From contig QKHS01000081.1 of assembly GCA_003249955.1 (NCBI GenBank), forward strand, positions 1 through 64,000: a stretch of DNA of 64,000 nucleotides. Direction: 5' to 3'. Positions within the stretch are counted from its first letter, which is position 1. The number at the start of each line of letters is the position of its first letter. A model generated the notes under the pieces. It was not told the origin of the DNA. It ran no database searches and saw nothing but the letters and a program-made list of their open reading frames with translations. A program made the position numbers and the translations under genes. This DNA is from Bacteroidales bacterium. GTDB lineage: Bacteria > Bacteroidota > Bacteroidia > Bacteroidales > ML635J-15. Below are positions 1 to 64,000 of this stretch, piece after piece.

Positions 1-2993
1 CCGTCGTTTAAGTCAAGTAAATAAACATAAGGGCCGGAGGGAACGTATCTGTCATTATATTTTCCGTTCCATTTTTCATTGCAGTTTCCGCTGTATATAA
101 GCTGTCCCCATCTGTTGTAAACATACAATATTGCTTCTGAATAAATTTCCAGATTCTCAATTATCCAGATATCATTAACTCCGTCTGAATTGGGGGTAAA
201 TGCATTCGGAATACTGAGACATTCAAATTGCATGTCTGTAAGGTTTATGTCTGTTATTTTAATACTGCAAAGATTGGTGTCAACAATAGTAATGTCATAA
301 ACACCTTCTGTCAAACCCGAGGCAAGAGGAATATCCGCAAAATTATTATCCCAGTAAATCACATATGGTTCTGTTCCCCCGGTAATAAACAACTCGATAA
401 AACCATCTATATTTCCGATACAGGTAGGATTGTGAGACACATAAACGGCTGCAAGTTCTGCCGGCTCAGAAAAATAAACATCTTTAATATCAGAGCAATT
501 TTTACTGTCTCTGACCATTATTGAATATTCGGATTCTGTAAGGTTAAAATGTTCTTCTCCCTCAAAATTTAGTTCTCCGCTTAACAGGGTAAAATTATAA
601 GGTTCTGTTCCGCCTTCCGCGCTTAATTTTATGTCCACATCTGTTTTCCCGAAACAACTTCTGTTTGTCAACTCATAAGATAAATCAAGTTTTTCCGGTT
701 CGCTTATAGTTTGTGTTTTTGAGGCTGTACATCCGTTTGCATCAGTTACCAAAACTGTGTATGTCCCTGACGGAAGCTGCAAAGGAGAAACCGAAGCAAC
801 TCCGTCAACTTCAAAAACAAGTGGGATTTGAGTGATAGAAGAGCTAAAAATGAGAGTTCCGTTTCCGCCATAACAATCAGATGGTAAAGACTGTACTGTA
901 ATATCCGGACTTATAGTAATTGTGTGAGAATATGGTTCGGAACAAATACCGTTATTGCTTGTAAAAGTATATGTTGTCGTCTGTGAGTTATTTATTGCCG
1001 GAGTCCATGTTCCTGTTATTCCGTTTAGTGATGTGGTTGGCAGGGCAGGGATAAAGCTACCTTTACAATAAAACGCGGGAATATTAAATACCGGAGTGCC
1101 TGAAACCGGAAGAACTTCAACAACACTGTTAAGTATCACTTCCGAAGGACATGCGCTTATTCCGCCGGTAATGGTAACTGTATAAACGCCTTGTTCAGTC
1201 ACATTTATTGTTGCCTGGGCGGACGAAAATCCACCCGGACCTGACCAGTGAAAAGAACTTCCTCCCGAAGCGGTAATTGTTGCAGACTCTCCTTCGCATA
1301 TTGTTGTTTGCTGAGGACTTACTGCCGCCAGTTCTACTCCCGACTGTGCTTTTATTGAATAACTGCAGAATGCTCCGTAACAGCCATCTGTCATCATATA
1401 ATAAGTCTGTCCTGCAACCAGATTGTAGAGTGTAAGTGTATGACTGCCTTCAATCAGCCCGGGTTCGATATAAGTATAGCTGCTTACCAATGAATTCAAA
1501 TGACAGTCAGAGCCTGAATATACGGCAAACTGAATTCCCATCGGGTCAGCAAATCCTCCGTTGCAGTCATAAACATTAAAATTCAGAACTACTGTAGAAG
1601 CTGATGCTATAAATGTAATAAAAGAGTTATTATCCAATGCTGAATTACCGGGAAACAGTAATCCGGTATCTTCAATCTGGTCATAGACTCTTTCCACATT
1701 GTAAAAATTACTGGTTGCACCTTCATAACCATTAAGATTACAAATATTAGGAGCCGAGATACAATATTGAGAAGCAATATTCGACTCTTCATCAGTACAA
1801 CTAACATGTGCAACCCAACCCGGCCTGACATTACTGTCATCAGAGATAAATCTGAAGCAAAGACACTGTCCTGACGAAATTACAACCGGAACCTGATTTG
1901 TTGCAGTTTGTATTCCTGAAAATTCAAACATAGGAAAATCCGATGTCCCCGGACCATCAAAAACCATTAATTTGTCATACCGTTCCTGATATCTTCCCAC
2001 ATCGCCGTTGTCCTCCGTGTTAAAACTCAGAAATTCAACCTTCACATGATTTCCCTCGTCAGAACAAAATTTTACAACCTTGTTTTCACCGTCAGAGTAA
2101 TCCGAAAGCCCGCCACTATCATAAAACATAGCATTACAGGTGTTAATAGTCCCGGAATTCGCTCCGATATTATATGCCTGGCATGTAGCTACTTCATAAT
2201 TTAAAACATTAGAATATGACGTTTCCCCTGTATTAGTACATGTCACCGCCAATCTGAAAAACGTCGTAGTATTTGCCGTGTACGAGGCAGATTCTGGATC
2301 TGTAGCTCCGGTTATATTTATCCATCCCGAACTTCCGTCAGCCGAACGTTGCCATTGATATGCAAGCCCTGTAAATCCCTGTGAGTAACCTTCTGCACTA
2401 AGGTCTATCCCTGTATTTACACCTGAGCATCCCAAAGACAGGGAAGAACTTGCAAATCCGCCATAAGGAGTTAAACTACAGGCAGAACGTGAAACAAAAT
2501 TTACCGTAATCTTCCAGTTATTATTTACATAATTAAGATTGTTACTACAACCTCCTTCACCGGAAGTCCGCCCGGCATGAAGTTCGAAAAATATTGTTTT
2601 GCCTCCGCTTACATTCTCTGCTATATTCAGGTTAGTCCTTTTATAATTATATGTTCCGTTGCTTTCTCCGCTGCCGTAATAAACATTACTTTCATTTTCA
2701 CCTCCGGACGAAACACATCTTAACTGAGAAACCTGCTGTGACATAAGTGCTTCGCCTTCCGCAGTCATACTGTATTCAACATCAACTCCGGTTATCGTAG
2801 CTCCCGGAGGAATTTTTACACCTATAACCAAAGGACAATCCGAAGACGTTTCGGTACCGGTAAAACCAGAATCAGTATTGCCGTTGCCAGAAGAATAAAC
2901 CGCAGTTACAAACTGGCTAACCCCTGACTGTGAATAACATAGAAATAATGTTAAAAATAATAATGTGCTAATTTTAAAAAAGCTGATTTTCAT
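1..2993 (-). CDS. Large T9SS-secreted multidomain protein (3' end beyond window)
   Basis: The frame stays open from the ATG at 2991-2993 to the window edge, about 997 codons. The N-terminus is a signal peptide that should be cut before Gln (LCYS|QSG). After it come an Ig-like region, a CUB-like segment (VEFLSFNTE, YDKLMVFDGPG), PKD/Ig-like modules, and at least three SprB-like repeats with the pattern C-x-G ... GGTEPY. Near the window edge is the start of a type B T9SS (gliding-motility-associated, CHU_C) sorting domain, with SIPNAFTPNSDGVNDIW and YNRWGQLIYSG. In this family the sorting domain ends the protein, so probably only a few residues are missing. The likely role is a surface-attached or secreted adhesin or matrix protein carried by T9SS. 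The specific ligand cannot be read from the sequence. No paired T9SS component gene is in the window. Confidence 0.9.
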   Translation of the reverse strand, partial: MKISFFKISTLLFLTLFLCYSQSGVSQFVTAVYSSGNGNTDSGFTGTETSSDCPLVIGVKIPPGATITGVDVEYSMTAEGEALMSQQVSQLRCVSSGGENESNVYYGSGESNGTYNYKRTNLNIAENVSGGKTIFFELHAGRTSGEGGCSNNLNYVNNNWKITVNFVSRSACSLTPYGGFASSSLSLGCSGVNTGIDLSAEGYSQGFTGLAYQWQRSADGSSGWINITGATDPESASYTANTTTFFRLAVTCTNTGETSYSNVLNYEVATCQAYNIGANSGTINTCNAMFYDSGGLSDYSDGENKVVKFCSDEGNHVKVEFLSFNTEDNGDVGRYQERYDKLMVFDGPGTSDFPMFEFSGIQTATNQVPVVISSGQCLCFRFISDDSNVRPGWVAHVSCTDEESNIASQYCISAPNICNLNGYEGATSNFYNVERVYDQIEDTGLLFPGNSALDNNSFITFIASASTVVLNFNVYDCNGGFADPMGIQFAVYSGSDCHLNSLVSSYTYIEPGLIEGSHTLTLYNLVAGQTYYMMTDGCYGAFCSYSIKAQSGVELAAVSPQQTTICEGESATITASGGSSFHWSGPGGFSSAQATINVTEQGVYTVTITGGISACPSEVILNSVVEVLPVSGTPVFNIPAFYCKGSFIPALPTTSLNGITGTWTPAINNSQTTTYTFTSNNGICSEPYSHTITISPDITVQSLPSDCYGGNGTLIFSSSITQIPLVFEVDGVASVSPLQLPSGTYTVLVTDANGCTASKTQTISEPEKLDLSYELTNRSCFGKTDVDIKLSAEGGTEPYNFTLLSGELNFEGEEHFNLTESEYSIMVRDSKNCSDIKDVYFSEPAELAAVYVSHNPTCIGNIDGFIELFITGGTEPYVIYWDNNFADIPLASGLTEGVYDITIVDTNLCSIKITDINLTDMQFECLSIPNAFTPNSDGVNDIWIIENLEIYSEAILYVYNRWGQLIYSGNCNEKWNGKYNDRYVPSGPYVYLLDLND

Positions 2994-3197
2994 TTTAAAA
3001 CCACGATATAATTGCTTTTAATAAATAAGAACCTGCAATATATAACTTCGGTTTTAACTTTATAGTTGCACAGATTCTATTTAACTTAATACAAAAATAC
3101 TTATTTTAAACATAAATACTTAAACAAAGCTGAAAAAACATTTAATTATCCGTGATCTTCATTCAATCTCTGATCTGTTATGTTTTAATATTTTATC

Positions 3198-3205
3198 TAT
3201 TTTTG
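3198..3205 (+). promoter_or_regulatory. TAnnTTTG promoter -7 element for mnmE
   Basis: TATTTTTG matches the Bacteroidota -7 consensus TAnnTTTG exactly and lies 12 bases before the mnmE ATG chosen at 3218. The transcript would have a very short leader. No clear -33 TTG is visible. Confidence 0.55.
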
Positions 3206-3217
3206 CAAAAAAAAATA

Positions 3218-4597
3218 ATGGATAATCAGAACAGAACAATTTGTGCAATTTCTACTCCTGCAGGAGTGGGAGCAATTTCTATAATAAGATTGAGCGGAGA
3301 GAACTCACACAAAATTGTTTACAACATATCGGGTAATTCTGAAAAACTTAAAAATGCCGAAGCCGGAAAAATGATCTTTTGCCGTATTTTTAATAAAGAG
3401 AATGAAATACTTGACGAAGCTTTAATTGTTAAATTTCACAATCCTCATTCATTTACAGGCGAAGATATGGCAGAAATATACTGCCACGGCTCTCAGTTTA
3501 TTCAAAACGAAATAATTAATTTACTGACAGAAAACGGAGCTTCGATAGCGCAACCAGGCGAATTTACAAAACGTGCCTTCTTCAACGGAAAAATGGATTT
3601 ATCTCAGTCAGAGGCTGTTGCAGATGTTATTTCAAGTAACAGTTCCGAATCACACAGAATTGCAATACGTCAGATGAAGGGGAATATATCGTCAGAAATA
3701 AACGCCCTTCGCGACAAAATGATTGAGTTGACAGCATTAATGGAACTGGAACTGGACTTTGGTGAGGAAGATGTTGAATTCGCAGACAGAAGCAGTATTC
3801 TTGGTTTGATTTACGAAATGCAGAGCCGGATTAAATCTCTTATAAATTCTTTCCGGTTCGGGAATGCAATAAAATCAGGCGTTCCGGTCGTAATAGCAGG
3901 AGAACCAAATACCGGAAAGTCAACTTTATTAAATGCACTGCTTAAAGAAGAAAGAGCTATTGTTTCTGCTATACCCGGAACCACACGCGATACAATTGAA
4001 GAAGAACTTATTCTGGATGGCATTAAATTCAGAATTATTGACACCGCAGGAATAAGAAATTCATCGGATGAAATAGAAGAAATAGGCATAAAACGAAGCT
4101 TTGAAAAAATAGATAAAGCTCAACTTGTACTTTTGATGATTGACATTAATGAGCCTGAGATACAATCTGTTAACATAATTAACGACATCAAATCAAAACT
4201 TCGTGAAGACCAGAGTTTGATAATAGTGTTGAATAAAACCGATCTTCTTAAAAATCAGTCGCAAATCAAAATCCATGAGAATGAAAACACTGTTGCTATC
4301 TCTGCAGGAAGCGGAAAAAATATTGATTTGTTATGCGAAAAAATGACAGATTATGTAAAGTCGCTTAAAACAGGGGCAGACGACGTGATTATAAGCAGTG
4401 CCAGACATGTTGAGTCTTTAAAGGCAACATCTTCATCTCTGGAAAGAGCTGTGGCTGCACTTAATGAAAACCTCAGCGGCGATTTTGTTTCACAGGATTT
4501 ACGTGAAGCCATGTATTTTCTTGGCGAAATAACAGGCCAGGTAAGCAATGAAGAAGTTCTGGGAGCAATATTTTCTAAGTTTTGCATCGGGAAGTAG
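3218..4597 (+). CDS. mnmE: tRNA uridine-5-carboxymethylaminomethyl modification GTPase MnmE
   Basis: MnmE (TrmE, ThdF) works with MnmG to modify U34 at the wobble position of certain tRNAs. The 459-residue product has the family layout: an N-terminal tetrahydrofolate-binding-type domain (about 1-120), a helical domain, and an inserted GTPase domain with GEPNTGKS (228-235), the DTAG switch (275-278) and an NKTD guanine-specificity motif. It ends in the invariant FCIGK, whose Cys is catalytic in the family. The frame is open further upstream, but ATG 3218 matches the family N-terminus and follows a TAnnTTTG element. The last codons form one of two 17-bp direct repeats (4580-4596 and 6210-6226), the kind of site used by integrative elements at the trmE 3' end. 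The gene itself is intact. Confidence 0.97.
   Translation: MDNQNRTICAISTPAGVGAISIIRLSGENSHKIVYNISGNSEKLKNAEAGKMIFCRIFNKENEILDEALIVKFHNPHSFTGEDMAEIYCHGSQFIQNEIINLLTENGASIAQPGEFTKRAFFNGKMDLSQSEAVADVISSNSSESHRIAIRQMKGNISSEINALRDKMIELTALMELELDFGEEDVEFADRSSILGLIYEMQSRIKSLINSFRFGNAIKSGVPVVIAGEPNTGKSTLLNALLKEERAIVSAIPGTTRDTIEEELILDGIKFRIIDTAGIRNSSDEIEEIGIKRSFEKIDKAQLVLLMIDINEPEIQSVNIINDIKSKLREDQSLIIVLNKTDLLKNQSQIKIHENENTVAISAGSGKNIDLLCEKMTDYVKSLKTGADDVIISSARHVESLKATSSSLERAVAALNENLSGDFVSQDLREAMYFLGEITGQVSNEEVLGAIFSKFCIGK
4580..4596 (+). repeat. attL-like direct repeat within the mnmE 3' end
   Basis: The 17 bases ttttgcatcgggaagta encode the FCIGK end of MnmE and recur exactly at 6210-6226. The repeat corresponds in position and reading to the 18-bp attB at the end of trmE used by Salmonella Genomic Island 1. 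Calling it attL is inference. Confidence 0.6.
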
Positions 4598-4627
4598 TTT
4601 GGCTAATCCCTTCATTTGCAACACTTT

Positions 4628-4723
4628 ATGAGTACCAGCACTTCGGTTCAAAAAATCTGCGAAGATTTCTTCAACGCGATGGTGGCTCTTTATAGTTGTG
4701 AAGGAGCTGTAGTATTAAATTAG
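4628..4723 (+). pseudogene. Decayed C-terminal fragment, paralogue of the 5005-6021 protein
   Basis: A short open frame from ATG 4628 to TAG 4721 (31 residues) contains KICEDFFNAMVALYSCEGA followed by VVLN. This aligns residue for residue with the last part of the intact downstream protein (KIYEDFYYAMVALYSCVGA then EVLD). The upstream part of this copy is gone: mnmE ends only 30 bases before it. It is best read as the tail of a deleted paralogue, not a functional peptide. Confidence 0.7.
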
Positions 4724-4780
4724 TTTGTTGCACCCAATTGGGTTTATTGCTTCGTAATTATAGTTCTAATTAGTTTCCTC

Positions 4781-4828
4781 ATTCGCAAAAATCCCCGCCT
4801 TTCACTTTAAATGAAACGTTCAAGGTTT
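4781..4828 (+). repeat. 48-bp block after the gene fragment (copy A)
   Basis: The block running from attcgcaaaaatcccc to cgttcaaggttt matches 6079-6126 at 44 of 48 bases, with no gaps. Each copy sits 55-60 bases after the stop codon of a copy of the same gene family, so gene tail plus block form a repeated unit. The intervening 3' sequence is much less conserved, which suggests the block itself is kept or was recently copied. No T-tract terminator is present. The remaining bases up to 4971 hold nothing recognisable. Confidence 0.75.
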
Positions 4829-4971
4829 TACCCAACTCTTATAGATTTTCAACGACTCTATCATTTCTAAAATACTATTACTTGGCTTGAACCTTATCCA
4901 TTATCAAATTTAGATACTTTATCATCGATTTAATTTCTTCTATTTTTCATTAAATTTATCTTTTTTTAATT

Positions 4972-4979
4972 TAATTTTG
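4972..4979 (+). promoter_or_regulatory. TAnnTTTG promoter -7 element
   Basis: TAATTTTG lies 25 bases before the ATG at 5005 and matches the consensus exactly. The surrounding DNA is very AT-rich, so chance matches are possible. Confidence 0.45.
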
Positions 4980-5004
4980 TAAATCATTTTTAAATCATCG
5001 AACA

Positions 5005-6021
5005 ATGAAATTTTTATTCTCACTATTCGTTTTTTTATTTCTAAGCACATCATTTTTTGCTCAATATGATGAGTCGTTTTCACAAATCTCAATGCTATAC
5101 TCTGACTTTTCAGTTCAATCAAAACAATTCCTCGACAATAAATATATTGATAAAAATGAAGCGAAAAAGCTTAATAAAATATTAGTATCAATAAATTCAG
5201 CTGAAGCCAAATTTTTCAATCCTAAAAATGGTTTGACCGATGAAAACAAAGCAATTCTTGTGTACTTAGATTCCAAACAAAATGAAATAGATAGCATTGC
5301 AAGTTGTTTTCATAAAACAATAATTGACTTAACAATATGCGATAAAGCATCAAATATCAATATCCCTATAATTATGCATTTAGATTTTTTAAAACAAGAA
5401 GCATATGGTTTTGATCTTATTGATAAATACAGCAATTTAATTAAAACACTTAGTGCCGTTATGCAGGATAAAATAATTACCGATACTGAAATGATAGAGG
5501 TAATCAGTTTGATCGATAAAATCAATAATGTTAAAACATCTATGCGTGATAACTTTTCAGATAAAAATTTAAATTTTAAATTATTTGAATTTTTCGATTC
5601 TCAAGTCGTTTTAATTGATTCTCTAACGTTTCAGCTATGTGATTTATCTTTTACCTACAATTATATTTTGTCTATTTCTGAAAACAAAATCCCCAATGAC
5701 TTTTATTTCAATTACAGATATCCAGTGTATGATGCCGGTAAAATGATGATAATGGTTGAAAATTACACAGAATTAGCAAAAAAAGTTTCTGAAGACAATA
5801 AACTCAGTGACAAAGAAATCGAAGATATTAAAATATTCGATAAAGAGTTAACAGATTTTGAGAATGAAATGGATGAAAAGTACAAGAATGATAAAGAAGG
5901 TTATGCAAGAGTTAACAAGTATTTTGAAGACAACAAAACTGAAACAGATAAAATTTATGAAGATTTCTACTACGCTATGGTTGCTCTTTATAGTTGTGTA
6001 GGTGCTGAAGTATTAGATTAG
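5005..6021 (+). CDS. Secreted protein of unknown function inside the mnmE-end element
   Basis: This 338-residue protein starts with a clear signal peptide (MKFLFSLFVFLFLSTSFFA) and should be cleaved before Gln (FFA|QYDE). The rest is mostly helical in character and rich in Lys, Asp, Glu and Asn, with three similar Asp/Lys-rich helical stretches: YIDKNEAKKLNKI, IITDTEMIEVISLIDKI and KLSDKEIEDIKIFDKEL. These may be internal repeats. It ends in a distinctive Ala/Tyr/Cys segment, YAMVALYSCVGAEVLD. I do not recognise the family. Codons are markedly more AT-rich than in mnmE or the PrkA operon, and the gene lies between the direct repeats with a decayed paralogue just upstream. Both facts point to recent acquisition. 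No toxin, immunity or enzyme motif was seen. Confidence 0.75.
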   Translation: MKFLFSLFVFLFLSTSFFAQYDESFSQISMLYSDFSVQSKQFLDNKYIDKNEAKKLNKILVSINSAEAKFFNPKNGLTDENKAILVYLDSKQNEIDSIASCFHKTIIDLTICDKASNINIPIIMHLDFLKQEAYGFDLIDKYSNLIKTLSAVMQDKIITDTEMIEVISLIDKINNVKTSMRDNFSDKNLNFKLFEFFDSQVVLIDSLTFQLCDLSFTYNYILSISENKIPNDFYFNYRYPVYDAGKMMIMVENYTELAKKVSEDNKLSDKEIEDIKIFDKELTDFENEMDEKYKNDKEGYARVNKYFEDNKTETDKIYEDFYYAMVALYSCVGAEVLD

Positions 6022-6078
6022 CAAATTGCACCTATTCTGTTTTTTTTATTTATAATTATTTTTCTAATTTTCACCCTT

Positions 6079-6126
6079 ATTCGCAAAAATCCCCACCTTT
6101 AACTTAAAATGAAGCGTTCAAGGTTT
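6079..6126 (+). repeat. 48-bp block after the 5005-6021 gene (copy B)
   Basis: Second copy of the block at 4781-4828, with four substitutions. The stretch 6127-6209 between this block and the right direct repeat contains a small imperfect inverted repeat (agaagg ... cccttct, around 6161-6187) and nothing else recognisable. Confidence 0.75.
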
Positions 6127-6209
6127 GCACGGTCTTTTTGTAAAATTTAGCCTGATGAATAGAAGGCTTACGCACGCCAGCCCTTCTGTTGTTTTACTTT
6201 TGTCACATT

Positions 6210-6226
6210 TTTTGCATCGGGAAGTA
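6210..6226 (+). repeat. attR-like direct repeat, second copy of the mnmE 3' end
   Basis: An exact copy of 4580-4596. Read in frame it again gives FCIGK followed by a stop (taa here, tag in mnmE), although no mnmE sequence precedes it. This is what site-specific integration at the 3' end of mnmE would leave. Confidence 0.6.
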
Positions 6227-6325
6227 AAGCTTAACCTTTTAATAATCTATATAACCCTTATCAGAACGGGAACGAAAAAATTTCATAAATTTTATCCGAC
6301 AGGAATTTTACAATTATTTTTTTTT

Positions 6326-6333
6326 TACTTTTG
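6326..6333 (+). promoter_or_regulatory. TAnnTTTG promoter -7 element
   Basis: TACTTTTG lies 17 bases before the TTG start at 6351 and matches the consensus exactly. It supports a start near 6351 rather than further downstream. Confidence 0.5.
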
Positions 6334-6350
6334 CAAAAAAGCCTGAGTAA

Positions 6351-7151
6351 TTGATTAATTATACCAAATATTACAACTCTGAATCTGCAGATTGGGTGAC
6401 TTTTATCCATGGAGCAGGAGGTAGTTCCACAATATGGTATAAGCAGATAAAATCGTTCACGAAAAAGTATAATGTATTGCTCATAGACCTCAGAGGACAT
6501 GGAAAATCAAACAAGTGTTCGGTTAAAGGCTTTAATCAGAAATACACTTTCAGTTTTATTGCAGATGATGTTCTGGAGGTTTTAAACCACGAAAACATTC
6601 AAAAATCACATTTTGCAGGCATCTCACTCGGCACAATAATTATAAGACAAATTGCGGAACAATATCCGGAGCGGGTTTCGTCAATGATTATGGGTGGTGC
6701 AATCATGAAATTTAACTTCCGGTCTCAAATACTTATGAAACTGGGTTTTCTGTTTAAATCTCTGGTTCCTTACTTATTGCTTTACAATTTTTTTGCATTC
6801 ATTATAATGCCTAAAAATAACCACAAACATTCCCGGAACCTGTTTATGCGGGAAGCAAAAAATGTTTACCGTACAGAGTTCCTTAAGTGGTATAAAATGA
6901 CTGCTGACATAAACCCTATACTCAGGCTTTTCAGAAGCATAGAATTACCTATACCCACTCTTTACATTATGGGCGAGGAAGACTACATGTTTCTGCCAGC
7001 TATTCAGCAACTTATGCAAAGACATGTTAACAACTCAAAGCTTATAGTTTTCCCGGCCTGCGGTCATGTTGTAAATGTTGACAAACCGGAGCTTTTCAAT
7101 AGAACCGCCTTTGAATTTATTGATGCGGTTTCTGCACAATCAGCCTTCTGA
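6351..7151 (+). CDS. Alpha/beta-hydrolase fold protein
   Basis: The 266-residue product is a serine hydrolase of the alpha/beta-hydrolase superfamily. It has the oxyanion motif HGAGG (20-24), the nucleophile elbow GISLG with Ser92, an acidic residue in GEED (Asp211) and the catalytic His239 in CGHVVNVDKP. A hydrophobic lid-like insertion spans about 125-155. Substrate cannot be predicted; esters or small lactones are typical. The start is TTG at 6351, directly after an in-frame stop. No ATG occurs in frame before residue 112, which would delete the catalytic Ser, so TTG is preferred. A TAnnTTTG element sits just upstream. The gene lies just right of the element at the mnmE end and was probably the original neighbour of mnmE. 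Confidence 0.88.
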   Translation: MINYTKYYNSESADWVTFIHGAGGSSTIWYKQIKSFTKKYNVLLIDLRGHGKSNKCSVKGFNQKYTFSFIADDVLEVLNHENIQKSHFAGISLGTIIIRQIAEQYPERVSSMIMGGAIMKFNFRSQILMKLGFLFKSLVPYLLLYNFFAFIIMPKNNHKHSRNLFMREAKNVYRTEFLKWYKMTADINPILRLFRSIELPIPTLYIMGEEDYMFLPAIQQLMQRHVNNSKLIVFPACGHVVNVDKPELFNRTAFEFIDAVSAQSAF

Positions 7152-7314
7152 TTAAAACATGTTTGAATACCAACAATGTGTTAATAAGTTTCAGGACTGT
7201 TAACACCAATCATTAGTTTATTTTCTTTAATTTTACTACCAATAGAAACATTTTACCCTGTTCTGTCGTTGAAATAGTAAACTTTTAAAAATACAAAATC
7301 TAAAAATAACAGCC

Positions 7315-9396
7315 ATGGCAAAAAAAATCATCGATCAGCAACTTAATCCTAAAAGCCTTGATGCTCACATTTTAAATGTGCTGACAGGCCAGCGAAGATT
7401 CGAAAATGTCTTTCAGTCGGTATCACGTATGATTCTTGGTGAAAAAGACAGTATCGAAAAAGTTAACGTAAACGGACGCAGTACTTACGATTTTAAGATT
7501 TTCCGTGAAGGGAAGAAGCACATCATAGGAATGTTTGACGAAATAAACAGTTTCGTTTCTTATGTTAAAGATGCTGCCGAAAACGGATCGTCAAAAGAAA
7601 TGGCTTTTGTGCTTATCGGCGAACCAGGAAACGGGAAGACTTTCTTTGTTGACCATCTGAGCGAATTATACCGCAATTTCATCTCGAAACCGGAAAACAG
7701 ACGTTATACCTTCAGATTTAAAAATCTTGACAAAATAGGCGGTTATGGCAAGATTACGGCTATAGAATCACAGACATACGAAGACCCGATGATTCTGGCA
7801 ATGAATCTTTTCGAGGAAAAAGCAGAAAATATTGCAAATCTTAAAGCACTGGGATTCTCCGATGCAAAAATTACAGAAATATACAGCAGATACCGTCCTC
7901 TGGGTTCGTGCACTTATTACATACTGAACCAGATTAAGGAATATTGCAATGATGATATTGCAAAGCTTAAAGAATTTATTGAAATAGTGCCTGTTCCGGT
8001 TAACGAGTCAAGAGGAACAATCACCGGGAAATATGCTGCTAAAGACAAAATAACATCTTCCGCAACAGACCTTATTGGCGAAGAGTCTATTACAAGACTG
8101 CTGCATATATCTGATACAGACAATCCTTACAGATTTGACCTGCGTCGCGGAGCTCTTGCAAGAGTTGCAGGAGGTGGAATACATTTCGCAGATGAGATTT
8201 TTAAAAACAAAAAGGATCTTGTACAGGTCTATCTGGGAGTAATTCAAAACCGTACAATAGAAATGGAAGGCTACAAATGGCCTCTGGACACCTTGATTAT
8301 CGCAACCAGCAACAACTCTGAGTTTGCACGCTTTCTCGAAGAAAAAGAACAGGCTCCGATTATAGACCGTTGCCGCCTTACATATATGTCACACAATACA
8401 AATTACAAGCTGCAGCAGGAACTCACAGGCTATGCGGTAGGAAGCTATAATAAAACAACTTTTACTGACGAAAAACTGCATATTGACCCGAATCTTAATT
8501 ATGCAATTTCTGTTTCATTTGTACTGTCGAGAATGCCTAACAGCGACAAGCTAAGTCCTGTGGAAATGATGAAACTGGCAGCAGGCGATATTGCCGGGGA
8601 AAAGAGTATAAAAACACTGGGAGAGGTGATAAGTGAACTGAATACAGACCCAGACGTAACAAAACGATTCGGGCAAAAAGGATTGGGACACAGAAACTTA
8701 GGACGGTCAATTCAGGTATTGCTTGAACAAAGCACAACCCAGGAAGGCAAATGTATGTATGCCGGAGACGTGTTCAAATCAATAGAAACAGTTATTCTGG
8801 ATTACGTCCATGAACCCAATGACAGAATCAAATACTTTAACGATATTAAAATTGCACGGGAATTATACCGTAAAAACGTAATGACAACCATTTTTAACGC
8901 TTACATGGATGAACCCAATGCCATAGAAAAAGATGTGCTTAATTACGTTAATATGATTATCGGGATAGATGCAAAAAATCTTGGCGCTGATAAAATTTGG
9001 ACTTATCGCGATCCGCAATCCGGCAAACTGGTTCCGCTTAAAATTGATGAAACCTTTGTAAACAGCGTCGAAGAACGGTTGGGACTGAAAAACAACGAGC
9101 AAAAACAAAGTTTCAGGACTACAATTGCAAAAATTTACGGACAAAAAATGAATAATGATCCGTCATACAATTTCATGGATAACAACGAACTGGTAAAAGC
9201 TGTAACAGATGTGCGCCTTAAATCAGATATTTCAGGCACAGGAAGCCTTATAGGTGCTTTATCAAACAGAACCAACGAAGAAAATATGAAACTGTATAAC
9301 AGGATGATAAACACAATGATTAAAAAACTCGGCTATTGTGAAACATGTGCTCAGAAAACCATAGAATATTTCTGTACGCACGATGACAGTAACTAA
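7315..9396 (+). CDS. PrkA-family AAA+ serine protein kinase (PrkA1)
   Basis: This 693-residue protein belongs to the PrkA/YeaG family: AAA+ ATPase core plus a PrkA C-terminal region. In Bacillus and E. coli these proteins act in starvation or stress responses. Kinase activity has been reported, but the exact biochemistry is debated. Walker A is GEPGNGKT (102-109) and Walker B is IHFADE (289-294), followed by the family-typical segment about removing and rebuilding an inhibitory loop (IIATSNNSEF). It opens a four-gene same-strand set with YeaH, SpoVR and a second PrkA-like protein. The gap to the next gene is 75 bases and contains a small hairpin (CTACCTG 9400-9406 with CAGGTAG 9419-9425, no T-tract). 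The ATG at 7315 is close to the family N-terminus. No consensus promoter stands out upstream. Confidence 0.92.
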   Translation: MAKKIIDQQLNPKSLDAHILNVLTGQRRFENVFQSVSRMILGEKDSIEKVNVNGRSTYDFKIFREGKKHIIGMFDEINSFVSYVKDAAENGSSKEMAFVLIGEPGNGKTFFVDHLSELYRNFISKPENRRYTFRFKNLDKIGGYGKITAIESQTYEDPMILAMNLFEEKAENIANLKALGFSDAKITEIYSRYRPLGSCTYYILNQIKEYCNDDIAKLKEFIEIVPVPVNESRGTITGKYAAKDKITSSATDLIGEESITRLLHISDTDNPYRFDLRRGALARVAGGGIHFADEIFKNKKDLVQVYLGVIQNRTIEMEGYKWPLDTLIIATSNNSEFARFLEEKEQAPIIDRCRLTYMSHNTNYKLQQELTGYAVGSYNKTTFTDEKLHIDPNLNYAISVSFVLSRMPNSDKLSPVEMMKLAAGDIAGEKSIKTLGEVISELNTDPDVTKRFGQKGLGHRNLGRSIQVLLEQSTTQEGKCMYAGDVFKSIETVILDYVHEPNDRIKYFNDIKIARELYRKNVMTTIFNAYMDEPNAIEKDVLNYVNMIIGIDAKNLGADKIWTYRDPQSGKLVPLKIDETFVNSVEERLGLKNNEQKQSFRTTIAKIYGQKMNNDPSYNFMDNNELVKAVTDVRLKSDISGTGSLIGALSNRTNEENMKLYNRMINTMIKKLGYCETCAQKTIEYFCTHDDSN

Positions 9397-9471
9397 TTGC
9401 TACCTGGAAGCTGTAATTCAGGTAGTTATGCTATGCTAAGCCGGTTTGCATATGTACAATAAATTATTCAT

Positions 9472-10836
9472 ATGAAAAAAAGTAAACAAAATATCGATTT
9501 CAGCAAAATGTCACCCGAGCAGCAGGAGATTATAAAACGGGAATTAAAAGTTTCTGAAAATCTCCGCCATCAGACAGAAGATGTGAACGGCGAAGAGCCA
9601 TTTAAAGTCAACGGATTGTACGATTATAACGATCAGGACATCTTTCTGTCTCTGCAAAATGACGACTACAGCGTTAAACTGTTTACGATAGATGAATTGC
9701 TGGAAAGAGACAAACAAAGGGAGGAAGACGGTTTTCCGAGACGAATAAAGCTGGGTAAGTTTATCAAAGCAATAAAAGATAATAAAGAAAAAATTGTAGT
9801 TGTTCCATCTACTACAGAACCAAAGTTTTATCACGACGAAAGCATTACCGAAGACGGAGAAGAATCCACCGGAGGCAGTGGCGAAGGTGAAGAAGGTGAA
9901 GTAATCGGAGAACAACAGGCAGAACCTCAGGAAGGCGAGGGCGAAGGTCTGGGAGCAGGACAGGGAGAAGGTTCCGACCACGATCTTATCGACGATGCGT
10001 TTGATCTGGGTAAAGTGATTACCAGAAAATTTGAATTACCAAACCTGCGCCCCAAAGGGAAAAAACTGTCAACAAACAAATACACTTACGATTTAACTGA
10101 CATTAACAGAGGTTTCGGGCAATATCCTGACAAAAAAGCAACTATCAAAAGAATTATAGAAACCAATATCATACTCGGGAAAATAAACCCCGGAGAAGAT
10201 TTTTCGCCTGAAGATCTCATAATTAATCCCGAAGACCAGATTTTCAGGATAATGTCAAAAGAAAAAGATTTCGAAGCACAGGCAGTTGTTTTCTTCGTAC
10301 GCGATTATTCCGGCTCTATGATGGGCGAACCTACCGAAGTTGTTGTTACTCAGCACCTGTTTATTTACAGTTGGCTTATGTATCAATACCAGAATCAGGT
10401 AAGTGTAAGATTTATACTGCACGACAGTGAGGCAAAGGAAGTCCCTGATTTTTACACGTATTACAAATCAAATGTTGCAGGAGGAACAAATGTATATCCG
10501 GCTTATGAAAAAGTTGCTGAAATAATTGAAAAAGAACAACTTGCCCGTGACAATAATATCTATATCTTTCACGGTACCGATGGTGATGACTGGGAAGAAG
10601 ACGGACGTAAATCCATAGAAGCAGTAAGAAGATTTCTCCCTTATATAAGCAGAATGGGAATAACAGTAGCAAAAAACTCATGGGGAAGCGAAGACAGACA
10701 AACGATAGTGGAAAAATACTTTGAAAGCTCCGGGTTGCTTAAAGAAAGACAAGACCTGATAAGACTGGATGCCTTCGGAGCTTCTGCCGGAAGTGAAGAA
10801 AGAATAATTGAAGGAATAAAAAAATTGACAAGTTAA
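9472..10836 (+). CDS. YeaH/YhbH family protein (DUF444) with VWA-like MIDAS
   Basis: The 454-residue product matches the UPF0229/DUF444 family, whose genes travel with PrkA and SpoVR. The N-terminal part (SPEQQEIIKREL ... LRHQTEDVNGE) is followed by a Glu/Gly-rich, probably disordered linker (about 125-170). The C-terminal half has a von Willebrand A-like fold with a metal-ion-dependent adhesion motif DYSGS (278-282), then GGTN and later GTDGDD as further metal-site candidates. It probably acts as a partner or scaffold of the PrkA ATPase, by analogy with AAA+/VWA pairs such as MoxR systems. That role is inference. It lies 75 bases after PrkA1 and 121 bases before SpoVR. Confidence 0.92.
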   Translation: MKKSKQNIDFSKMSPEQQEIIKRELKVSENLRHQTEDVNGEEPFKVNGLYDYNDQDIFLSLQNDDYSVKLFTIDELLERDKQREEDGFPRRIKLGKFIKAIKDNKEKIVVVPSTTEPKFYHDESITEDGEESTGGSGEGEEGEVIGEQQAEPQEGEGEGLGAGQGEGSDHDLIDDAFDLGKVITRKFELPNLRPKGKKLSTNKYTYDLTDINRGFGQYPDKKATIKRIIETNIILGKINPGEDFSPEDLIINPEDQIFRIMSKEKDFEAQAVVFFVRDYSGSMMGEPTEVVVTQHLFIYSWLMYQYQNQVSVRFILHDSEAKEVPDFYTYYKSNVAGGTNVYPAYEKVAEIIEKEQLARDNNIYIFHGTDGDDWEEDGRKSIEAVRRFLPYISRMGITVAKNSWGSEDRQTIVEKYFESSGLLKERQDLIRLDAFGASAGSEERIIEGIKKLTS

Positions 10837-10957
10837 TTTAAAAACCATGTATCAGATTACAAAATCCGGACATATGTTGTTTAATTCTGTATTTGATACG
10901 CGATCTGCCAAGGCGGATTATGATTGTAAGTTGTAATTTTTTCAAAAAATTATCTTT

Positions 10958-12565
10958 ATGCAATTGATAGACCAGAAAACAAAAAAAATAATGGAGGGTT
11001 GTAAGGAAAGGGCCCGCAGTTTTGGGCTTGATGTTCCCGAAGAAACCCTTGAATATATCGTAACGAACCGCGATATGATAAACTTATCGCCCAAAGTTAT
11101 GATTCCGACATTATACAACTACTGGGTCAATGACGTGGAAGTTCTGAAAGAAAGCGGGAGATATAAACTATATCCGTCAAATCCTTATGAGACGGTAATT
11201 AATACTCGTCCGCCTATATCATTTTACAATGATAACAACCCCGATTGGCTCAACATAATGATCTTTTACCATGTAATTGCCCATATTGATTTCTTCAGAA
11301 ATAATGTACTTTTTCAAAACACATGGAATGATGATTTTGTAGGAAAAGCTCTGGCAGACAAAAGGCTTATAGAGGCTTTCCGTTTGCAGTACGGACGATG
11401 GGTCGATTATGTTATTGAGTTTGCACGAAGCATAGACAATATATGCGGATACTTCCGTACGCTTCCAAAGCTCAATCTTAGCCCGGAACAGGAGCCGGGC
11501 GAAAAACTGGAGTTTTTTATAAATGTATTTCTGCCCGATATCGAAAAAGCCAATGATGTCGAAATAATCAGGTTTATTGAGAAGTACAATTTGCTTACAG
11601 AATCGGATAAGAACTCTGCTGATGCTATATTTTTTGCAGAGATTAAAAACATTTATCCCGAATTTGAGGCTAAATTCAGTAATTATTATGCGGAAAGCCG
11701 GCCGGAATCAGATATTCTCGAATACATTGCCGAAAATTCGCCATTTCTCGGTAAGAAAGAGAACGAATGGATGAAATCGGTTATGGCAGTTGTAAGAGAA
11801 ACGGCTCTTTACTTCGGGCCGCAAATGCGTACAAAAATAATGAACGAGGGCTGGGCTTCGTACTGGCACGACAAACTGTTTATAAGCGATGACAGAATAA
11901 AAGGTTTCGAAACTCAATATGCAAAAATAAATTCGGGGGTAACATCAATCAGCAGGGTAGGATTAAACCCTTATGCTATAGGACTGAGATTGTTTTACTA
12001 TATCGAAGATCTTGCAAACAAAGGTAAATTTGATTTTAATTATCAGAAAATGACCGGACGTGAGGAGAGAGATTCCTACAATAAAAAAACAGGTAAAGGC
12101 AGTACAACAATATTCGAAATACGTAAAAACTTTACCGATTTTAACTTTGTAAATACCTTTACAGACCAGGATTTTTGCGATCGTTACAACCTGTTTGTGG
12201 TTGGCAAGCGCCTTAACGAAGAAAGACAGGTTTACCAGTATTACGTAAAAAGCCGTAAAGCGGAAGATTACAAAACAATGCTTATCAATTCAATGTATCA
12301 TCCGCCTCTTATAAGTGTTAATCACGAAAAAACAAGCGAAGAAAACCTTTATCTGGTTCATCATTTCGAAGGCAAACAATTATACAAACCTTACATAGCA
12401 GATACGCTGATAGGATTGGAATTCTTATGGGGAGCACAGGTTGTGCTGGAGACTACAGAAATACGGATTGAAAAAAACAGTTCTGATGAAACAATAACTG
12501 AATTTGTTTACGACAAAGTCCTTTATTCTGTAAAAGACAGGAAAGTAACAAAAACAAAACTATAG
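10958..12565 (+). CDS. SpoVR family protein (YcgB-like)
   Basis: The 535-residue protein has the hallmarks of the SpoVR/YcgB family, including YHVIAHIDFFRNN near residue 108, a FGPQMRTKIMNEGWASYWH block near residue 290, and a conserved GLNPYAIG segment. SpoVR was named for a role in spore cortex formation in Bacillus, but the family is widespread in non-sporulating bacteria and usually accompanies PrkA and YeaH. The molecular function is unknown. The stop codon is 4 bases before the next gene, so the two are almost certainly co-translated. No spore genes are nearby, and this organism is unlikely to sporulate, so a general stress role is more plausible. Confidence 0.93.
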   Translation: MQLIDQKTKKIMEGCKERARSFGLDVPEETLEYIVTNRDMINLSPKVMIPTLYNYWVNDVEVLKESGRYKLYPSNPYETVINTRPPISFYNDNNPDWLNIMIFYHVIAHIDFFRNNVLFQNTWNDDFVGKALADKRLIEAFRLQYGRWVDYVIEFARSIDNICGYFRTLPKLNLSPEQEPGEKLEFFINVFLPDIEKANDVEIIRFIEKYNLLTESDKNSADAIFFAEIKNIYPEFEAKFSNYYAESRPESDILEYIAENSPFLGKKENEWMKSVMAVVRETALYFGPQMRTKIMNEGWASYWHDKLFISDDRIKGFETQYAKINSGVTSISRVGLNPYAIGLRLFYYIEDLANKGKFDFNYQKMTGREERDSYNKKTGKGSTTIFEIRKNFTDFNFVNTFTDQDFCDRYNLFVVGKRLNEERQVYQYYVKSRKAEDYKTMLINSMYHPPLISVNHEKTSEENLYLVHHFEGKQLYKPYIADTLIGLEFLWGAQVVLETTEIRIEKNSSDETITEFVYDKVLYSVKDRKVTKTKL

Positions 12566-12569
12566 TATT

Positions 12570-14849
12570 ATGTCGGATGAACAAAAAAAAGATACTCAGA
12601 AATCAGACTTGCACGAAAAAGCTGCAAAGCTGGAAAAGACTTTAAATAATCTGTCTGAGGAATTGAAAATCAATGACTTATACGATAAAATAAATTTCGA
12701 TGATTTCCTTTTCATGACATCAAAGGCTCCGGGACTTGTCTTCCGGGACATATTCATGTATTTCCATGACATGATAAACCATTATGTTCCCGAAGGCCGG
12801 GACGATTACAAAGTTACCGGAGATTCCGTAGGTTTTGTAAACTACAACTTTCACAAACTCTTTGTAGATGCCTGTGACGATCCGTTTTTTGCAGACAGAT
12901 TGTTTGCCAACCGGTTGATGAATCTTGTAAAATCATTTAATACCGGAGTACAGACCAACAAAATCATACTTTTCGAAGGGCCTCCCGGAAGCGGAAAATC
13001 AACATTTCTGAATAATCTTCTTCATAAACTGGAAATTTATTCCAACATGCCCGAAGGGGTAATGTACAAGACATACTGGAGAATAAATACAGCCAGTCTC
13101 AGGAGAAAAAATAAAATATCAGGTTTGTTGCATACACATAACGGTAACGGGCATCCCGAATCTGACGGAAACAGCTTTATTGAAATATCATGCCCCTCAA
13201 ACGATCACCCGATTTTACAGATTCCGAAAAAATACCGGCGTAAGCTTATTGAAGAACTTATTGAGGATGCCGAACTACGTGATAAAATACTTAATTCAAA
13301 AGAATATTACTGGATATTCAAAGAAAATCCATGTCACATATGCAGTTCTGTTTTTCAGACTTTAATGGACGAATACGGTGATCCTATGGCTGTTTTAAAA
13401 ACCATTTATGCAAAGCGTGTAACCTATAACCGTCAGTTCGGGAAAGGTATTTCGGTATTTAATCCCGGCGATGAACTTTATGTGAAACCAATATCGGATA
13501 TTACTGTACAGAAATTAATCAACAATGTTTTTCAAAACGAAGATATAAGGTACATTTTTTCAAATCTCGCATATACCAACAACGGGGTCTATGCATTGAT
13601 GGATATTAAAGAGAACAACATAAAACGACTGACAGATCTGCACGGTATTATTTCCGACGGAATTCACAAAGTAGAACACGTTGAAGAAAGCATTAAATCA
13701 ATATTTCTTGGTCTTGTTAATCCCGAAGACAAAAAGAATTATGAAAATATAAAATCTTTTCAGGACAGAATTCTGCACGTAAATATTCCGTATATACTTG
13801 ATTATGACGCAGAAGTAAATGTTTACAAAAACAAATTTGATGACATCGAATCATTGTTTTTGCCGGGAGTTTTGCAAAATTTTGCAAAAATTATCATTTC
13901 CACCAGAATGAGAACCGAATCTGCAGTTATTAAAAACTGGTTGGGTGACACGGAAAAATACCGGAAATACAACGATGTAAACTTTCTTCTGCTGAAAATG
14001 CAGTTATATAAGGGCGTAGTTCCAGAATGGCTGAGCGAGGAAGATTTAAAAAGTTTTACCAAAGACGTAAGAAAAGCTGTTCTGGCTGGGTCTGAAGCAG
14101 AAGGAGTAAGCGGAATAAGCGGAAGAAATTCGATAAATATCTTCAACAGGCTTATTTCAAAATTTGAAGAGTCGGCCAATCTGATTACCATGATGGACAT
14201 CAAAAATTTCTTCACCGAAGATGAAAACCTGTTATCAATGATTCCTCCCGGATTCATAGAATCTCTCGAAGATTTTTACGATTACGAAGTCCTGCAGCAA
14301 ATAAAAGAATCGATATATTATTTCAGCAAAAAGCAGATAGACAAAGAAATTCTGAACTATTTATTCGCTTTGAACTATGACCCGGGAACAACTGAAACTA
14401 ACTTTTATACAGGCGAAAAGCTCGAAATTACCGAAGATTTGTACAAAAACTTTGAAGCCACGGTACTTGGAGTAGATTCTGGTGAAGAAAAGCGTCTGGA
14501 ATTCCGCCGCGACAATCAGAAAGAATTTATAACCTCGACACTTGCCGGAGAAATTAAGCTTAAAGGCATTCAGATAGAAAGAACAAAGCAATTCTTGAAG
14601 CTTATCGAAAAATACACCAGAAGCATAAAAGAAAATGCGCTGGCTCCTTACACCGAAAATGAGAATTTCCGCCGTGCAATAATGGACTTCGGAGATACTG
14701 CATTTAAAAATTACCCCGAAAAACTTAAAAACGATGTTACAAGATTGATAAATAATCTTATGAAATCGTACAACTATACCCAGACAGGAGCTATGCAGGT
14801 TGCTGTTTATGCAATTGACAAAAAGATATGGGAAAAATTCGGAAGATAG
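12570..14849 (+). CDS. Second, divergent PrkA-family protein (PrkA2)
   Basis: This 759-residue protein also has the PrkA architecture: an N-terminal PrkA-type region, Walker A GPPGSGKS (137-144), and the family segment HVNIPYILDYDAEVNVYK near residues 404-421. It differs strongly from PrkA1. In the Walker B position, where YeaG reads EFVE and PrkA1 reads FADE, this protein reads ALMD, so the usual glutamates are Ala and Asp. It also has a PCHICSSV motif and a longer N-terminal coiled region. It may be a specialised or catalytically altered partner of PrkA1. It follows SpoVR by 4 bases and ends the module, with a hairpin terminator 6 bases after its stop. Confidence 0.88.
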   Translation: MSDEQKKDTQKSDLHEKAAKLEKTLNNLSEELKINDLYDKINFDDFLFMTSKAPGLVFRDIFMYFHDMINHYVPEGRDDYKVTGDSVGFVNYNFHKLFVDACDDPFFADRLFANRLMNLVKSFNTGVQTNKIILFEGPPGSGKSTFLNNLLHKLEIYSNMPEGVMYKTYWRINTASLRRKNKISGLLHTHNGNGHPESDGNSFIEISCPSNDHPILQIPKKYRRKLIEELIEDAELRDKILNSKEYYWIFKENPCHICSSVFQTLMDEYGDPMAVLKTIYAKRVTYNRQFGKGISVFNPGDELYVKPISDITVQKLINNVFQNEDIRYIFSNLAYTNNGVYALMDIKENNIKRLTDLHGIISDGIHKVEHVEESIKSIFLGLVNPEDKKNYENIKSFQDRILHVNIPYILDYDAEVNVYKNKFDDIESLFLPGVLQNFAKIIISTRMRTESAVIKNWLGDTEKYRKYNDVNFLLLKMQLYKGVVPEWLSEEDLKSFTKDVRKAVLAGSEAEGVSGISGRNSINIFNRLISKFEESANLITMMDIKNFFTEDENLLSMIPPGFIESLEDFYDYEVLQQIKESIYYFSKKQIDKEILNYLFALNYDPGTTETNFYTGEKLEITEDLYKNFEATVLGVDSGEEKRLEFRRDNQKEFITSTLAGEIKLKGIQIERTKQFLKLIEKYTRSIKENALAPYTENENFRRAIMDFGDTAFKNYPEKLKNDVTRLINNLMKSYNYTQTGAMQVAVYAIDKKIWEKFGR

Positions 14850-14854
14850 CAATA

Positions 14855-14898
14855 TAAAAAAACAGGGAACTGAAAATAACCCGGCTCCCTGTTTTTTA
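14855..14898 (+). terminator. Bidirectional terminator after the PrkA module
   Basis: ACAGGGA and TCCCTGT form the stem, flanked by an A-run on the left and a T-run on the right. It lies between the converging PrkA2 gene and the small secreted-protein gene at 14915, and can serve both strands. Confidence 0.8.
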
Positions 14899-14914
14899 TC
14901 TGTTATGTTTCTTA

Positions 14915-15265
14915 TTACTCTTTCTCTGCAAAAAACCTGTACACACTGTCTTTATTCATATCTGTTACAGTCATATGGAATTTACCGTTTTTGTAAACAA
15001 AGTAATTATATGACTTCCCGGTAATATTTTTTCCGGGGAAATCCTTAACCAAACCGGCAGGACATTTCCACAATACATATTCATCCTTTGAAAGAACTTT
15101 TTGCATTGAAACTGTTGCATCCTCTGCATAAGGCAGATAAATACTGCTCCTGATAGCTGACGAAGCAGTTCCGCTTACTGAAGTATCTTTTGGCAAATCT
15201 GTTGTAGCTGCTGTTAATAATCCTGTTATAAACACTAAAACTGATAATATTGCTAACTTTCTCAT
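14915..15265 (-). CDS. Small secreted protein of unknown function
   Basis: A 116-residue product with a signal peptide (MRKLAILSVLVFITGLLTA) and probable cleavage near TAA|TTD. It is the only clear signal-peptide protein in the window whose predicted mature end is not Gln. The mature part of about 95 residues has alternating polar and aromatic residues and a C-terminal section (YNYFVYKNGKFHMTVTD) that looks like a small beta-rich domain. The family is not recognised. It converges on the PrkA module and shares its terminator, so it is a separate transcription unit. Confidence 0.7.
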   Translation of the reverse strand: MRKLAILSVLVFITGLLTAATTDLPKDTSVSGTASSAIRSSIYLPYAEDATVSMQKVLSKDEYVLWKCPAGLVKDFPGKNITGKSYNYFVYKNGKFHMTVTDMNKDSVYRFFAEKE

Positions 15266-15503
15266 AACTGTATTTTTTTAATTTCACATTTAACACGGCT
15301 AATACGATTATGGTTCAGCGAAAAGAGTTAATGGTTTGTTAAAGATTGTTAACGAAATATAAATTTCTCTAAACATATCAATTCCATTCGGGTAATTCGG
15401 GTAATTCGCGGCATACTGCAATAATTTCAAAACAAACATGAATTAAATCCGGTATTTTTCTTAGTTTAGCAGATAAATTACCTTTAAAACTTAAAATACA
15501 ATT

Positions 15504-16322
15504 ATGCTAAAAAAGCTTATCCCGGTTTTACTGATTGCTATTATGCTTATCAGTTGCAACAATAAAAAAGACAAGCCGGTGGAGGACGTTGTTACAAAAC
15601 CGAAAACTCCTGTTATTGAATATGTATATACTCATTCGTTTCCACACGACACTTCATCATTTACCGAAGGATTTTTAGTACATGACGGAAAATTCTGGGA
15701 AAGTACAGGGGCAACACAAAATCTGCCACAAACAAAATCGCTTTTCGGAATACTCGATACCACTACCGGAAAAATTGAAACAAAAGTAGAACTGGACAGA
15801 AAAAAGTATTTTGGAGAAGGTATAGTATTCCTTAATGGCAAAGTATTTCAGCTTACATACACCAGTAAAGTCGGTTTTGTCTATGATGCAAACAGTTTCA
15901 AAAAACTCAGAGATTTTACGTTGCCTGGAAAAGAGGGCTGGGGATTAACAACAAACGGCAAAGAAATTATAATGAGCGACGGCACAAACAATCTGTATTT
16001 TCTTGACCCCAATACTTTACAGGTAAATAAAACGCTTGCTGTATCCGAAAACGGGTATGCTCTGGATTACCTGAATGAGCTGGAATATATTAACGGGTTT
16101 ATTTACGCCAATATCTGGTCAACAAACTCCATCGCCAAAATAGATACTTCAGACGGCAGGGTTGTCGGGCGGCTTGAACTTAACTTCATAGCTTATGACG
16201 CACAGGAAAAATATTCAGGCTCTCTCGAAATGAACGGAATTGCATTTGATTCTGTAAGCGGGAAAGTATATGTAACCGGTAAAATGTGGCCTCAGGTTTA
16301 TGAGATAAAATTTGATTTTTAA
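15504..16322 (+). CDS. Glutaminyl-peptide cyclotransferase, lipoprotein
   Basis: The 272-residue product matches the plant-type (beta-propeller) glutamine cyclotransferase family. These enzymes turn an N-terminal glutamine of a protein into pyroglutamate. Diagnostic segments are the FTEGF motif after YTHSFPHD, GEGIVFLNGKVFQLTY, GWGLTTNGKEIIMSDG, and LNELEYINGFIYANIW. A lipobox (LISC, Cys18) ends the signal peptide, so it should be membrane-anchored outside the cytoplasm. This fits the Bacteroidota pattern in which exported proteins carry Gln after the signal peptidase site: eleven proteins in this window do. The stop overlaps the start of the next gene by 11 bases. Confidence 0.92.
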   Translation: MLKKLIPVLLIAIMLISCNNKKDKPVEDVVTKPKTPVIEYVYTHSFPHDTSSFTEGFLVHDGKFWESTGATQNLPQTKSLFGILDTTTGKIETKVELDRKKYFGEGIVFLNGKVFQLTYTSKVGFVYDANSFKKLRDFTLPGKEGWGLTTNGKEIIMSDGTNNLYFLDPNTLQVNKTLAVSENGYALDYLNELEYINGFIYANIWSTNSIAKIDTSDGRVVGRLELNFIAYDAQEKYSGSLEMNGIAFDSVSGKVYVTGKMWPQVYEIKFDF

Positions 16323-16917
16323 CTCTCAACAATCTGTAAATAAGACTTTTAAAACAACTATAGTACAGTTTTTCTTTAATGAATGGTTTCATTTTGCTGT
16401 GAAACACAACGGTAGTTGCAAAATGATAAAAACGGCTCCGGGAATAGGAGGTTTGAATTCTTGGCTCAAAGTTGAAATGAAAATTCCATTCAGAAACAGC
16501 CAAATTATTTTTACTGCAAGCGAAGCATCTTCTTTAAAAATAATTTACGATTTTAATAAGAACATTAATCTTGAATTTCTGATCTACCATGAAGACTATA
16601 TGGATAAAATCGGTAAATTATTCGGGCAAAAAGAGGTAGAGATTAATAATTCTGAATTTGACAGAATATACTTTATAAAATCAGAGCATGAGGCTTTTGT
16701 AAAGAAAATTTTTAATTCTGAAGTAACCGGTTATTTAATTAAACGGGAGAGATGCATTGCAAATTTAAAATTGGAAACCATAAAATACAATTCATTTTTA
16801 GAACTAAACACCCCTTTTGATGAAAGAGATATTATAGCAATGGAAATGACATTAAACTTTATGAAAAACATATTGACGAATATTTATGAGTTTAGTAATG
16901 CCAGCGTTAAAAGTTAG
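16312..16917 (+). CDS. Hypothetical protein overlapping the cyclotransferase gene
   Basis: A 201-residue frame begins at ATG 16312, 11 bases before the cyclotransferase stop, which suggests translational coupling. It has no signal peptide. The central part (LEFLIYHEDYMDKIGKLF, then EVEINNSEFDRIYFIKS) looks like an alpha/beta domain in which a conserved EFD-type segment precedes a helix, and the C-terminal helix is amphipathic. I do not recognise the family. Base composition is more AT-rich than the upstream gene. A later ATG at codon 38 is an alternative start. Since no gene follows for 350 bases, it probably ends this transcription unit. Confidence 0.6.
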   Translation: MIFNSQQSVNKTFKTTIVQFFFNEWFHFAVKHNGSCKMIKTAPGIGGLNSWLKVEMKIPFRNSQIIFTASEASSLKIIYDFNKNINLEFLIYHEDYMDKIGKLFGQKEVEINNSEFDRIYFIKSEHEAFVKKIFNSEVTGYLIKRERCIANLKLETIKYNSFLELNTPFDERDIIAMEMTLNFMKNILTNIYEFSNASVKS

Positions 16918-16936
16918 TAATTTATACTTGTAACTA

Positions 16937-16990
16937 ACACGAAAGCACGAAAAAAAGATAACTCCTTTAGTGTTTTGGCGTTTTGGTGGC
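16937..16990 (+). repeat. CACGAAAGCAC-type direct repeat, copy 1
   Basis: This stretch (cacgaaagcacgaaaa ... aactcctttagtgttttgg) recurs at 17163-17222 with small differences. It is one of two flanks of a palindrome at 17082-17138. Together they fill the 350-base gap between 16918 and 17267, in which no gene is visible. Confidence 0.7.
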
Positions 16991-17081
16991 TATAATCATA
17001 GAGACAATAGAAATATAAAATTTATAAGCCACAAAAGCACAAAGACACAAAGAAAAGTAAAAAATAAATAATGGATTACAG

Positions 17082-17138
17082 TGCCTTCGACTACGCTCAG
17101 TCACCTGACTATCCGTTGACTGAGCGAAGCCGAAGGCA
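17082..17138. repeat. REP-like palindrome (cttcgac...ctcagtca type)
   Basis: Two 22-base arms, 17082-17103 and 17117-17138, are inverted and match at 20 of 22 positions around a 13-base loop. The arm sequence resembles a dispersed extragenic palindrome common in environmental bacterial genomes. It could fold into a strong hairpin between the hypothetical gene at 16312-16917 and the converging murF-alr gene. Confidence 0.75.
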
Positions 17139-17162
17139 ACAATAAAAAATAAAATTAATATG

Positions 17163-17222
17163 CCACGAAAGCACAAAATCACGAAAAAAGAGAACTCCTT
17201 TAGTGTTTTAGTGTTTTGGTGG
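17163..17222 (+). repeat. CACGAAAGCAC-type direct repeat, copy 2
   Basis: Second copy of the repeat at 16937-16990, slightly longer (an extra aatcac). Its end lies 45 bases from the stop codon of the murF-alr gene. Confidence 0.7.
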
Positions 17223-17267
17223 TAAAAAAAAATTTAAAAACTTAGTGCCCCATCATACCTTAAAATC

Positions 17268-19727
17268 TCAATCCTCAAAATAAACCCTCTTGACTCTCTG
17301 GCTTATTCCGGTGATTACTTCGTAAGGAATGGTTTTTAAAACAGACGACATTTCATTTATTGTATTCTGAGGACCGAAAATTATAACTTCATCGCCTTCT
17401 TTTGCATCAATACCGCTAATGTCTATCATGCACATATCCATGCAAATATCGCCGATTACAGGTACTTTTTTGCCATTAATAACAACTTTCCAGTGACCGT
17501 TACCCAAATGACGGTCAAGTCCGTCAGCATAGCCTACAGGAACTGTGGCAATGAGCGAATCGGCAGTAATTTTTCCCGACCGGTTATAACTTACAGTATC
17601 GCCTTTTTTAACTTTGTGAATCTGAGATATGGCAGATTTAAACTTAGATACCGGAACGAGTTTATCACATAATTCCGGAATTAACCCGTAAAGGCCTATT
17701 CCTAATCTTACCATCTCGAAATGATATTCGGGGAAACGTAAAATTCCGGCTGAGTTTAAAATATGACGGTCGGGTCTGTAACCTGACAAGTCTGCAATTT
17801 TTTCGTACATAAGACTGAATGTCTCTGCCTGCTGTACCGTAAAGTCATCAAAATCTGAGCTGTCACTGCCGGATAAATGTGAAAATACGCTGGCAATTTT
17901 TATTTTTCCCGATGTTTTAATCAGTTCGCATACTTCTTCAATATCTTCCGGCACCAGACCAAGGCGGTGCATACCGGTATCAAGTTTTATATGTATCGGA
18001 AAATCTGTAACATTACTGTCACGCAATTCTTTAACCAGTTCTTTAAGCAGGCTTACAGAGTAAACCTCCGGTTCCAGTCTGTACTCAATCATGGTATGCA
18101 ACGACTGCACATTAGGATTCATAACCATAACCGGAGTTTCAATACCGTTCTGTCTCAATTCCGTTCCTTCGTCAGTAAATGCCACTGCCAGATAATCAAT
18201 ACGGTTATGCTGTAAAAATGCTGCTATTTCGCGATATCCGCTACCATACGAAAAGGCCTTTACCATAACCATCATTTTGGTTCCGGGCTTTAGCAAAGAC
18301 TTGAAATAAAGCAAATTCTGACGCATAAGCGTTAAATCGGTTTCAATAACCGACAAATGGCTCTTTTGCTGTAGTTTTTTTGATATTTTCTCAAATTTAA
18401 AATCACGGGCACCTTTTAAAAGTACCGCTTTATCATAAAAAACAGACATTCCCGATTTCTCCAGAAAGCTTGCAGTATCCTCATAAAATACAGATCCTTC
18501 GGGAAAAACAGATTTGTTTCTGTTTAAAACTTCGCCTATGCCTATAAAATGATTTATCTTTTTGTCCTTCACAATTTTAGCTACCGATTTCATCAAATCA
18601 GGCTCAGGTTCATTACTCTGGTGAATATCAGACATAACCAGAACCGATTCTTTGTTGGCTTTTTTCTGATTTAGATAATCAAGAGCTATTTCCAGTGAAT
18701 TTATATCAGAATTGTACGAGTCGTTTATTATTATGCTGTTATGGATGCCGTCAATTGTTTCTAGACGCATTTTTACCCCGGACAAACTGCTGAATCTGTT
18801 AAGATATTTCTCGCTTATCTCTATGTCAAGTGCCGCAAGAACAGAAAAAGTACTTATTGCATTCTGTACAGATCCCTTGTCTGTAAACGGGATTCTGAAA
18901 CTATAAGTATTATTTTTGTAATCCAGGCTTATATCACTGAAGCTATCCTGAATTTTAATCTGCTTTACAAATATTTCAGCAGGGGCTTCCTTAGACCATG
19001 TAATTTTTCGTTTTACCTGACTGAGAAGTTCTTCCTGAGAACTTACCGGCTCACAATCTTTAGAATAAATAACTGTTTTGCAATTCTGCAAAAGCTTCAT
19101 TTTCTCGGCAGCTTTCTGCTCAGGGGAATCGAAATTTGCCTGGTGTGCCTGTCCGATATTTGTAATAATTCCTATATCCGGTTTAATAATTTTCTCAAGC
19201 AATTCCATTTCTCCGGGTTGTGAAATACCGGCTTCAATTATAGCCAGATCGCTGTCTTCTTCCAGTAACCATAGAGAAAGAGGAACTCCTGTTTGCGAAT
19301 TATAGCTTTTAGGCGAACGTGTAATGCGATAATACGGGCTTAAAATCCAATAAAGCCATTCCTTTACAATAGTTTTACCATTACTTCCGGTTATTGCAAT
19401 TACAGGATTTTTATAATTGTCACGTTTGTAGGCTGCAAGTTCCTGTAAAGCTTTTACAGGATTATTCACCATTAAAAAAGAAGCTTCGGGGTATTTTGTA
19501 CAATCGGTTTTTTTGCTGATTATAAAAGAGCGTACTCCTTTGGAATAAAGTTCAGGAATAAATTTATGTCCGTCATGCTGTTCTCCGGGAATTGCAACAA
19601 ATAAAGTCTCTTTAAAACGGCTTATTTTACGGCTGTCGATAATGATTTTAACAAAACTGTTGGTGGTAATCCCAAAAAACTCTCCTGAAACAAAATCTGA
19701 AATATTATTTAACGAATAAGATTGCAT
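17268..19727 (-). CDS. murF-alr: Bifunctional MurF ligase / alanine racemase
   Basis: An 819-residue fusion of two peptidoglycan enzymes. Residues 1-450 are UDP-MurNAc-tripeptide:D-Ala-D-Ala ligase (MurF), with a P-loop-like GSNGKT (114-119) and the Mur ligase segment NDSYNSD. Residues 455-819 are alanine racemase, with the PLP lysine in VKAFSYG (Lys490), the second catalytic Tyr in SYNRSG (Tyr714) and the conserved GDICMDMCMID block. Alr makes D-Ala, and MurF adds D-Ala-D-Ala to the precursor, so the fusion joins two steps of the same branch; Ddl is not in the window. This fusion is typical of Bacteroidota. The start codon abuts the stop of tdk, so the two genes form an operon transcribed leftward. 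Confidence 0.96.
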   Translation of the reverse strand: MQSYSLNNISDFVSGEFFGITTNSFVKIIIDSRKISRFKETLFVAIPGEQHDGHKFIPELYSKGVRSFIISKKTDCTKYPEASFLMVNNPVKALQELAAYKRDNYKNPVIAITGSNGKTIVKEWLYWILSPYYRITRSPKSYNSQTGVPLSLWLLEEDSDLAIIEAGISQPGEMELLEKIIKPDIGIITNIGQAHQANFDSPEQKAAEKMKLLQNCKTVIYSKDCEPVSSQEELLSQVKRKITWSKEAPAEIFVKQIKIQDSFSDISLDYKNNTYSFRIPFTDKGSVQNAISTFSVLAALDIEISEKYLNRFSSLSGVKMRLETIDGIHNSIIINDSYNSDINSLEIALDYLNQKKANKESVLVMSDIHQSNEPEPDLMKSVAKIVKDKKINHFIGIGEVLNRNKSVFPEGSVFYEDTASFLEKSGMSVFYDKAVLLKGARDFKFEKISKKLQQKSHLSVIETDLTLMRQNLLYFKSLLKPGTKMMVMVKAFSYGSGYREIAAFLQHNRIDYLAVAFTDEGTELRQNGIETPVMVMNPNVQSLHTMIEYRLEPEVYSVSLLKELVKELRDSNVTDFPIHIKLDTGMHRLGLVPEDIEEVCELIKTSGKIKIASVFSHLSGSDSSDFDDFTVQQAETFSLMYEKIADLSGYRPDRHILNSAGILRFPEYHFEMVRLGIGLYGLIPELCDKLVPVSKFKSAISQIHKVKKGDTVSYNRSGKITADSLIATVPVGYADGLDRHLGNGHWKVVINGKKVPVIGDICMDMCMIDISGIDAKEGDEVIIFGPQNTINEMSSVLKTIPYEVITGISQRVKRVYFED

Positions 19728-20306
19728 TTATTTTATTTTTGTTTCGTTATAACAACGCCTGCACAGAGGTTCGTAAATATCTTTTTCGCCCAGAACTACA
19801 GTTGCCGTACTTTCCGATTTACGATGCGAGAACTGGGCCAGATCGCCGCAATGCATACAAACAGCGTGAACTTTTGTAACATACTCCGCAACTGCAAACA
19901 AAGCCGGCATCGGACCGAAAGGCCGACCTTTAAAGTCCATGTCCAATCCTGCTACGATAACACGAATGCCACTATCAGCAAGACTTACACAAACATCAAC
20001 AATTCCGCTGTCAAAAAACTGGGCTTCGTCAATTCCTACAACATCTACATCGCCGGTCAAAAGCAAAATATTTTGTGACGACGGAACAGGAGTAGAGCGT
20101 ATCGAAGTTGAGTTATGAGAAACAACTTCTTCTTCACTATATCTTACGTCAATGGCAGGTTTAAAAATTTCGACTTTCTGTTTGGCATATTCGGCACGGC
20201 GCAAACGGCGTATCAACTCTTCTGTTTTGCCCGAAAACATTGATCCGGCAATAACTTCGATCCATCCTTTTTTGGGTTCACCTTTTCTCGACTGTTCAAG
20301 AAACAT
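19728..20306 (-). CDS. tdk: Thymidine kinase (type II)
   Basis: The 192-residue product phosphorylates thymidine for salvage. It has the P-loop GSMFSGKT near residue 21, the DEAQFF lid/catalytic segment, the substrate-site block [13 protein letters not shown], and two cysteine pairs (CMHC and CRRC) that bind structural zinc in this family. Length is normal. It is the first gene of a minus-strand pair with murF-alr and is divergent from the gene at 20369, with 62 bases between the starts. Confidence 0.96.
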
Positions 20307-20322
20307 TTTTAAATAATTTTTC

Positions 20323-20330
20323 TAATTTTG
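20323..20330 (+). promoter_or_regulatory. TAnnTTTG promoter -7 element
   Basis: TAATTTTG matches the consensus exactly, 38 bases before the ATG at 20369, in the short divergent gap between tdk and the orphan gene. Confidence 0.5.
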
Positions 20331-20368
20331 TAAAAAATATTAATCACAAATTTAGAAAATTATTTAGC

Positions 20369-21214
20369 ATGGAGAAGATTATAACTTTAAAAGAAAGATT
20401 AAAAAAAATTTCTTTGTTTCTGGATACGATTGAAGGCACTGAAATGAACCGGTTGGAGAGAGATATCTTATTGCAGAAAGTCCGGGAATTTTATATGGAA
20501 GTTATTGATCTTAACGAAAAACAAATTGTTGACGAATTTAAACCGGAACCAAACTCTAAAGTTCACATAATCAAGAAAGAAGAACCCGTTGTGGTTGAAT
20601 TCAGCAAAAAACCTGAACCGGTAATTGAAAAGCAGCCTGAGCCTGTAAAAGAAGCACCTGCTCCGGTAATAACAGAAATTAAACCTGAACCAAAAGATGA
20701 TTTTGTAGTAGAATTTGTTGACAATTTTAATGAAGAGCCTAAACCTGCCGAAGAAGTTATAATTGCTCCTGAACCTGTAAAAGTTGAAGAACCTGTGAAA
20801 GAGCCTGTGGTAAATACAGTATCCGAAGTCAGTATAAAAAAACCGGTAGCTGAACAGGCTACACTATTCCCCGGAACCAATGGTACAGGCGTTAAAACTC
20901 TTGGAGAGCAACTGGGACAAAATAAAACATCTCTCAACGAAATGCTTGCATCCAAAAATAATACTCCTGATTTTTCATCCAGACTTAAACCCGTTACTGA
21001 CATAAAGTCTGCTATCGGTGTAGGTGACAGATTTTTGTTTATAAGAGAACTTTTTGGTGGTAACAACGAAATTTTTGAAGAGACAATAGCACATCTTAAC
21101 TCGTTGGGATCTTTCCAGGATGCTCAAAACTATCTTACATCAAAATTCAGATGGGACGAGTCCCAAAACACCGTCACATCATTTGTTAATATTGTAAAAA
21201 GAAGATATGCTTAA
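20369..21214 (+). CDS. Conserved-looking protein with Pro/Glu-rich linker
   Basis: The 281 residues split into three parts. There is an N-terminal helical segment (about 1-55, leucine and charge rich). A disordered middle (about 56-165) is full of KPEP, EPV and EPVK repeats. A compact C-terminal domain (about 195-281) has IGVGDRFLFIRELFGGN then a helix and a final TSKFRWDES segment. There is no signal peptide or membrane helix, so it is probably cytoplasmic. I recall similar C-terminal domains in other Bacteroidales but know no function. Its last 8 bases overlap the M28 peptidase start, so it leads an operon with the peptidase and rsmI. Confidence 0.8.
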   Translation: MEKIITLKERLKKISLFLDTIEGTEMNRLERDILLQKVREFYMEVIDLNEKQIVDEFKPEPNSKVHIIKKEEPVVVEFSKKPEPVIEKQPEPVKEAPAPVITEIKPEPKDDFVVEFVDNFNEEPKPAEEVIIAPEPVKVEEPVKEPVVNTVSEVSIKKPVAEQATLFPGTNGTGVKTLGEQLGQNKTSLNEMLASKNNTPDFSSRLKPVTDIKSAIGVGDRFLFIRELFGGNNEIFEETIAHLNSLGSFQDAQNYLTSKFRWDESQNTVTSFVNIVKRRYA

Positions 21215-22490
21215 AAATTCTTTGTATTTTTCTCTTTTACTGTTTTTCTCTTTAACATTTAATACCAGTGTTTTTTCGCAGAATAAAGAAAAAACTCTTG
21301 AAAGAATTGAAAAACTTGCATCGCCGGAATTTTACGGACGTGGTTACACAAATAACGGAGCCGGAATAGCTGCTGATTATCTGGCCGGTGAAATGAAAAA
21401 TGCCGGCCTCAGATTTTTCGGGGATTCGTATTTCCAGACATTTAAATACAATGTCAACACTTTTCCCGGCAAGTTAAAAGTAAAAACTGACAGAAAAACT
21501 TTAATCCCCGGTGTAGATTATTTAATAGGGCCGTCAACTCCTTCAGTTAAAGCAAAATATGAAATTTATCTTCCCGACTCTGTTTTGCTTAACGACACTG
21601 TAAAATTTGCAAATGAGCTAAAGTCCTGCAATTTCAGAGAAAAAGCATTTGTAATTGACTATGCTCAAACACAAAATATTGACATTAAAAAGTTCTACAT
21701 AAAAATTATGCGTCAAAACCAATGGTTTGGCTGTATTGCAGAACTTATTCCAGAAGAACTTATGTGGTCTGTAAGTACTCAGGTTCAGACTTATCCGGTG
21801 GTAAAAATAAAAAGAGAATCATTTGATAAAAGTTCAAAAACCATTCAGATTGATGTTAAGTCGGAATATGTAAGAGAATTTGAAGCAAAGAATGTAATAG
21901 GATATATACAGGGCGAGAAAGATGAGTGTTTTGTATTTACAGCTCACTACGATCATTTGGGACAAATGGGAAAGAAAGTTTACATTCCTGGAGCTCAGGA
22001 TAATGCCAGCGGTACTGCCATGGTTATGGATCTTGCAAATTACTATTCCCAAAACAAACCTGAATACTCAATTGTATTTATGCTTTTTTACGGAGAAGAA
22101 GCCGGACTTCTGGGATCATTGTACTACGTTCTTAATCCTATGTTCGATCTTGAAAAAATAAAGGCTGTAATAAATCTTGACATGGTGGGAACAGGAGATG
22201 ACGGAATTACAATGGTTAACGGTGCTTCGGAAGACTATAAGGATATATGGAGGAAATTTGAACGTCTAAATGTTGATAATGAATATTTTACAGTAATGAA
22301 AGCCCGTGGCGAATCTGCCAACAGCGATCATTATCCGTTTCATGAAATGGGAGTTCCCGCAATATTTATTTATACAATGGGAGGAAAGACATATTATCAC
22401 AATCTTAAAGACAAACCGGAGACACTTACTTTTACAGGATATAATCAGCTTTTCGAATTGCTTACCAAATTTGTGAAAGAATATGAGTAA
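21207..22490 (+). CDS. Secreted M28 family zinc peptidase
   Basis: A 427-residue exported aminopeptidase-like protein. A signal peptide is followed by cleavage before Gln (SVFS|QNKE). A propeptide or PA-like region spans about 25-230, then the M28 catalytic domain. Zinc ligands and catalytic residues are visible: HYDH (His247), AQDNASG (Asp265), GEEAG (Glu297/298), NLDMVG (Asp325), and a final His in TYYHN near 398. M28 enzymes remove amino acids or dipeptides from N-termini, here outside the cytoplasm. It overlaps the upstream gene by 8 bases and the rsmI gene by 8 bases, so all three are coupled. Confidence 0.93.
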   Translation: MLKNSLYFSLLLFFSLTFNTSVFSQNKEKTLERIEKLASPEFYGRGYTNNGAGIAADYLAGEMKNAGLRFFGDSYFQTFKYNVNTFPGKLKVKTDRKTLIPGVDYLIGPSTPSVKAKYEIYLPDSVLLNDTVKFANELKSCNFREKAFVIDYAQTQNIDIKKFYIKIMRQNQWFGCIAELIPEELMWSVSTQVQTYPVVKIKRESFDKSSKTIQIDVKSEYVREFEAKNVIGYIQGEKDECFVFTAHYDHLGQMGKKVYIPGAQDNASGTAMVMDLANYYSQNKPEYSIVFMLFYGEEAGLLGSLYYVLNPMFDLEKIKAVINLDMVGTGDDGITMVNGASEDYKDIWRKFERLNVDNEYFTVMKARGESANSDHYPFHEMGVPAIFIYTMGGKTYYHNLKDKPETLTFTGYNQLFELLTKFVKEYE

Positions 22491-23157
22491 ACTATACCTT
22501 GTGCCGACTCCCGTGGGGAATCTTGAAGACATAACTTTGAGAGCTATCCGGATTTTAAAGGAAGTTGATTTTATTCTTGCCGAAGATACCAGGACATCCG
22601 GATTTTTGTTAAAACATTTCGACATCTCCACAAAAATGTACAGTCATCACAAGTTTAACGAGCATCAGGCAGTTGAACACATTGCAGACAGGATATTAAA
22701 CGGAGAGAGTTGTGCTTTGATTTCTGATGCAGGAACACCATCAATTTCAGATCCAGGATTTTTACTTGTTAAAACCTGTATCGAAAAAGGAGCAGAGGTA
22801 GAATGCCTGCCTGGGGCAACAGCATTTGTTCCTGCACTGGCAGCATCAGGGCTTCCGTCTGAAAGATTCTGTTTTGAAGGATTTTTACCACAAAAAAAAG
22901 GCCGGAACAAAAAAGTTTCAGCACTTATTGACGAAGAACGCACAATGATATTTTACGAATCCCCGTTTCGTTTAACAAAAACCCTAGAATTATTCATTCA
23001 GTACTTCGGACCAGAGCGCAAAGCCTCTGTAGCACGCGAAATATCAAAACTGCACGAAGAAAATGCCCGTGGCACACTTCAGGAACTTCTCGACCATTTC
23101 AATGCAAAAACTGTTAAGGGCGAAATTGTGATTGTTGTGGAAGGGAAAACGGGATAA
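22483..23157 (+). CDS. rsmI: 16S rRNA (cytidine-1402-2'-O)-methyltransferase
   Basis: The 224-residue protein matches RsmI, which methylates the ribose of C1402 in 16S rRNA. Visible family motifs are LVPTPVGNLEDIT at the N-terminus, LAEDTRTS, LISDAGTPSISDPG and PGATAFVPALAASGLP. The last two form the SAM-binding pocket of this class. Length is a little short relative to forms with a C-terminal extension. It starts inside the last 8 bases of the M28 peptidase gene. The 90 bases after it hold short repeated words and no gene. Confidence 0.96.
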   Translation: MSKLYLVPTPVGNLEDITLRAIRILKEVDFILAEDTRTSGFLLKHFDISTKMYSHHKFNEHQAVEHIADRILNGESCALISDAGTPSISDPGFLLVKTCIEKGAEVECLPGATAFVPALAASGLPSERFCFEGFLPQKKGRNKKVSALIDEERTMIFYESPFRLTKTLELFIQYFGPERKASVAREISKLHEENARGTLQELLDHFNAKTVKGEIVIVVEGKTG

Positions 23158-23225
23158 CAGTTAAACAGTTGAACCGATGAACTAAAGAACTGTTGAACTG
23201 TTGACCCGATGAACCGATAAACTTA
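23158..23225 (+). repeat. Short irregular direct repeats after rsmI
   Basis: Words such as gttgaac, cgatgaac and gaactgttgaac recur several times in 65 bases. The pattern looks like slippage-derived or imported repeat DNA, not a gene or a terminator. There is no hairpin with a T-tract. Confidence 0.5.
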
Positions 23226-23247
23226 ACATAATAACAAACGCAAATTC

Positions 23248-23919
23248 ATGAGTTTTAAGGCAATAATATTTGATCTGGACGGGACTTTGGTAAATTCACT
23301 CGAAGATCTTGCTGATTCGATGAATATTGTTCTTAAAAAAAACGGCTTCCCTGATCATAATTATGAAGCTTACAGGTATTTCGTCGGTAAAGGGATCAGG
23401 AATCTTGTCACTAAAGCATTACCTGAGCCAAACCGAACGGAAGAACTGATTGACAGATGTTTAGCATTAATGATTAGTGAATATAATAAAAACTGTACAA
23501 ACAAAACAAGGCCATATAACGGCATTCCTGAATTGCTTAAAGAACTGGTTTCACGTAACATTAAAGTTGCAGTATTATCCAATAAAGCAGATGAATTCAC
23601 AAACAAAATTGTGAGTACTTTATTCCCCGATATTAGTTTTACTGCAATCATAGGCTTCACCGAAGAATCTTTAAGAAAACCAAATCCTGCAAATGCACTG
23701 TTAATAAGCCAAAAATCGGGATTAAAAGCGGATGAAATTATTTTTGCCGGGGACAGTGACATCGATATGAAAACCGCCTTTAACGCAGGAATGTTTCCGC
23801 TTGGCGTTCTATGGGGATTTCGTACTGCAGACGAATTAAAAGAAGCAGGAGCAAAGGCTCTTATTAAAAACCCGTCAGAAATTTTAGCCTTAATGCCAGA
23901 TATAACAGTGCTCCTGTAA
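23248..23919 (+). CDS. HAD-superfamily phosphatase, phosphoglycolate phosphatase-like
   Basis: A 223-residue HAD hydrolase. Motif I is DLDGTLVNS with the nucleophile and acid/base aspartates (Asp9 and Asp11), the cap domain covers about 18-85, motif II is VLSNKAD, motif III is the Lys in LRKPNP, and motif IV is GDSDIDM. The fold and size fit Gph-type phosphoglycolate phosphatases, but substrate range in this group is broad (for example pyrophosphatase PpaX is similar). The start follows the repeat-rich gap after rsmI. Confidence 0.9.
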   Translation: MSFKAIIFDLDGTLVNSLEDLADSMNIVLKKNGFPDHNYEAYRYFVGKGIRNLVTKALPEPNRTEELIDRCLALMISEYNKNCTNKTRPYNGIPELLKELVSRNIKVAVLSNKADEFTNKIVSTLFPDISFTAIIGFTEESLRKPNPANALLISQKSGLKADEIIFAGDSDIDMKTAFNAGMFPLGVLWGFRTADELKEAGAKALIKNPSEILALMPDITVLL

Positions 23920-24002
23920 AATTGGACATTAAAAAATTTTATATTTTGCAGTACAATCAAAAATCAGTAAAATTACTGCCCGAATAAGATTAAAATGCTT
24001 TT

Positions 24003-24791
24003 ATGACAACTTTACACAAAACATACAAATTCCCGAAAAGCAGGATTGCGACAAATGATGTTTGTGCAATCGGGCTTCAAAAGCACCATATTCCTGCAAT
24101 ACTTGAGATTGATGTCACGGAATGCCGCGAAAAAATCAGGCAATACAAAAGGACTAAAGGCAAAATTTCGTTCACAGCCTGGCTTATAAAAGTAATCTGT
24201 TCAACAATTAAGGATTACGAAGAAGTGGCGGCATATCTTAAAGGGAAAAGAGAACTGATTATTTTTGATGATATAAATGTGTCGGTAGCTGTAGAGAAAC
24301 TTATTAACGGGAGCAGAGTACCGATACCTTTGGTAGTGGAAAAAGCAGATAAAAGAAGTATTGAATCAATAACAGAACAAATAGAAGACGCACGGAATAA
24401 AGTGATTGCGGAATCGGATATTGTACTTCAGAAAAAATCAAACCGGTTCGAAGCAATATATTATCATTTACCGGGCTTTATCCGACGGTCGTTTTGGCGT
24501 TATTTTATAAGCCACCCGCATTTCGCGTATAAAAAAGCCGGTAATATTGCCTTCACCTCAATAGGCATGATGGGCAAAGCAAATGGCTGGTTTATTCCGG
24601 TTTCCGTTCATCCTGCCTGTTTCGGAATTGGCCGCATAGCAAAAAAGGCAGTAGCAGTTAACGATGAAATAAAAATCAGGGAAATTCTTAATATCACAGT
24701 TTTGCTCGACCACGATATTATAGACGGCGCTCAGATGGCAAGGTTTATCAGTGCCTTAACAGACAATATTGAGAAAGGGAAGGGGCTGTGA
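24003..24791 (+). CDS. Stand-alone 2-oxoacid dehydrogenase acyltransferase domain
   Basis: The 262-residue protein is the catalytic domain of the E2 acyltransferase family, with no lipoyl or subunit-binding domain. The active-site block reads DHDIIDGAQMARF, keeping the His and Asp of the usual HxxxDG motif. Also visible are the ISFTAWLIKV helix, the IAFTSIGMMGKANGWFIPV core and the GIGRI strand. Without a lipoyl arm it cannot work as a usual E2 component, so it may transfer acyl groups from CoA to an unknown acceptor, as do relatives of chloramphenicol acetyltransferase. It is not in an operon with any dehydrogenase subunit. Confidence 0.85.
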   Translation: MTTLHKTYKFPKSRIATNDVCAIGLQKHHIPAILEIDVTECREKIRQYKRTKGKISFTAWLIKVICSTIKDYEEVAAYLKGKRELIIFDDINVSVAVEKLINGSRVPIPLVVEKADKRSIESITEQIEDARNKVIAESDIVLQKKSNRFEAIYYHLPGFIRRSFWRYFISHPHFAYKKAGNIAFTSIGMMGKANGWFIPVSVHPACFGIGRIAKKAVAVNDEIKIREILNITVLLDHDIIDGAQMARFISALTDNIEKGKGL

Positions 24792-24861
24792 TAGATAAAA
24801 ACTCTACGGATTTTTAGTAATACAAGTTGTTTCGGCTTTTCAAAGTGTCATTTCCGCCATT

Positions 24862-24881
24862 TTGTCACCCCAACCTGACAA
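24862..24881. promoter_or_regulatory. Inverted repeat upstream of the dnaK sigma-54 promoter
   Basis: TTGTCA and TGACAA are separated by 8 bases. Further half-sites (TGTCA near 24846-24850 and TGACAAA at 24907-24913) lie around it. The arrangement, about 60-80 bases upstream of the sigma-54 element, is what an enhancer-binding activator of RpoN would need. Operator function is inference. Confidence 0.55.
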
Positions 24882-24942
24882 CACCAACACAATTTTTAAT
24901 TATTTTATGACAAATAAGCAGCAAAATTGCCGGTTTTTGCCA

Positions 24943-24957
24943 TGGCACAGCAATTGC
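24943..24957 (+). promoter_or_regulatory. Sigma-54 (RpoN) type -24/-12 promoter of dnaK
   Basis: TGGCACAGCAATTGC fits the RpoN consensus TGGCAC-R-N4-TTGC at every defined base, including the -24 GG and -12 GC with the required spacing. The expected start site is near 24968, leaving a leader of about 85 bases before the dnaK ATG at 25053. A short palindrome TGCCATGGCA overlaps its left side. No TAnnTTTG element is seen here. The 261-base gap holds no gene. Confidence 0.7.
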
Positions 24958-25052
24958 CAATGGCAGGATGTACAAATTGAACAGATTCGCCGGTGGCGGA
25001 AAGTTCAAAGAAGTTAAATCAAAATTTACTAACAATAGAAAAAACAAAAAAA

Positions 25053-26963
25053 ATGGGTAAAATAATCGGAATAGACTTAGGAACCACAAATTCATGTGTA
25101 TCGGTGATGGAAGGTAACGAGCCTGTAGTAATACCAAACAGCGAGGGCAGACGTACAACTCCTTCAATAGTTGGTTTTTTAAAAGATGGTGAAAGAAAAG
25201 TAGGTGATGCCGCAAAACGTCAGGCTATTACCAATCCTCACAATACCGTATTCTCTATCAAGAGATTTATGGGTGAGAAATATGACAATGTTTTAAAAGA
25301 AATCAAACGTGTACCTTACGATGTAATTAAAGGTGACAACAATACTCCGAGAGTAAAAATTGCTGACAGAAATTATACTCCTCAGGAAATTTCAGCAATG
25401 ATTTTGCAAAAAATGAAAAAAACTGCCGAAGATTACCTTGGTCAGGAAGTTACAGAAGCGGTTATTACAGTTCCTGCATATTTTGACGATTCTCAGCGTC
25501 AGGCAACAAAAGAAGCCGGCGAAATTGCAGGTTTAAAAGTAAAACGTATTATCAACGAACCTACTGCTGCTGCCCTTGCTTATGGCCTTGACAAAAAACA
25601 CAAAGACATGAAAGTTGCTGTTTTTGACCTTGGTGGCGGAACTTTCGATATCTCAATTCTCGAACTCGGCGAAGGTGTATTCGAAGTAAAATCAACCAAT
25701 GGTGATACCCATCTTGGTGGTGATGATTTCGATCAGGTAATTATCGACTGGCTTGCTGATGAATTCAAAAAAGACGAAGGCATTGACCTTAAACGTGACC
25801 CGATGGCTTTACAGAGACTTAAAGAAGCTGCCGAAAAAGCAAAAATTGAATTATCTGGTTCAACAAGCACAGAAATAAATCTTCCGTATATTATGCCGGT
25901 TGACGGAATTCCTAAACACCTTGTTAAAACTCTTACAAGATCAATGTTCGAACAATTGTCAGACAAGCTTATTAACGCAACTATCGAACCTTGTAAAATA
26001 GCTTTAAAAGATTCAGGATACTCTATTTCTGATATTGACGAAATATTACTCGTTGGCGGATCAACACGTATTCCTGCAGTTCAGAAAAAAGTTGAAGATT
26101 TCTTCGGTAAAGCCCCGTCAAAAGGTGTTAACCCTGACGAAGTTGTGGCTGTAGGTGCTGCTATTCAGGGTGGTGTCCTTACAGGTGAAGTTACCGATGT
26201 ACTTTTACTTGACGTAACACCTCTTTCATTAGGTATCGAAACTTTGGGCGGAGTAATGACCAAACTTATTGAATCGAACACTACAATTCCTTCAAAGAAA
26301 ACCGAAACTTTCACAACTGCTGCCGACAATCAGCCTTCTGTTGAAATTCATATTCTTCAGGGAGAAAGATCAATGGCCCGTGATAACAAATCAATCGGAA
26401 GATTCCATCTTGACGGTATTCCACCAGCCCCAAGAGGAGTTCCGCAGGTTGAAGTAACTTTCGACATTGATGCAAACGGGATATTACAGGTTTCTGCAAA
26501 AGATAAAGGAACAGGTAAACAACAAAGTATCCGTATCGAAGCATCTTCAGGATTATCTGATGACGATATCAAACGTATGCGTGAAGAAGCACAGGCAAAC
26601 GCCGAAGCAGATAAAGCTGCAAAAGAAAAAATTGACAAAATAAATCAGGCTGACTCTGTAATTTTCCAGACTGAAAAACAGCTTAACGAATTTGGAGACA
26701 AAATTCCGGCTGACAAACGTAAACCGATTGACGAAGCTTTGGAAAAACTGAAACAAGCACACAAAGCAGAAGATCTTGCAGGTATAGATACTGCCATGGC
26801 AGAATTGAACACCGTTTTCCAGGCAGCTTCTCAGGAAATGTATAATGCTCAGGCTAATGCAGAACCACAGGCAGGTCAGAATCAGCAAAACGCAGATCCT
26901 AACAATGCAGGTTCAACAAAAAGCGACGAGGTAACTGACGTTGACTTCGAAGAAGTAAAATAG
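25053..26963 (+). CDS. dnaK: Molecular chaperone DnaK (Hsp70)
   Basis: Hsp70 chaperone that folds and protects proteins with DnaJ and GrpE (neither is in the window). From ATG 25053 the product is 636 residues: N-terminal ATPase domain starting [14 protein letters not shown], with [12 protein letters not shown] and the LVGGSTRIP segment, then the linker [12 protein letters not shown], the substrate-binding domain, the helical lid and a Gln/Asn-rich tail ending in [11 protein letters not shown]. The reading frame is open for 20 codons upstream, but those residues are unlike DnaK. The gene has a sigma-54-type promoter and a hairpin terminator directly after the stop, so it is transcribed alone. 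Confidence 0.99.
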
Positions 26964-27028
26964 TTAGTTTTTCATAATAGTGGTTTTAAGAGTCTGAATC
27001 AGAAATGGTTCAGGCTCTTTTTTTTAAT
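26964..27028 (+). repeat. dnaK 3' repeat, copy 1 (contains the terminator)
   Basis: These 65 bases from the dnaK stop onward recur at 27888-27952 with four small differences (two substitutions and two one-base indels). Between the copies lies about 0.86 kb with a foldback element and no intact gene. The copies may mark a duplication or an insertion at the dnaK terminator. Confidence 0.8.
26990..27025 (+). terminator. dnaK terminator
   Basis: GAGTCTGAA (26990-26998) pairs with TTCAGGCTC (27009-27017) with one G-T pair, followed by eight T residues. Confidence 0.85.
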
Positions 27029-27288
27029 ACTGACTTGTCCCTTTTATATCCACAGTAATAGCAAATCTATTCATAGCTTTCAAATGCTCAAAGGTATTGA
27101 TATTACTATTGTTGAACTAATTCTCAGCCTGAATTTTGTCCATTACCCCCGATTTGTCAATGAGTCTTCTAATTGAAATACTGTTTTAGCTCAACATTAT
27201 TTGATATAACAATAGCAATAAAACAAATTAATATATATAATTTTATAATACGCCTTAGGTCTATGACAAATTTCGAAGTACTGTTCTA

Positions 27289-27389
27289 TCAGTTTAATAG
27301 ATCAAAATTATATGCTGGCTCAAATATCCTTTCTTCTGCTAAAACCATTAAATCATTTAATCTGTCTTCTGTATGTGCAGAACACAGAT
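27289..27389 (-). pseudogene. Possible remnant coding tail interrupted by the foldback element
   Basis: Read leftward, this short stretch encodes about 33 residues with a protein-like composition (CSAHTEDRLNDLMVLAEERI, then FEPAYNFDLLN and a stop). It begins exactly where the foldback element ends, as if a gene had been interrupted. On the other side of the element no matching frame is evident. A further stretch to the right of 27025 also reads as short leftward peptides broken by stops. The family is not recognised, so this is tentative. Confidence 0.3.
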
Positions 27390-27783
27390 CAAGCAATATA
27401 TCCGGGTAGAAAGTTTTGTACTTTAAATAAAAAAAACATAGCGAAGAATATTCATAAAAGCGACGCGGGCAGGCCATGGGAAAACGGCGGGCCGGCTCCG
27501 GAGGTGAAAATCAAAACAACCAGAATTGTGGCAAGCTGACATTATTATGTCATTCTCTAAAACAAAGTTTTAATGGAATGTGTGATGAAACTTTGTTTTA
27601 GGCAGGGTTGCCTTACAATTCTGTTGTTTTGATTGAGGCGGGGTGAAGCTTTGTTTTCCCTAGCATTTTTGTTTCTTTTGTGGCAATGACAAAAGAAAAT
27701 GATAATAATAATATTTTATTATCTTTTCTAAATGCAAATATTCTTACTTCATGTTTTTTGTAATCCCCCGGATATATTGCTTG
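27390..27783. mobile_element. 394-bp foldback (MITE-like) element
   Basis: The ends are perfect 17-bp inverted repeats, CAAGCAATATATCCGGG at 27390-27406 and its complement at 27767-27783. Further inverted pairs are nested inside: 27444-27452 with 27737-27745 (9/9), 27478-27485 with 27653-27660 (8/8), 27509-27534 with 27609-27634 (imperfect), and 27557-27570 with 27588-27601 (14/14, loop of 17). The right arm also has its own hairpin, TTTCTTTTGT and ACAAAAGAAA (27672-27698). A GC-rich core at about 27461-27504 contrasts with AT-rich surroundings. No transposase is encoded and no target-site duplication is obvious. It could be a MITE or a structured RNA element. Confidence 0.65.
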
Positions 27784-27887
27784 GTTCAAATTTACTTTAG
27801 TGCGGTAAATTTAGTGTTTTAAATCTAATTTTGGTTATCAAGTGTATAGCTCCGAACTAATTTTTGAGGGGATAAGGCAGGAAATGA

Positions 27888-27952
27888 TTAGTTTCTCATA
27901 ATAGTGGTTTTAAAGAGTCTTAATCAGAAATGGTTCAGGCTCTTTTTTTAAT
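27888..27952 (+). repeat. dnaK 3' repeat, copy 2
   Basis: Near-identical to 26964-27028. The hairpin here is weaker (GAGTCTTAA opposite TTCAGGCTC, one mismatch) but keeps the T-tract. It could back up dnaK termination. Confidence 0.8.
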
Positions 27953-28014
27953 CTCACGCAATCTATCTGAAAATTTAACTGAATACCGGAAACAAATCAA
28001 GCAATAAATCACAA

Positions 28015-28038
28015 AAAAAGAGGCCGAAGCCTCTTTTT
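28015..28038. terminator. Bidirectional terminator of the alpha-2-macroglobulin gene
   Basis: AAAAAGAGGC and GCCTCTTTTT form a perfect 10-bp stem around a CGAA tetraloop, 20 bases beyond the stop codon of the leftward gene at 28059. Confidence 0.85.
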
Positions 28039-28058
28039 CAACAACTATATTTTCATTA

Positions 28059-31000
28059 CTACTGTTTACTTACAGTAACCCATGTTCCTTTGGTTCGTGC
28101 ATAATTTGAATCATCATACATAGTTTCACAAACAACAGAAGGAAGATAATATTTACCTTCGTAAGTGGCATTAAGCATTACTCTGTAAGTGTAAACTGAA
28201 TTATTGTACATGTTAAGATAGGTTAAAACCCTGTCGTCACGGATATCCTGATATGTGTAATAAGAATCCTGTCCAAGATCAACAGTAAATAATCTGGAAT
28301 TTATTATTTCCCAACCTGACGGGAATATCTGAGACAATGCAACATTATCCAGACTCTTATATCCTGAAGTATTCGACAGTGTTACAGTAGCGATAAAATC
28401 AGTTCCCTGCGGAATATTTGTAATATCAACAGGTTTACCGCTCAAATAGTTGTAGCTTACTGACATATTGATATTTTTTGAAGCTGCAGTTTCATCGCCT
28501 GCTTCAGGAACTCCTTTACGAATAACCCTTACGAATAACATTTTATCGCCTGTAGTTTTTAATACCAGTTCATTGGCAGCGGTTTCATTTATTGTAAGCT
28601 TTGTTTTATAAACAGGTTTTGCAGTTTTGGCGGTAAAATTCTTTCCGTTAACAGTGTATGAACAATCAATTTTGTCGGAAGTGCCGTATTTCTTCACAAA
28701 CTTGGATGCTGCAAGAAGAGCATAGGCAGTTGTTTGTGTGGAAGCATACCTGTTTGTTCCCATGTACTCAGAGATATTTTTAAGTACCATAAATGCTTTC
28801 TCTTTCTGTCCCAGTTCTGTAAGAGTTTCCAGAATCATTGCCTTATCTCTTATGTCAGAACCGAATGTACCGGAAAGTTCGAAATATCCGGGAACATCTG
28901 TGCTGAGTTTGGCAATCATGGTTTTGGCTACAGATTCTTTTCCGCTGAGAGCATAAGCTCCTGCAAGTCTCCATGTGGTAACAGCACTTACATCCGATTC
29001 TTTTAACCTGTTCATCGCACTCTTGTCAGGTTGTCCTGCTAAAGCCAGAGTATAAAGCCTGTATGCCTGTGTCATCTGTGATGTATTGCCATCATCCGTC
29101 CACTTAGATGCTTTTTCTTTCTGATACTTTAACCAGTTGGTTTTGACATTACCCGGAATAACATAACCAAGTTTTTCTGCTTCAAGCATAAAGTGTCCGG
29201 CATAATTTGTTGCCCATTCTGACACATTATTACTTCCAGGCCAATATGCAAATCCACCGTTAGACATCTGGAAGCGTTGCAATTTATTAAGGCAGGCATT
29301 TATATTTTTCTGTACTTCTGTTTTTTGTTCTGCCGTTAATTCTGTAAGAGCTTCGAGATAAAGCTGCGGGAAAGCTGCAGAAACTGTTTGTTCAAGACAG
29401 CCGTGAGGATAGGAGGTAAGGTAATTCAACCTAGACTCAAGGTTCATAGGAGGAATGGAATATAACTCCAGATAAGCCTCATTACTGCCTTCCATTCCCA
29501 AAGCATCAAACGAAACGGAATAATCCTGTCCGCCGCTTACACCGTCAATCACATCTGTCATTTTTGTGTTGGCATAACGTATATCCATTTCTATATCATA
29601 TTTGGAAACATGCGAACCGCTGGTTGCTGTAATTTCGATTGTGGCAATACCTGTTTTTGCTCCTGATTTTAAATCGAAGTTTACATATTTTTCGCCTTCT
29701 TTACTGAAAGCCAGTGTTTTGGTTGTTGAACCGTCAACAGTAAGTAAGCCGTTTGTTTTTACAGAAATACTGACATTTTTAACATCCGGTTTCATCGCAA
29801 AAACAGTAACAGGCAAATTAAAACTTTCGTTTGTTCCCAGAACTCTTGGTCCAGAACCAAGTATCATAAGCGGCTTTTTAACCGGAGTCGTTTTCTCGGC
29901 TGATCCAAATGAATTTCCCTCAGCAGCAACAACCATAGTTCTGACAGATCCTATATATTGCGGCAACTGAATTTCGTGCATATTTGAAGCTCCGGGAGCC
30001 AAAGTAAACGGACCAATAAACTTAACCATAGGTTTAAATCTTACAGCCTGCAGAAGGTCCTCCGGAGACATTCCGTTATCACCACCACCTATACTTATCA
30101 TTTTACCTGCATCAACGCTGAATGCTCCTATAACCATGTCAAAAATATCCCAGGTTCTCACACCCAATGCTTCTTTGCTAAAGAAATGTGACCATGGGTC
30201 AGGAGTACTGAAATTGGTAATATTCAGAAGACCTTCGTCAACCATTGCCAGGGTGTAGGTCATTGCTTTTCCGTTTTCTTCACGCACCTGAATACGAACT
30301 TTGCTTTCAGCAAGTAATTCGTCCTGCATTTTAATTACAGGGTTAAGATGTGTTGCAGGATCTTCAACCATTACCGGAATAATACCGTACATTCGCATAG
30401 GACGATCGTTCTCAGTTCTGCCGTGCTCCTGAATAAAGCTTACATTAACATAAACATTCGGAGCCATTTCAGGTAAGGCTTCAAAACTTATCTTAAGCTC
30501 GTTACCATCCGGTTCTACCCAGAAAGTAGATAAAACGGTGTGTGAATTTTCAATGCTTACCAAGGCCTTACCGCTACCTGTCGGGATAGAAATATTAACA
30601 GTTTCGCCAACATTGTAACTCTCTTTGTCAGAATTAAACTCAAGAATATTTACGGCTTCAGATTCCGAAGAACGATTTCCTGCATAATTGCTTGCATAAA
30701 CACGCATTGCCGAAGTATGACCGTCTTTAAGATCTTTAACAACAATAAGATAATCCCCGCTTTCATCAAAAGTAACTGATTGCGAAGCTTTTCCGTTTTT
30801 ACATTTAATAGTTTCTCTGCTTAAAGCATTATTGTAGTTTGCCGAAATAAAGTCTGCACCGTCATCCTGATAATCATACCACCATGAATATTCCATCATA
30901 TAAACCGAAACTTCAAGATTTCTTTCTTCGGTTGCAAGTTTCTGCTCACGTGTGACTGCGACAATATCAAGATTAAGTTCCTTTTCTACCGGTAAACTGT

Positions 31001-33710
31001 ATGAATAATCCTTTTGCTCGCGCATCATAATACCGATAAAGGTTTTATACGGATAATAAACCACACTTTCTTCTCCGATACTGAAGTCTCCGCCTTTTTC
31101 AAAAACTTTTGTTGTCAGAGTTGCGTTAAGGACACCCGGAGCATTATGAACTTTATCAAACTTAACCAGAGTTTTTGCTTCTCCGTTTGCATTTGTAACT
31201 CCGTTGAATAAAGGTTGTGTATTAAAGTCAAAAGAGCTTATCTGGTTGAAAAAGTTATAATCACTGTATTTATCAAACGGAGAATACTTTTCTGTAAGAC
31301 TCATGGTAACCTGAGTCTCAAGATCAGTAGCATCTGCACCATGAAGCCATGTAGCTTTAACAGTTGCATTGACTGTTCCGTCACCTGACAAATACTCCTT
31401 GTCAAGACTTAAGTCCACATTTAACCGGTTTGGCCTTATAGTTTCCACCATCAGACTCTTTGTAAATACTTTTCCGCCAATAGTGAATTTCGCATAATAA
31501 TAACCTGTAGGATCGTTGGGCTCGGTTTTAAATTTAAACACGTGGAATCCTTTTTCGTTTTTCTTCTGCACTTCGCGATACACTTCCTGGTTTTTAGGAT
31601 TACGGACTTCAAAAACAATAGGGTGTCCTTCCGGAATAGGGTCCATCAACTCATTAAGAATAAATCCCACATAAATAGAATCACCCGGACGCCAGACTCC
31701 GCGCTCAGTGTATATAAATGCTTTTGTTCCGCCCTGAATGTTATCACCATAAACATCAAACTCACTGGAGGAAAGTGATGAATACTCTTCCAGTTTCAAA
31801 TATGATTTTTGCTTGTTATTTGATGCCACAACAAAATATGGCTTATCGTTTTCCGGAAGTTCTATAACAACCTTTCCGTCTGAATCTGTTGATGAATGAC
31901 CAATAACCTGTTGCTGATAATTGTAAACTTCGACTTTTGCTCCCGGAACCGGTTCTGCCGTCAAAAGATTTGTAACAAAAGCATATATTTTATTGTCTTT
32001 TCCCATTTTACCTATTAATCCCAGATCTGAGGCCAGAACATTAAATTTAATAGCTCGTCTGTATCCGTAATAGTTTTTATTGCACGGATCTTCATAGGAA
32101 TTATAATTCTGACCTCCGTAATAATCATCATCATAGTACTCATCATAATAATAATCCCCTTCGTAATAGTACTCATCTTCATAATAATAATCATCGTAGC
32201 CACCATAATAATCTTCAAAATAATAATCCTCATAATTGCCGGAATATGTATAATCTGTAAACCAGTTCCAGCTACTGCCCGTTGCAAGTTCTTCAAGATT
32301 ATCCGTTTTTATTCCGGTATCTTCTTCTGCATTTTCTTCGTTATTTCCGCACGGATAAATTGCGTTTTCCTTTCTGAATCCTATCTCAATACGATAAATG
32401 GCTCCGGGTTCAGGTTCCACAATATCACTCAGATTCAGATAATAAGTATTCCATTCACTCAGATCTTCAACATCAGTCTGTTCAAGGTTAATAGTTTTGG
32501 TTTTGATAACTTTCCCGACTTTGTTAAGATTGTAACTGCCGGTCAGCGAGTTATCCTGTAAAAACTGAAGCACGTTGCTTTCATAAATCTTTAATATTCT
32601 CACATCAACAGCTCTGATATTAACAGCTTTAAAAGTAACGACCTGGCCTTCGGTGGTTGTGGGCACAATAACTCCGGTTTCTGTCAATAAAAGTTCAGGT
32701 TTTCGCATCTGAAAATTAATCTGATCTTTTACAGTCTCTTCGAGCTGTTTTTGGTGAATATTTACCACTGATTGTAAAATTTCCATTCTGTAGCTTTGCT
32801 CCAAATGCTCTGTAGGTATAACTTTTACGTTATTATCAACGATTATATATTTAAGATTTTCTACTTCTTCCAATGTGATTAAACCTTCCAGCAACTGGTC
32901 TTCTTTAACAGGATCTGAAAAAATAATATTTATATATTGTTCCGGGTACTGATTAACCTGAATATCAAGTACCGAAAATTCGTCAAGCGGAGGTACCCGT
33001 AAATCCTTATGACTTTTACTGGTCGAATTTATAGTGCTGCCGTCATAGAAAATCTGCAATTCCTGTTCTTTATTGGTTCTGGTGATATTTTTAACTGTAA
33101 AACCAAATTCTGTATCAGATATTTTTTCAATCTCAACAGCAATATCTTCGTCATCAAGTTTAGCCGATATACATGCTTTAACTGCATCTTCATTTTCGGA
33201 ATCATTAAGTTTTATTGTCCCTGAAACATCCTGTTTAGTAAAATTCTCACGATCTGTCGTTGTTACGTTATCAATCTGAACATGTAAAATCTGATGCTTT
33301 GTCTGCACCCTGAAAACAAATTCAGACGCTTCGTCATCAACATCACTGCTTAACTTACCCAAATCAAATGTAACATGATATACTTTGCCTGACTCAAGAG
33401 GTTTGTCCGGCTTAAACTCTACAATATTATCTTCTTTCCATGTTACAGTTCCTTTTACATCAGGATAAATTTCAAACACAGATGTCTTTTTATCTTTAAC
33501 AGATTTTACAAATTCGTCTGTCAACTGAACGGCAATAACATCAGTCTTGGAAATAACATCTGCCGTATATGCCGAAATATAATCCCTGAACAATTCAGGA
33601 TCGGAGAGTTTAAATTGTCTCTCACCACGTACCATGCTTATTATTACAACTGTGAAAGTTAAGGCCAGTGCAATGCCACTGATCCAATAAATAATTTTCG
33701 TACTTTTCAT
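28059..33710 (-). CDS. Alpha-2-macroglobulin family protein with thioester motif
   Basis: A giant 1883-residue bacterial alpha-2-macroglobulin (YfhM-like). These periplasmic or surface proteins trap proteases attacking the envelope. An N-terminal hydrophobic segment (about 8-27) anchors or exports it. Macroglobulin-type beta domains follow, including an MG2-type block (TERGVWRPGDSIYVGFILN) and a bait-like region. Then come the A2M segment and the thioester motif GCLEQ (Cys1438 with Gln1441) inside an alpha/alpha toroid, and a C-terminal receptor-like domain. Residues about 486-549 form an unusual tract made almost only of Tyr, Asp, Glu and Gly. No PbpC gene, a common partner in Proteobacteria, is adjacent. 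A TAnnTTTG element sits upstream and a strong terminator downstream, so it is monocistronic. Confidence 0.95.
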   Translation of the reverse strand: MKSTKIIYWISGIALALTFTVVIISMVRGERQFKLSDPELFRDYISAYTADVISKTDVIAVQLTDEFVKSVKDKKTSVFEIYPDVKGTVTWKEDNIVEFKPDKPLESGKVYHVTFDLGKLSSDVDDEASEFVFRVQTKHQILHVQIDNVTTTDRENFTKQDVSGTIKLNDSENEDAVKACISAKLDDEDIAVEIEKISDTEFGFTVKNITRTNKEQELQIFYDGSTINSTSKSHKDLRVPPLDEFSVLDIQVNQYPEQYINIIFSDPVKEDQLLEGLITLEEVENLKYIIVDNNVKVIPTEHLEQSYRMEILQSVVNIHQKQLEETVKDQINFQMRKPELLLTETGVIVPTTTEGQVVTFKAVNIRAVDVRILKIYESNVLQFLQDNSLTGSYNLNKVGKVIKTKTINLEQTDVEDLSEWNTYYLNLSDIVEPEPGAIYRIEIGFRKENAIYPCGNNEENAEEDTGIKTDNLEELATGSSWNWFTDYTYSGNYEDYYFEDYYGGYDDYYYEDEYYYEGDYYYDEYYDDDYYGGQNYNSYEDPCNKNYYGYRRAIKFNVLASDLGLIGKMGKDNKIYAFVTNLLTAEPVPGAKVEVYNYQQQVIGHSSTDSDGKVVIELPENDKPYFVVASNNKQKSYLKLEEYSSLSSSEFDVYGDNIQGGTKAFIYTERGVWRPGDSIYVGFILNELMDPIPEGHPIVFEVRNPKNQEVYREVQKKNEKGFHVFKFKTEPNDPTGYYYAKFTIGGKVFTKSLMVETIRPNRLNVDLSLDKEYLSGDGTVNATVKATWLHGADATDLETQVTMSLTEKYSPFDKYSDYNFFNQISSFDFNTQPLFNGVTNANGEAKTLVKFDKVHNAPGVLNATLTTKVFEKGGDFSIGEESVVYYPYKTFIGIMMREQKDYSYSLPVEKELNLDIVAVTREQKLATEERNLEVSVYMMEYSWWYDYQDDGADFISANYNNALSRETIKCKNGKASQSVTFDESGDYLIVVKDLKDGHTSAMRVYASNYAGNRSSESEAVNILEFNSDKESYNVGETVNISIPTGSGKALVSIENSHTVLSTFWVEPDGNELKISFEALPEMAPNVYVNVSFIQEHGRTENDRPMRMYGIIPVMVEDPATHLNPVIKMQDELLAESKVRIQVREENGKAMTYTLAMVDEGLLNITNFSTPDPWSHFFSKEALGVRTWDIFDMVIGAFSVDAGKMISIGGGDNGMSPEDLLQAVRFKPMVKFIGPFTLAPGASNMHEIQLPQYIGSVRTMVVAAEGNSFGSAEKTTPVKKPLMILGSGPRVLGTNESFNLPVTVFAMKPDVKNVSISVKTNGLLTVDGSTTKTLAFSKEGEKYVNFDLKSGAKTGIATIEITATSGSHVSKYDIEMDIRYANTKMTDVIDGVSGGQDYSVSFDALGMEGSNEAYLELYSIPPMNLESRLNYLTSYPHGCLEQTVSAAFPQLYLEALTELTAEQKTEVQKNINACLNKLQRFQMSNGGFAYWPGSNNVSEWATNYAGHFMLEAEKLGYVIPGNVKTNWLKYQKEKASKWTDDGNTSQMTQAYRLYTLALAGQPDKSAMNRLKESDVSAVTTWRLAGAYALSGKESVAKTMIAKLSTDVPGYFELSGTFGSDIRDKAMILETLTELGQKEKAFMVLKNISEYMGTNRYASTQTTAYALLAASKFVKKYGTSDKIDCSYTVNGKNFTAKTAKPVYKTKLTINETAANELVLKTTGDKMLFVRVIRKGVPEAGDETAASKNINMSVSYNYLSGKPVDITNIPQGTDFIATVTLSNTSGYKSLDNVALSQIFPSGWEIINSRLFTVDLGQDSYYTYQDIRDDRVLTYLNMYNNSVYTYRVMLNATYEGKYYLPSVVCETMYDDSNYARTKGTWVTVSKQ

Positions 33711-33739
33711 AAACAGATTTTTTCAGGTTAAAACTCCTA

Positions 33740-33747
33740 CAAACATA
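33740..33747 (-). promoter_or_regulatory. TAnnTTTG promoter -7 element (minus strand)
   Basis: On the minus strand this reads TATGTTTG, an exact consensus match 29 bases before the ATG of the alpha-2-macroglobulin gene. Confidence 0.5.
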
Positions 33748-33801
33748 AAAAATATTAACGTTTCAGAAATGGAATATTATGTATAATGTATAAAAATAAA
33801 A

Positions 33802-33833
33802 AAAAAGATATTAACGTTTGTTAATATCTTTTT
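33802..33833. terminator. clpC terminator
   Basis: AAAAAGATATTAAC and its perfect complement form a 14-bp stem around a GTTT loop, with A- and T-runs on either side. It lies 42 bases beyond the clpC stop on the minus strand. Confidence 0.85.
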
Positions 33834-33875
33834 ACGAATACAGTATTTTAAACCGTGCAATGCACAGTATGCTTA

Positions 33876-36407
33876 TTACGCTTCTTTTTCTTTCGTAATT
33901 TTAATTGTTATTCCTGTTTTTTCACTAAAACCAACAGTAATAGTATCACCCTGTTCTATTTCGGCTTTAATGATTGTTTCAGCCATAGCATCTTCCACGT
34001 ATTTTTGAAGTGCCCGTTTTAAAGGACGTGCTCCGAATTTAGGATCAAAGCCTTTTTCCGCGATATAACTTTTGGCAGCAGGAGTAAGCCTGATATTATA
34101 TCCAAGCTCTTTAACCCTGTTGTAAAGTCCTTTAAGTTCGATATCAATAATTTTGAAAATATCTTCTTTGGAAAGAGAATTAAACAATATAACATCGTCT
34201 ATACGGTTAAGGAATTCTGGAGCGAAAGCTTTTTTTAATGCTGCTTCAATTATGCTCTTTGCATTAGCATCAACACTTGCCTTTTTTGCTGTGGTATCAA
34301 ATCCGACACCACGGCCATATTCTGCAATTTGTCTCGATCCTATGTTTGATGTCATAATCAGAATTGTATTCCTGAAATCTATTCGTCTGCCGAGACTGTC
34401 GGTAAGACGGCCTTCATCCAAAACCTGCAGTAATATATGGAAAACATCAGGATGAGCTTTTTCTATTTCATCAAGTAAGACAACAGAGTAGGGTTTACGT
34501 CTTACCTTTTCGGTTAGCTGACCGCCTTCTTCATATCCTACATAACCGGGAGGCGCTCCGACAAGACGGGATACAGAGAATTTCTCCATATACTCACTCA
34601 TGTCAATTCTTATTAATGAATCCTCAGAATCGAACAGATATTTGGCAAGAACTTTTGCAAGCTGGGTTTTACCAACTCCGGTAGGTCCGAGAAAGACAAA
34701 TGTTCCTATAGGTTTGTTAGGATCTTTAAGACCTGCACGGTTACGCTGTATTGCCTGAACCACTTTCTTTATTGCATCATCCTGGCCTATAACACTTCCG
34801 GCAAGCTCAGATTCCATCTTAAGCAATCTGTTACCTTCGGTCTGGGCAATTCTGCGTACAGGAACACCAGTCATCATAGCCACAACTTCAGCAATATTTT
34901 CTTCGTCAACAATCTCACGTTTTTCGCTGATTTCTTTAATCCACTGATCTTTTGCCAGTTCTATCGAATTTTCAATTTCTCTTTCTTTATCACGCATAGA
35001 GGCAGCTTTCTCAAACTGCTGATCTTTAACTGCTTTCAGTTTTAATTCGCGTGCATTCTGCAAATCTTCTTCCAGTTTAATTATTTTATTCGGAACAGAT
35101 GCTGTTGAAATGTGTACACGCGATCCGGCTTCGTCAAGAGCATCAATTGCTTTATCCGGCTGAGCCCTGTCACTGATATAGCGTAATGTAAGCTTAACAC
35201 AGGCCTCAAGAGCTTTTTCGGTATAAGTTACTTTGTGGTGATCTTCATATTTTTCTTTGATTTTCCTGAGAATCATCAAAGTTTCTTCGGGACTTGTTGC
35301 CTCAACCATTACTTTTTGGAAACGACGCTCCAAAGCACCGTCTTTCTCGATGTTCTGTCTGTACTCGTCAAGTGTTGTTGCCCCGATACACTGAATCTCC
35401 CCGCGTGCAAGAGCAGGTTTTAACATATTGGCAGCATCAAGCGAGCCTGTTGTTCCGCCGGCACCGACTATTGTATGAATTTCATCAATAAACAGAATTA
35501 CATCTGTGGCTTTTACCAACTCGTCAATAATGGCTTTCATTCTTTCTTCAAACTGTCCGCGGTATTTTGTACCGGCAACAATAGAAGCCATATCAAGAGT
35601 AATAACCCTTTTGTCAAATAAAAGATGTGAAACTTTTTTCTGAACTATTCTGGCCGCAAGACCTTCGACAATAGCAGATTTCCCGACTCCCGGTTCTCCT
35701 ATAAGCACCGGATTGTTCTTTTTTCTTCTCGATAAAATCTGAGATATTCGTTCAATTTCAGTTTCACGGCCAACAATAGGATCTAATTTACCTTCTTCCA
35801 CAGCCCGGGTTAAATCCACACCAAAACTGTCAAGAACAGGGGTGTCCGATTTAGCCTTGCCGGTAGCCGGTCTGCGCGTTGCCCCGGGATCAGACGAAGA
35901 AGAGCCGTACGGACTTCCGAGATTATCGTCATCTTCGTCATCATCATCTTCCTGACCTGCAGAGCCTGTAAAAGAGTCCATTTCCATACTCATTTTTACC
36001 ATGTCATACTCTATGTTAAACTCATCCAGCAGTTGAGAAAAACGACTTGGGACCTTAAGTATTGCCAACAACAAATGACCTGTGTTTACTTCGTCACTGT
36101 TAAGGGAAATAGCTTCTGAATACATAAATTTTTGTATTCTCTCCGTAGTCTTTGTAGGAACAACCTTATCCATGTCATCCATGGTAAGTTCATTATTAAT
36201 ATTTTTAACGTGGGTTTCGATTTTTAATCTCAGCTCGTGAATGTTAACATCCAGTTCCTTTAAAATATCTATTGCCTCACAACTTGTTTCACGCAAAATT
36301 CCCAAAAACAAATGTTCAGGTCCCAGATAATCATTTCCTAAACGTATTGCTTCCTCTTTACTGTATTGTATCACATCCAGCAGCGATTGCGAAAATTTTC
36401 TTTTCAT
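33876..36407 (-). CDS. clpC: ATP-dependent Clp protease ATP-binding subunit ClpC
   Basis: A Clp/Hsp100 AAA+ unfoldase that feeds substrates to ClpP. From ATG 36405-36407 (MKRKFSQSLLDVIQYSKEEA) the product is 843 residues. It has an N-terminal Clp_N repeat domain, an acidic Gly/Ser-rich linker, and a first AAA+ module with GEPGVGKS and FIDEIHTI. A UVR-like middle segment follows (ELKLKAVKDQQFEKAA), then a second AAA+ module with GPTGVGKT and LLDEIEKAH, a VGF loop for ClpP docking, and a C-terminal D2-small domain. The middle domain and VGF loop favour ClpC over ClpB. The frame is open 12 codons upstream, but the family N-terminus begins at 36407. No mcsA/mcsB or ctsR genes are adjacent. Confidence 0.95.
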   Translation of the reverse strand: MKRKFSQSLLDVIQYSKEEAIRLGNDYLGPEHLFLGILRETSCEAIDILKELDVNIHELRLKIETHVKNINNELTMDDMDKVVPTKTTERIQKFMYSEAISLNSDEVNTGHLLLAILKVPSRFSQLLDEFNIEYDMVKMSMEMDSFTGSAGQEDDDDEDDDNLGSPYGSSSSDPGATRRPATGKAKSDTPVLDSFGVDLTRAVEEGKLDPIVGRETEIERISQILSRRKKNNPVLIGEPGVGKSAIVEGLAARIVQKKVSHLLFDKRVITLDMASIVAGTKYRGQFEERMKAIIDELVKATDVILFIDEIHTIVGAGGTTGSLDAANMLKPALARGEIQCIGATTLDEYRQNIEKDGALERRFQKVMVEATSPEETLMILRKIKEKYEDHHKVTYTEKALEACVKLTLRYISDRAQPDKAIDALDEAGSRVHISTASVPNKIIKLEEDLQNARELKLKAVKDQQFEKAASMRDKEREIENSIELAKDQWIKEISEKREIVDEENIAEVVAMMTGVPVRRIAQTEGNRLLKMESELAGSVIGQDDAIKKVVQAIQRNRAGLKDPNKPIGTFVFLGPTGVGKTQLAKVLAKYLFDSEDSLIRIDMSEYMEKFSVSRLVGAPPGYVGYEEGGQLTEKVRRKPYSVVLLDEIEKAHPDVFHILLQVLDEGRLTDSLGRRIDFRNTILIMTSNIGSRQIAEYGRGVGFDTTAKKASVDANAKSIIEAALKKAFAPEFLNRIDDVILFNSLSKEDIFKIIDIELKGLYNRVKELGYNIRLTPAAKSYIAEKGFDPKFGARPLKRALQKYVEDAMAETIIKAEIEQGDTITVGFSEKTGITIKITKEKEA

Positions 36408-36806
36408 ATATATCCTAAATAATTTCAATTTATAAAAATACAAAACAAATCATTGTTTGTTTTGTATTTAGCTAAAAATTTTTGCAAAATTACAAAATAT
36501 TTTGATATGGTTCGTAAACAGGCTGTTTCAAAGCTAAAACTTCTGTCAGAAGTATTTGGGAATCTTCTTATTTCAGGCATTATTGCGTCTTCTGCACGGG
36601 GTATTACTCTCCGGTATTCTATCTTCTGACAGGTTAAAAGTCCCGGGCTTCTGTCTAATACCTTAAGACTTTTATAAACATAAATTGTTGAAAAGTAACA
36701 GATTTTCACGTTGGTCATACCAAACAAAAATTGTATTTTTATGCACTTTTGTAAAAAACAGTAACATATTGAATTATAGTAATATAGAATTTTAAATCAA
36801 AGGATT
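36408..36806. other. Divergent clpC-gyrA intergenic region
   Basis: About 400 bases with no convincing gene. It contains the clpC promoter element at 36485-36492. On the plus strand, CACTTTTG near 36744-36751 is one base off the TAnnTTTG consensus and could serve gyrA. A leftward open frame of 100 codons (36425-36727) has no recognisable features and is not accepted as a gene. Confidence 0.5.
36485..36492 (-). promoter_or_regulatory. TAnnTTTG promoter -7 element for clpC (minus strand)
   Basis: The minus strand reads TAATTTTG, an exact consensus match, 78 bases before the chosen clpC start. Confidence 0.5.
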
Positions 36807-39383
36807 ATGTCGGAAGAAGGAAGAGGATCAAGAATCCTGACGATTAATATCGAAGATGAAATGAAATCGGCTTACATTGATTATTCAATGTCAGTCATAG
36901 TATCCAGAGCATTACCCGATGTTCGCGACGGTTTAAAACCGGTACAGAGAAGGATACTTTACGGTATGTCAGAGTTAGGATTATTATCAAACAGAACATA
37001 TAAAAAATCTGCGAGAATTGTTGGGGAAGTTTTGGGTAAATATCACCCTCACGGTGACTCATCAGTTTATATGGCAATGGTACGTATGGCTCAGGAATGG
37101 TCTTTACGTTACATGCTTGTTGACGGACAGGGAAACTTTGGATCGGTTGACGGTGACAGCCCTGCTGCAATGCGTTATACTGAGGCTAAAATGGCAAAAA
37201 TTGCTGATGAAATTCTGGCAGATATTGACAAAGAAACTGTCGATTTCCAGTTTAACTTTGACGATTCACTGGAAGAACCAACTGTAATGCCAACCAGATT
37301 ACCGAACTTACTCATTAACGGGGCAAGCGGTATCGCGGTAGGTATGGCAACCAATATGGCTCCGCATAATCTCGGACAAACTATAGATTGTATAGTTGCT
37401 TACATCGAAAATCAGGAAATTACTGCCGGAGAACTTGCTCTTATAATGCAGGCTCCTGACTTTCCGACCGGAGGTATTATTTACGGAATAGAAGGCGTCA
37501 GAGAAGCTTATGAAACAGGTAGAGGAAGGGTTGTTATACGATCTAAAACTGAAATTGAAGTTGTTGAAAACGGCCGTGAAAGAATAATTATTACCGAGAT
37601 TCCATATATGGTTAATAAGGCTGAACTCATTATTAAAATAGCCGATCTTATTAACGAAAAAAGAATAGAAGGAATCTCTAATATCAACGACGAATCGGAT
37701 CGTACAGGTATGCGTATCGTTATTGATATCAAACGTGATGCTGTCGCAAATATCGTATTGAACAAATTATACAAGTACACTGCTCTTCAGTCATCTTTCA
37801 GCATCAATAATATTGCGCTTGTTAAAGGCCGCCCCATGATGCTTAACCTGAAAGATCTTGTAAAATATTTTGTTGAACACAGACATGAAATAATTGTAAG
37901 AAGAACACAGTTCGATCTCAAAAAAGCGGAAGAGCGTGCACACATTCTCGAAGGTCTTATTATTGCCAGCGACAATATCGATGAAGTAATAAGAATAATC
38001 AGAGCTTCAGGTAGTCCTGATGAAGCCCGTGAGTCTTTAATGGCCAGATTCAACCTTTCTGATCTGCAATCAAGAGCCATTGTTGAAATGCGTTTACGTC
38101 AGTTAACAGGACTGGAACAGGATAAGCTGAGAGCCGAATACGGTGAGATAATGGAAAAGATTGCTTACTATAAAGAGATTCTCAGTAATCTTAATCTTCG
38201 TATGCAGATTATTAAAGATGAAATGATTGAGATTAAGGAAAGATATGCAGACAAGAGAAGAACAGAGATTGTCTATGCATCCGAAGAACTTAATCCTGAA
38301 GATTTTTATGCCGACGAAGATGTTGTAATTACAATTTCACATCTGGGGTACATAAAACGTACAGCCTTAACCGAGTTCCGTGCCCAAAACAGGGGAGGAG
38401 TTGGTTCCAAAGGATCAACCACCAGGGATGAAGACTTTATTGAGCATATGTTTGTTGCAACAATGCATAATACCTTATTATTATTTACCAAAAACGGGAA
38501 ATGTTACTGGCTTAAAGTTTACGAAATTCCGGAAGGCTCAAGAACATCCAAAGGTCGTGCAATACAAAACATAATTAATATAGAACCTGATGATGATGTA
38601 AAAGCATTTATGAATGTTGAATCTTTAAAAGATGAAGAATACATCAACAACTCATATATTATAATGTGTACAACCAAGGGAGTCTTTAAGAAAACCAAAC
38701 TTAAAGAATACTCACGTCCACGCCAGAATGGTGTATTTGCAATAAATGTACGCGAAGGAGACAGCTTGCTTACTGCAAATCTTATTGAAGAAAAACCCGG
38801 TGATGAACCTGTAAACATTATGATGGGAGCACGTAACGGTAAAGTAATCCGCTTCCCGCACGACCTTGTAAGACCAATAGGAAGAACTGCCACAGGTGTT
38901 AAAGGTATCAGCCTTGCAGAAGATGATGTTGTAATAGGAATGATTACTGTCAGACCTGATCAGGAAATACTTGTAGTATCTGAAAACGGGTACGGGAAAC
39001 GCTCAAGTATTGACGATTACCGTATTACAAACCGTGGCGGAAAAGGTGTCAAAACCATTAACATTACCGAAAAAACCGGAAAATTAATTGATTTGTCAGC
39101 GGTAACCGATAATGATCACCTTATCATAACAAACAAATCAGGTATAACCATCAGACTGGCAGTAGAATCTCTGCGTGTAATGGGACGTGCAACTCAGGGA
39201 GTAAGGCTTATAAACCTGCGCGATGATGACGCTATAGCTTCTGTTGCTAAAATAGAAAACGGCGCTCTCGAAGAAAAGAATGCTGTTGCTTCTGATGATA
39301 TAAATGATGAAAACGGAGACACTATTAATAACGAAACCCCTGATACAACAACAGACACAGAAAATATTGCCCCTCAGGAGTAA
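36807..39383 (+). CDS. gyrA: DNA gyrase subunit A
   Basis: GyrA cuts and rejoins DNA in the gyrase heterotetramer. The 858-residue product has the winged-helix/tower breakage-reunion domain with catalytic Tyr124 (AMRYTE), followed by a C-terminal beta-pinwheel with the GyrA-box-type NRGGKG motif and an acidic tail. The quinolone-determining region reads [17 protein letters not shown]: Ser85 corresponds to E. coli Ser83, and Met89 replaces the acidic residue at E. coli 87. The ATG at 36807 gives the normal N-terminus. gyrB is not in the window. The TPR genes begin 64 bases after the stop and have their own promoter element. Confidence 0.98.
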
Positions 39384-39401
39384 TATTTGGCAAAGTGTTT
39401 G

Positions 39402-39409
39402 TATATTTG
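39402..39409 (+). promoter_or_regulatory. TAnnTTTG promoter -7 element
   Basis: TATATTTG matches the consensus exactly, 38 bases before the ATG at 39448. Confidence 0.5.
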
Positions 39410-39447
39410 TATCCGGATTATAATTTATGAAATTAAAATACATTATT

Positions 39448-40716
39448 ATGAAAAAGTTAAGTTTATTGTTTGTTCTTTTCGCTTTGAGTTTTTCTCTCTT
39501 AGCTCAAAAAAATGCAGTAACAAGCGCATGGAGCTACCTGAAAGACGGATTTCTGGATGATGCAAAAAAGTCTATTGACAAAGCAGAATTAAATGCTGAC
39601 ACCAAAGATTGGTACAAAACCTATTATTTCAAAGGGCAGATTTATCAGGAAATTGGGATTTCAGAAAAACCGAAATACAAAGCTTTATGTACCGATTGTC
39701 TTGACATTGCATACGAAGCTTACATCAAAGCAATCAAATTAAATTTTATAAACCCTGAATATCGCAATCTGGATCTTACTTCTGAGACAGGGTTAATGCA
39801 ATTTGTAAAAATTCTGAGTGCTCAGGATGAAAAGAATTACGAAAATACCGAAGCTCTTTATGACATTATTGGCAACAGGTTCCCTGCATTATCAAATGCT
39901 TTTATAAATCAGGGAGTTTCTAAATACCAGACTAATGATTACGAAGGAGCTTATACAAACTTTGAAAAAGCTGTAATGATTGCAACCTTATCATTTAAAG
40001 CAGACACTCAGTTGTACTATTTCGCTTCTCTGGCTGCAATGAAAGCAAATAAATTTGAAGAAGCTGTTCAGCTTAATGACATGCTTATCCAATTGAAATT
40101 CGGAGCAAACGATGATGAAAGAGTAGGTATTTACCTCAATCAGGCAGTAGCCTACAAAAACATGGGAGACACTGTAAAAATGTTGGGTATTTTGGAAAAA
40201 GGTATTGAGGCTTATCCTAATGCAAACTATCCTTTGGTAATAGAAACTTTCAACTATTATGTAAACAAAGGTGAAAATGAAAAAGCTTTCGAATATATCA
40301 ATATGGCAATTGAGAAAAACCAGAATGATGCTCAGTTTTATGTAATCCGCGGAACTTTACTTGAAGAAATGAAACGTAAACAGGAAGCTCAGTCAGATTA
40401 CGAAAAAGCAATTTCTCTGCAACCTGAAAATTTCGATGCAAACTATAGTTTGGGAGCATTTTATTACAATACTGCTGTTGATACCCTTGATTGGGCGGAT
40501 AAAAATATTCCTATCAACAAATTTGCAGAACTTGACAAATACAAAGACATTGCCAACGGATTTTTCAGACAGTCTTTACCATATCTTGAAAAGGCTCTTG
40601 CTCAGCAAGCTACTAACGTAAACGTTCTGAGTACTCTTAAGACCATTTATTACAGACTTGGTGAAATGGAAAAATACAACGAAATTTCTGCTAAAATCAA
40701 TGCACTTACAGAATAA
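39448..40716 (+). CDS. Secreted TPR-repeat protein, first of a tandem pair
   Basis: A 422-residue exported protein made mostly of tetratricopeptide repeats, such as the NQGVSKYQTNDYEGAYTNFE and YVIRGTLLEEMKRKQEAQ helices. The signal peptide ends SLLA|QKNA, giving mature Gln. An ATG 7 codons upstream is in frame, but the signal peptide begins at 39448. TPR proteins scaffold other proteins, here in the periplasm or at the outer membrane. The partner is unknown. The next gene is a close paralogue over its whole length. A hairpin terminator separates them, so their expression may differ. Confidence 0.88.
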   Translation: MKKLSLLFVLFALSFSLLAQKNAVTSAWSYLKDGFLDDAKKSIDKAELNADTKDWYKTYYFKGQIYQEIGISEKPKYKALCTDCLDIAYEAYIKAIKLNFINPEYRNLDLTSETGLMQFVKILSAQDEKNYENTEALYDIIGNRFPALSNAFINQGVSKYQTNDYEGAYTNFEKAVMIATLSFKADTQLYYFASLAAMKANKFEEAVQLNDMLIQLKFGANDDERVGIYLNQAVAYKNMGDTVKMLGILEKGIEAYPNANYPLVIETFNYYVNKGENEKAFEYINMAIEKNQNDAQFYVIRGTLLEEMKRKQEAQSDYEKAISLQPENFDANYSLGAFYYNTAVDTLDWADKNIPINKFAELDKYKDIANGFFRQSLPYLEKALAQQATNVNVLSTLKTIYYRLGEMEKYNEISAKINALTE

Positions 40717-40734
40717 AGACACAATAAAGCAAAC

Positions 40735-40768
40735 AAAAAAGCTGTTCTTTTAAGAGCAGCTTTTTTTT
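40735..40768 (+). terminator. Terminator between the TPR paralogues
   Basis: GCTGTTCTT and AAGAGCAGC pair (one G-T), flanked by an A-run and eight T residues. It lies about 18 bases after the first TPR gene. Confidence 0.8.
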
Positions 40769-40793
40769 GTATTGTAAACCAAAACCAATTTTT

Positions 40794-42059
40794 ATGAAAA
40801 AACTTATTCTGTGGTTAGTATGTTTTAATACAGCCATAATATCCTATTCACAAATTGATGTTACCAATGCTATTAATTTTCTCAAAGACGGATTTTTAGA
40901 TGATGCCAAGGCTTCTATTGACAAAGCAGAAAACAATGTAAAAAGCAAAGAATCGTACAAAACTTATTATTACAAAGGATGGATATATCAGGAGATAGGT
41001 GTTTCGGAATCTCCCAAATACAAAAAACTGTGTGACAATTGCTTTGATATTGCGTTTGAAGCTTACTTAAAAGCATTGAAATACAATTTTGTAAATCCTG
41101 AAAATCAGAATCTTGATTTAAATACAGAAACCGGACTTATGCAATTTGCAAAAATCATCAGTACTCCTGATGAAAGAAATTATAAAAATACCGATGTCCT
41201 GTATGACATTATTCTAAATAAACTTCCCGCATTGTCAAATGCATTTTTCAATCTTGGAATTTCTGATTATCAGGAGAAAAATTATGAAAAATCATATCTG
41301 AACTTTGAAAAAGCCGTAACAATTGCAACAATATCATTTAAAGTTGATACTCAGTTATATTATCTAACATCTCTTGCAGCACTTAAATCCGAAAAATATG
41401 AAGAGGCTTTAAAATACTGCGATCTTCTCATTGCACTCAATTACGGGAACACAAATGAAGAAAAGGTGGCAAACATACTTAACAAAGCAATAGCGTTAAA
41501 AAATTCAGGCGAAGAAGAAAAAATGCTTAGCACTCTTGAAAAAGGAATTGAAGATTACCCCGATGCAAATTATCCGTTGATAATTGAGAACTTCAACTAT
41601 TTTGTAAAAAAGGGAGAAAACAAAAAAGCTCTTGAATACATAAATATTGCTATTGACAGAAATCCTGAAAATGCTTCGTTAATTCTGATAAGAGGGACTC
41701 TGTTTGAAGAGCTTAATCTTAAGCAGGAAGCCATGAATGATTATTTAACAGCTATTTCAAAAGATCCTGACAATTATGACGCAAATCTTAACCTTGGAGC
41801 TTTTTATTTTAACACAGGTGTTGATACTTTACAATGGGCCGAAACAGAAATTCCGGTAAACAAGCCGGAAGAATATGCCGGATACAAGGAAATTGCCAAC
41901 GGACTTTTCAGGCAGGCATTACCTTATCTGGAAAAAGCCGACATTATGAAACCTGACAGGCCCGAACTTATGGCAACATTAAAAACTGCTTACTACAGAT
42001 TAGGCGAAATGGAGAAATATTATGAAATTTCTGCAAAAATTGATGCCCTGGCAAAATAA
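40794..42059 (+). CDS. Secreted TPR-repeat protein, second of a tandem pair
   Basis: A 421-residue paralogue of the preceding protein, co-linear over its full length. For example, FLKDGFLDDAKASIDKAE here corresponds to YLKDGFLDDAKKSIDKAE there, and both end with RLGEMEKY followed by EISAKI. The signal peptide ends ISYS|QIDV. An upstream in-frame ATG (40767) overlaps the terminator, so ATG 40794 at the signal peptide is preferred. The pair arose by gene duplication in place. The terminator upstream means it may need its own promoter or depend on read-through. Confidence 0.88.
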   Translation: MKKLILWLVCFNTAIISYSQIDVTNAINFLKDGFLDDAKASIDKAENNVKSKESYKTYYYKGWIYQEIGVSESPKYKKLCDNCFDIAFEAYLKALKYNFVNPENQNLDLNTETGLMQFAKIISTPDERNYKNTDVLYDIILNKLPALSNAFFNLGISDYQEKNYEKSYLNFEKAVTIATISFKVDTQLYYLTSLAALKSEKYEEALKYCDLLIALNYGNTNEEKVANILNKAIALKNSGEEEKMLSTLEKGIEDYPDANYPLIIENFNYFVKKGENKKALEYINIAIDRNPENASLILIRGTLFEELNLKQEAMNDYLTAISKDPDNYDANLNLGAFYFNTGVDTLQWAETEIPVNKPEEYAGYKEIANGLFRQALPYLEKADIMKPDRPELMATLKTAYYRLGEMEKYYEISAKIDALAK

Positions 42060-42182
42060 CTCCAGGAACAGCATCTGTGAACAGCAATTTTTTATTCACA
42101 ATCAACCGAATATTTTGCTATTCACTTGTAGAAACAAACGCTTTTCGTTTACTTTGTACTTTAATAAAAAATTATTATTCCA

Positions 42183-43433
42183 ATGAAAACACTCATTAAA
42201 AATATAAAAGAATTAGTACAGGTTGACGACAACGCGGCATTACTTGTAAGAGGTAAGGATATGGCAGAGCTTAATACAATTAAAGATGCATATTTGATTA
42301 TTAATGACGAGCTTATTGAAGATTATGGTAAAATGAGTGATTTTACTGAAGAAAAAATGGGAGACTGCGACGAGTACAACGAAATAGATGCTACAGGGAG
42401 AATGGTATTCCCTTCATTTTGCGACTCACACACTCACCTAGTTTATGCAGGAAGCAGAGAAATAGAATATAGCGACAAAATAAGGGGCCTTAGTTACGAA
42501 GAAATAGCCAAGAGGGGAGGAGGCATACTTAATTCAGCAAAACTTCTTCACGAAACCAGCGAAGATGAACTTTACGAACAATCTCTGGAACGAGTTCATG
42601 AAATTATTTCACAGGGGACAGGCGCAGTAGAGATTAAAAGCGGGTACGGACTCAATACCGAAGATGAAATAAAAATGCTGAGAGTAATAAAAAGGCTTAA
42701 GGAAACTACACCGCTTATTATCAGATCAACATTTTTGGGAGCACATGCTGTTCCTCAGGAATACAAAGGAAATCAGGATGAATATGTAGATGTTATTATT
42801 AACGAAATGATTCCTCAGATTGCAGCCGAAGAGCTTGCCGATTATATTGACGTATTTTGTGATAAAGGATTCTTTACTGTTGAACAGACTGACAGAATTT
42901 TAATGGCCGGAATGAAATACGGGATGAAAGCAAAAATTCATGCCAACGAATTGGCAAAATCAGGAGGTATCCAGGTAGGAGTAAAATACGACGCACTTTC
43001 TGTTGACCATATTGAATATACCGGTGATGAAGAAATAGAAGCATTGTTAAACAGCGATACAATGCCTACAATTCTTCCCGGAGCCGCTTTTTTCCTTAAT
43101 ATGCCCTATGCTCCGGCACGTAAAATGATGCAGTCCGGGTTACCAGTTGCAATTGCATCTGACTTTAATCCGGGATCTTCGCCAAGCGGAAATATGAAAT
43201 TAATGATGTCATTTGCATGTGTTAATTATAAAATGTTGCCGGAAGAAGCAATTCATGCAACTACCATCAATTCGGCATACGCCATGGGAATCAGCGATAT
43301 TGCAGGTAGTATATCGCGTGGAAAAATTGCAAATTTATTTATTACAAACGAAATTCCGACTTACCAGTATTTACCATATGCGTATGGTTCTGAACTTATA
43401 AACATGGTAATTCTTAAAGGAGAAGTTCTGTAG
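42183..43433 (+). CDS. hutI: Imidazolonepropionase (histidine degradation)
   Basis: HutI hydrolyses imidazolone-5-propionate to N-formimino-L-glutamate, the third step of histidine use. The 416-residue amidohydrolase shows the metal-binding HTH motif (SHTHLVYAG, His83 and His85), the EIKSGYGL segment, GAHAVP, HANELAKSGG, and the late Asp in ASDFNPGSSPSGN. Length is typical. No other hut genes (hutH, hutU, ftcD) are in the window, so the pathway is split in this genome or the neighbours lie elsewhere. The start is the first ATG after the 120-base gap. Confidence 0.97.
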   Translation: MKTLIKNIKELVQVDDNAALLVRGKDMAELNTIKDAYLIINDELIEDYGKMSDFTEEKMGDCDEYNEIDATGRMVFPSFCDSHTHLVYAGSREIEYSDKIRGLSYEEIAKRGGGILNSAKLLHETSEDELYEQSLERVHEIISQGTGAVEIKSGYGLNTEDEIKMLRVIKRLKETTPLIIRSTFLGAHAVPQEYKGNQDEYVDVIINEMIPQIAAEELADYIDVFCDKGFFTVEQTDRILMAGMKYGMKAKIHANELAKSGGIQVGVKYDALSVDHIEYTGDEEIEALLNSDTMPTILPGAAFFLNMPYAPARKMMQSGLPVAIASDFNPGSSPSGNMKLMMSFACVNYKMLPEEAIHATTINSAYAMGISDIAGSISRGKIANLFITNEIPTYQYLPYAYGSELINMVILKGEVL

Positions 43434-43579
43434 CGTTCGTTTGCCGATAATTTAGGGCTGTTTACAGAATTAATTTATAATAATTCTGAAATTTTTTGTT
43501 CTTTTGATAAAAAAATTTTAACAAGCTGTAACTATTGAATCACTTAAATCGTTATCTTGTTGTTTTAAAAATTTAAATT

Positions 43580-43753
43580 ATGGAAACCAGAGAATTGATT
43601 ATCAAAACTTTAAAGGAGAATAAAGAGTTAAAAGCGTCTGAAATAGCTGAAAAAACAGGCTTAGATAAAAAAATTGTTGATAAAGAAATCGAGAAACTCA
43701 AAAAAGAAGAATTGATTATTTCGCCTAAAAGATGTTATTGGACTGCGAAATAA
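43580..43753 (+). CDS. Small winged-helix DNA-binding protein (57 aa)
   Basis: The open frame from ATG 43580 to TAA 43751 encodes 57 residues that look like a minimal winged helix-turn-helix: a first helix (ETRELIIKTLKEN), an HTH pair (LKASEIAEKTGLDKKIVDKEIEKL) and a wing (LIISPKRCYWTAK). It is probably a small transcriptional regulator or a nucleoid-associated accessory. Composition is lysine and glutamate rich, like a real protein. It lies 146 bases after hutI and 50 bases before the lipoprotein gene at 43804. Whether it is a regulator of either is unknown. Confidence 0.72.
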   Translation: METRELIIKTLKENKELKASEIAEKTGLDKKIVDKEIEKLKKEELIISPKRCYWTAK

Positions 43754-43803
43754 TTTTAATTATTAACCAAAATTTTTTCGATTGTTAACAAAAAAACAAC
43801 CTG

Positions 43804-44640
43804 ATGAAAAAATATTTTATATTTATAATCGGTGGAATTTTATTTCTGGCGATGCTTTGTTCGTGCTCAGGTAAAATTAATTCTACCGAGAAGCTTATGG
43901 AAGCCATTTCCAAAAAATACAACGGAAAATGGTTCAGGCAAATAAAATTCAGCCAAACCACCAGTTTCTATGAGGAAGATACTGTCTATAAAACCGAAAG
44001 ATGGATTGAAGAATATATTTATCCGTCTCAGCTTATAATTAAAGTTAATCATGAGAACAGCCTGGACGGACAGTTGTACAGGAATGATTCCATTTATGTT
44101 TTTAAGGACAACGAAATAAAATATCAGGCTAAAGCTACTCACGATCTGGTCATTTTAAGCATGGATATATATAACATGACCAAAGATGAAATAATGACCA
44201 GACTAAGCGGATTAGAATACGATCTCAGCAAATTCCATGAAGCAACTTATAATAACCGCAAAATATATGTAATCGGTGCCGAAAAAGGAGATTCTACGTC
44301 AAATCAGCTATGGTATGATGCTGAAAATCTGTACTTTATAAAAATGACAAAAAATACAAAAAACGGATTACAGGAAGTCTTTTTCAGCGATTATATAAAT
44401 ATTGAAGGACAAGGCTGGATAGAACAGGAAATAGTTTTTAAAATAAACGGAAAAACATATTTAAAAGAAAAATACTACAATATTCAGATTCCGACAGAAA
44501 CAAAAAAAGAAATTAATGTAAGTGATTTTAAAAATTTCAATATTTCATTGGAAAGAACTGTTCAGTACATTATTGAATACGGAATCTGTAATCAGGGAAA
44601 ACGTGTTTTTGTAATGCTGTGGGATAATTTACCCGGATAG
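43804..44640 (+). CDS. Lipoprotein of unknown function, possibly LolA-like
   Basis: A 278-residue protein with a lipoprotein signal (MKKYFIFIIGGILFLAMLCSC, lipobox ending in Cys20 or Cys21). The body has repeated beta-strand and aromatic patterns (YIYPSQLIIKVNHEN, DSIYVFKDNEIKYQ, QLWYDAENLYFIKM) that suggest the half-barrel fold of lipoprotein-sorting proteins such as LolA, but this is only an impression. The C-terminal stretch after INVSDFKNFNISL has an odd character and two unpaired Cys/Gly-rich bits. No function can be assigned. The preceding winged-helix gene may share its transcript. Confidence 0.75.
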   Translation: MKKYFIFIIGGILFLAMLCSCSGKINSTEKLMEAISKKYNGKWFRQIKFSQTTSFYEEDTVYKTERWIEEYIYPSQLIIKVNHENSLDGQLYRNDSIYVFKDNEIKYQAKATHDLVILSMDIYNMTKDEIMTRLSGLEYDLSKFHEATYNNRKIYVIGAEKGDSTSNQLWYDAENLYFIKMTKNTKNGLQEVFFSDYINIEGQGWIEQEIVFKINGKTYLKEKYYNIQIPTETKKEINVSDFKNFNISLERTVQYIIEYGICNQGKRVFVMLWDNLPG

Positions 44641-44835
44641 TTTTCTTATTATAAAGGATTTTAGTTTAAAGAGTTTAAAATATCGGATTCTGAGAGCCTT
44701 TAAAAAACAAAGATAAATGTCGTATAATTTATATTATGTTAAATAGGATATTATAAACCTGACTCCCGGCTATAAAATGTTCCTTTATAATTTCTGTGAT
44801 AAATAGCGGATTATTTATGACTCATCCCTTTTTTA

Positions 44836-46017
44836 TCAAGGTCTTTCTCCGTCATTCTTCTTAACAATTTGTGTATAAACGTTAAGACTGTTCAAATTTA
44901 CAATATGAATATCCTTGTAAAAATAATTCAGTATTTTATCATATGTGTATCCTCTTGATGCCATAATCATTGCACTTTCCTGCGATAATCCGACTCCATG
45001 TCCTGAACCTTTTCCGTTTACAGTAACAACACCGCTTTTATCCAGGCTCATATTAAAATATGACGATTTCCAGCCCAAATCACTGCGTACAGCCGCAAGC
45101 TTAACAGAATCATTACCAATTTTAAAAGCTGATATTCTTGAATTTGGCATACACACGATTAAATCCTTGACTAATTTGCTGTCAGCGGCTTTAAGGCCTT
45201 TTTTTACAAGAAATGCCTGCCATTCTATACCAGGCATCAAAAGTTTCCACGAATAATTTTTACCGTAAACAGCAAATGTATCACTAACAGGTTTAAGATA
45301 GTCGGCTTTAACATTAACAACATTACGTCCGTCTGCCGTAAGACCGCCACTGTTAAGATGATAAAAAGATTGTATAATATTCATGTATTTATCTACCATT
45401 ACCAGATTTGTGGTTTTTTTGGCAGCCTGAATAATTACTCTGTTTGTTGATTTATTTTTATAGAGCTGACAATGAGATCCGTCACAAAAATCAAAGCCTT
45501 CGGCACCATGTTTAGACAGGTTAAACAATGTAAAAGTCCTTAATACCACTGACATTGCTTTAAAATACTCTTCCGAAGCCAGCGCTGCACCTTCTGCTTC
45601 GACTATACCTGCTACATATGAATCCAGAGGCACATAATTAATAGCAAAAATATTAAAGTTATCGCGTTTTATTTTAAGCCAGCCTTCGAAACAACGGGCC
45701 GCTTCTACAGAACCTGTATAATTTACAAAAAAAGAAGCTTCTCCAGAATTTACAATACGGATATCTTTATCGGTGGCAAAAGCCTTGGTACGGTTACGAT
45801 AAACAAGATAATCAGATTCTTTTACAATGTTGATATTATTGCCTGTTTCAACTGTATCAATCAACTTTTTATCATCATATACGAGATATTTTCCTTTCTG
45901 AACAGTAACAGTAATCCCTTGCGGCTTTCTGTCATAAAAAAGTGCAACAGACACTTCCTGAGCAGAAACAATGCCGGCAAAATTTAAGAATACTACAACT
46001 GTTAGAATTCTATTCAT
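44836..46017 (-). CDS. SpoIID/LytB-domain peptidoglycan-processing protein
   Basis: A 393-residue exported protein with a SpoIID domain, which in spore formers denudes peptidoglycan by lytic transglycosylase activity on glycan strands. Homologues in other bacteria act in envelope remodelling. The signal peptide ends IVSA|QEVS. The conserved C-terminal motif is GSGHGVGLSQESAM and the central SHCQLYKN segment also fits. It overlaps lpxB by 8 bases and ends a leftward operon surE / small membrane protein / lpxB / this gene. That context suggests a role in envelope growth. Confidence 0.9.
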   Translation of the reverse strand: MNRILTVVVFLNFAGIVSAQEVSVALFYDRKPQGITVTVQKGKYLVYDDKKLIDTVETGNNINIVKESDYLVYRNRTKAFATDKDIRIVNSGEASFFVNYTGSVEAARCFEGWLKIKRDNFNIFAINYVPLDSYVAGIVEAEGAALASEEYFKAMSVVLRTFTLFNLSKHGAEGFDFCDGSHCQLYKNKSTNRVIIQAAKKTTNLVMVDKYMNIIQSFYHLNSGGLTADGRNVVNVKADYLKPVSDTFAVYGKNYSWKLLMPGIEWQAFLVKKGLKAADSKLVKDLIVCMPNSRISAFKIGNDSVKLAAVRSDLGWKSSYFNMSLDKSGVVTVNGKGSGHGVGLSQESAMIMASRGYTYDKILNYFYKDIHIVNLNSLNVYTQIVKKNDGERP

Positions 46018-47128
46018 TCATTACTTTAGTTAACATATTTTCGGCTATCCTCTTGTAAATACCCGGTTGATTCAATTCGTTATACAAAGATATGTAATTT
46101 TCTTTTATTGACCGGAGATTTTTTCCTTCCGGCAAAATATTTTTTAATTCTGCCACCAGATTACCTACAGTTAAATCGTTTTGTATTAACTCCTTAACTG
46201 CCGGTTTGTCAAGTATTAAGTTAACCAATGAAATGTATTTTACATTGGCAACAAACCTTGCAATGGCGACCGAAACTTTACCTCCTTTATAACAAACAAC
46301 CTGAGGCAAACCGAATAATGCGGCTTCTAAAGTTGCAGTTCCTGATGTTATTAATCCGGCAACCGAATGCGACAATATCTCATAAGTTTGTCCGAAAATA
46401 ACTTTTATTTTTGATTCTTTCAGTATTTCATCGTAAAAATCCTGTTCTATTGCAGGAGCTCCGGTAATAATAAAATTATAATCCGGAAATTTTAAAGCAA
46501 CTTCGGCCATTACAGGCAACATATGTTTTATTTCCTGCCTCCTGCTTCCTGCCATCAGTGCTATTACAGGGTTCTGATTCAGTCCGTTCGCTATTCTGAA
46601 TTCTTCAATACTTTTCTTTTTATAATTATTTGCAATGTCAACCAACGGATGTCCGAAATACTCCACTCCCACGCCGTATTTTGCATAAAATTCCTTTTCA
46701 AAAGGGAGAATTGTGTACATTCTGTCAACATAATCACGTATTTTATAAACTCTTCCGGCTTTCCACGCCCAAACATTCGGAGAAATAAAATAAAGCGATT
46801 TAAAACCTTTTTCTTTTACCCATTTGGCCATACGAAGATTAAAGCCGGGATAATCGACAAAAATAACTGCATCTGGCTTAAAATCAAGTATTTGCTGTTT
46901 GCAAAGTTTGAAGTTCTTTTTTATGGTAGCGAGATTTTGTAGCACTTCGACAAACCCCATAAATGCCAGTTCACGAATATGTTTCCGCACATTCATGCCC
47001 TGTTTTTGCAGTAAATCTCCTCCCCAACCTTCAAATTCGGCTTCTCTGTCAATAAGTTTTATCTGTTCGGCAAGGTGCGAACCGTGTAAATCACCGGAGG
47101 CTTCTCCTGCAATAATAAAATACTTCAT
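46010..47128 (-). CDS. lpxB: Lipid-A-disaccharide synthase
   Basis: LpxB joins UDP-2,3-diacylglucosamine and lipid X to make the lipid A disaccharide. The 372-residue product shows AGEASGDLHGS at the N-terminus, the conserved FVDYPGFNLRMAKW and the SPNVWAWKAGRVYKI helix, and a late VVCYKGG segment. Size matches the family. It is membrane-associated on the cytoplasmic side. The start overlaps the stop of the 105-residue gene by one base, and the stop overlaps the SpoIID gene, so all are coupled. Confidence 0.97.
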   Translation of the reverse strand: MKYFIIAGEASGDLHGSHLAEQIKLIDREAEFEGWGGDLLQKQGMNVRKHIRELAFMGFVEVLQNLATIKKNFKLCKQQILDFKPDAVIFVDYPGFNLRMAKWVKEKGFKSLYFISPNVWAWKAGRVYKIRDYVDRMYTILPFEKEFYAKYGVGVEYFGHPLVDIANNYKKKSIEEFRIANGLNQNPVIALMAGSRRQEIKHMLPVMAEVALKFPDYNFIITGAPAIEQDFYDEILKESKIKVIFGQTYEILSHSVAGLITSGTATLEAALFGLPQVVCYKGGKVSVAIARFVANVKYISLVNLILDKPAVKELIQNDLTVGNLVAELKNILPEGKNLRSIKENYISLYNELNQPGIYKRIAENMLTKVMNE

Positions 47129-47445
47129 TATGCAAATTTTAGTACTACAACCAATAACGTATAAATCATTACAGATATTATAACTCCTTTGATTGCATAC
47201 CAGTAATCAAGTTTTTTAAAAAGGAAAAACAATAAAAGATTCGGCAAAACACAAATGCTGAAAACTGCTATAAATGATCCTGTTTCATACAAAGTTTCCA
47301 GAAATTCGCCAAACCCCAGTTCTTTGCTTTTCATCAACATAAAAAGATAATAAATACAAAAACTTATTAACGGTAAAACCATTCCTAATATCAGGCCTAT
47401 AAATGGTTTATTGTACTTTTTGATCATGTTTGGTTTTGCGTCCAT
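47128..47445 (-). CDS. Small membrane protein between surE and lpxB
   Basis: A 105-residue protein with three predicted membrane helices (about 15-37, 56-76 and 83-104) and a short basic N-terminus (MDAKPNMIKKYNK). It sits 2 bases after surE and shares one base with the lpxB start. From memory, a similar small membrane gene occupies this place in other Bacteroidota, which suggests conserved function in lipid A or envelope assembly, but the role is unknown. Confidence 0.75.
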   Translation of the reverse strand: MDAKPNMIKKYNKPFIGLILGMVLPLISFCIYYLFMLMKSKELGFGEFLETLYETGSFIAVFSICVLPNLLLFFLFKKLDYWYAIKGVIISVMIYTLLVVVLKFA

Positions 47446-47447
47446 AA

Positions 47448-48218
47448 TTATTTAATTCTTTTTTTAAGTTCGTTTATAGTGTTATATTCGGTAAAATCAA
47501 TTTTTACAGGAACTACCGACGCATAATTATTTGCCAATGCCCATTCATCAGATTCTTCATTTCCAGGTTCAAAATTATGAAAATCTCCTGTAAGCCAATA
47601 ATAATCTCCACCGTAAGGGTCCGTTCTTTTATCAAACTCTTCTTTCCATACTCCTGTTGTTTGCTTACAAATTTTAAATCCCCTGTAATTTTTCTCGTCT
47701 GTAACAGGAAAATTTACATTAAGAGAAACCTGTGGTGGCAGACCGTTCTCCAAAACGTCTTCTATTATTTTGGTTCCGTGTTTTACTACAAGACTAAAAT
47801 CTGCATCTTTTGAATGATCAAGAACCGAAAATCCTATTGACGGAATACCGTAAAGACTGGTTTCAATTGCAGCACCCATAGTTCCGGAATATATTACACT
47901 TATAGCGGAATTTGAACCGTGATTTATCCCGGAAACCATCAGATCCGGCTTACGTGGCAACAACTGGTTTATTGCAAGTTTAACGCAATCTACCGGAGTT
48001 CCTGATACTGCAATAATACTCAGTTCTGTCCCGATTTTAATTTTTCTGGTTCGTAAGGGTTCAAGCAGGCTTATTGAATGACTCATTCCTGACTGACCTT
48101 TTTCCGGAGCAACAACAAACACATCTCCATATGGTAAAACCATGTTTATCAAATTCTCCAGCCCTCTTGCATCAACGCCATCGTCGTTTGATACCAATAT
48201 TAATTTTCTGTCTTTCAC
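47448..48218 (-). CDS. surE: 5'-nucleotidase SurE
   Basis: SurE is a survival-type metallophosphatase that dephosphorylates nucleoside monophosphates (and some polyphosphates). The 256-residue product has the catalytic SNDDG motif near the N-terminus (residues 9-13), the EKGQSGMSHS block and the SGINHGSN metal-site segment. It is the first gene of the leftward operon with lpxB, with a TAnnTTTG element upstream. Length fits the family. Confidence 0.96.
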   Translation of the reverse strand: MKDRKLILVSNDDGVDARGLENLINMVLPYGDVFVVAPEKGQSGMSHSISLLEPLRTRKIKIGTELSIIAVSGTPVDCVKLAINQLLPRKPDLMVSGINHGSNSAISVIYSGTMGAAIETSLYGIPSIGFSVLDHSKDADFSLVVKHGTKIIEDVLENGLPPQVSLNVNFPVTDEKNYRGFKICKQTTGVWKEEFDKRTDPYGGDYYWLTGDFHNFEPGNEESDEWALANNYASVVPVKIDFTEYNTINELKKRIK

Positions 48219-48237
48219 TCTAATCCTAATTATATTG

Positions 48238-48245
48238 CAAAAATA
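48238..48245 (-). promoter_or_regulatory. TAnnTTTG promoter -7 element for surE (minus strand)
   Basis: The minus strand reads TATTTTTG, an exact match, 19 bases before the surE ATG. It should drive the surE to SpoIID operon. Confidence 0.55.
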
Positions 48246-48370
48246 GTAATAGAAGTTGTCGTTTCCTTTTAATAATCAGTTAGTTTTCAACAATTTATTG
48301 ATGAAAATAATTTTTATACTCATTTAAAATTTTTAATCCGCTTATCAGGCAATAAATTAAAGTCGTAATA

Positions 48371-49282
48371 CTATAATTCCAACAGCATTCCGTCTTCTGC
48401 TCCGACAGTGTTTTCAAAGACATCTGATGCTTCTTTGACTAAAGAATCTACATCTTTATAACGCGATGAAAAATGCCCGACTACCAGTTTTTTTGAATTC
48501 GTATGAATTGCAATTTCTGCTGCCTGTTTTGCAGTGGAATGAAAAGTTTCCTTTGCCATATCCTTTAAATCAGATGCAAATGTCGCTTCATGATAAAGCA
48601 AATCAACATCTGAAAAATATGCGGTCAGATTCTTTAACGGCAAAGTATCCGTGCAAAACGCGTACGAACGTACTGCTCCGGCTTTGGTGGTAAGTTCCGA
48701 ATTTTTTATTATTTCTCCGTCTTCATCAATCAGATCCTCCCCTGCTTTTATTCTAAGAATCTCTGAGACCGATAATTCGTATCTTTCTATAACATCCTTC
48801 CTGATATTTTGCTGTTTTTGTTTTTCGATAAACAAAAAACCAAAAACCGGTTTGCTATGCTTTAGCGGGAAGCTGTAAACTTCAAAGAATTTATTCTCAA
48901 AAATAAGATTTTTACCATCTGCAGTCAACGGATGAAAGTTGATTTTGTACTTAAGCTCATCATTATTAAGACTGAGAACTGTTTCATAAATTTCTTTAAG
49001 TTTTGCCGGAGCATAAATATTAAGAGCCTGCTTACGCCCCAACAGATTAAAACTCGACAAAAGTCCGAATATCCCGTAAATGTGGTCTCCATGCAGGTGA
49101 GATATAAAAATATTCTGCAATCTTCCCAAAGGTACGCTGAATTTTCTCATTTGCATCTGAGTTCCCTCGGCACAATCAATCAGATAAGGTGTTTCGTTAT
49201 ATGTTACCACCTGGGCAGTAGGCATGCGTGTAGATGTAGGTAAAGCAGAACTGCTGCCCAATATGCGGATATTAAATTTCAT
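48371..49282 (-). CDS. rnz: Ribonuclease Z (tRNA 3' endonuclease)
   Basis: RNase Z trims tRNA precursors at the 3' end. The 303-residue product is a metallo-beta-lactamase fold protein of the short form: LGSSSALPT at the N-terminus, the histidine motif SHLHGDH (61-67), LYHEATF, and the late KLVVGHFSSRY segment. The flexible arm falls in the middle of the protein. It sits 152 bases to the right of surE in the same direction, so it may be a separate unit. Confidence 0.96.
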   Translation of the reverse strand: MKFNIRILGSSSALPTSTRMPTAQVVTYNETPYLIDCAEGTQMQMRKFSVPLGRLQNIFISHLHGDHIYGIFGLLSSFNLLGRKQALNIYAPAKLKEIYETVLSLNNDELKYKINFHPLTADGKNLIFENKFFEVYSFPLKHSKPVFGFLFIEKQKQQNIRKDVIERYELSVSEILRIKAGEDLIDEDGEIIKNSELTTKAGAVRSYAFCTDTLPLKNLTAYFSDVDLLYHEATFASDLKDMAKETFHSTAKQAAEIAIHTNSKKLVVGHFSSRYKDVDSLVKEASDVFENTVGAEDGMLLEL

Positions 49283-49416
49283 TTGTTTTTGTTTTGCAAA
49301 TTTTGGCCTAAAAATACACTAATTATCGCATTTTTGCTTTATCCGGAAAAGATATCCCTTAATTTTTATATTATTTTTTACTTTCTGATTGCTACAGAAT
49401 CAGATCATGCAGATTA

Positions 49417-51294
49417 TTATTCAAAAATATTCCCGGGCGGAATCCCTCCTGCTTTAATAATAGAGTCATTTCTTTCCTGTCTTTTTTGATAATAGTCTTC
49501 GAATATTTTAACATTATCAATCTGAAGGTTTTCAATTACATATTTATTCCATTTATTCATTTCAGAGACTTTCTTACCGAAATCAACATCATACATGTAT
49601 TTGTAAGTTAATATTTCCATATCTTCTTTTGTCTTGTAATAAAGCGAGTCGATTTGTTTTAAAGTAAGATTTTTCATGTCAAGTTGTTCCTGCATCTTTC
49701 TTCTTTCAATCTCACAAATGTCAAAATAAATATTTACAAACGAGTTGGTATAATCTTTAACCATCAACCTGTAAAATGAGTTTGCCTCGTCAAAAACAGT
49801 GTATGAATTACATAAAACAGAATCCCCGTATTGATTAACGTCAAGTAAAATCTGGATTTTTATTTTACAAAGCTGATCTGTCGTGTAAGCTGAAATTTCT
49901 GCCTGTGTTGCTGTTTTATTCTGCGGCATTGTTTTATCTATAAATACCCTTCTTCCTGGTTGCCAGAATGTAAACTGACCCAAATAAGTATTGTCATAAC
50001 CATAGAACCAGAAAGAAGAATCAACAACAATTTGTTCAGTTACCTTTCGCAGAAAATCACGGCCATAGTTTCCTTCTGTAAAATTTAACTGATAGCCGTT
50101 ATCGGCAAAGAAACCTATTTTTGCTTTCTGACCATCGGTAAGAAGCATTGCAGAGTTATTATCCCAGAAAATTTTGTTATACGGAATAAGAGACAATTTT
50201 GCATAATCTCCTATCCAGCTATCATAGTCAAAATATGGTAAAATGAAAGTGCTTTCATAATCATAAAAATATAAAACAGCTTTTGAATGCGTGATCCTCG
50301 CCGGTTCTTCCAGACTTTTGTTACTGAAAGTGAGTGCACCACCTGTTACCGAGTGATATCTGAGGCTGTAATCAAAAACAATATAATCGGGAAATGCTCC
50401 TTCTTCAGTAATTCTGAATGACTGTATAATGTCCATATTTACACTGTCAATTCTATCTTCTACTACCGATTCAAAAGGATGTATTTTTGCATCAGCCACA
50501 TGAAGTTTTACTTTAAGTAAAAGCATAGTTTCCTTGTCAATCCATATTTCTCCGGAAAAAATGCTGTTTTTGTACTGTTTCGGGGTAAAGGCAATATTAA
50601 TAATAGAACTGTCCGAATAAACAAGATTCAGATCAAAATCTTTTATCATATCTTTTTTATTTAATTGCGTGGGAATAAGAGGAAAATAACAGTTGTTAAC
50701 GAAAAGATTCAGCCTTCTGATAGCATTTGAAGTTTCCAGATTCCGGTAAATCCTGTTATCTAAAACGGACAGCCCGATCCTGCCGTTTTTTAAGAACAAA
50801 TCAATTATCCTCTGACCTTTTAAAAAGCCGTTGTAATAACATTCCAGTAATTCGGCAGGCTGCTCTCCTATTTCTGTCTCCAGCCCGTAATAAACTTTAG
50901 AAACGGCTTCGGGATCGTTTCTCAGCATACTTTTTTTGCATTTTAACAAAATATCGTACAAATATTCGTCACCGGCATGAATTGTTACTTCCTGCAATGC
51001 CAGTCCCTGTTGCAACAATAATATCTCACTTTTATTCAATAATAATCTTGCGGGAATTACCTGTGTCTCATAACCAAGGTAAGAAAATACCAATACATCT
51101 TTTTCTATGTCTGCCGAAATGCTGAAAACCCCGTCAGCATTAGTTATAGTCCCTTTTGATTTGCCCTGAACAGACACATTGCAATATGCAAGAGGTTCTT
51201 TTGTACCCGCATCTTTAACATGTGCCTTTATATAAGTCTGTGCAAAGCTGCACAACGACAAAAAAAGGAATATGAATACGATTCCTGCTTTCAT
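49417..51294 (-). CDS. Exported protein with CarboxypepD_reg-like N-terminal domain
   Basis: A 625-residue protein with signal peptide cleaved before Gln (LCSFA|QTY). Residues 20-90 form a carboxypeptidase regulatory-like beta-sandwich (VKDAGTKEPLAYCNVSVQG, GTITNADGVFSI, VFSYLGYETQ), common in TonB-dependent receptors and other outer-membrane proteins of this phylum. The remaining 530 residues look beta-rich and are not recognised, ending in a charged helical stretch (QIDSLYYKTKEDMEILTYK). It has no plug or barrel signature. It probably sits at the outer membrane. It is leftward and isolated by short gaps. Confidence 0.82.
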   Translation of the reverse strand: MKAGIVFIFLFLSLCSFAQTYIKAHVKDAGTKEPLAYCNVSVQGKSKGTITNADGVFSISADIEKDVLVFSYLGYETQVIPARLLLNKSEILLLQQGLALQEVTIHAGDEYLYDILLKCKKSMLRNDPEAVSKVYYGLETEIGEQPAELLECYYNGFLKGQRIIDLFLKNGRIGLSVLDNRIYRNLETSNAIRRLNLFVNNCYFPLIPTQLNKKDMIKDFDLNLVYSDSSIINIAFTPKQYKNSIFSGEIWIDKETMLLLKVKLHVADAKIHPFESVVEDRIDSVNMDIIQSFRITEEGAFPDYIVFDYSLRYHSVTGGALTFSNKSLEEPARITHSKAVLYFYDYESTFILPYFDYDSWIGDYAKLSLIPYNKIFWDNNSAMLLTDGQKAKIGFFADNGYQLNFTEGNYGRDFLRKVTEQIVVDSSFWFYGYDNTYLGQFTFWQPGRRVFIDKTMPQNKTATQAEISAYTTDQLCKIKIQILLDVNQYGDSVLCNSYTVFDEANSFYRLMVKDYTNSFVNIYFDICEIERRKMQEQLDMKNLTLKQIDSLYYKTKEDMEILTYKYMYDVDFGKKVSEMNKWNKYVIENLQIDNVKIFEDYYQKRQERNDSIIKAGGIPPGNIFE

Positions 51295-51347
51295 TGCAAA
51301 TTGATTAAAACATACTGTTTTTATTCTAAACTCATATCTTAAACTAT

Positions 51348-51830
51348 TTATTCTACTTCAGAAATAATAGCCACATAATTTTTTCCGTATTTTTTTGCAC
51401 ATTTGGGACAGGTTGTGTACCACATGTACATTTTTTTCATTTTAAATCCTTTATTTTTTAAAGTTTCGTCATAATCTGCACACCAGTCTCCTGTATCATT
51501 AAATTGACCTTCATAAATTTTACAATAATAATTTCCTGAAAGTAAGACATTTTCAGCATCTGGAATTTCTTTATCAACTGCCAGATAAATATCCATATTC
51601 CATTTGGATGTATGATCTGACAGACAAAGCCATTCCTGTACAGCCGCATTTGCGGCACTTACTTTCTCATCAAGTCTCTTAATAACCTGTCCGAAGTTGA
51701 CAGGCATGTTAAATATCGTACTAACTTTTGCTTTGATAAATCGTTTGTCTTTCCATTCAAATAATCGATTATCCCACTCTTCCGGTTCAAACTGAGGGCA
51801 GCAAATTAATTCCTCTTTTTCGATTGTCAT
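51348..51830 (-). CDS. Conserved small protein with C-terminal TCPKC motif
   Basis: The 160-residue product has an N-terminal CCPQFEPEEWDNR segment, a middle ligand-binding-like alpha/beta part (VNFGQVIKRLDEK, then NYYCKIYEGQFNDT) and ends in YTTCPKCAKKYGKNYVAII. The last motif, with a Cys pair and tyrosine-rich surroundings, resembles small proteins often annotated only as hydrolase or GyrI-like small-molecule-binding. I cannot choose between these. The Cys pair could bind metal or be redox-active. It runs in the same direction as the TfoX-like gene to its right. Confidence 0.75.
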   Translation of the reverse strand: MTIEKEELICCPQFEPEEWDNRLFEWKDKRFIKAKVSTIFNMPVNFGQVIKRLDEKVSAANAAVQEWLCLSDHTSKWNMDIYLAVDKEIPDAENVLLSGNYYCKIYEGQFNDTGDWCADYDETLKNKGFKMKKMYMWYTTCPKCAKKYGKNYVAIISEVE

Positions 51831-51856
51831 AAATGTTTGTTTTTGTTTTTAGTTAT

Positions 51857-52117
51857 TTAAATTGATTTTTTTAACATATTATAGAACTCTGTTAACTCTT
51901 TCATACGACTTTTGTCAAGTTCGTGCCATCTGATACCCTGAACAGCTCCCTCCAAAGCATACAACTGATTAATGCAGACGTTTTCATCAATAGCAGCCAG
52001 TTTTATAAAAACTTTTTCACTTCCTGCCCATTTTAACTGCTCAGGAGAATCAATTCCGGCAATTTTTAATTTGTCAGCAAGAGCCCTGCCTATATTGTGA
52101 AGAGATGACAGTTCCAT
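51857..52117 (-). CDS. TfoX/Sxy C-terminal domain protein
   Basis: An 86-residue protein equal to the TfoX C-terminal domain alone: a helix-hairpin-helix-like start (LHNIGRALADKLKIAGI), the GSEKVFIKLAA segment, CINQLYALEGAVQGIRW, and a C-terminal helix. In Haemophilus the full-length Sxy protein activates competence genes. Stand-alone C-terminal domains are common in Bacteroidota and their function is not established. It precedes the TCPKC gene by 26 bases and may share its transcript. Confidence 0.88.
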   Translation of the reverse strand: MELSSLHNIGRALADKLKIAGIDSPEQLKWAGSEKVFIKLAAIDENVCINQLYALEGAVQGIRWHELDKSRMKELTEFYNMLKKSI

Positions 52118-52454
52118 CTTATTAAATTGTGTATTTTACTTTTAAAACATCTCATTTGCATATTCTCAAATGCAAAATATTTTCTCACGGTTTTATTAAA
52201 AATTTGTAAAACCAATACGTCACAAATTTAAAAACAATGTTGATTATTTTGTTAAAACAAACAAAATAATATTTAAATTAATATATTAAATCATACACAA
52301 CAAAAAAAAACCGCTCATAATCAGGATGTTTTAAGATTATGATTACAAATTGTTAATAAATATAATTAAAATTAATAGTATTAAAAGCAACCTGTAAGAA
52401 AATATTTCGTAATAATATAAGTCCTTGTTAAGTATTTACTTAAAACCAACTATT
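52118..52454. other. AT-rich intergenic region with no gene
   Basis: About 337 bases between the divergent TfoX-like gene and the T9SS P-domain protein. It is strongly AT-rich, with stretches of A or T, and contains no exact TAnnTTTG near the right-hand gene. No repeat, hairpin or open frame worth calling was seen. Confidence 0.5.
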
Positions 52455-54755
52455 ATGAAAAAGCAAGTTTTACTTTTACTCGTATTAATGTTTGGCTTTC
52501 TGACGGTTTTTTCGCAGGAAGAAAGAGCATTTCACTTTACCCCTGACACGACTTACCTGCCGGATGGTTCGGGAGTAAGTTACACAACAACAATTATGGT
52601 TGACGGTTATGTTGCCGGGCAAACACTGAACTCGCTAAACGAATTTCTGGGAATATGTGTTAATATGGAACATTCATATCTGGGTGATTTAACTATTTCG
52701 TTGTCTTGTCCTGATAATACAACGGTAATCCTTGAGAATCAGGGTGGCGGCGGAACAAATTTAGGAATTCCTCTTCAGGGAGATGGTGATGGTCCCGGTG
52801 CAGGTTATGACTATTGCTGGAACAGTAATCCTGAATATGGGGTAATGAGCAGTGAAGCCAGTAGCTTCACAACATTACCGGCAGGTTCTTACACTTCATT
52901 TGAACCATTCAGCAATTTTTTAGGATGTCCTTTAAACGGGCCATGGACAATTGTTGTTACCGACCATCTGGCCATTGACGATGGTTATATTTTTAACTGG
53001 GGAATTAATTTCGCTGCAAATCCAGGCTGTTTCACAATGCTTACAGGCCGTATTTATGCTGACATGAATTCCAACGGCATTTTTGACGAAACAGACTTCC
53101 CTTTACCGGGAATTACACTGCAGGCTGACCCGGGTCCTTATTACGGCATTACAGATTCTAACGGTTATTACCGTATATGGGTTAATCAGGGAATTTATTC
53201 GGTTCATCAGGTTGGTGTTGAATTACCATGGGAACAATCCTACCCTGCAAGTCCGGACTATCATGTTGTAAATGTGCTTACAGACGAATATGATACAATT
53301 CCTGACCTTGATTTTATTAATATTGCAAATTCTTACTGCCCCGATTTAAGTGTTGACGTTGTTTTGGGAAGTCTTGGAATATGTTCTTACCCTACAATTC
53401 ATGTAAGTTACGAAAATAACGGAACCATAGCCTCTGACAACACAACCATAGCCGTTGAACTGGACGAAAATCTGACATATCAATCAGGAGGAAATCTCAT
53501 TTCCCAGGTTGGAAATATTCTCACTTTTAACGTTGGAACAGTCGGCATTGGACAATCCGGACATTTTACGATTACTGCTCAATATTCGTGCGATCCCGAT
53601 CTGGCAGGTGCGACAGCGTGTGTATCTGCACACATTTATCCCGACGATCCTTGCGAAGAAGTGAGTGAAGAATGGGACCGCTCTTCAGTGTCTGTAGATG
53701 GAGAATGTGTTGGTGACATGCAGGTTTGCTTTACAATAACAAATACAGGAGAGCCGGGTGAAGGTGACATGGACGGAACTTCCGAATACAGAATATATGA
53801 AGACAATGTTCTGGTTTATACAGGAAGTTTTCAGATTGCCGGCGGAGATTACCTCGACATTTGCTGGCCTGCTACAGGAACAACAATCAGGCTCGAGGCC
53901 GATCAACGACCTTTCCATCCCGGCAACAGCCATCCTCAGGAAAGTGTAGAGAACTGCGGAAGCCCGGAAAATTCCCAGGGACAAATTATGGTTGTTCCTC
54001 AGGATGATGAAGACGAATTTGTAGAAATAGATTGCCAGGTGGTTCTTGCTTCTTACGACCCCAACGACAAAGCTGTTGTTCCTGAGGGACTTTTCACTCA
54101 GCATTTTATTGACACTACAGATGTACTCGAGTACACAATAAGATTCCAGAACACAGGAACAGCCCCGGCTACCAACATTATTGTAACAGATACAATTTCT
54201 GAATTCCTTGACGTTTCCAAATTCCACCACATGAGTTCAAGTCACCCATGTACTGTGGATATTCTTTACTCAAATATTGTTCGCTGGACTTTTACAAACA
54301 TTATGCTGGCAGACAGCACAAACAACGAACCTGAAAGCCATGGTTACATCAAATTCAAAATTAATCAGGTTCCGGGAAATAATTTCGGGGATTTAATAAC
54401 AAATAATGCGGCTATTTTCTTCGACTACAATTTACCGGTAATTACCAATACAGTATTTAATACTATAGGAAAAATGGGAGATATCACCTCTCCTGCCCCT
54501 GTAATTTATTCTGCCAACCGAAAAGTAAATGTTTATCCTAATCCCGGCAATTCTTTTGTATCGTTCGAAGTTAACTCTGACAATTACGATATAGAGATAG
54601 TAAATTTATCAGGCCAGAAAGTAAGAAGTATAACAGGCATTTCCAGTCCGGTTTATACAATGCAAAGAAGCGGAATGGCAAACGGAATATATTTCTACTC
54701 AATTACCGACAGTAAAGGTAAAATTGCCTCAGGAAAGTTGATTTTTGAGGAATAA
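52455..54755 (+). CDS. T9SS-secreted protein with P-domain-like and repeat domains (type A sorting)
   Basis: A 766-residue exported protein. The signal peptide ends LTVFS|QEER; an in-frame ATG 10 codons upstream is less likely as start. Residues about 40-195 form a proprotein-convertase P-domain-like jelly roll (YLGDLTISLSCPDN, NGPWTIVVTDH). Then an SdrD/Cna-B-like repeat (GRIYADMNSNGIFDETD), two or more DUF11-like bacterial repeats, the SYDPNDKAVVPEG segment and an FQNTGTAPATNIIVTDTI beta-sandwich. The last 75 residues are a type A T9SS sorting domain (VYPNPGNSFVSFE to SGKLIFEE). It should be exported by T9SS and left on the surface. No catalytic domain is visible, so it may be an adhesive or scaffold protein. 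Confidence 0.92.
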   Translation: MKKQVLLLLVLMFGFLTVFSQEERAFHFTPDTTYLPDGSGVSYTTTIMVDGYVAGQTLNSLNEFLGICVNMEHSYLGDLTISLSCPDNTTVILENQGGGGTNLGIPLQGDGDGPGAGYDYCWNSNPEYGVMSSEASSFTTLPAGSYTSFEPFSNFLGCPLNGPWTIVVTDHLAIDDGYIFNWGINFAANPGCFTMLTGRIYADMNSNGIFDETDFPLPGITLQADPGPYYGITDSNGYYRIWVNQGIYSVHQVGVELPWEQSYPASPDYHVVNVLTDEYDTIPDLDFINIANSYCPDLSVDVVLGSLGICSYPTIHVSYENNGTIASDNTTIAVELDENLTYQSGGNLISQVGNILTFNVGTVGIGQSGHFTITAQYSCDPDLAGATACVSAHIYPDDPCEEVSEEWDRSSVSVDGECVGDMQVCFTITNTGEPGEGDMDGTSEYRIYEDNVLVYTGSFQIAGGDYLDICWPATGTTIRLEADQRPFHPGNSHPQESVENCGSPENSQGQIMVVPQDDEDEFVEIDCQVVLASYDPNDKAVVPEGLFTQHFIDTTDVLEYTIRFQNTGTAPATNIIVTDTISEFLDVSKFHHMSSSHPCTVDILYSNIVRWTFTNIMLADSTNNEPESHGYIKFKINQVPGNNFGDLITNNAAIFFDYNLPVITNTVFNTIGKMGDITSPAPVIYSANRKVNVYPNPGNSFVSFEVNSDNYDIEIVNLSGQKVRSITGISSPVYTMQRSGMANGIYFYSITDSKGKIASGKLIFEE

Positions 54756-54776
54756 GAAAAATTTGATAATTCCAAT

Positions 54777-54810
54777 AAAAAAAGCAGGCATCTTGTGACC
54801 TGCTTTTTTT
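54777..54810. terminator. Bidirectional terminator between convergent genes
   Basis: AAAAAAAGCAGG and CCTGCTTTTTTT pair perfectly around a 10-base loop. It lies between the T9SS gene and the converging S41 peptidase gene and can stop transcription from both sides. Confidence 0.85.
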
Positions 54811-54825
54811 ATTTCATTTATAATT

Positions 54826-57051
54826 TTAATTTTTATTTATAATTTCAATTGCTTTTTCCAGAAGTTCATCCCGGCCCTCTTTTATCCCGTTTATAGTAGG
54901 TTTAACTTCAATATCAGGCACAATGCCTGTTCTTTGTGTTTCTGTACCATCAGGATAATAAATACCTATTCCGCTAATCATAGTACGAATTCCTCCCGGC
55001 AAATAAATTTCCGAGACATCTCCGTCTGCTCCGGCAGTTGTTGAGCCTATAACAGTTGCATTAGGATGTGTACGATATGCCATTGTATGAAATTCTGCGG
55101 AACTTTGAGTAACTTCATTTACAATAATTACAACTTTACCTTTGTAGTAGTTTTTATTTTCACTTCCTGCTTTATTAGGGTTTCCGAATTTAAAAAGACC
55201 CGGACTATCGTAACCTGTAGAAGTAAACTTTACAAAATCAGTTGGTTCCGGTAATAAATAATTGCTTAATTTGTAAATAATAAACTCTGACGGATAGTTT
55301 CTTACATCTATTATCAAACCTTTTGTATTTTCAATATATTTCCATAATTCAGGTAAATATTTGCTTTTAACTGTTCCATTATTGAGGTAGGCAATATCAT
55401 CATTTATCAATTTGAAGCATGTGTCATTATTCTTATAACTACGATAAATATCTATTTCATTTAAAGAATAAGTTTTTAAAATTGCATTGTATTCCTTTCC
55501 TTCCCGGGTAAACTCAACATTAATTGAAGAATCATTTGACCTTAAAATGTTTCTTGCCAGATTTCTCAATTGAGTCGGATAGTTCGATGCCGGAGTATAT
55601 TTAAGGTTTTCGGAAATAATATCTTCCGGTGATTTATCATTTATCATTGTTATTATATCTCCTTTTTGCAAACCTGTTTCTTTAGCATATGCTTCATTAT
55701 AAAAACCTGTAACCACAGGCTTATTTTCAATAATTTTTATTTCAGCAGCACTGTATTTTTTTCCAAAAAAACTATACAAGGCGCCACCACCACCCCAAAC
55801 ATTTGCATGAGTATCATGTATTCTTGCTATAAGCTCCAGCACTACAAGCTGATATTCCGTTTCGTTCCCCGCATAAACAAACTTTGGAATAAATTCCTCA
55901 AGTACTGTTTTCCAGTCTTCGCCTATAAGATTTTTGTAAGGGAAAAGATACTGAATTATATTCCAGTAACGATATAAGGACAGAATCCTGAATCCATCAT
56001 CAGGATACACCATATCTGAGTATGCTTTCTCATTTGTAAATTCAGGGTTATTTATAAAAAGAGCTAATCCAAAATAGAAATTGCTGTTATCACGCTTTGC
56101 TCTTCTAACTTTTTCCAGTGACGATACCAGATCTGATGAAAAATCTGAGCTTTTAATCCAGTCCAAATCCGGTTTTATCTTTACATAGTCAGTATCGGCC
56201 AGCTTTTTTTGGTTTTCTTTAAACTTTCCAAAACTGTTAATCCAACTAACCAAAATTTTGTCTCTTTCGTCAACTGTACTTACATTAAGAATTTTTGGAA
56301 GGATTCTGAAGAGTTCATAATCCCAGTTAAATTCTCCTTTAGCAATGTTTGGATGATAGTATTTAAGGAATCCCCATATCAAACCAAGAGTTTTAATATT
56401 TTCTATCTGAAAATCAGTAAGAGAATCTATTTTTATTGCAGAACCATTGTCAAATTCCATGTCCTGAAATGGCGCACTATTCTGTTCATAAATCTTTGCT
56501 TCTGTAATATCATTACTATCAATGGTAATTTTAAGATCATCCATCCAGATTTTTCCTTTTCCTGCCAATAATCCGCCAAAATATATCTGCTCAGATTTTT
56601 CCGGCTTCATTTTTAACGTAATCGAAAACTGAGTCCAGTCGTTTGTTCCTGACACATTTTTCCCGCTCATATTACTGAAAGCTACGCCAGGATCTATTCT
56701 CATCCAGAGTCCGGCATATCCTTCTGATACATTTTCGGTTTTAATATAGCCGGAAAGAGTTATATTCTTTCCTTCGTAAATATGTGGTAATTTAGCAGTC
56801 CATGACATAAATGTAACATCTCCTTCAACATATTCAATTGAAACAGAATATTTCCCGCTTTTTACTATAAGAGAATCTACTGATTTTTTGTAATTGTTAG
56901 TTGTATTATTGTTCCAACCCACAGGAACACCGTTTTCAATTTGTTCAAAATCAAGATTTAAACTGAATTCAGACCTAACATTATTTTGTGCAAATAAGCC
57001 ATAAAAAGGAATAATTGAGTTAAGTAAAAAACAAAAAAATATTTTTCTCAT
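54826..57051 (-). CDS. S41 family peptidase with N-terminal carbohydrate-binding-like domain
   Basis: A 741-residue exported serine protease of the C-terminal-processing (S41) class. The signal peptide ends YGLFA|QNNV. Residues about 30-175 are a beta-sandwich resembling carbohydrate-binding modules (LDFEQIENGVPVGW, LSGYIKTENVSEGYAGLWMRID). A helical N-terminal S41 part follows, then a PDZ-like segment (KETGLQKGDIITMINDKSP) and the S41 core with the catalytic Ser in VTQSSAEFHTMAY and a GSTTAGADG segment. Substrate is unknown. The gene is leftward and shares a terminator with the T9SS protein, so it is a separate unit. Confidence 0.9.
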   Translation of the reverse strand: MRKIFFCFLLNSIIPFYGLFAQNNVRSEFSLNLDFEQIENGVPVGWNNNTTNNYKKSVDSLIVKSGKYSVSIEYVEGDVTFMSWTAKLPHIYEGKNITLSGYIKTENVSEGYAGLWMRIDPGVAFSNMSGKNVSGTNDWTQFSITLKMKPEKSEQIYFGGLLAGKGKIWMDDLKITIDSNDITEAKIYEQNSAPFQDMEFDNGSAIKIDSLTDFQIENIKTLGLIWGFLKYYHPNIAKGEFNWDYELFRILPKILNVSTVDERDKILVSWINSFGKFKENQKKLADTDYVKIKPDLDWIKSSDFSSDLVSSLEKVRRAKRDNSNFYFGLALFINNPEFTNEKAYSDMVYPDDGFRILSLYRYWNIIQYLFPYKNLIGEDWKTVLEEFIPKFVYAGNETEYQLVVLELIARIHDTHANVWGGGGALYSFFGKKYSAAEIKIIENKPVVTGFYNEAYAKETGLQKGDIITMINDKSPEDIISENLKYTPASNYPTQLRNLARNILRSNDSSINVEFTREGKEYNAILKTYSLNEIDIYRSYKNNDTCFKLINDDIAYLNNGTVKSKYLPELWKYIENTKGLIIDVRNYPSEFIIYKLSNYLLPEPTDFVKFTSTGYDSPGLFKFGNPNKAGSENKNYYKGKVVIIVNEVTQSSAEFHTMAYRTHPNATVIGSTTAGADGDVSEIYLPGGIRTMISGIGIYYPDGTETQRTGIVPDIEVKPTINGIKEGRDELLEKAIEIINKN

Positions 57052-57149
57052 AAAGTGCTGTGTTTGTAAACTAAATAAAATTCAAACATTTTAATTTAGC
57101 AGGAAAAATACAAAATTTACAATACAGGTGCAATTTTAATTAAGTATTT

Positions 57150-58280
57150 TCATCGCCCTCTCATAATCCTGTAGCCCAGATTAAATTCGAGATATTCGGC
57201 AAGCATAAAGTTTACAGACCTTACTGCAACTCCCAATGAAAAGTTTTGTGTAAAGTAATACTTCACCCCCAGCCTCTGGTAAAGTTGTTTAAAGTTTCCA
57301 TATTTATAAGAGACGGCATAAATACCTATTCCTCCGGTCAGGTTAAGATTCCCGATAATAAGTTCCGGCTGATAAATAAGTCCGGCTGTAAGATTATTCC
57401 ACCCCACAGGTCCTGGAGTCCCGTCATTATTTGCAGTTAGCCCCCACCAGAAATTCAGATCAACTCCCGGACCGGACCGAAATGCATTTGAATGCTGTAC
57501 AGAGTAATAAATTCCTAATCCCCCGATAGCAAAATAATTTGTGTCCAGTTCATGTTCGTTCAACTGGTGATCTCCATACTCAATCATAAAAATAATGTCA
57601 TTGCTGCGATCCAAACGCCCTGGTGATTTGGTTGACCTTACATCAGGCCGGCCTGCAGGGTATAATTTCAACTCTACGGATGGAGAATAAAGGTTAAGCC
57701 CCCGGTTAGGACGTTCAAACCCACCGTTCGAGAAATGTGTAAAACAAAATCCGGCTCCTATGTCCATAAAGGAAGTTACTGGATAAGTAATATTTAATCC
57801 GGTATTGAGATAAACAGTCAAACCTGAACCTATTGCAAGATTCATAGGGTTACTTACAGGATCGTAATGGTTCCAGTGCCAGGCTATACCGAATTCAAAA
57901 TCGGAGTAAACTTCCAGTTTCTTTAATCTTAACGCCGGAATTCCCAGAAACCCGAAAACAGAATACGGATTGCCAATTTCACTTGTATTAAAATCCCCAT
58001 AATAAAAACCGACTCCGTAATACGGACTTTTGTAAACCTTTTGCCAATCGGTGTAACCGGGATTCTGCCAAAATATTTTTGCCGTTACCGATTTGTATCG
58101 GTCTATAGGTAACCCGGAAAGATTTTCACCACGCACAAAATCATTGGTTGGAATCACAGTTCCGTCACAAAAATTAAAACTTAATCCGGGATATTGTTTA
58201 TTTCTAAAAATCCGGCCTTCGCTTTGAGAAAATGATAAAATGCTGATGAGTAGCAGAATAAAAAACAGGGAGCTTTTCAT
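57150..58280 (-). CDS. PagL-like lipid A 3-O-deacylase (acyloxyacyl hydrolase)
   Basis: A 376-residue outer-membrane beta-barrel-type protein. The signal peptide ends ILSFS|QSEG. The PagL signature is present as THFSNGG followed by PNRGLN, which keeps the His-x-Ser-Asn catalytic core, where PagL removes the 3-O acyl chain from lipid A. Alternating aromatic and glycine-rich strands (FEFGIAWHW, SLGVAVRSV) fit a barrel. The protein is about twice the size of PagL itself, so it may carry extra strands or an N-terminal part. A PAS-LuxR regulator gene lies just upstream in the same direction. lpxB is elsewhere in the window. Confidence 0.85.
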   Translation of the reverse strand: MKSSLFFILLLISILSFSQSEGRIFRNKQYPGLSFNFCDGTVIPTNDFVRGENLSGLPIDRYKSVTAKIFWQNPGYTDWQKVYKSPYYGVGFYYGDFNTSEIGNPYSVFGFLGIPALRLKKLEVYSDFEFGIAWHWNHYDPVSNPMNLAIGSGLTVYLNTGLNITYPVTSFMDIGAGFCFTHFSNGGFERPNRGLNLYSPSVELKLYPAGRPDVRSTKSPGRLDRSNDIIFMIEYGDHQLNEHELDTNYFAIGGLGIYYSVQHSNAFRSGPGVDLNFWWGLTANNDGTPGPVGWNNLTAGLIYQPELIIGNLNLTGGIGIYAVSYKYGNFKQLYQRLGVKYYFTQNFSLGVAVRSVNFMLAEYLEFNLGYRIMRGR

Positions 58281-58371
58281 AAGCTAAGAATTATAATAGT
58301 GATATTCTGCAAAAGTATAGCAGTTAACAGTCTTTGTAAATACTGATTAATCAGTATATTGATGTGAATAA

Positions 58372-59163
58372 TTATAACAATCCCAAACCTGATGCATAAG
58401 AAATTGCTTCAATTGAATTATTAGCTCCAAGTTTGTCCAGTATCTTCTGTCGGTGCGTGTTTACAGTATGAAGACTTATTGAAAGTTTATCAGAAATTTC
58501 TTTACTGAGCAAACCTTCTTTTACCAGCTTAAGAATTTCCGTTTCCCGCAAAGTAAGTTCCGGTTTTTGAAATTCTTTTCTTATACCGGCATTTTTTCCA
58601 AAGTTTATAGTCTTTCCGGTTTTAAAGTTCAACAACTGGCTGTTTAAACCTTCTTCAGATTTCTGGTCAGGAGAAATATCTATAATTCCTAAAGACAACC
58701 AAAGATTTCCTGAAATATCCAGTTCCAATATCTGATGCTGTTCTATTACCCTGAGATATTTATCTTCCGAATTTAATATCCTGAACTCATTTACAAGTTT
58801 ATAGTTTGTTTTTTCTTCCGAGGAAAAGCGATAAAATAACTTTAATAATGATATCCCGTTTTCGGTTAATGCAATAAAGTCATCCGGATGAATTTTTGAA
58901 TCAATAAAGTCCTTTTCCCGCTTGTCAATAAAACCTGACTCATAACCAAGAAAACGGCAAAAATTGTCAGAATAATAAATATGTTCTTTTTTATAATGAT
59001 CGAAAACACTGATGCTGCTGTTCCCTATTACAGAAAGCTGTTGCAACATAGTTTTATGTTTCTCCGCAACAGAATAATCCAGCAGTTTTTCATCAAAAAT
59101 CTGAGCATTCAGAAGATCTCTGTAAAGTTCGGTTAATTCAATATATTTTTTGCTGTTTTCCAA
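58372..59163 (-). CDS. PAS-domain LuxR-type transcriptional regulator
   Basis: A 263-residue regulator. Residues about 50-165 form a PAS-like sensory domain (NFCRFLGYESGFID, IHPDDF, LWLSLGIIDIS). Residues about 195-260 are a LuxR/GerE helix-turn-helix (LTLRETEILKLVKEGLLSKEISDKL). No receiver domain is present, so the signal is probably sensed directly or through the PAS fold. It runs in the same direction as, and upstream of, the PagL-like gene. It may control that gene or the MscS channel to its right, but nothing in the sequence proves this. Confidence 0.9.
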   Translation of the reverse strand: MENSKKYIELTELYRDLLNAQIFDEKLLDYSVAEKHKTMLQQLSVIGNSSISVFDHYKKEHIYYSDNFCRFLGYESGFIDKREKDFIDSKIHPDDFIALTENGISLLKLFYRFSSEEKTNYKLVNEFRILNSEDKYLRVIEQHQILELDISGNLWLSLGIIDISPDQKSEEGLNSQLLNFKTGKTINFGKNAGIRKEFQKPELTLRETEILKLVKEGLLSKEISDKLSISLHTVNTHRQKILDKLGANNSIEAISYASGLGLL

Positions 59164-59225
59164 AAGCCAACCGCATTAGTTAAATACATGTAAAAATAGC
59201 TAAAAACTTTCATTCCGTGTTGATG

Positions 59226-60497
59226 TCAGTTTTTATTTCCGATACTCTTTCTGAAATCTTCCCCCGTAGGATTTTGGAAAACTCTCAGTTCAAATTCAGG
59301 AATAATCGCTAATACATGATCAAATATATCTGATTGTACAGCTTCGAATTCTACCCATGGTTTTATTTTGCTGAATCCGTAAATTTCCATAGGAATACCG
59401 TTTTCAGTAGGTTCAAGTTGTCTTACCAGAATTGTCATATCTGTATTGATCTTTTCATTCTGTTTTAAATATTGATCCAGATATTTTCTGAACACTCCGA
59501 TATTTGTCATTCTTAAGCCGTTTACAACAATGCTGGTATCTGCATTAAGTGTTTTGTTGTATTTATTAATTTCTTCTGATTTTGAAGGGATATAATCTTT
59601 CAGCAAATAAAATTTTGAAAGTTTTTCGAGTAATTCAGGAGAACAGAACTTAACACTGTTCATATCAATTTTTACAGACCTTTTTATTCTTCTTCCTCCG
59701 GACTCTTCCATACCGCGCCAGTTGTTAAAAGTCTCGGTTACCAGGGCATATGTAGGAATTGTGGATATAGTATTGTCCCAATTCTGCACTTTTACCGTAT
59801 TAAGACTAACCTCAGTTACTGTGCCATCTGCATTACGTGCAGGCATAGAAATCCAGTCTCCTATCCTGACCATATCATTTGTAGTTAATTGTATTCCTCC
59901 TACAAGGCCAAGAATTGAATCTTTAAAGATTAAAAGAAGTACTGCCGTCATAGCACCTAATCCTGTTATAAAATAACCGACTTCTTTGTTCAATAAAATA
60001 GACAATGCCGAAATTGCTGCAATAATGAATGCTATTATTTTTACAACCTGAATATAGCTTTTAATGCTTGTTCCTTTTTTCTCTCCTATGGTAACATCAT
60101 ATATTTCGTTAAGCCCGTTCAGGAATGCATTTAAAACCATAGTTAAAACTACAACAAGATAAATCATTGCTGCTTTTTTAATTAATACCACAATAAATTG
60201 CGAGTCCGGAAAAGCAATATTTATTGAATAATAAATAATAATAATGGGTACTATCCGTGAAAATCTGTGAAAAACTTTTTTCTTGACTAAAATATCATCC
60301 CAGGTTGTATGTGTCCTTCGGACAACCTTTTTTATTATTGCAAGAAGCACTTTTTTCGTGATAAAATCAGCTAAAAAGCTTACGGCCAGAATACCGGTTA
60401 TAATAATTATTACACAAAGAACTTCTGAAAAACTGCCTTTGATTCCTATTGTATTGAGCCAGGCCTCCAAATTGGGACTAATATTTTCTCCTGTCAT
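59226..60497 (-). CDS. MscS-family mechanosensitive ion channel
   Basis: A 423-residue small-conductance mechanosensitive channel of the YbdG-like subfamily. There are about five predicted membrane helices in the first 200 residues, then the conserved pore-lining helix and beta domain: FKDSILGLVGGIQLTTNDMVRIGDWI, VQNWDNTISTIPTYALVTE, NWRGMEESGGRRIKRS. The C-terminal part ends LPEFELRVFQNPTGEDFRK-like. Such channels vent solutes on hypo-osmotic shock. The divergent M64 gene starts 53 bases to its right, so the short gap carries both promoters. Confidence 0.93.
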   Translation of the reverse strand: MTGENISPNLEAWLNTIGIKGSFSEVLCVIIIITGILAVSFLADFITKKVLLAIIKKVVRRTHTTWDDILVKKKVFHRFSRIVPIIIIYYSINIAFPDSQFIVVLIKKAAMIYLVVVLTMVLNAFLNGLNEIYDVTIGEKKGTSIKSYIQVVKIIAFIIAAISALSILLNKEVGYFITGLGAMTAVLLLIFKDSILGLVGGIQLTTNDMVRIGDWISMPARNADGTVTEVSLNTVKVQNWDNTISTIPTYALVTETFNNWRGMEESGGRRIKRSVKIDMNSVKFCSPELLEKLSKFYLLKDYIPSKSEEINKYNKTLNADTSIVVNGLRMTNIGVFRKYLDQYLKQNEKINTDMTILVRQLEPTENGIPMEIYGFSKIKPWVEFEAVQSDIFDHVLAIIPEFELRVFQNPTGEDFRKSIGNKN

Positions 60498-60517
60498 GAT
60501 AATAAAATTAATTGTAC

Positions 60518-60525
60518 TACTTTTG
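60518..60525 (+). promoter_or_regulatory. TAnnTTTG promoter -7 element
   Basis: TACTTTTG matches the consensus exactly, 25 bases before the ATG at 60551. Confidence 0.5.
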
Positions 60526-60550
60526 TAAAGTAATCATTAAAGATTTAGAA

Positions 60551-61840
60551 ATGAAAGCAGTTTTTAAAATTTTTTTCAATAGTGTATTGTTAGCACTGTT
60601 AAGTATAACATCATTTTCACAAGTAAACTATGATGATTTTTTCACATCAGGAACATTAAGAATAGACTATTATCATACCGGCACTGACAAAACCCAGCAG
60701 ATATTATTTAAAGAATTGCGAAAAGAACCTTATTGGGGAGGTTCCAGAACCCACCTTATTGATAAGTTCGGTTACGGAAATTACATGGTTAAAGTTGTTG
60801 ATACCAAATCTGAAAAAATAATTTTCAGTTATAATTTTTGTTCTTTGTTTGAGGAATGGCAGTTTACAGAAGAGGCAAAACTCACTAATAAAGGTTTTCC
60901 TGAATCGCTTATTGTTCCTTTTCCGAAAAACGAGGTTCGAATTGAGCTTTACAGCAGAGTGTTCGAAGACAACAGTTTCGGAAAAATATACGAGCTTGTT
61001 GTAAAACCTGATGATGTTTTTATTAATACAGAAAAAACGGTAAATACCGAAGTCAGGAAAATACACTACGTTGCAGAACCGGATAAAGCTCTTGATCTTG
61101 TTTTTATAGGAGATGGTTATACCAAACCAGAACTAAACGAATTTTATGCTGAAGTAAACTCAACTGCTGAGTTTCTGTTTTCTATAGCTCCTTTTAAAGA
61201 TCTTAAGGATAAAATAAACATCTGGGCAGTAGGTGCCGTTTCAGCAGAAAGCGGTACTGATGTTCCGCAGAACGGCATATGGAAATCAACAGCAATGAAT
61301 TGCAACTTTGATACTTTTGGCAGCGACAGATATCTCACATCATCTGACTTTCATTCGATACGCAATTATGCCGGGCTTGTTCCGTGTGATCAGATTTGTA
61401 TTCTTGTTAATACCGATGTTTATGGCGGCGGCGGAATATATAATTTCTGGAATATCACAAGTTCAAAGAACGAGTATCGCAATGAGGTTTTCGCCCATGA
61501 ACTCGGACATTCGTTAGGGGCTTTGGGTGATGAATATTATGATTCTGAGGTTTCTACCGAAGATATATACAATAAAAAAACAGAACCTTATCAGGCAAAT
61601 CTTACTACACTTGTAAATTTTGAAATTAAATGGAAAGATTTAGTCTCTGAAAACACAAAAATCCCTACAGATGTTAATGCCGGCAATGTTAATGTTGTCG
61701 GGGCTTACGAAGGCGGAGGCTATCAGACAAAAGGAATTTACAGGCCTTATATCAATTGCAGGATGAAAGCTTTAGGCTATGAGTTTTGCCCTGTTTGCCA
61801 AAGAACGCTTACCGATGTAATTAAATACCTGAGCGAATAA
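60551..61840 (+). CDS. Secreted M64 (IgA peptidase-like) zinc metallopeptidase
   Basis: A 429-residue exported metalloprotease. An upstream in-frame ATG (60512) would overlap the promoter, so ATG 60551 at the signal peptide is chosen; cleavage is expected at SITSFS|QVNY. The N-terminal half (about 20-170) is an M64 N-terminal beta domain (EVRIELYSRVF, then KIYELVVKPDD). The catalytic domain has DLVFIGDGYTKPE and the zinc motif HELGHSLGALGDE near residue 316. It ends in a cysteine pair (CPVC). M64 enzymes were first found as IgA-cleaving proteases of Clostridium, but in Bacteroidota the natural substrates are unknown. Confidence 0.93.
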   Translation: MKAVFKIFFNSVLLALLSITSFSQVNYDDFFTSGTLRIDYYHTGTDKTQQILFKELRKEPYWGGSRTHLIDKFGYGNYMVKVVDTKSEKIIFSYNFCSLFEEWQFTEEAKLTNKGFPESLIVPFPKNEVRIELYSRVFEDNSFGKIYELVVKPDDVFINTEKTVNTEVRKIHYVAEPDKALDLVFIGDGYTKPELNEFYAEVNSTAEFLFSIAPFKDLKDKINIWAVGAVSAESGTDVPQNGIWKSTAMNCNFDTFGSDRYLTSSDFHSIRNYAGLVPCDQICILVNTDVYGGGGIYNFWNITSSKNEYRNEVFAHELGHSLGALGDEYYDSEVSTEDIYNKKTEPYQANLTTLVNFEIKWKDLVSENTKIPTDVNAGNVNVVGAYEGGGYQTKGIYRPYINCRMKALGYEFCPVCQRTLTDVIKYLSE

Positions 61841-61919
61841 ATATTTACAATTTTCTCTACAAATAATAAACACAAATAACATTTATAGTTGATACAATTA
61901 TATCCTTAGAATAAAATAT

Positions 61920-61927
61920 TATTTTTG
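61920..61927 (+). promoter_or_regulatory. TAnnTTTG promoter -7 element
   Basis: TATTTTTG matches the consensus exactly, 16 bases before the ATG at 61944. Confidence 0.5.
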
Positions 61928-61943
61928 TCAAAACTTTTAATTT

Positions 61944-62315
61944 ATGAAAATCGCAATACCAGCAACAAAGGACAATCAGGTTGACGGACACTTCGGTCAC
62001 TGTGATTATTATCAGATTTATACTGTTTCGGAAACAAAAGAGATTACAGGAATGCAAACCATGGAAGCTCCATGTACATGCGGATGCAAATCTAACATAG
62101 CCTCTACCCTTTCTGATATGGGTGTTACAGTTATGCTTGCCGGTGGTATTGGTGCCGGGGCAATAAACGTTTTAAACAGCGCAGGTATTGAAGTTATTCG
62201 CGGGTGTTCAGGAAATACAGAAACACTTGTAAATGACTTTGTAAACGGAAAAATAAGTGATAACGGTAGTACATGTAATCATCATCATGGCCACGGAGAG
62301 AATTGTAATCACTAA
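61944..62315 (+). CDS. NifX/NifB-like (Fe-Mo cofactor biosynthesis family) protein with Cys- and His-rich parts
   Basis: The 123-residue product has the dinitrogenase iron-molybdenum cofactor biosynthesis fold (MKIAIPATKDNQVDGHFGHCDYY). A loop carries the CTCGCK motif (Cys44, Cys46, Cys48), and the tail is CNHHHGHGENCNH. Stand-alone members of this family bind iron-sulfur or metal clusters and are found in many anaerobes that do not fix nitrogen, so nitrogen fixation is not implied. It is 21 bases before the MBOAT gene and may share its transcript. Confidence 0.9.
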   Translation: MKIAIPATKDNQVDGHFGHCDYYQIYTVSETKEITGMQTMEAPCTCGCKSNIASTLSDMGVTVMLAGGIGAGAINVLNSAGIEVIRGCSGNTETLVNDFVNGKISDNGSTCNHHHGHGENCNH

Positions 62316-62336
62316 ATTCCTGTAAAAAGCAGACAA

Positions 62337-63758
62337 ATGGTTTTCAGCAGCAGTATTTTTCTTTTTTATTTTTTACCGGTATTTCTTGTCCTTTATTATG
62401 TTGTAAGGCCAAAGTATAAAAATCTGACAGCTCTTCTTTTCAGCATTGTTTTTTACGCATGGGGAGCGCCTGACATGATATACATAGTATTGGGTTCTCT
62501 GATTATTGATTATTACATTGTCAAATCTTTAAGCAAATCTGAAAAGAGAAGAAAATTACTGCTTCTTCTTTCAGTATTTGTGAATATAGGAATGCTGGCT
62601 TATTTCAAATACGCGAATTTCTTTGTTGAAAATGTAAACATCATAATAAGCTCTTTTGGAGGTAAAGCTGCTAAGTGGACTGATGTTGTATTGCCGATAG
62701 GAATATCATTTTTTACATTTCAAAAGCTCAGCTACACAGTTGATATTTATAGAAAAGAAAGTAAAGCGTTGAACAGTTTTGTTGATTACGCCATGTATAT
62801 TCTTCTTTTCCCGCAATTGATAGCCGGTCCTATAGTAAGGTATAACGAAATAGAAAACCAGATAACAGACAGATCTGCAAATGAAACCTGGGATAATCGT
62901 TTTTCCGGCTTTTTCAGATTTGTGATAGGTTTATCAAAGAAACTACTGATAGCCAACACATTAGGAGCAAAAGTAGATGAAATATTCCTGATGGCGCCTG
63001 CAGATATGAGTACAAGCATGGCATGGATAGGTGTTATCGCTTATTCTTTCCAGATTTATTATGATTTCTCCGGGTATTCAGATATGGCAATAGGTATTGG
63101 TAAAATGATCGGTTTTAATTTTCCCGAAAATTTCAACAACCCTTATGTATCCAGAAATATTACCGAATTCTGGCGCAGATGGCACATGACATTAAGCCGA
63201 TGGATGCGGGATTATTTATATATACCTTTAGGTGGAAACAGAGTTAAAACAAAGGCACGTCTTTACTTCAATCTTTGGGTTGTTTTCTTTTTGTCCGGAT
63301 TATGGCATGGCGCAGCATGGAATTTTGTCGCATGGGGTGTATTTCATGGTTTATTCCTTATTTTAGACAGGCTGTTTCTGGCAAAATTTACAGATAAAAT
63401 AGGTAAATTCCCGTCAATAGCCCTAACCTATTTTATTACACTTTTAGGTTGGGTAATTTTCCGGTCAGCAACTTTAAATTATGCATTTGAGTATATAGGA
63501 AAAATGTTCTCTTTTACAGGCTCCGACAGTTTCATTTATTTCAATAATAAGTTTTGGTTTTATATGATTGCCGGAGCAATATTTGCATTTTTTACAATTA
63601 TAAAGCCGGGATTAAAAGTAGAAAACAGGATTTTTTACAAATCTCCTTCAAAAGCTGAGATATTGCCGGTTATGATTATTACAGTTATTTTATTGTTTTT
63701 CTGTGCCGGAACTATCGCTATTGGAGGCTTTAATCCGTTTATTTATTTTAGATTCTGA
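62337..63758 (+). CDS. MBOAT family O-acyltransferase (AlgI-like)
   Basis: A 473-residue polytopic membrane protein of the membrane-bound O-acyltransferase family. Conserved blocks include QLIAGPIVRY, FNNPYVSRNITEFWRRWHMTLSRW, YIPLGGNR, and the histidine-bearing LSGLWHGAAWNFVAWGVFHG, with the putative catalytic His in the last block. It moves acyl (usually acetyl) groups across the membrane to extracytoplasmic polysaccharide, as AlgI does for alginate. It overlaps the AlgJ-like gene by one base, forming the usual MBOAT-SGNH pair. The polymer is unknown; no glycosyltransferase genes are in the window. Confidence 0.95.
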   Translation: MVFSSSIFLFYFLPVFLVLYYVVRPKYKNLTALLFSIVFYAWGAPDMIYIVLGSLIIDYYIVKSLSKSEKRRKLLLLLSVFVNIGMLAYFKYANFFVENVNIIISSFGGKAAKWTDVVLPIGISFFTFQKLSYTVDIYRKESKALNSFVDYAMYILLFPQLIAGPIVRYNEIENQITDRSANETWDNRFSGFFRFVIGLSKKLLIANTLGAKVDEIFLMAPADMSTSMAWIGVIAYSFQIYYDFSGYSDMAIGIGKMIGFNFPENFNNPYVSRNITEFWRRWHMTLSRWMRDYLYIPLGGNRVKTKARLYFNLWVVFFLSGLWHGAAWNFVAWGVFHGLFLILDRLFLAKFTDKIGKFPSIALTYFITLLGWVIFRSATLNYAFEYIGKMFSFTGSDSFIYFNNKFWFYMIAGAIFAFFTIIKPGLKVENRIFYKSPSKAEILPVMIITVILLFFCAGTIAIGGFNPFIYFRF

Positions 63759-64000
63759 TGGAAAAAATAAAAAAATATTGTTTCATTTTCCTGCTGTTAT
63801 TGCTATTTGTGCCAATGACACAAAAATTCATAAAGTTTCACATATCCGAGCCTTTAAACGGGACAGCAGCTTTTGGGAATTATCCGTCATTTCACTATAA
63901 GGATTGGATTTCGGGTAAATATCAACAACTCGCCGAACTATTTGTAAACGATAATTTCGGTTTCAGAAATGATTTGCTAAGATTGGCTAATTCATTTGAT
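63758..64000 (+). CDS. AlgJ/AlgX-like SGNH-type O-acetyltransferase, N-terminal part
   Basis: A frame starting at ATG 63758-63760, sharing one base with the MBOAT stop, runs off the window after 81 codons. It begins with a membrane anchor (CFIFLLLLLFVPMTQKF) and continues with LNGTAAFGNYPSFHYKDWISGKYQQLAE then NDNFGFRN, a pattern typical of the N-terminus of periplasmic alginate O-acetyltransferase (AlgJ/AlgX, DHHW) relatives. The catalytic part lies outside the window. With the MBOAT protein it would acetylate an exported polysaccharide. Confidence 0.82.
   Translation, partial: MEKIKKYCFIFLLLLLFVPMTQKFIKFHISEPLNGTAAFGNYPSFHYKDWISGKYQQLAELFVNDNFGFRNDLLRLANSFD

Follow-up and report, generated by a model that had tools for sequence, protein, structure and literature searches.

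The window, a stretch of 64,000 nucleotides from the genome of a Bacteroidales bacterium (4.70 Mb, 101 contigs), contains an intact mnmE gene, whose product matched the Pfam domains MnmE_helical (1.6e-51) and TrmE_N (9.9e-38) and was matched in 41 of 41 genomes, its own genome counted. The last five codons of mnmE (FCIGK) and the first two bases of its stop codon constitute a 17-bp sequence that recurs exactly downstream (table 1), as the preliminary description had claimed. With as many as 3 mismatches allowed, the window contained no third copy, and a search of the whole genome with up to 2 mismatches returned these two as the only exact copies; the expected number of exact matches on the plus strand of the window was 6.8e-6 (first-order Markov estimate). 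A 19-mer beginning two bases upstream of the repeat already contained 2 mismatches; thus, the copied part of mnmE extends no further than the repeat itself, and the local duplication of upstream mnmE sequence that would have spoken against an integrated element was not seen.

The DNA between the two copies has a GC content of 28.8%, compared with 36.2% in the window. It had been described as AT-rich genes without an integrase, and both the low GC content and the lack of an integrase between the cores (ORF list and Pfam) were borne out, but the genes are reduced to one intact gene and one 31-codon stub. The intact gene (cargo gene B) encodes a protein with a signal-peptide-like start, as judged by eye, which is presumably exported. 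Its C-terminal third showed 61% identity to a small lipoprotein-like family, whose members form a tandem array of three genes on contig C14, and the whole product had no gathering-level match in Pfam and no match in PHROGs or NCBIfam. Single-sequence AlphaFold2 predicted a helical protein with a mean pLDDT of 38.9, too low to use; when three putative repeats in the protein were compared, shuffled sequences scored as high in 0/1000 cases for repeats 1 and 3, 4/1000 for 2 and 3, and 253/1000 for 1 and 2. The tail of the stub matched the C-terminus of the same 338-aa protein (4.9e-4). A 177-nt internal duplication, absent from the preliminary description, spans the ends of cargo genes A and B.

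Table 1. Features of the mnmE region in the window
Feature	Position	Strand	Basis
Intact mnmE, a tRNA modification GTPase gene, with the integration site at its 3' end	3239..4597	+	Pfam
Left 17-bp core repeat (attL core)	4580..4596	+	Exact copy of TTTTGCATCGGGAAGTA
23 bp identical to left end of G018 island	4605..4627	+	Sequence match
First 12 codons of excisionase-like HTH gene	4628..4663	+	Window MSTSTSVQKICE, G018 MSTNISVQKICE
In-frame fusion stub, 31 codons: excisionase-like start and last 19 codons of cargo gene A	4628..4723	+	Translation
Cargo gene A 3' end and start of backbone boundary	4652..4828	+	79% identical to 5950..6126
Cargo gene B, 338 aa, intact	5005..6021	+	ORF list
Start of island's right-hand backbone	6041..6217	+	85% over 178 bp to G018 contig C33
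13 bp ACATTTTTTGCAT, likely deletion junction	6205..6217	+	Repeat comparison with G018
Right 17-bp core repeat (attR core)	6210..6226	+	Exact copy of TTTTGCATCGGGAAGTA
Flanking chromosomal gene, alpha/beta hydrolase	6351..7151	+	Pfam Abhydrolase_1 4.9e-30
Flanking chromosomal gene, 693 aa	7315..9396	+	ORF list; also follows the hydrolase gene past attR in G018

Both an unoccupied gene order and a larger tyrosine-recombinase island at this site, which the preliminary description had proposed to look for, were found in relatives. The unoccupied order comes from genome G008, where the homologue of the alpha/beta-hydrolase gene located past the right repeat in the window begins 49 bp beyond the mnmE stop codon; this genome is not a same-species strain, its MnmE protein being 64% identical to that of the window. 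In the genome of a close relative, G018 (MnmE identity 68%), an island of 38,915 bp lies at the mnmE 3' end between identical 17-bp cores, a length that rests on the joining of contigs C512 and C33 by 141 identical overlapping bases. Past its attR are the same hydrolase gene and then the 693-aa gene that flank the window element. The G018 island carries an excisionase-like gene (NCBIfam 'excise', 6.7e-12) and a tyrosine integrase gene. Among 12 of its proteins scanned against Pfam or PHROGs, we observed integrase, excisionase-like, primase/VapE-like, type III restriction-like, Piwi, SNF2, and DUF6266 matches. Neither a capsid nor a large terminase was found among these 12, and we rejected a prophage identity; one weak 'terminase small subunit' match of the excisionase-like protein (6.5e-5) was disregarded. 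Against this rejection, 796 phage-labelled records matched the integrase of G018; among the ten of these that were listed, the best reached 44.6% identity over 98% of the query and was an unannotated record from human faeces, and one record outside the ten fell in the 60-80% identity band.

Each piece of the window element is homologous to a part of this complete island at the same site. At the left end, the 23-bp segment lies 14 nt closer to the mnmE stop codon than its counterpart in G018, and positions 4621-4663, covering the start of the excisionase-like gene, are identical to G018 at 38 of 43 bases. The local score between the two left ends was 47, random segments having their 99.9th percentile at 30, whereas left ends from Aequorivita scored only 24 and 20 against that of the window, barely above chance, an integrase-less control also giving 20. 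The 23-bp sequence occurred exactly in 2 of 61 genomes, directly after mnmE in both, with one further 2-mismatch match elsewhere in the genome of the window. At the right end, a second comparison of the backbone with G018 gave 90% identity over 124 bp. The G018 counterpart lies 4.8 kb inward of attR, and the 13-bp ACATTTTTTGCAT occurs twice in G018, once within the backbone and once at attR; thus, the right end of the window element looks like the product of a deletion between these repeats. The right core overlaps the backbone sequence by its first 8 bases, which partly accounts for the right copy even without an attR. Structured RNA at this end was rejected, the folding z-scores of four backbone copies ranging from -1.01 to +0.96; Rfam gave no match in window positions 4400-6600 or at nine loci.

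We therefore proposed that the window element is very probably a doubly truncated remnant of a tyrosine-recombinase island of the mnmE site, decayed in this lineage. It shares with the mnmE-3'-end islands of Bacteroidota, as we delimit them, a core matching the mnmE end on both sides, as well as the island left end and right-hand backbone. An excisionase-like gene followed by a tyrosine integrase gene soon after mnmE is not present in it; only 12 excisionase-like codons remain, which makes it a remnant rather than a working member. We infer the order of events and the mechanism of deletion, as we do the activity of the islands and any role of the cargo protein. Judging from G018, a genomic island would have integrated site-specifically at the mnmE 3' end by means of its own tyrosine recombinase, with a 17-bp core left on either side and no damage to mnmE. 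One deletion, starting at codon 12 of the excisionase-like gene and reaching the tail of cargo gene A, would have removed the integrase gene and nearly everything else, and a second, by recombination between the internal and the attR copies of ACATTTTTTGCAT, about 5 kb of right-hand backbone; a smaller loss near the left end would have taken the putative arm repeats. Besides the two cores, what would then remain is 31 bp from core to start codon, the 12-codon excisionase-like stub, one intact gene, and about 140 bp of backbone. This remnant explanation requires at least two large deletions together with smaller losses. Because G018 represents a cousin and not an ancestor, each deletion could partly be an insertion in G018. 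It is rather unlikely that ACATTTTTTGCATTG, located internally in the backbone, acts as a pseudo-attachment site and was joined to attR by the integrase of the island and not by slippage; if so, islands would trim themselves site-specifically, stranding the cargo nearest the boundary, domesticated, at mnmE.

Other explanations account less well for these pieces. Two islands may have been stacked in tandem at mnmE, with only parts of the junction left and the backbone representing the right end of the older island. Two copies of the backbone start do occur inside the single G018 island, at distances from attR of 4.8 and about 16 kb, two partial backbone copies lie behind genes A and B in the window, and DNA past the second core in genome G068 resembles an island left end, as judged by eye; however, the backbone start in G018 leads into approximately 1.4 kb without long ORFs that is common to other genomes, and not into a core, and contig C33 has no further core with one mismatch allowed, so that we judged a tandem arrangement improbable. 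Since the gene ends carry the backbone sequence, an integron-like cassette array was also considered; it was rejected, as the backbone runs into this common DNA before the next gene. The preliminary description had offered either a remnant or a passenger moved in trans, and the leftover excisionase-like gene start and the island backbone support the former. A small passenger with its own attL and attR, mobilized by the integrase of a complete island, would agree with the two exact cores and the intact cargo gene, yet it is very unlikely: the GTTGCC/GTTGCT-type repeats observed near both ends of several islands, putatively arm repeats, are missing from the window element, its left end is interrupted by the excisionase-like stub, both ends are truncated, the genome of the window showed no such integrase at E<=1e-40, and the 23-bp left end was exact in so few genomes. 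A duplication of the mnmE end by chance or by a local event, without any integration history, for which only the internal duplication (79%) in the segment speaks, can practically be dismissed, given approximately 7e-6 expected exact matches and the homology of both ends to parts of the integrase-bearing G018 island at the same site.

The remnant explanation places the window element among islands that recur at mnmE. That recombinases using this site type exist in Bacteroidota, as had been suggested from the window, was corroborated by tyrosine integrases at mnmE in G018 and other Bacteroidota. Related integrases adjoined mnmE at 8 of 57 loci, comprising 8 of the 9 loci at >=48% identity (the query's own locus included, the ninth being a locus without upstream DNA) and none of the 48 at <=43%. 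Across 61 genomes, 8 of 12 related matches were at mnmE, a count that takes in the query's own locus and, via the contig overlap, G018, and 4 were elsewhere; in a phylum sample of 395 genomes, 14 of 18 lay just downstream of mnmE and 4 away from it, the 14 genomes being a lower bound set by a strict cut-off. A second core was located in part of the island-bearing genomes only. One Acidobacteria MAG also has such an integrase at mnmE, and the occurrence of these islands in Bacteroidota and in this MAG makes mnmE a candidate cross-phylum hotspot. Our literature searches turned up no account of mnmE-site islands from Bacteroidota; such islands may be included in the TIGER/Islander tables (PMC12884075 cites PMC7192596 in connection with TIGER). 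Taken together, the results indicate that tyrosine-integrase islands across Bacteroidota also use the mnmE 3' end, the known site of SGI1; in this phylum, the gene end may serve as an attB for genetic tools. The window provides a worked example of island erosion, with gene stubs, a repeat-joined end, and one cargo gene left.

The SGI1 family, including SGI1 and MGIVchHai6, consists of integrative mobilizable elements at the 3' end of mnmE (trmE, thdF) (PMC5704250), and Salmonella genomic island 1 itself integrates in the last 18 bp of the gene, with direct repeats (PMC2297512). The window element shares this type of site, its 17-bp repeat at the mnmE end corresponding to the last 18 bp used by SGI1. 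However, the hosts differ, since the mnmE-site elements listed in these sources are from gammaproteobacteria (PMC2297512, PMC5704250), whereas the islands described here are from Bacteroidota and one Acidobacteria MAG. The likeness to SGI1 lies in the shared site; the integrases of two Bacteroidota genomes (G036 and G037) contain Phage_integrase, Phage_int_SAM_5, and Arm-DNA-bind_5 domains. A cis-mobilizable element (CIME) is described as having lost its integration genes while retaining both core sites (PMC5704250), and the window element is CIME-like in that genes for integration or transfer are missing between attL and attR (ORF list, Pfam). Unlike in a CIME, the DNA beside its exact cores is also eroded, the putative arm repeats and natural ends being lost, and its mobilization is therefore doubtful. 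The 10K genomic island of Riemerella anatipestifer likewise comes from Bacteroidota and has a tyrosine integrase and direct repeats on its flanks, but its repeat is 53 bp long and lies at an Arg-tRNA gene, not at mnmE (PMC6764341). Islands targeting dusA resemble the mnmE islands in their use of a conserved tRNA-modification gene, but differ in the target itself and in the position of the integrase, which lies at the 5' end of dusA (PMC4482086).

The 17-bp sequence TTTTGCATCGGGAAGTA bounds the element downstream of mnmE as an exact repeat, in agreement with the preliminary description; the two copies are the sole sites in the window at three or fewer mismatches and no further exact copy exists in the 4.70-Mb genome, and the chance expectation for exact 17-bp matches on the plus strand of the window is about 7e-6. 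The left copy forms the end of mnmE, the gene being assigned by Pfam. A local duplication that also copied mnmE sequence upstream of the 17 bp had been named as the alternative; the 19-mer starting upstream of the repeat has two mismatches, and because identity ends at its left edge, we regarded the 17 bp as a core repeat and not as part of a longer mnmE copy. The element also contains a 177-nt internal duplication (79% identical), and further exact repeats of at least 17 bp are found in the window.

Coordinates of window features, and extents of mnmE-site islands between cores in other genomes
Feature	Position or extent	Remark
Left core	4580-4596	end of mnmE
Left-end sequence	4605-4627	23 bp identical to G018 left end
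Internal duplication	4652-4828 / 5950-6126
Cargo gene	5005-6021	338 aa, intact
Backbone	6041-6217	85% to G018 over 178 bp
Right core	6210-6226
Further exact repeats	26972-27024 / 27896-27949
Further exact repeats	16960 / 17193
Further exact repeats	23668 / 38683
Further exact repeats	39571 / 40914
G018 island	38.9 kb	two contigs
G037 island	7.7 kb
G062 island	38.2 kb
G063 island	38.4 kb	one mismatch to pattern
G064 island	43.0 kb	or 32.3 kb to copy with one mismatch
G068 island	11.7 kb	identical 17 bp

On the 3' side of the right repeat, an alpha/beta-hydrolase gene is followed by a 693-aa gene. We compared the sequence downstream of mnmE at 30 loci (the best 30 matches, own genome included), some of which lie on contigs that end early. 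The unoccupied order sought in relatives was found in G008, in which a hydrolase homologue (70% identical) begins 49 bp past the mnmE stop; in G001, mnmE and the hydrolase gene are separated by a 248-aa ORF, and the stretches retrieved from these two genomes showed no second core. In G036 and G037, two genomes of the same taxonomic order, mnmE is followed by genes for an excisionase-like HTH protein and a tyrosine integrase. Four genus members (L031, L035, L036, and L037) have an ORF with the HNYCDRWCERC motif after mnmE. A second mnmE (46% identical) was observed in the window's own genome at 3423-4795 of the 17-kb contig C97 (L265); this contig may be a contaminant, because a neighboring gene is, by eye, what we take to be a PorP-type gene of Flavobacteriia.

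A larger island with a tyrosine integrase, as anticipated, occupies the same mnmE site in G018, whose mnmE is 68% identical to that of the window (69% in G001). The G018 core, TTTTGCATCGGAAAGTA, lies at the mnmE end on contig C512. Its identical counterpart on contig C33 leads into the hydrolase and 693-aa genes that also follow the right core in the window; the integrase, 67% identical to that of G036, is located near the opposite end of C33. Because the ends of C33 and C512 share 141 identical bases, the island is contiguous, with 38,915 bp between the cores. The 12 island proteins scanned include an excisionase-like protein, the integrase, a BT4734/VapE-like primase, a DUF6266 protein, a type III restriction-like pair, and a Piwi protein. 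The C33 part (L201, L202) also encodes an AAA protein that gave an AbiEii-type match in Pfam; given the Piwi, restriction-like, and AAA proteins, the island looks like a defense island. It is not enriched in AT relative to its flank (32.6% vs. 32.4% GC). Two copies of the backbone boundary (16162-16289 and 4887-5062 of locus L201) bracket an 11-kb block with mostly reversed genes, as if cargo had been swapped between backbone boundaries.

Parts of such an island are recognizable in the window. The 23-bp left-end sequence is exact in 2 of 61 genomes (own included), both times directly after mnmE, and has one two-mismatch match elsewhere in the own genome; it lies 14 nt nearer the core in the window than in G018. 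The random control for the left-end score drew on a pool that included the window, and the control maximum was a self-match. What is kept of the excisionase-like gene, its start codon and first 12 codons (38 of 43 bases as in G018), is joined in frame to a cargo-gene tail, giving the product MSTSTSVQKICE-DFFNAMVALYSCEGAVVLN. In G018 this start codon is about 190 bp farther from the core, and the G018 DNA that is absent here carries GTTGCC repeats, putative arm-type sites. The AT-richness noted previously belongs to the 338-aa cargo gene (27.1% GC). Over its C-terminal third, the product shares 61% identity with a small lipoprotein-like protein encoded on contig C14, and matches at E<=0.001 occur in 14 of 61 genomes (own included). 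Three tandem genes for related lipoprotein-like proteins of about 120 aa lie on that contig (L028, 3838-5263), and several genus members have two or three such matches next to each other. The window backbone corresponds to G018 DNA 4.8 kb inside the island, which runs on into about 1.4 kb without long ORFs, much of it common to G018, G036, and G011; the gene that comes next (159 aa) matches DnaJ weakly, at 3e-5, which does not reach the Pfam cut-off. Partial conservation of the 1.4-kb stretch (L209, L211, L213, and related loci) extends to others besides these three genomes. When the G018 backbone (gtcACATTTTTTGCATtgcc), the G018 attR (aaACATTTTTTGCATcggaaagta), and the window (gtcACATTTTTTGCATcgggaagta) were compared, the right end of the window proved to be what a deletion between two 13-bp copies would leave.

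In line with the expectation of a Bacteroidota recombinase for this site, tyrosine recombinases are found at the mnmE 3' end in this phylum. A search of genome contigs with the G036 integrase gave 57 loci, and the mnmE end lies 586-653 bp before the integrase in eight, including one in an Acidobacteria MAG. These are eight of the nine loci at or above 48% identity (L095, which is the query itself, included), the ninth, L102, having only 93 bp of upstream DNA; no mnmE C-terminus was found in the DNA retrieved for the 48 loci with 43% identity or less. Among the own genome and 60 relatives, 12 of 61 (the query's genome included) have a match at E<=1e-40: mnmE is in the flank in seven, G018 is the eighth through its contig overlap, and four are without. 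Of 395 phylum-wide genomes, at least 18 match the G018 integrase at E<=1e-75, a lower bound since at most five candidates were scored per genome, and 14 of the 18 have the mnmE C-terminus inside the 1.5-kb flank; the other four belong to family f49, in which a fifth genome (G112) does have mnmE in that flank. Related integrases of Flavobacterium and kin (L104-L148) do not adjoin mnmE, and those placed in a tree group together, L105 excepted. This quick tree comprised 57 integrases (29 of the 57 search loci, 11 of the 12 from the 61 genomes, and 17 of the 18 from the phylum sample), with 27 of the search loci left out by choice and L150 (in-frame stop in the frame taken), L189 (repeating L095), and L235 (stops) also left out. 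The mnmE-adjacency label (28 rows) is strongly clustered, as it requires four changes against a shuffled mean of 19.2, with 0 of 500 shuffles as low; it is not a single clade, starred branches forcing at least three changes, and several long branches are of doubtful placement.

Searched at one mismatch, a second core closes an island in 6 of 10 genomes, among the matches listed. DNA past the second core of G068 resembles the left end of the island by eye, so two tandem islands may meet at this core. In G061, the genome with the G036 island, an exact second core lies on another contig, and no exact core besides that of mnmE was among the matches listed for G065, G066, and G067. At zero mismatches, a second core at a distance of 5.8 to 66 kb, with contig and strand unchanged, is present in 5 of 14 additional genomes whose integrase adjoins mnmE (G122, G125, G349, G350, and G384); the remaining nine have none so placed, and in some of them copies lie on other contigs. 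Same-genus genomes without such an integrase, controls not matched by family, gave 0 of 13. The 11.7-kb mnmE island with identical 17-bp cores in an Acidobacteriota record (Acidobacteria MAG 28-9; L103/L185) would reflect either cross-phylum transfer or misbinning; past its second core the DNA is like the left end, as expected of a tandem.

Taken together, comparison with G018 shows that the window carries a core repeat at a site that in a relative is occupied by a complete island with an integrase, together with leftovers of that island's left end, the excisionase-like gene, and the backbone. We propose that an ancestral island was integrated by a G018-type integrase and that later deletions would have reduced it to the present element. 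The preliminary description had left open an integrase-less remnant or a passenger moved in trans; present mobility is unlikely because the genome has no integrase of this type at E<=1e-40, and we rate the element as an ordinary remnant; the mnmE-site islands from which it derives form a fairly widespread group, newly noticed here. Full-text literature, with subscription papers and the TIGER tables outside the search, yielded no description of such islands in Bacteroidota. The last 18 bp of thdF/mnmE are the reported integration site of SGI1 (PMC2297512), and SGI1 and MGIVchHai6 are listed with the mnmE site in gammaproteobacteria (PMC5704250). The remnant fits the CIME concept of the latter source (PMC5704250), from which it departs by the erosion of the DNA next to its cores.
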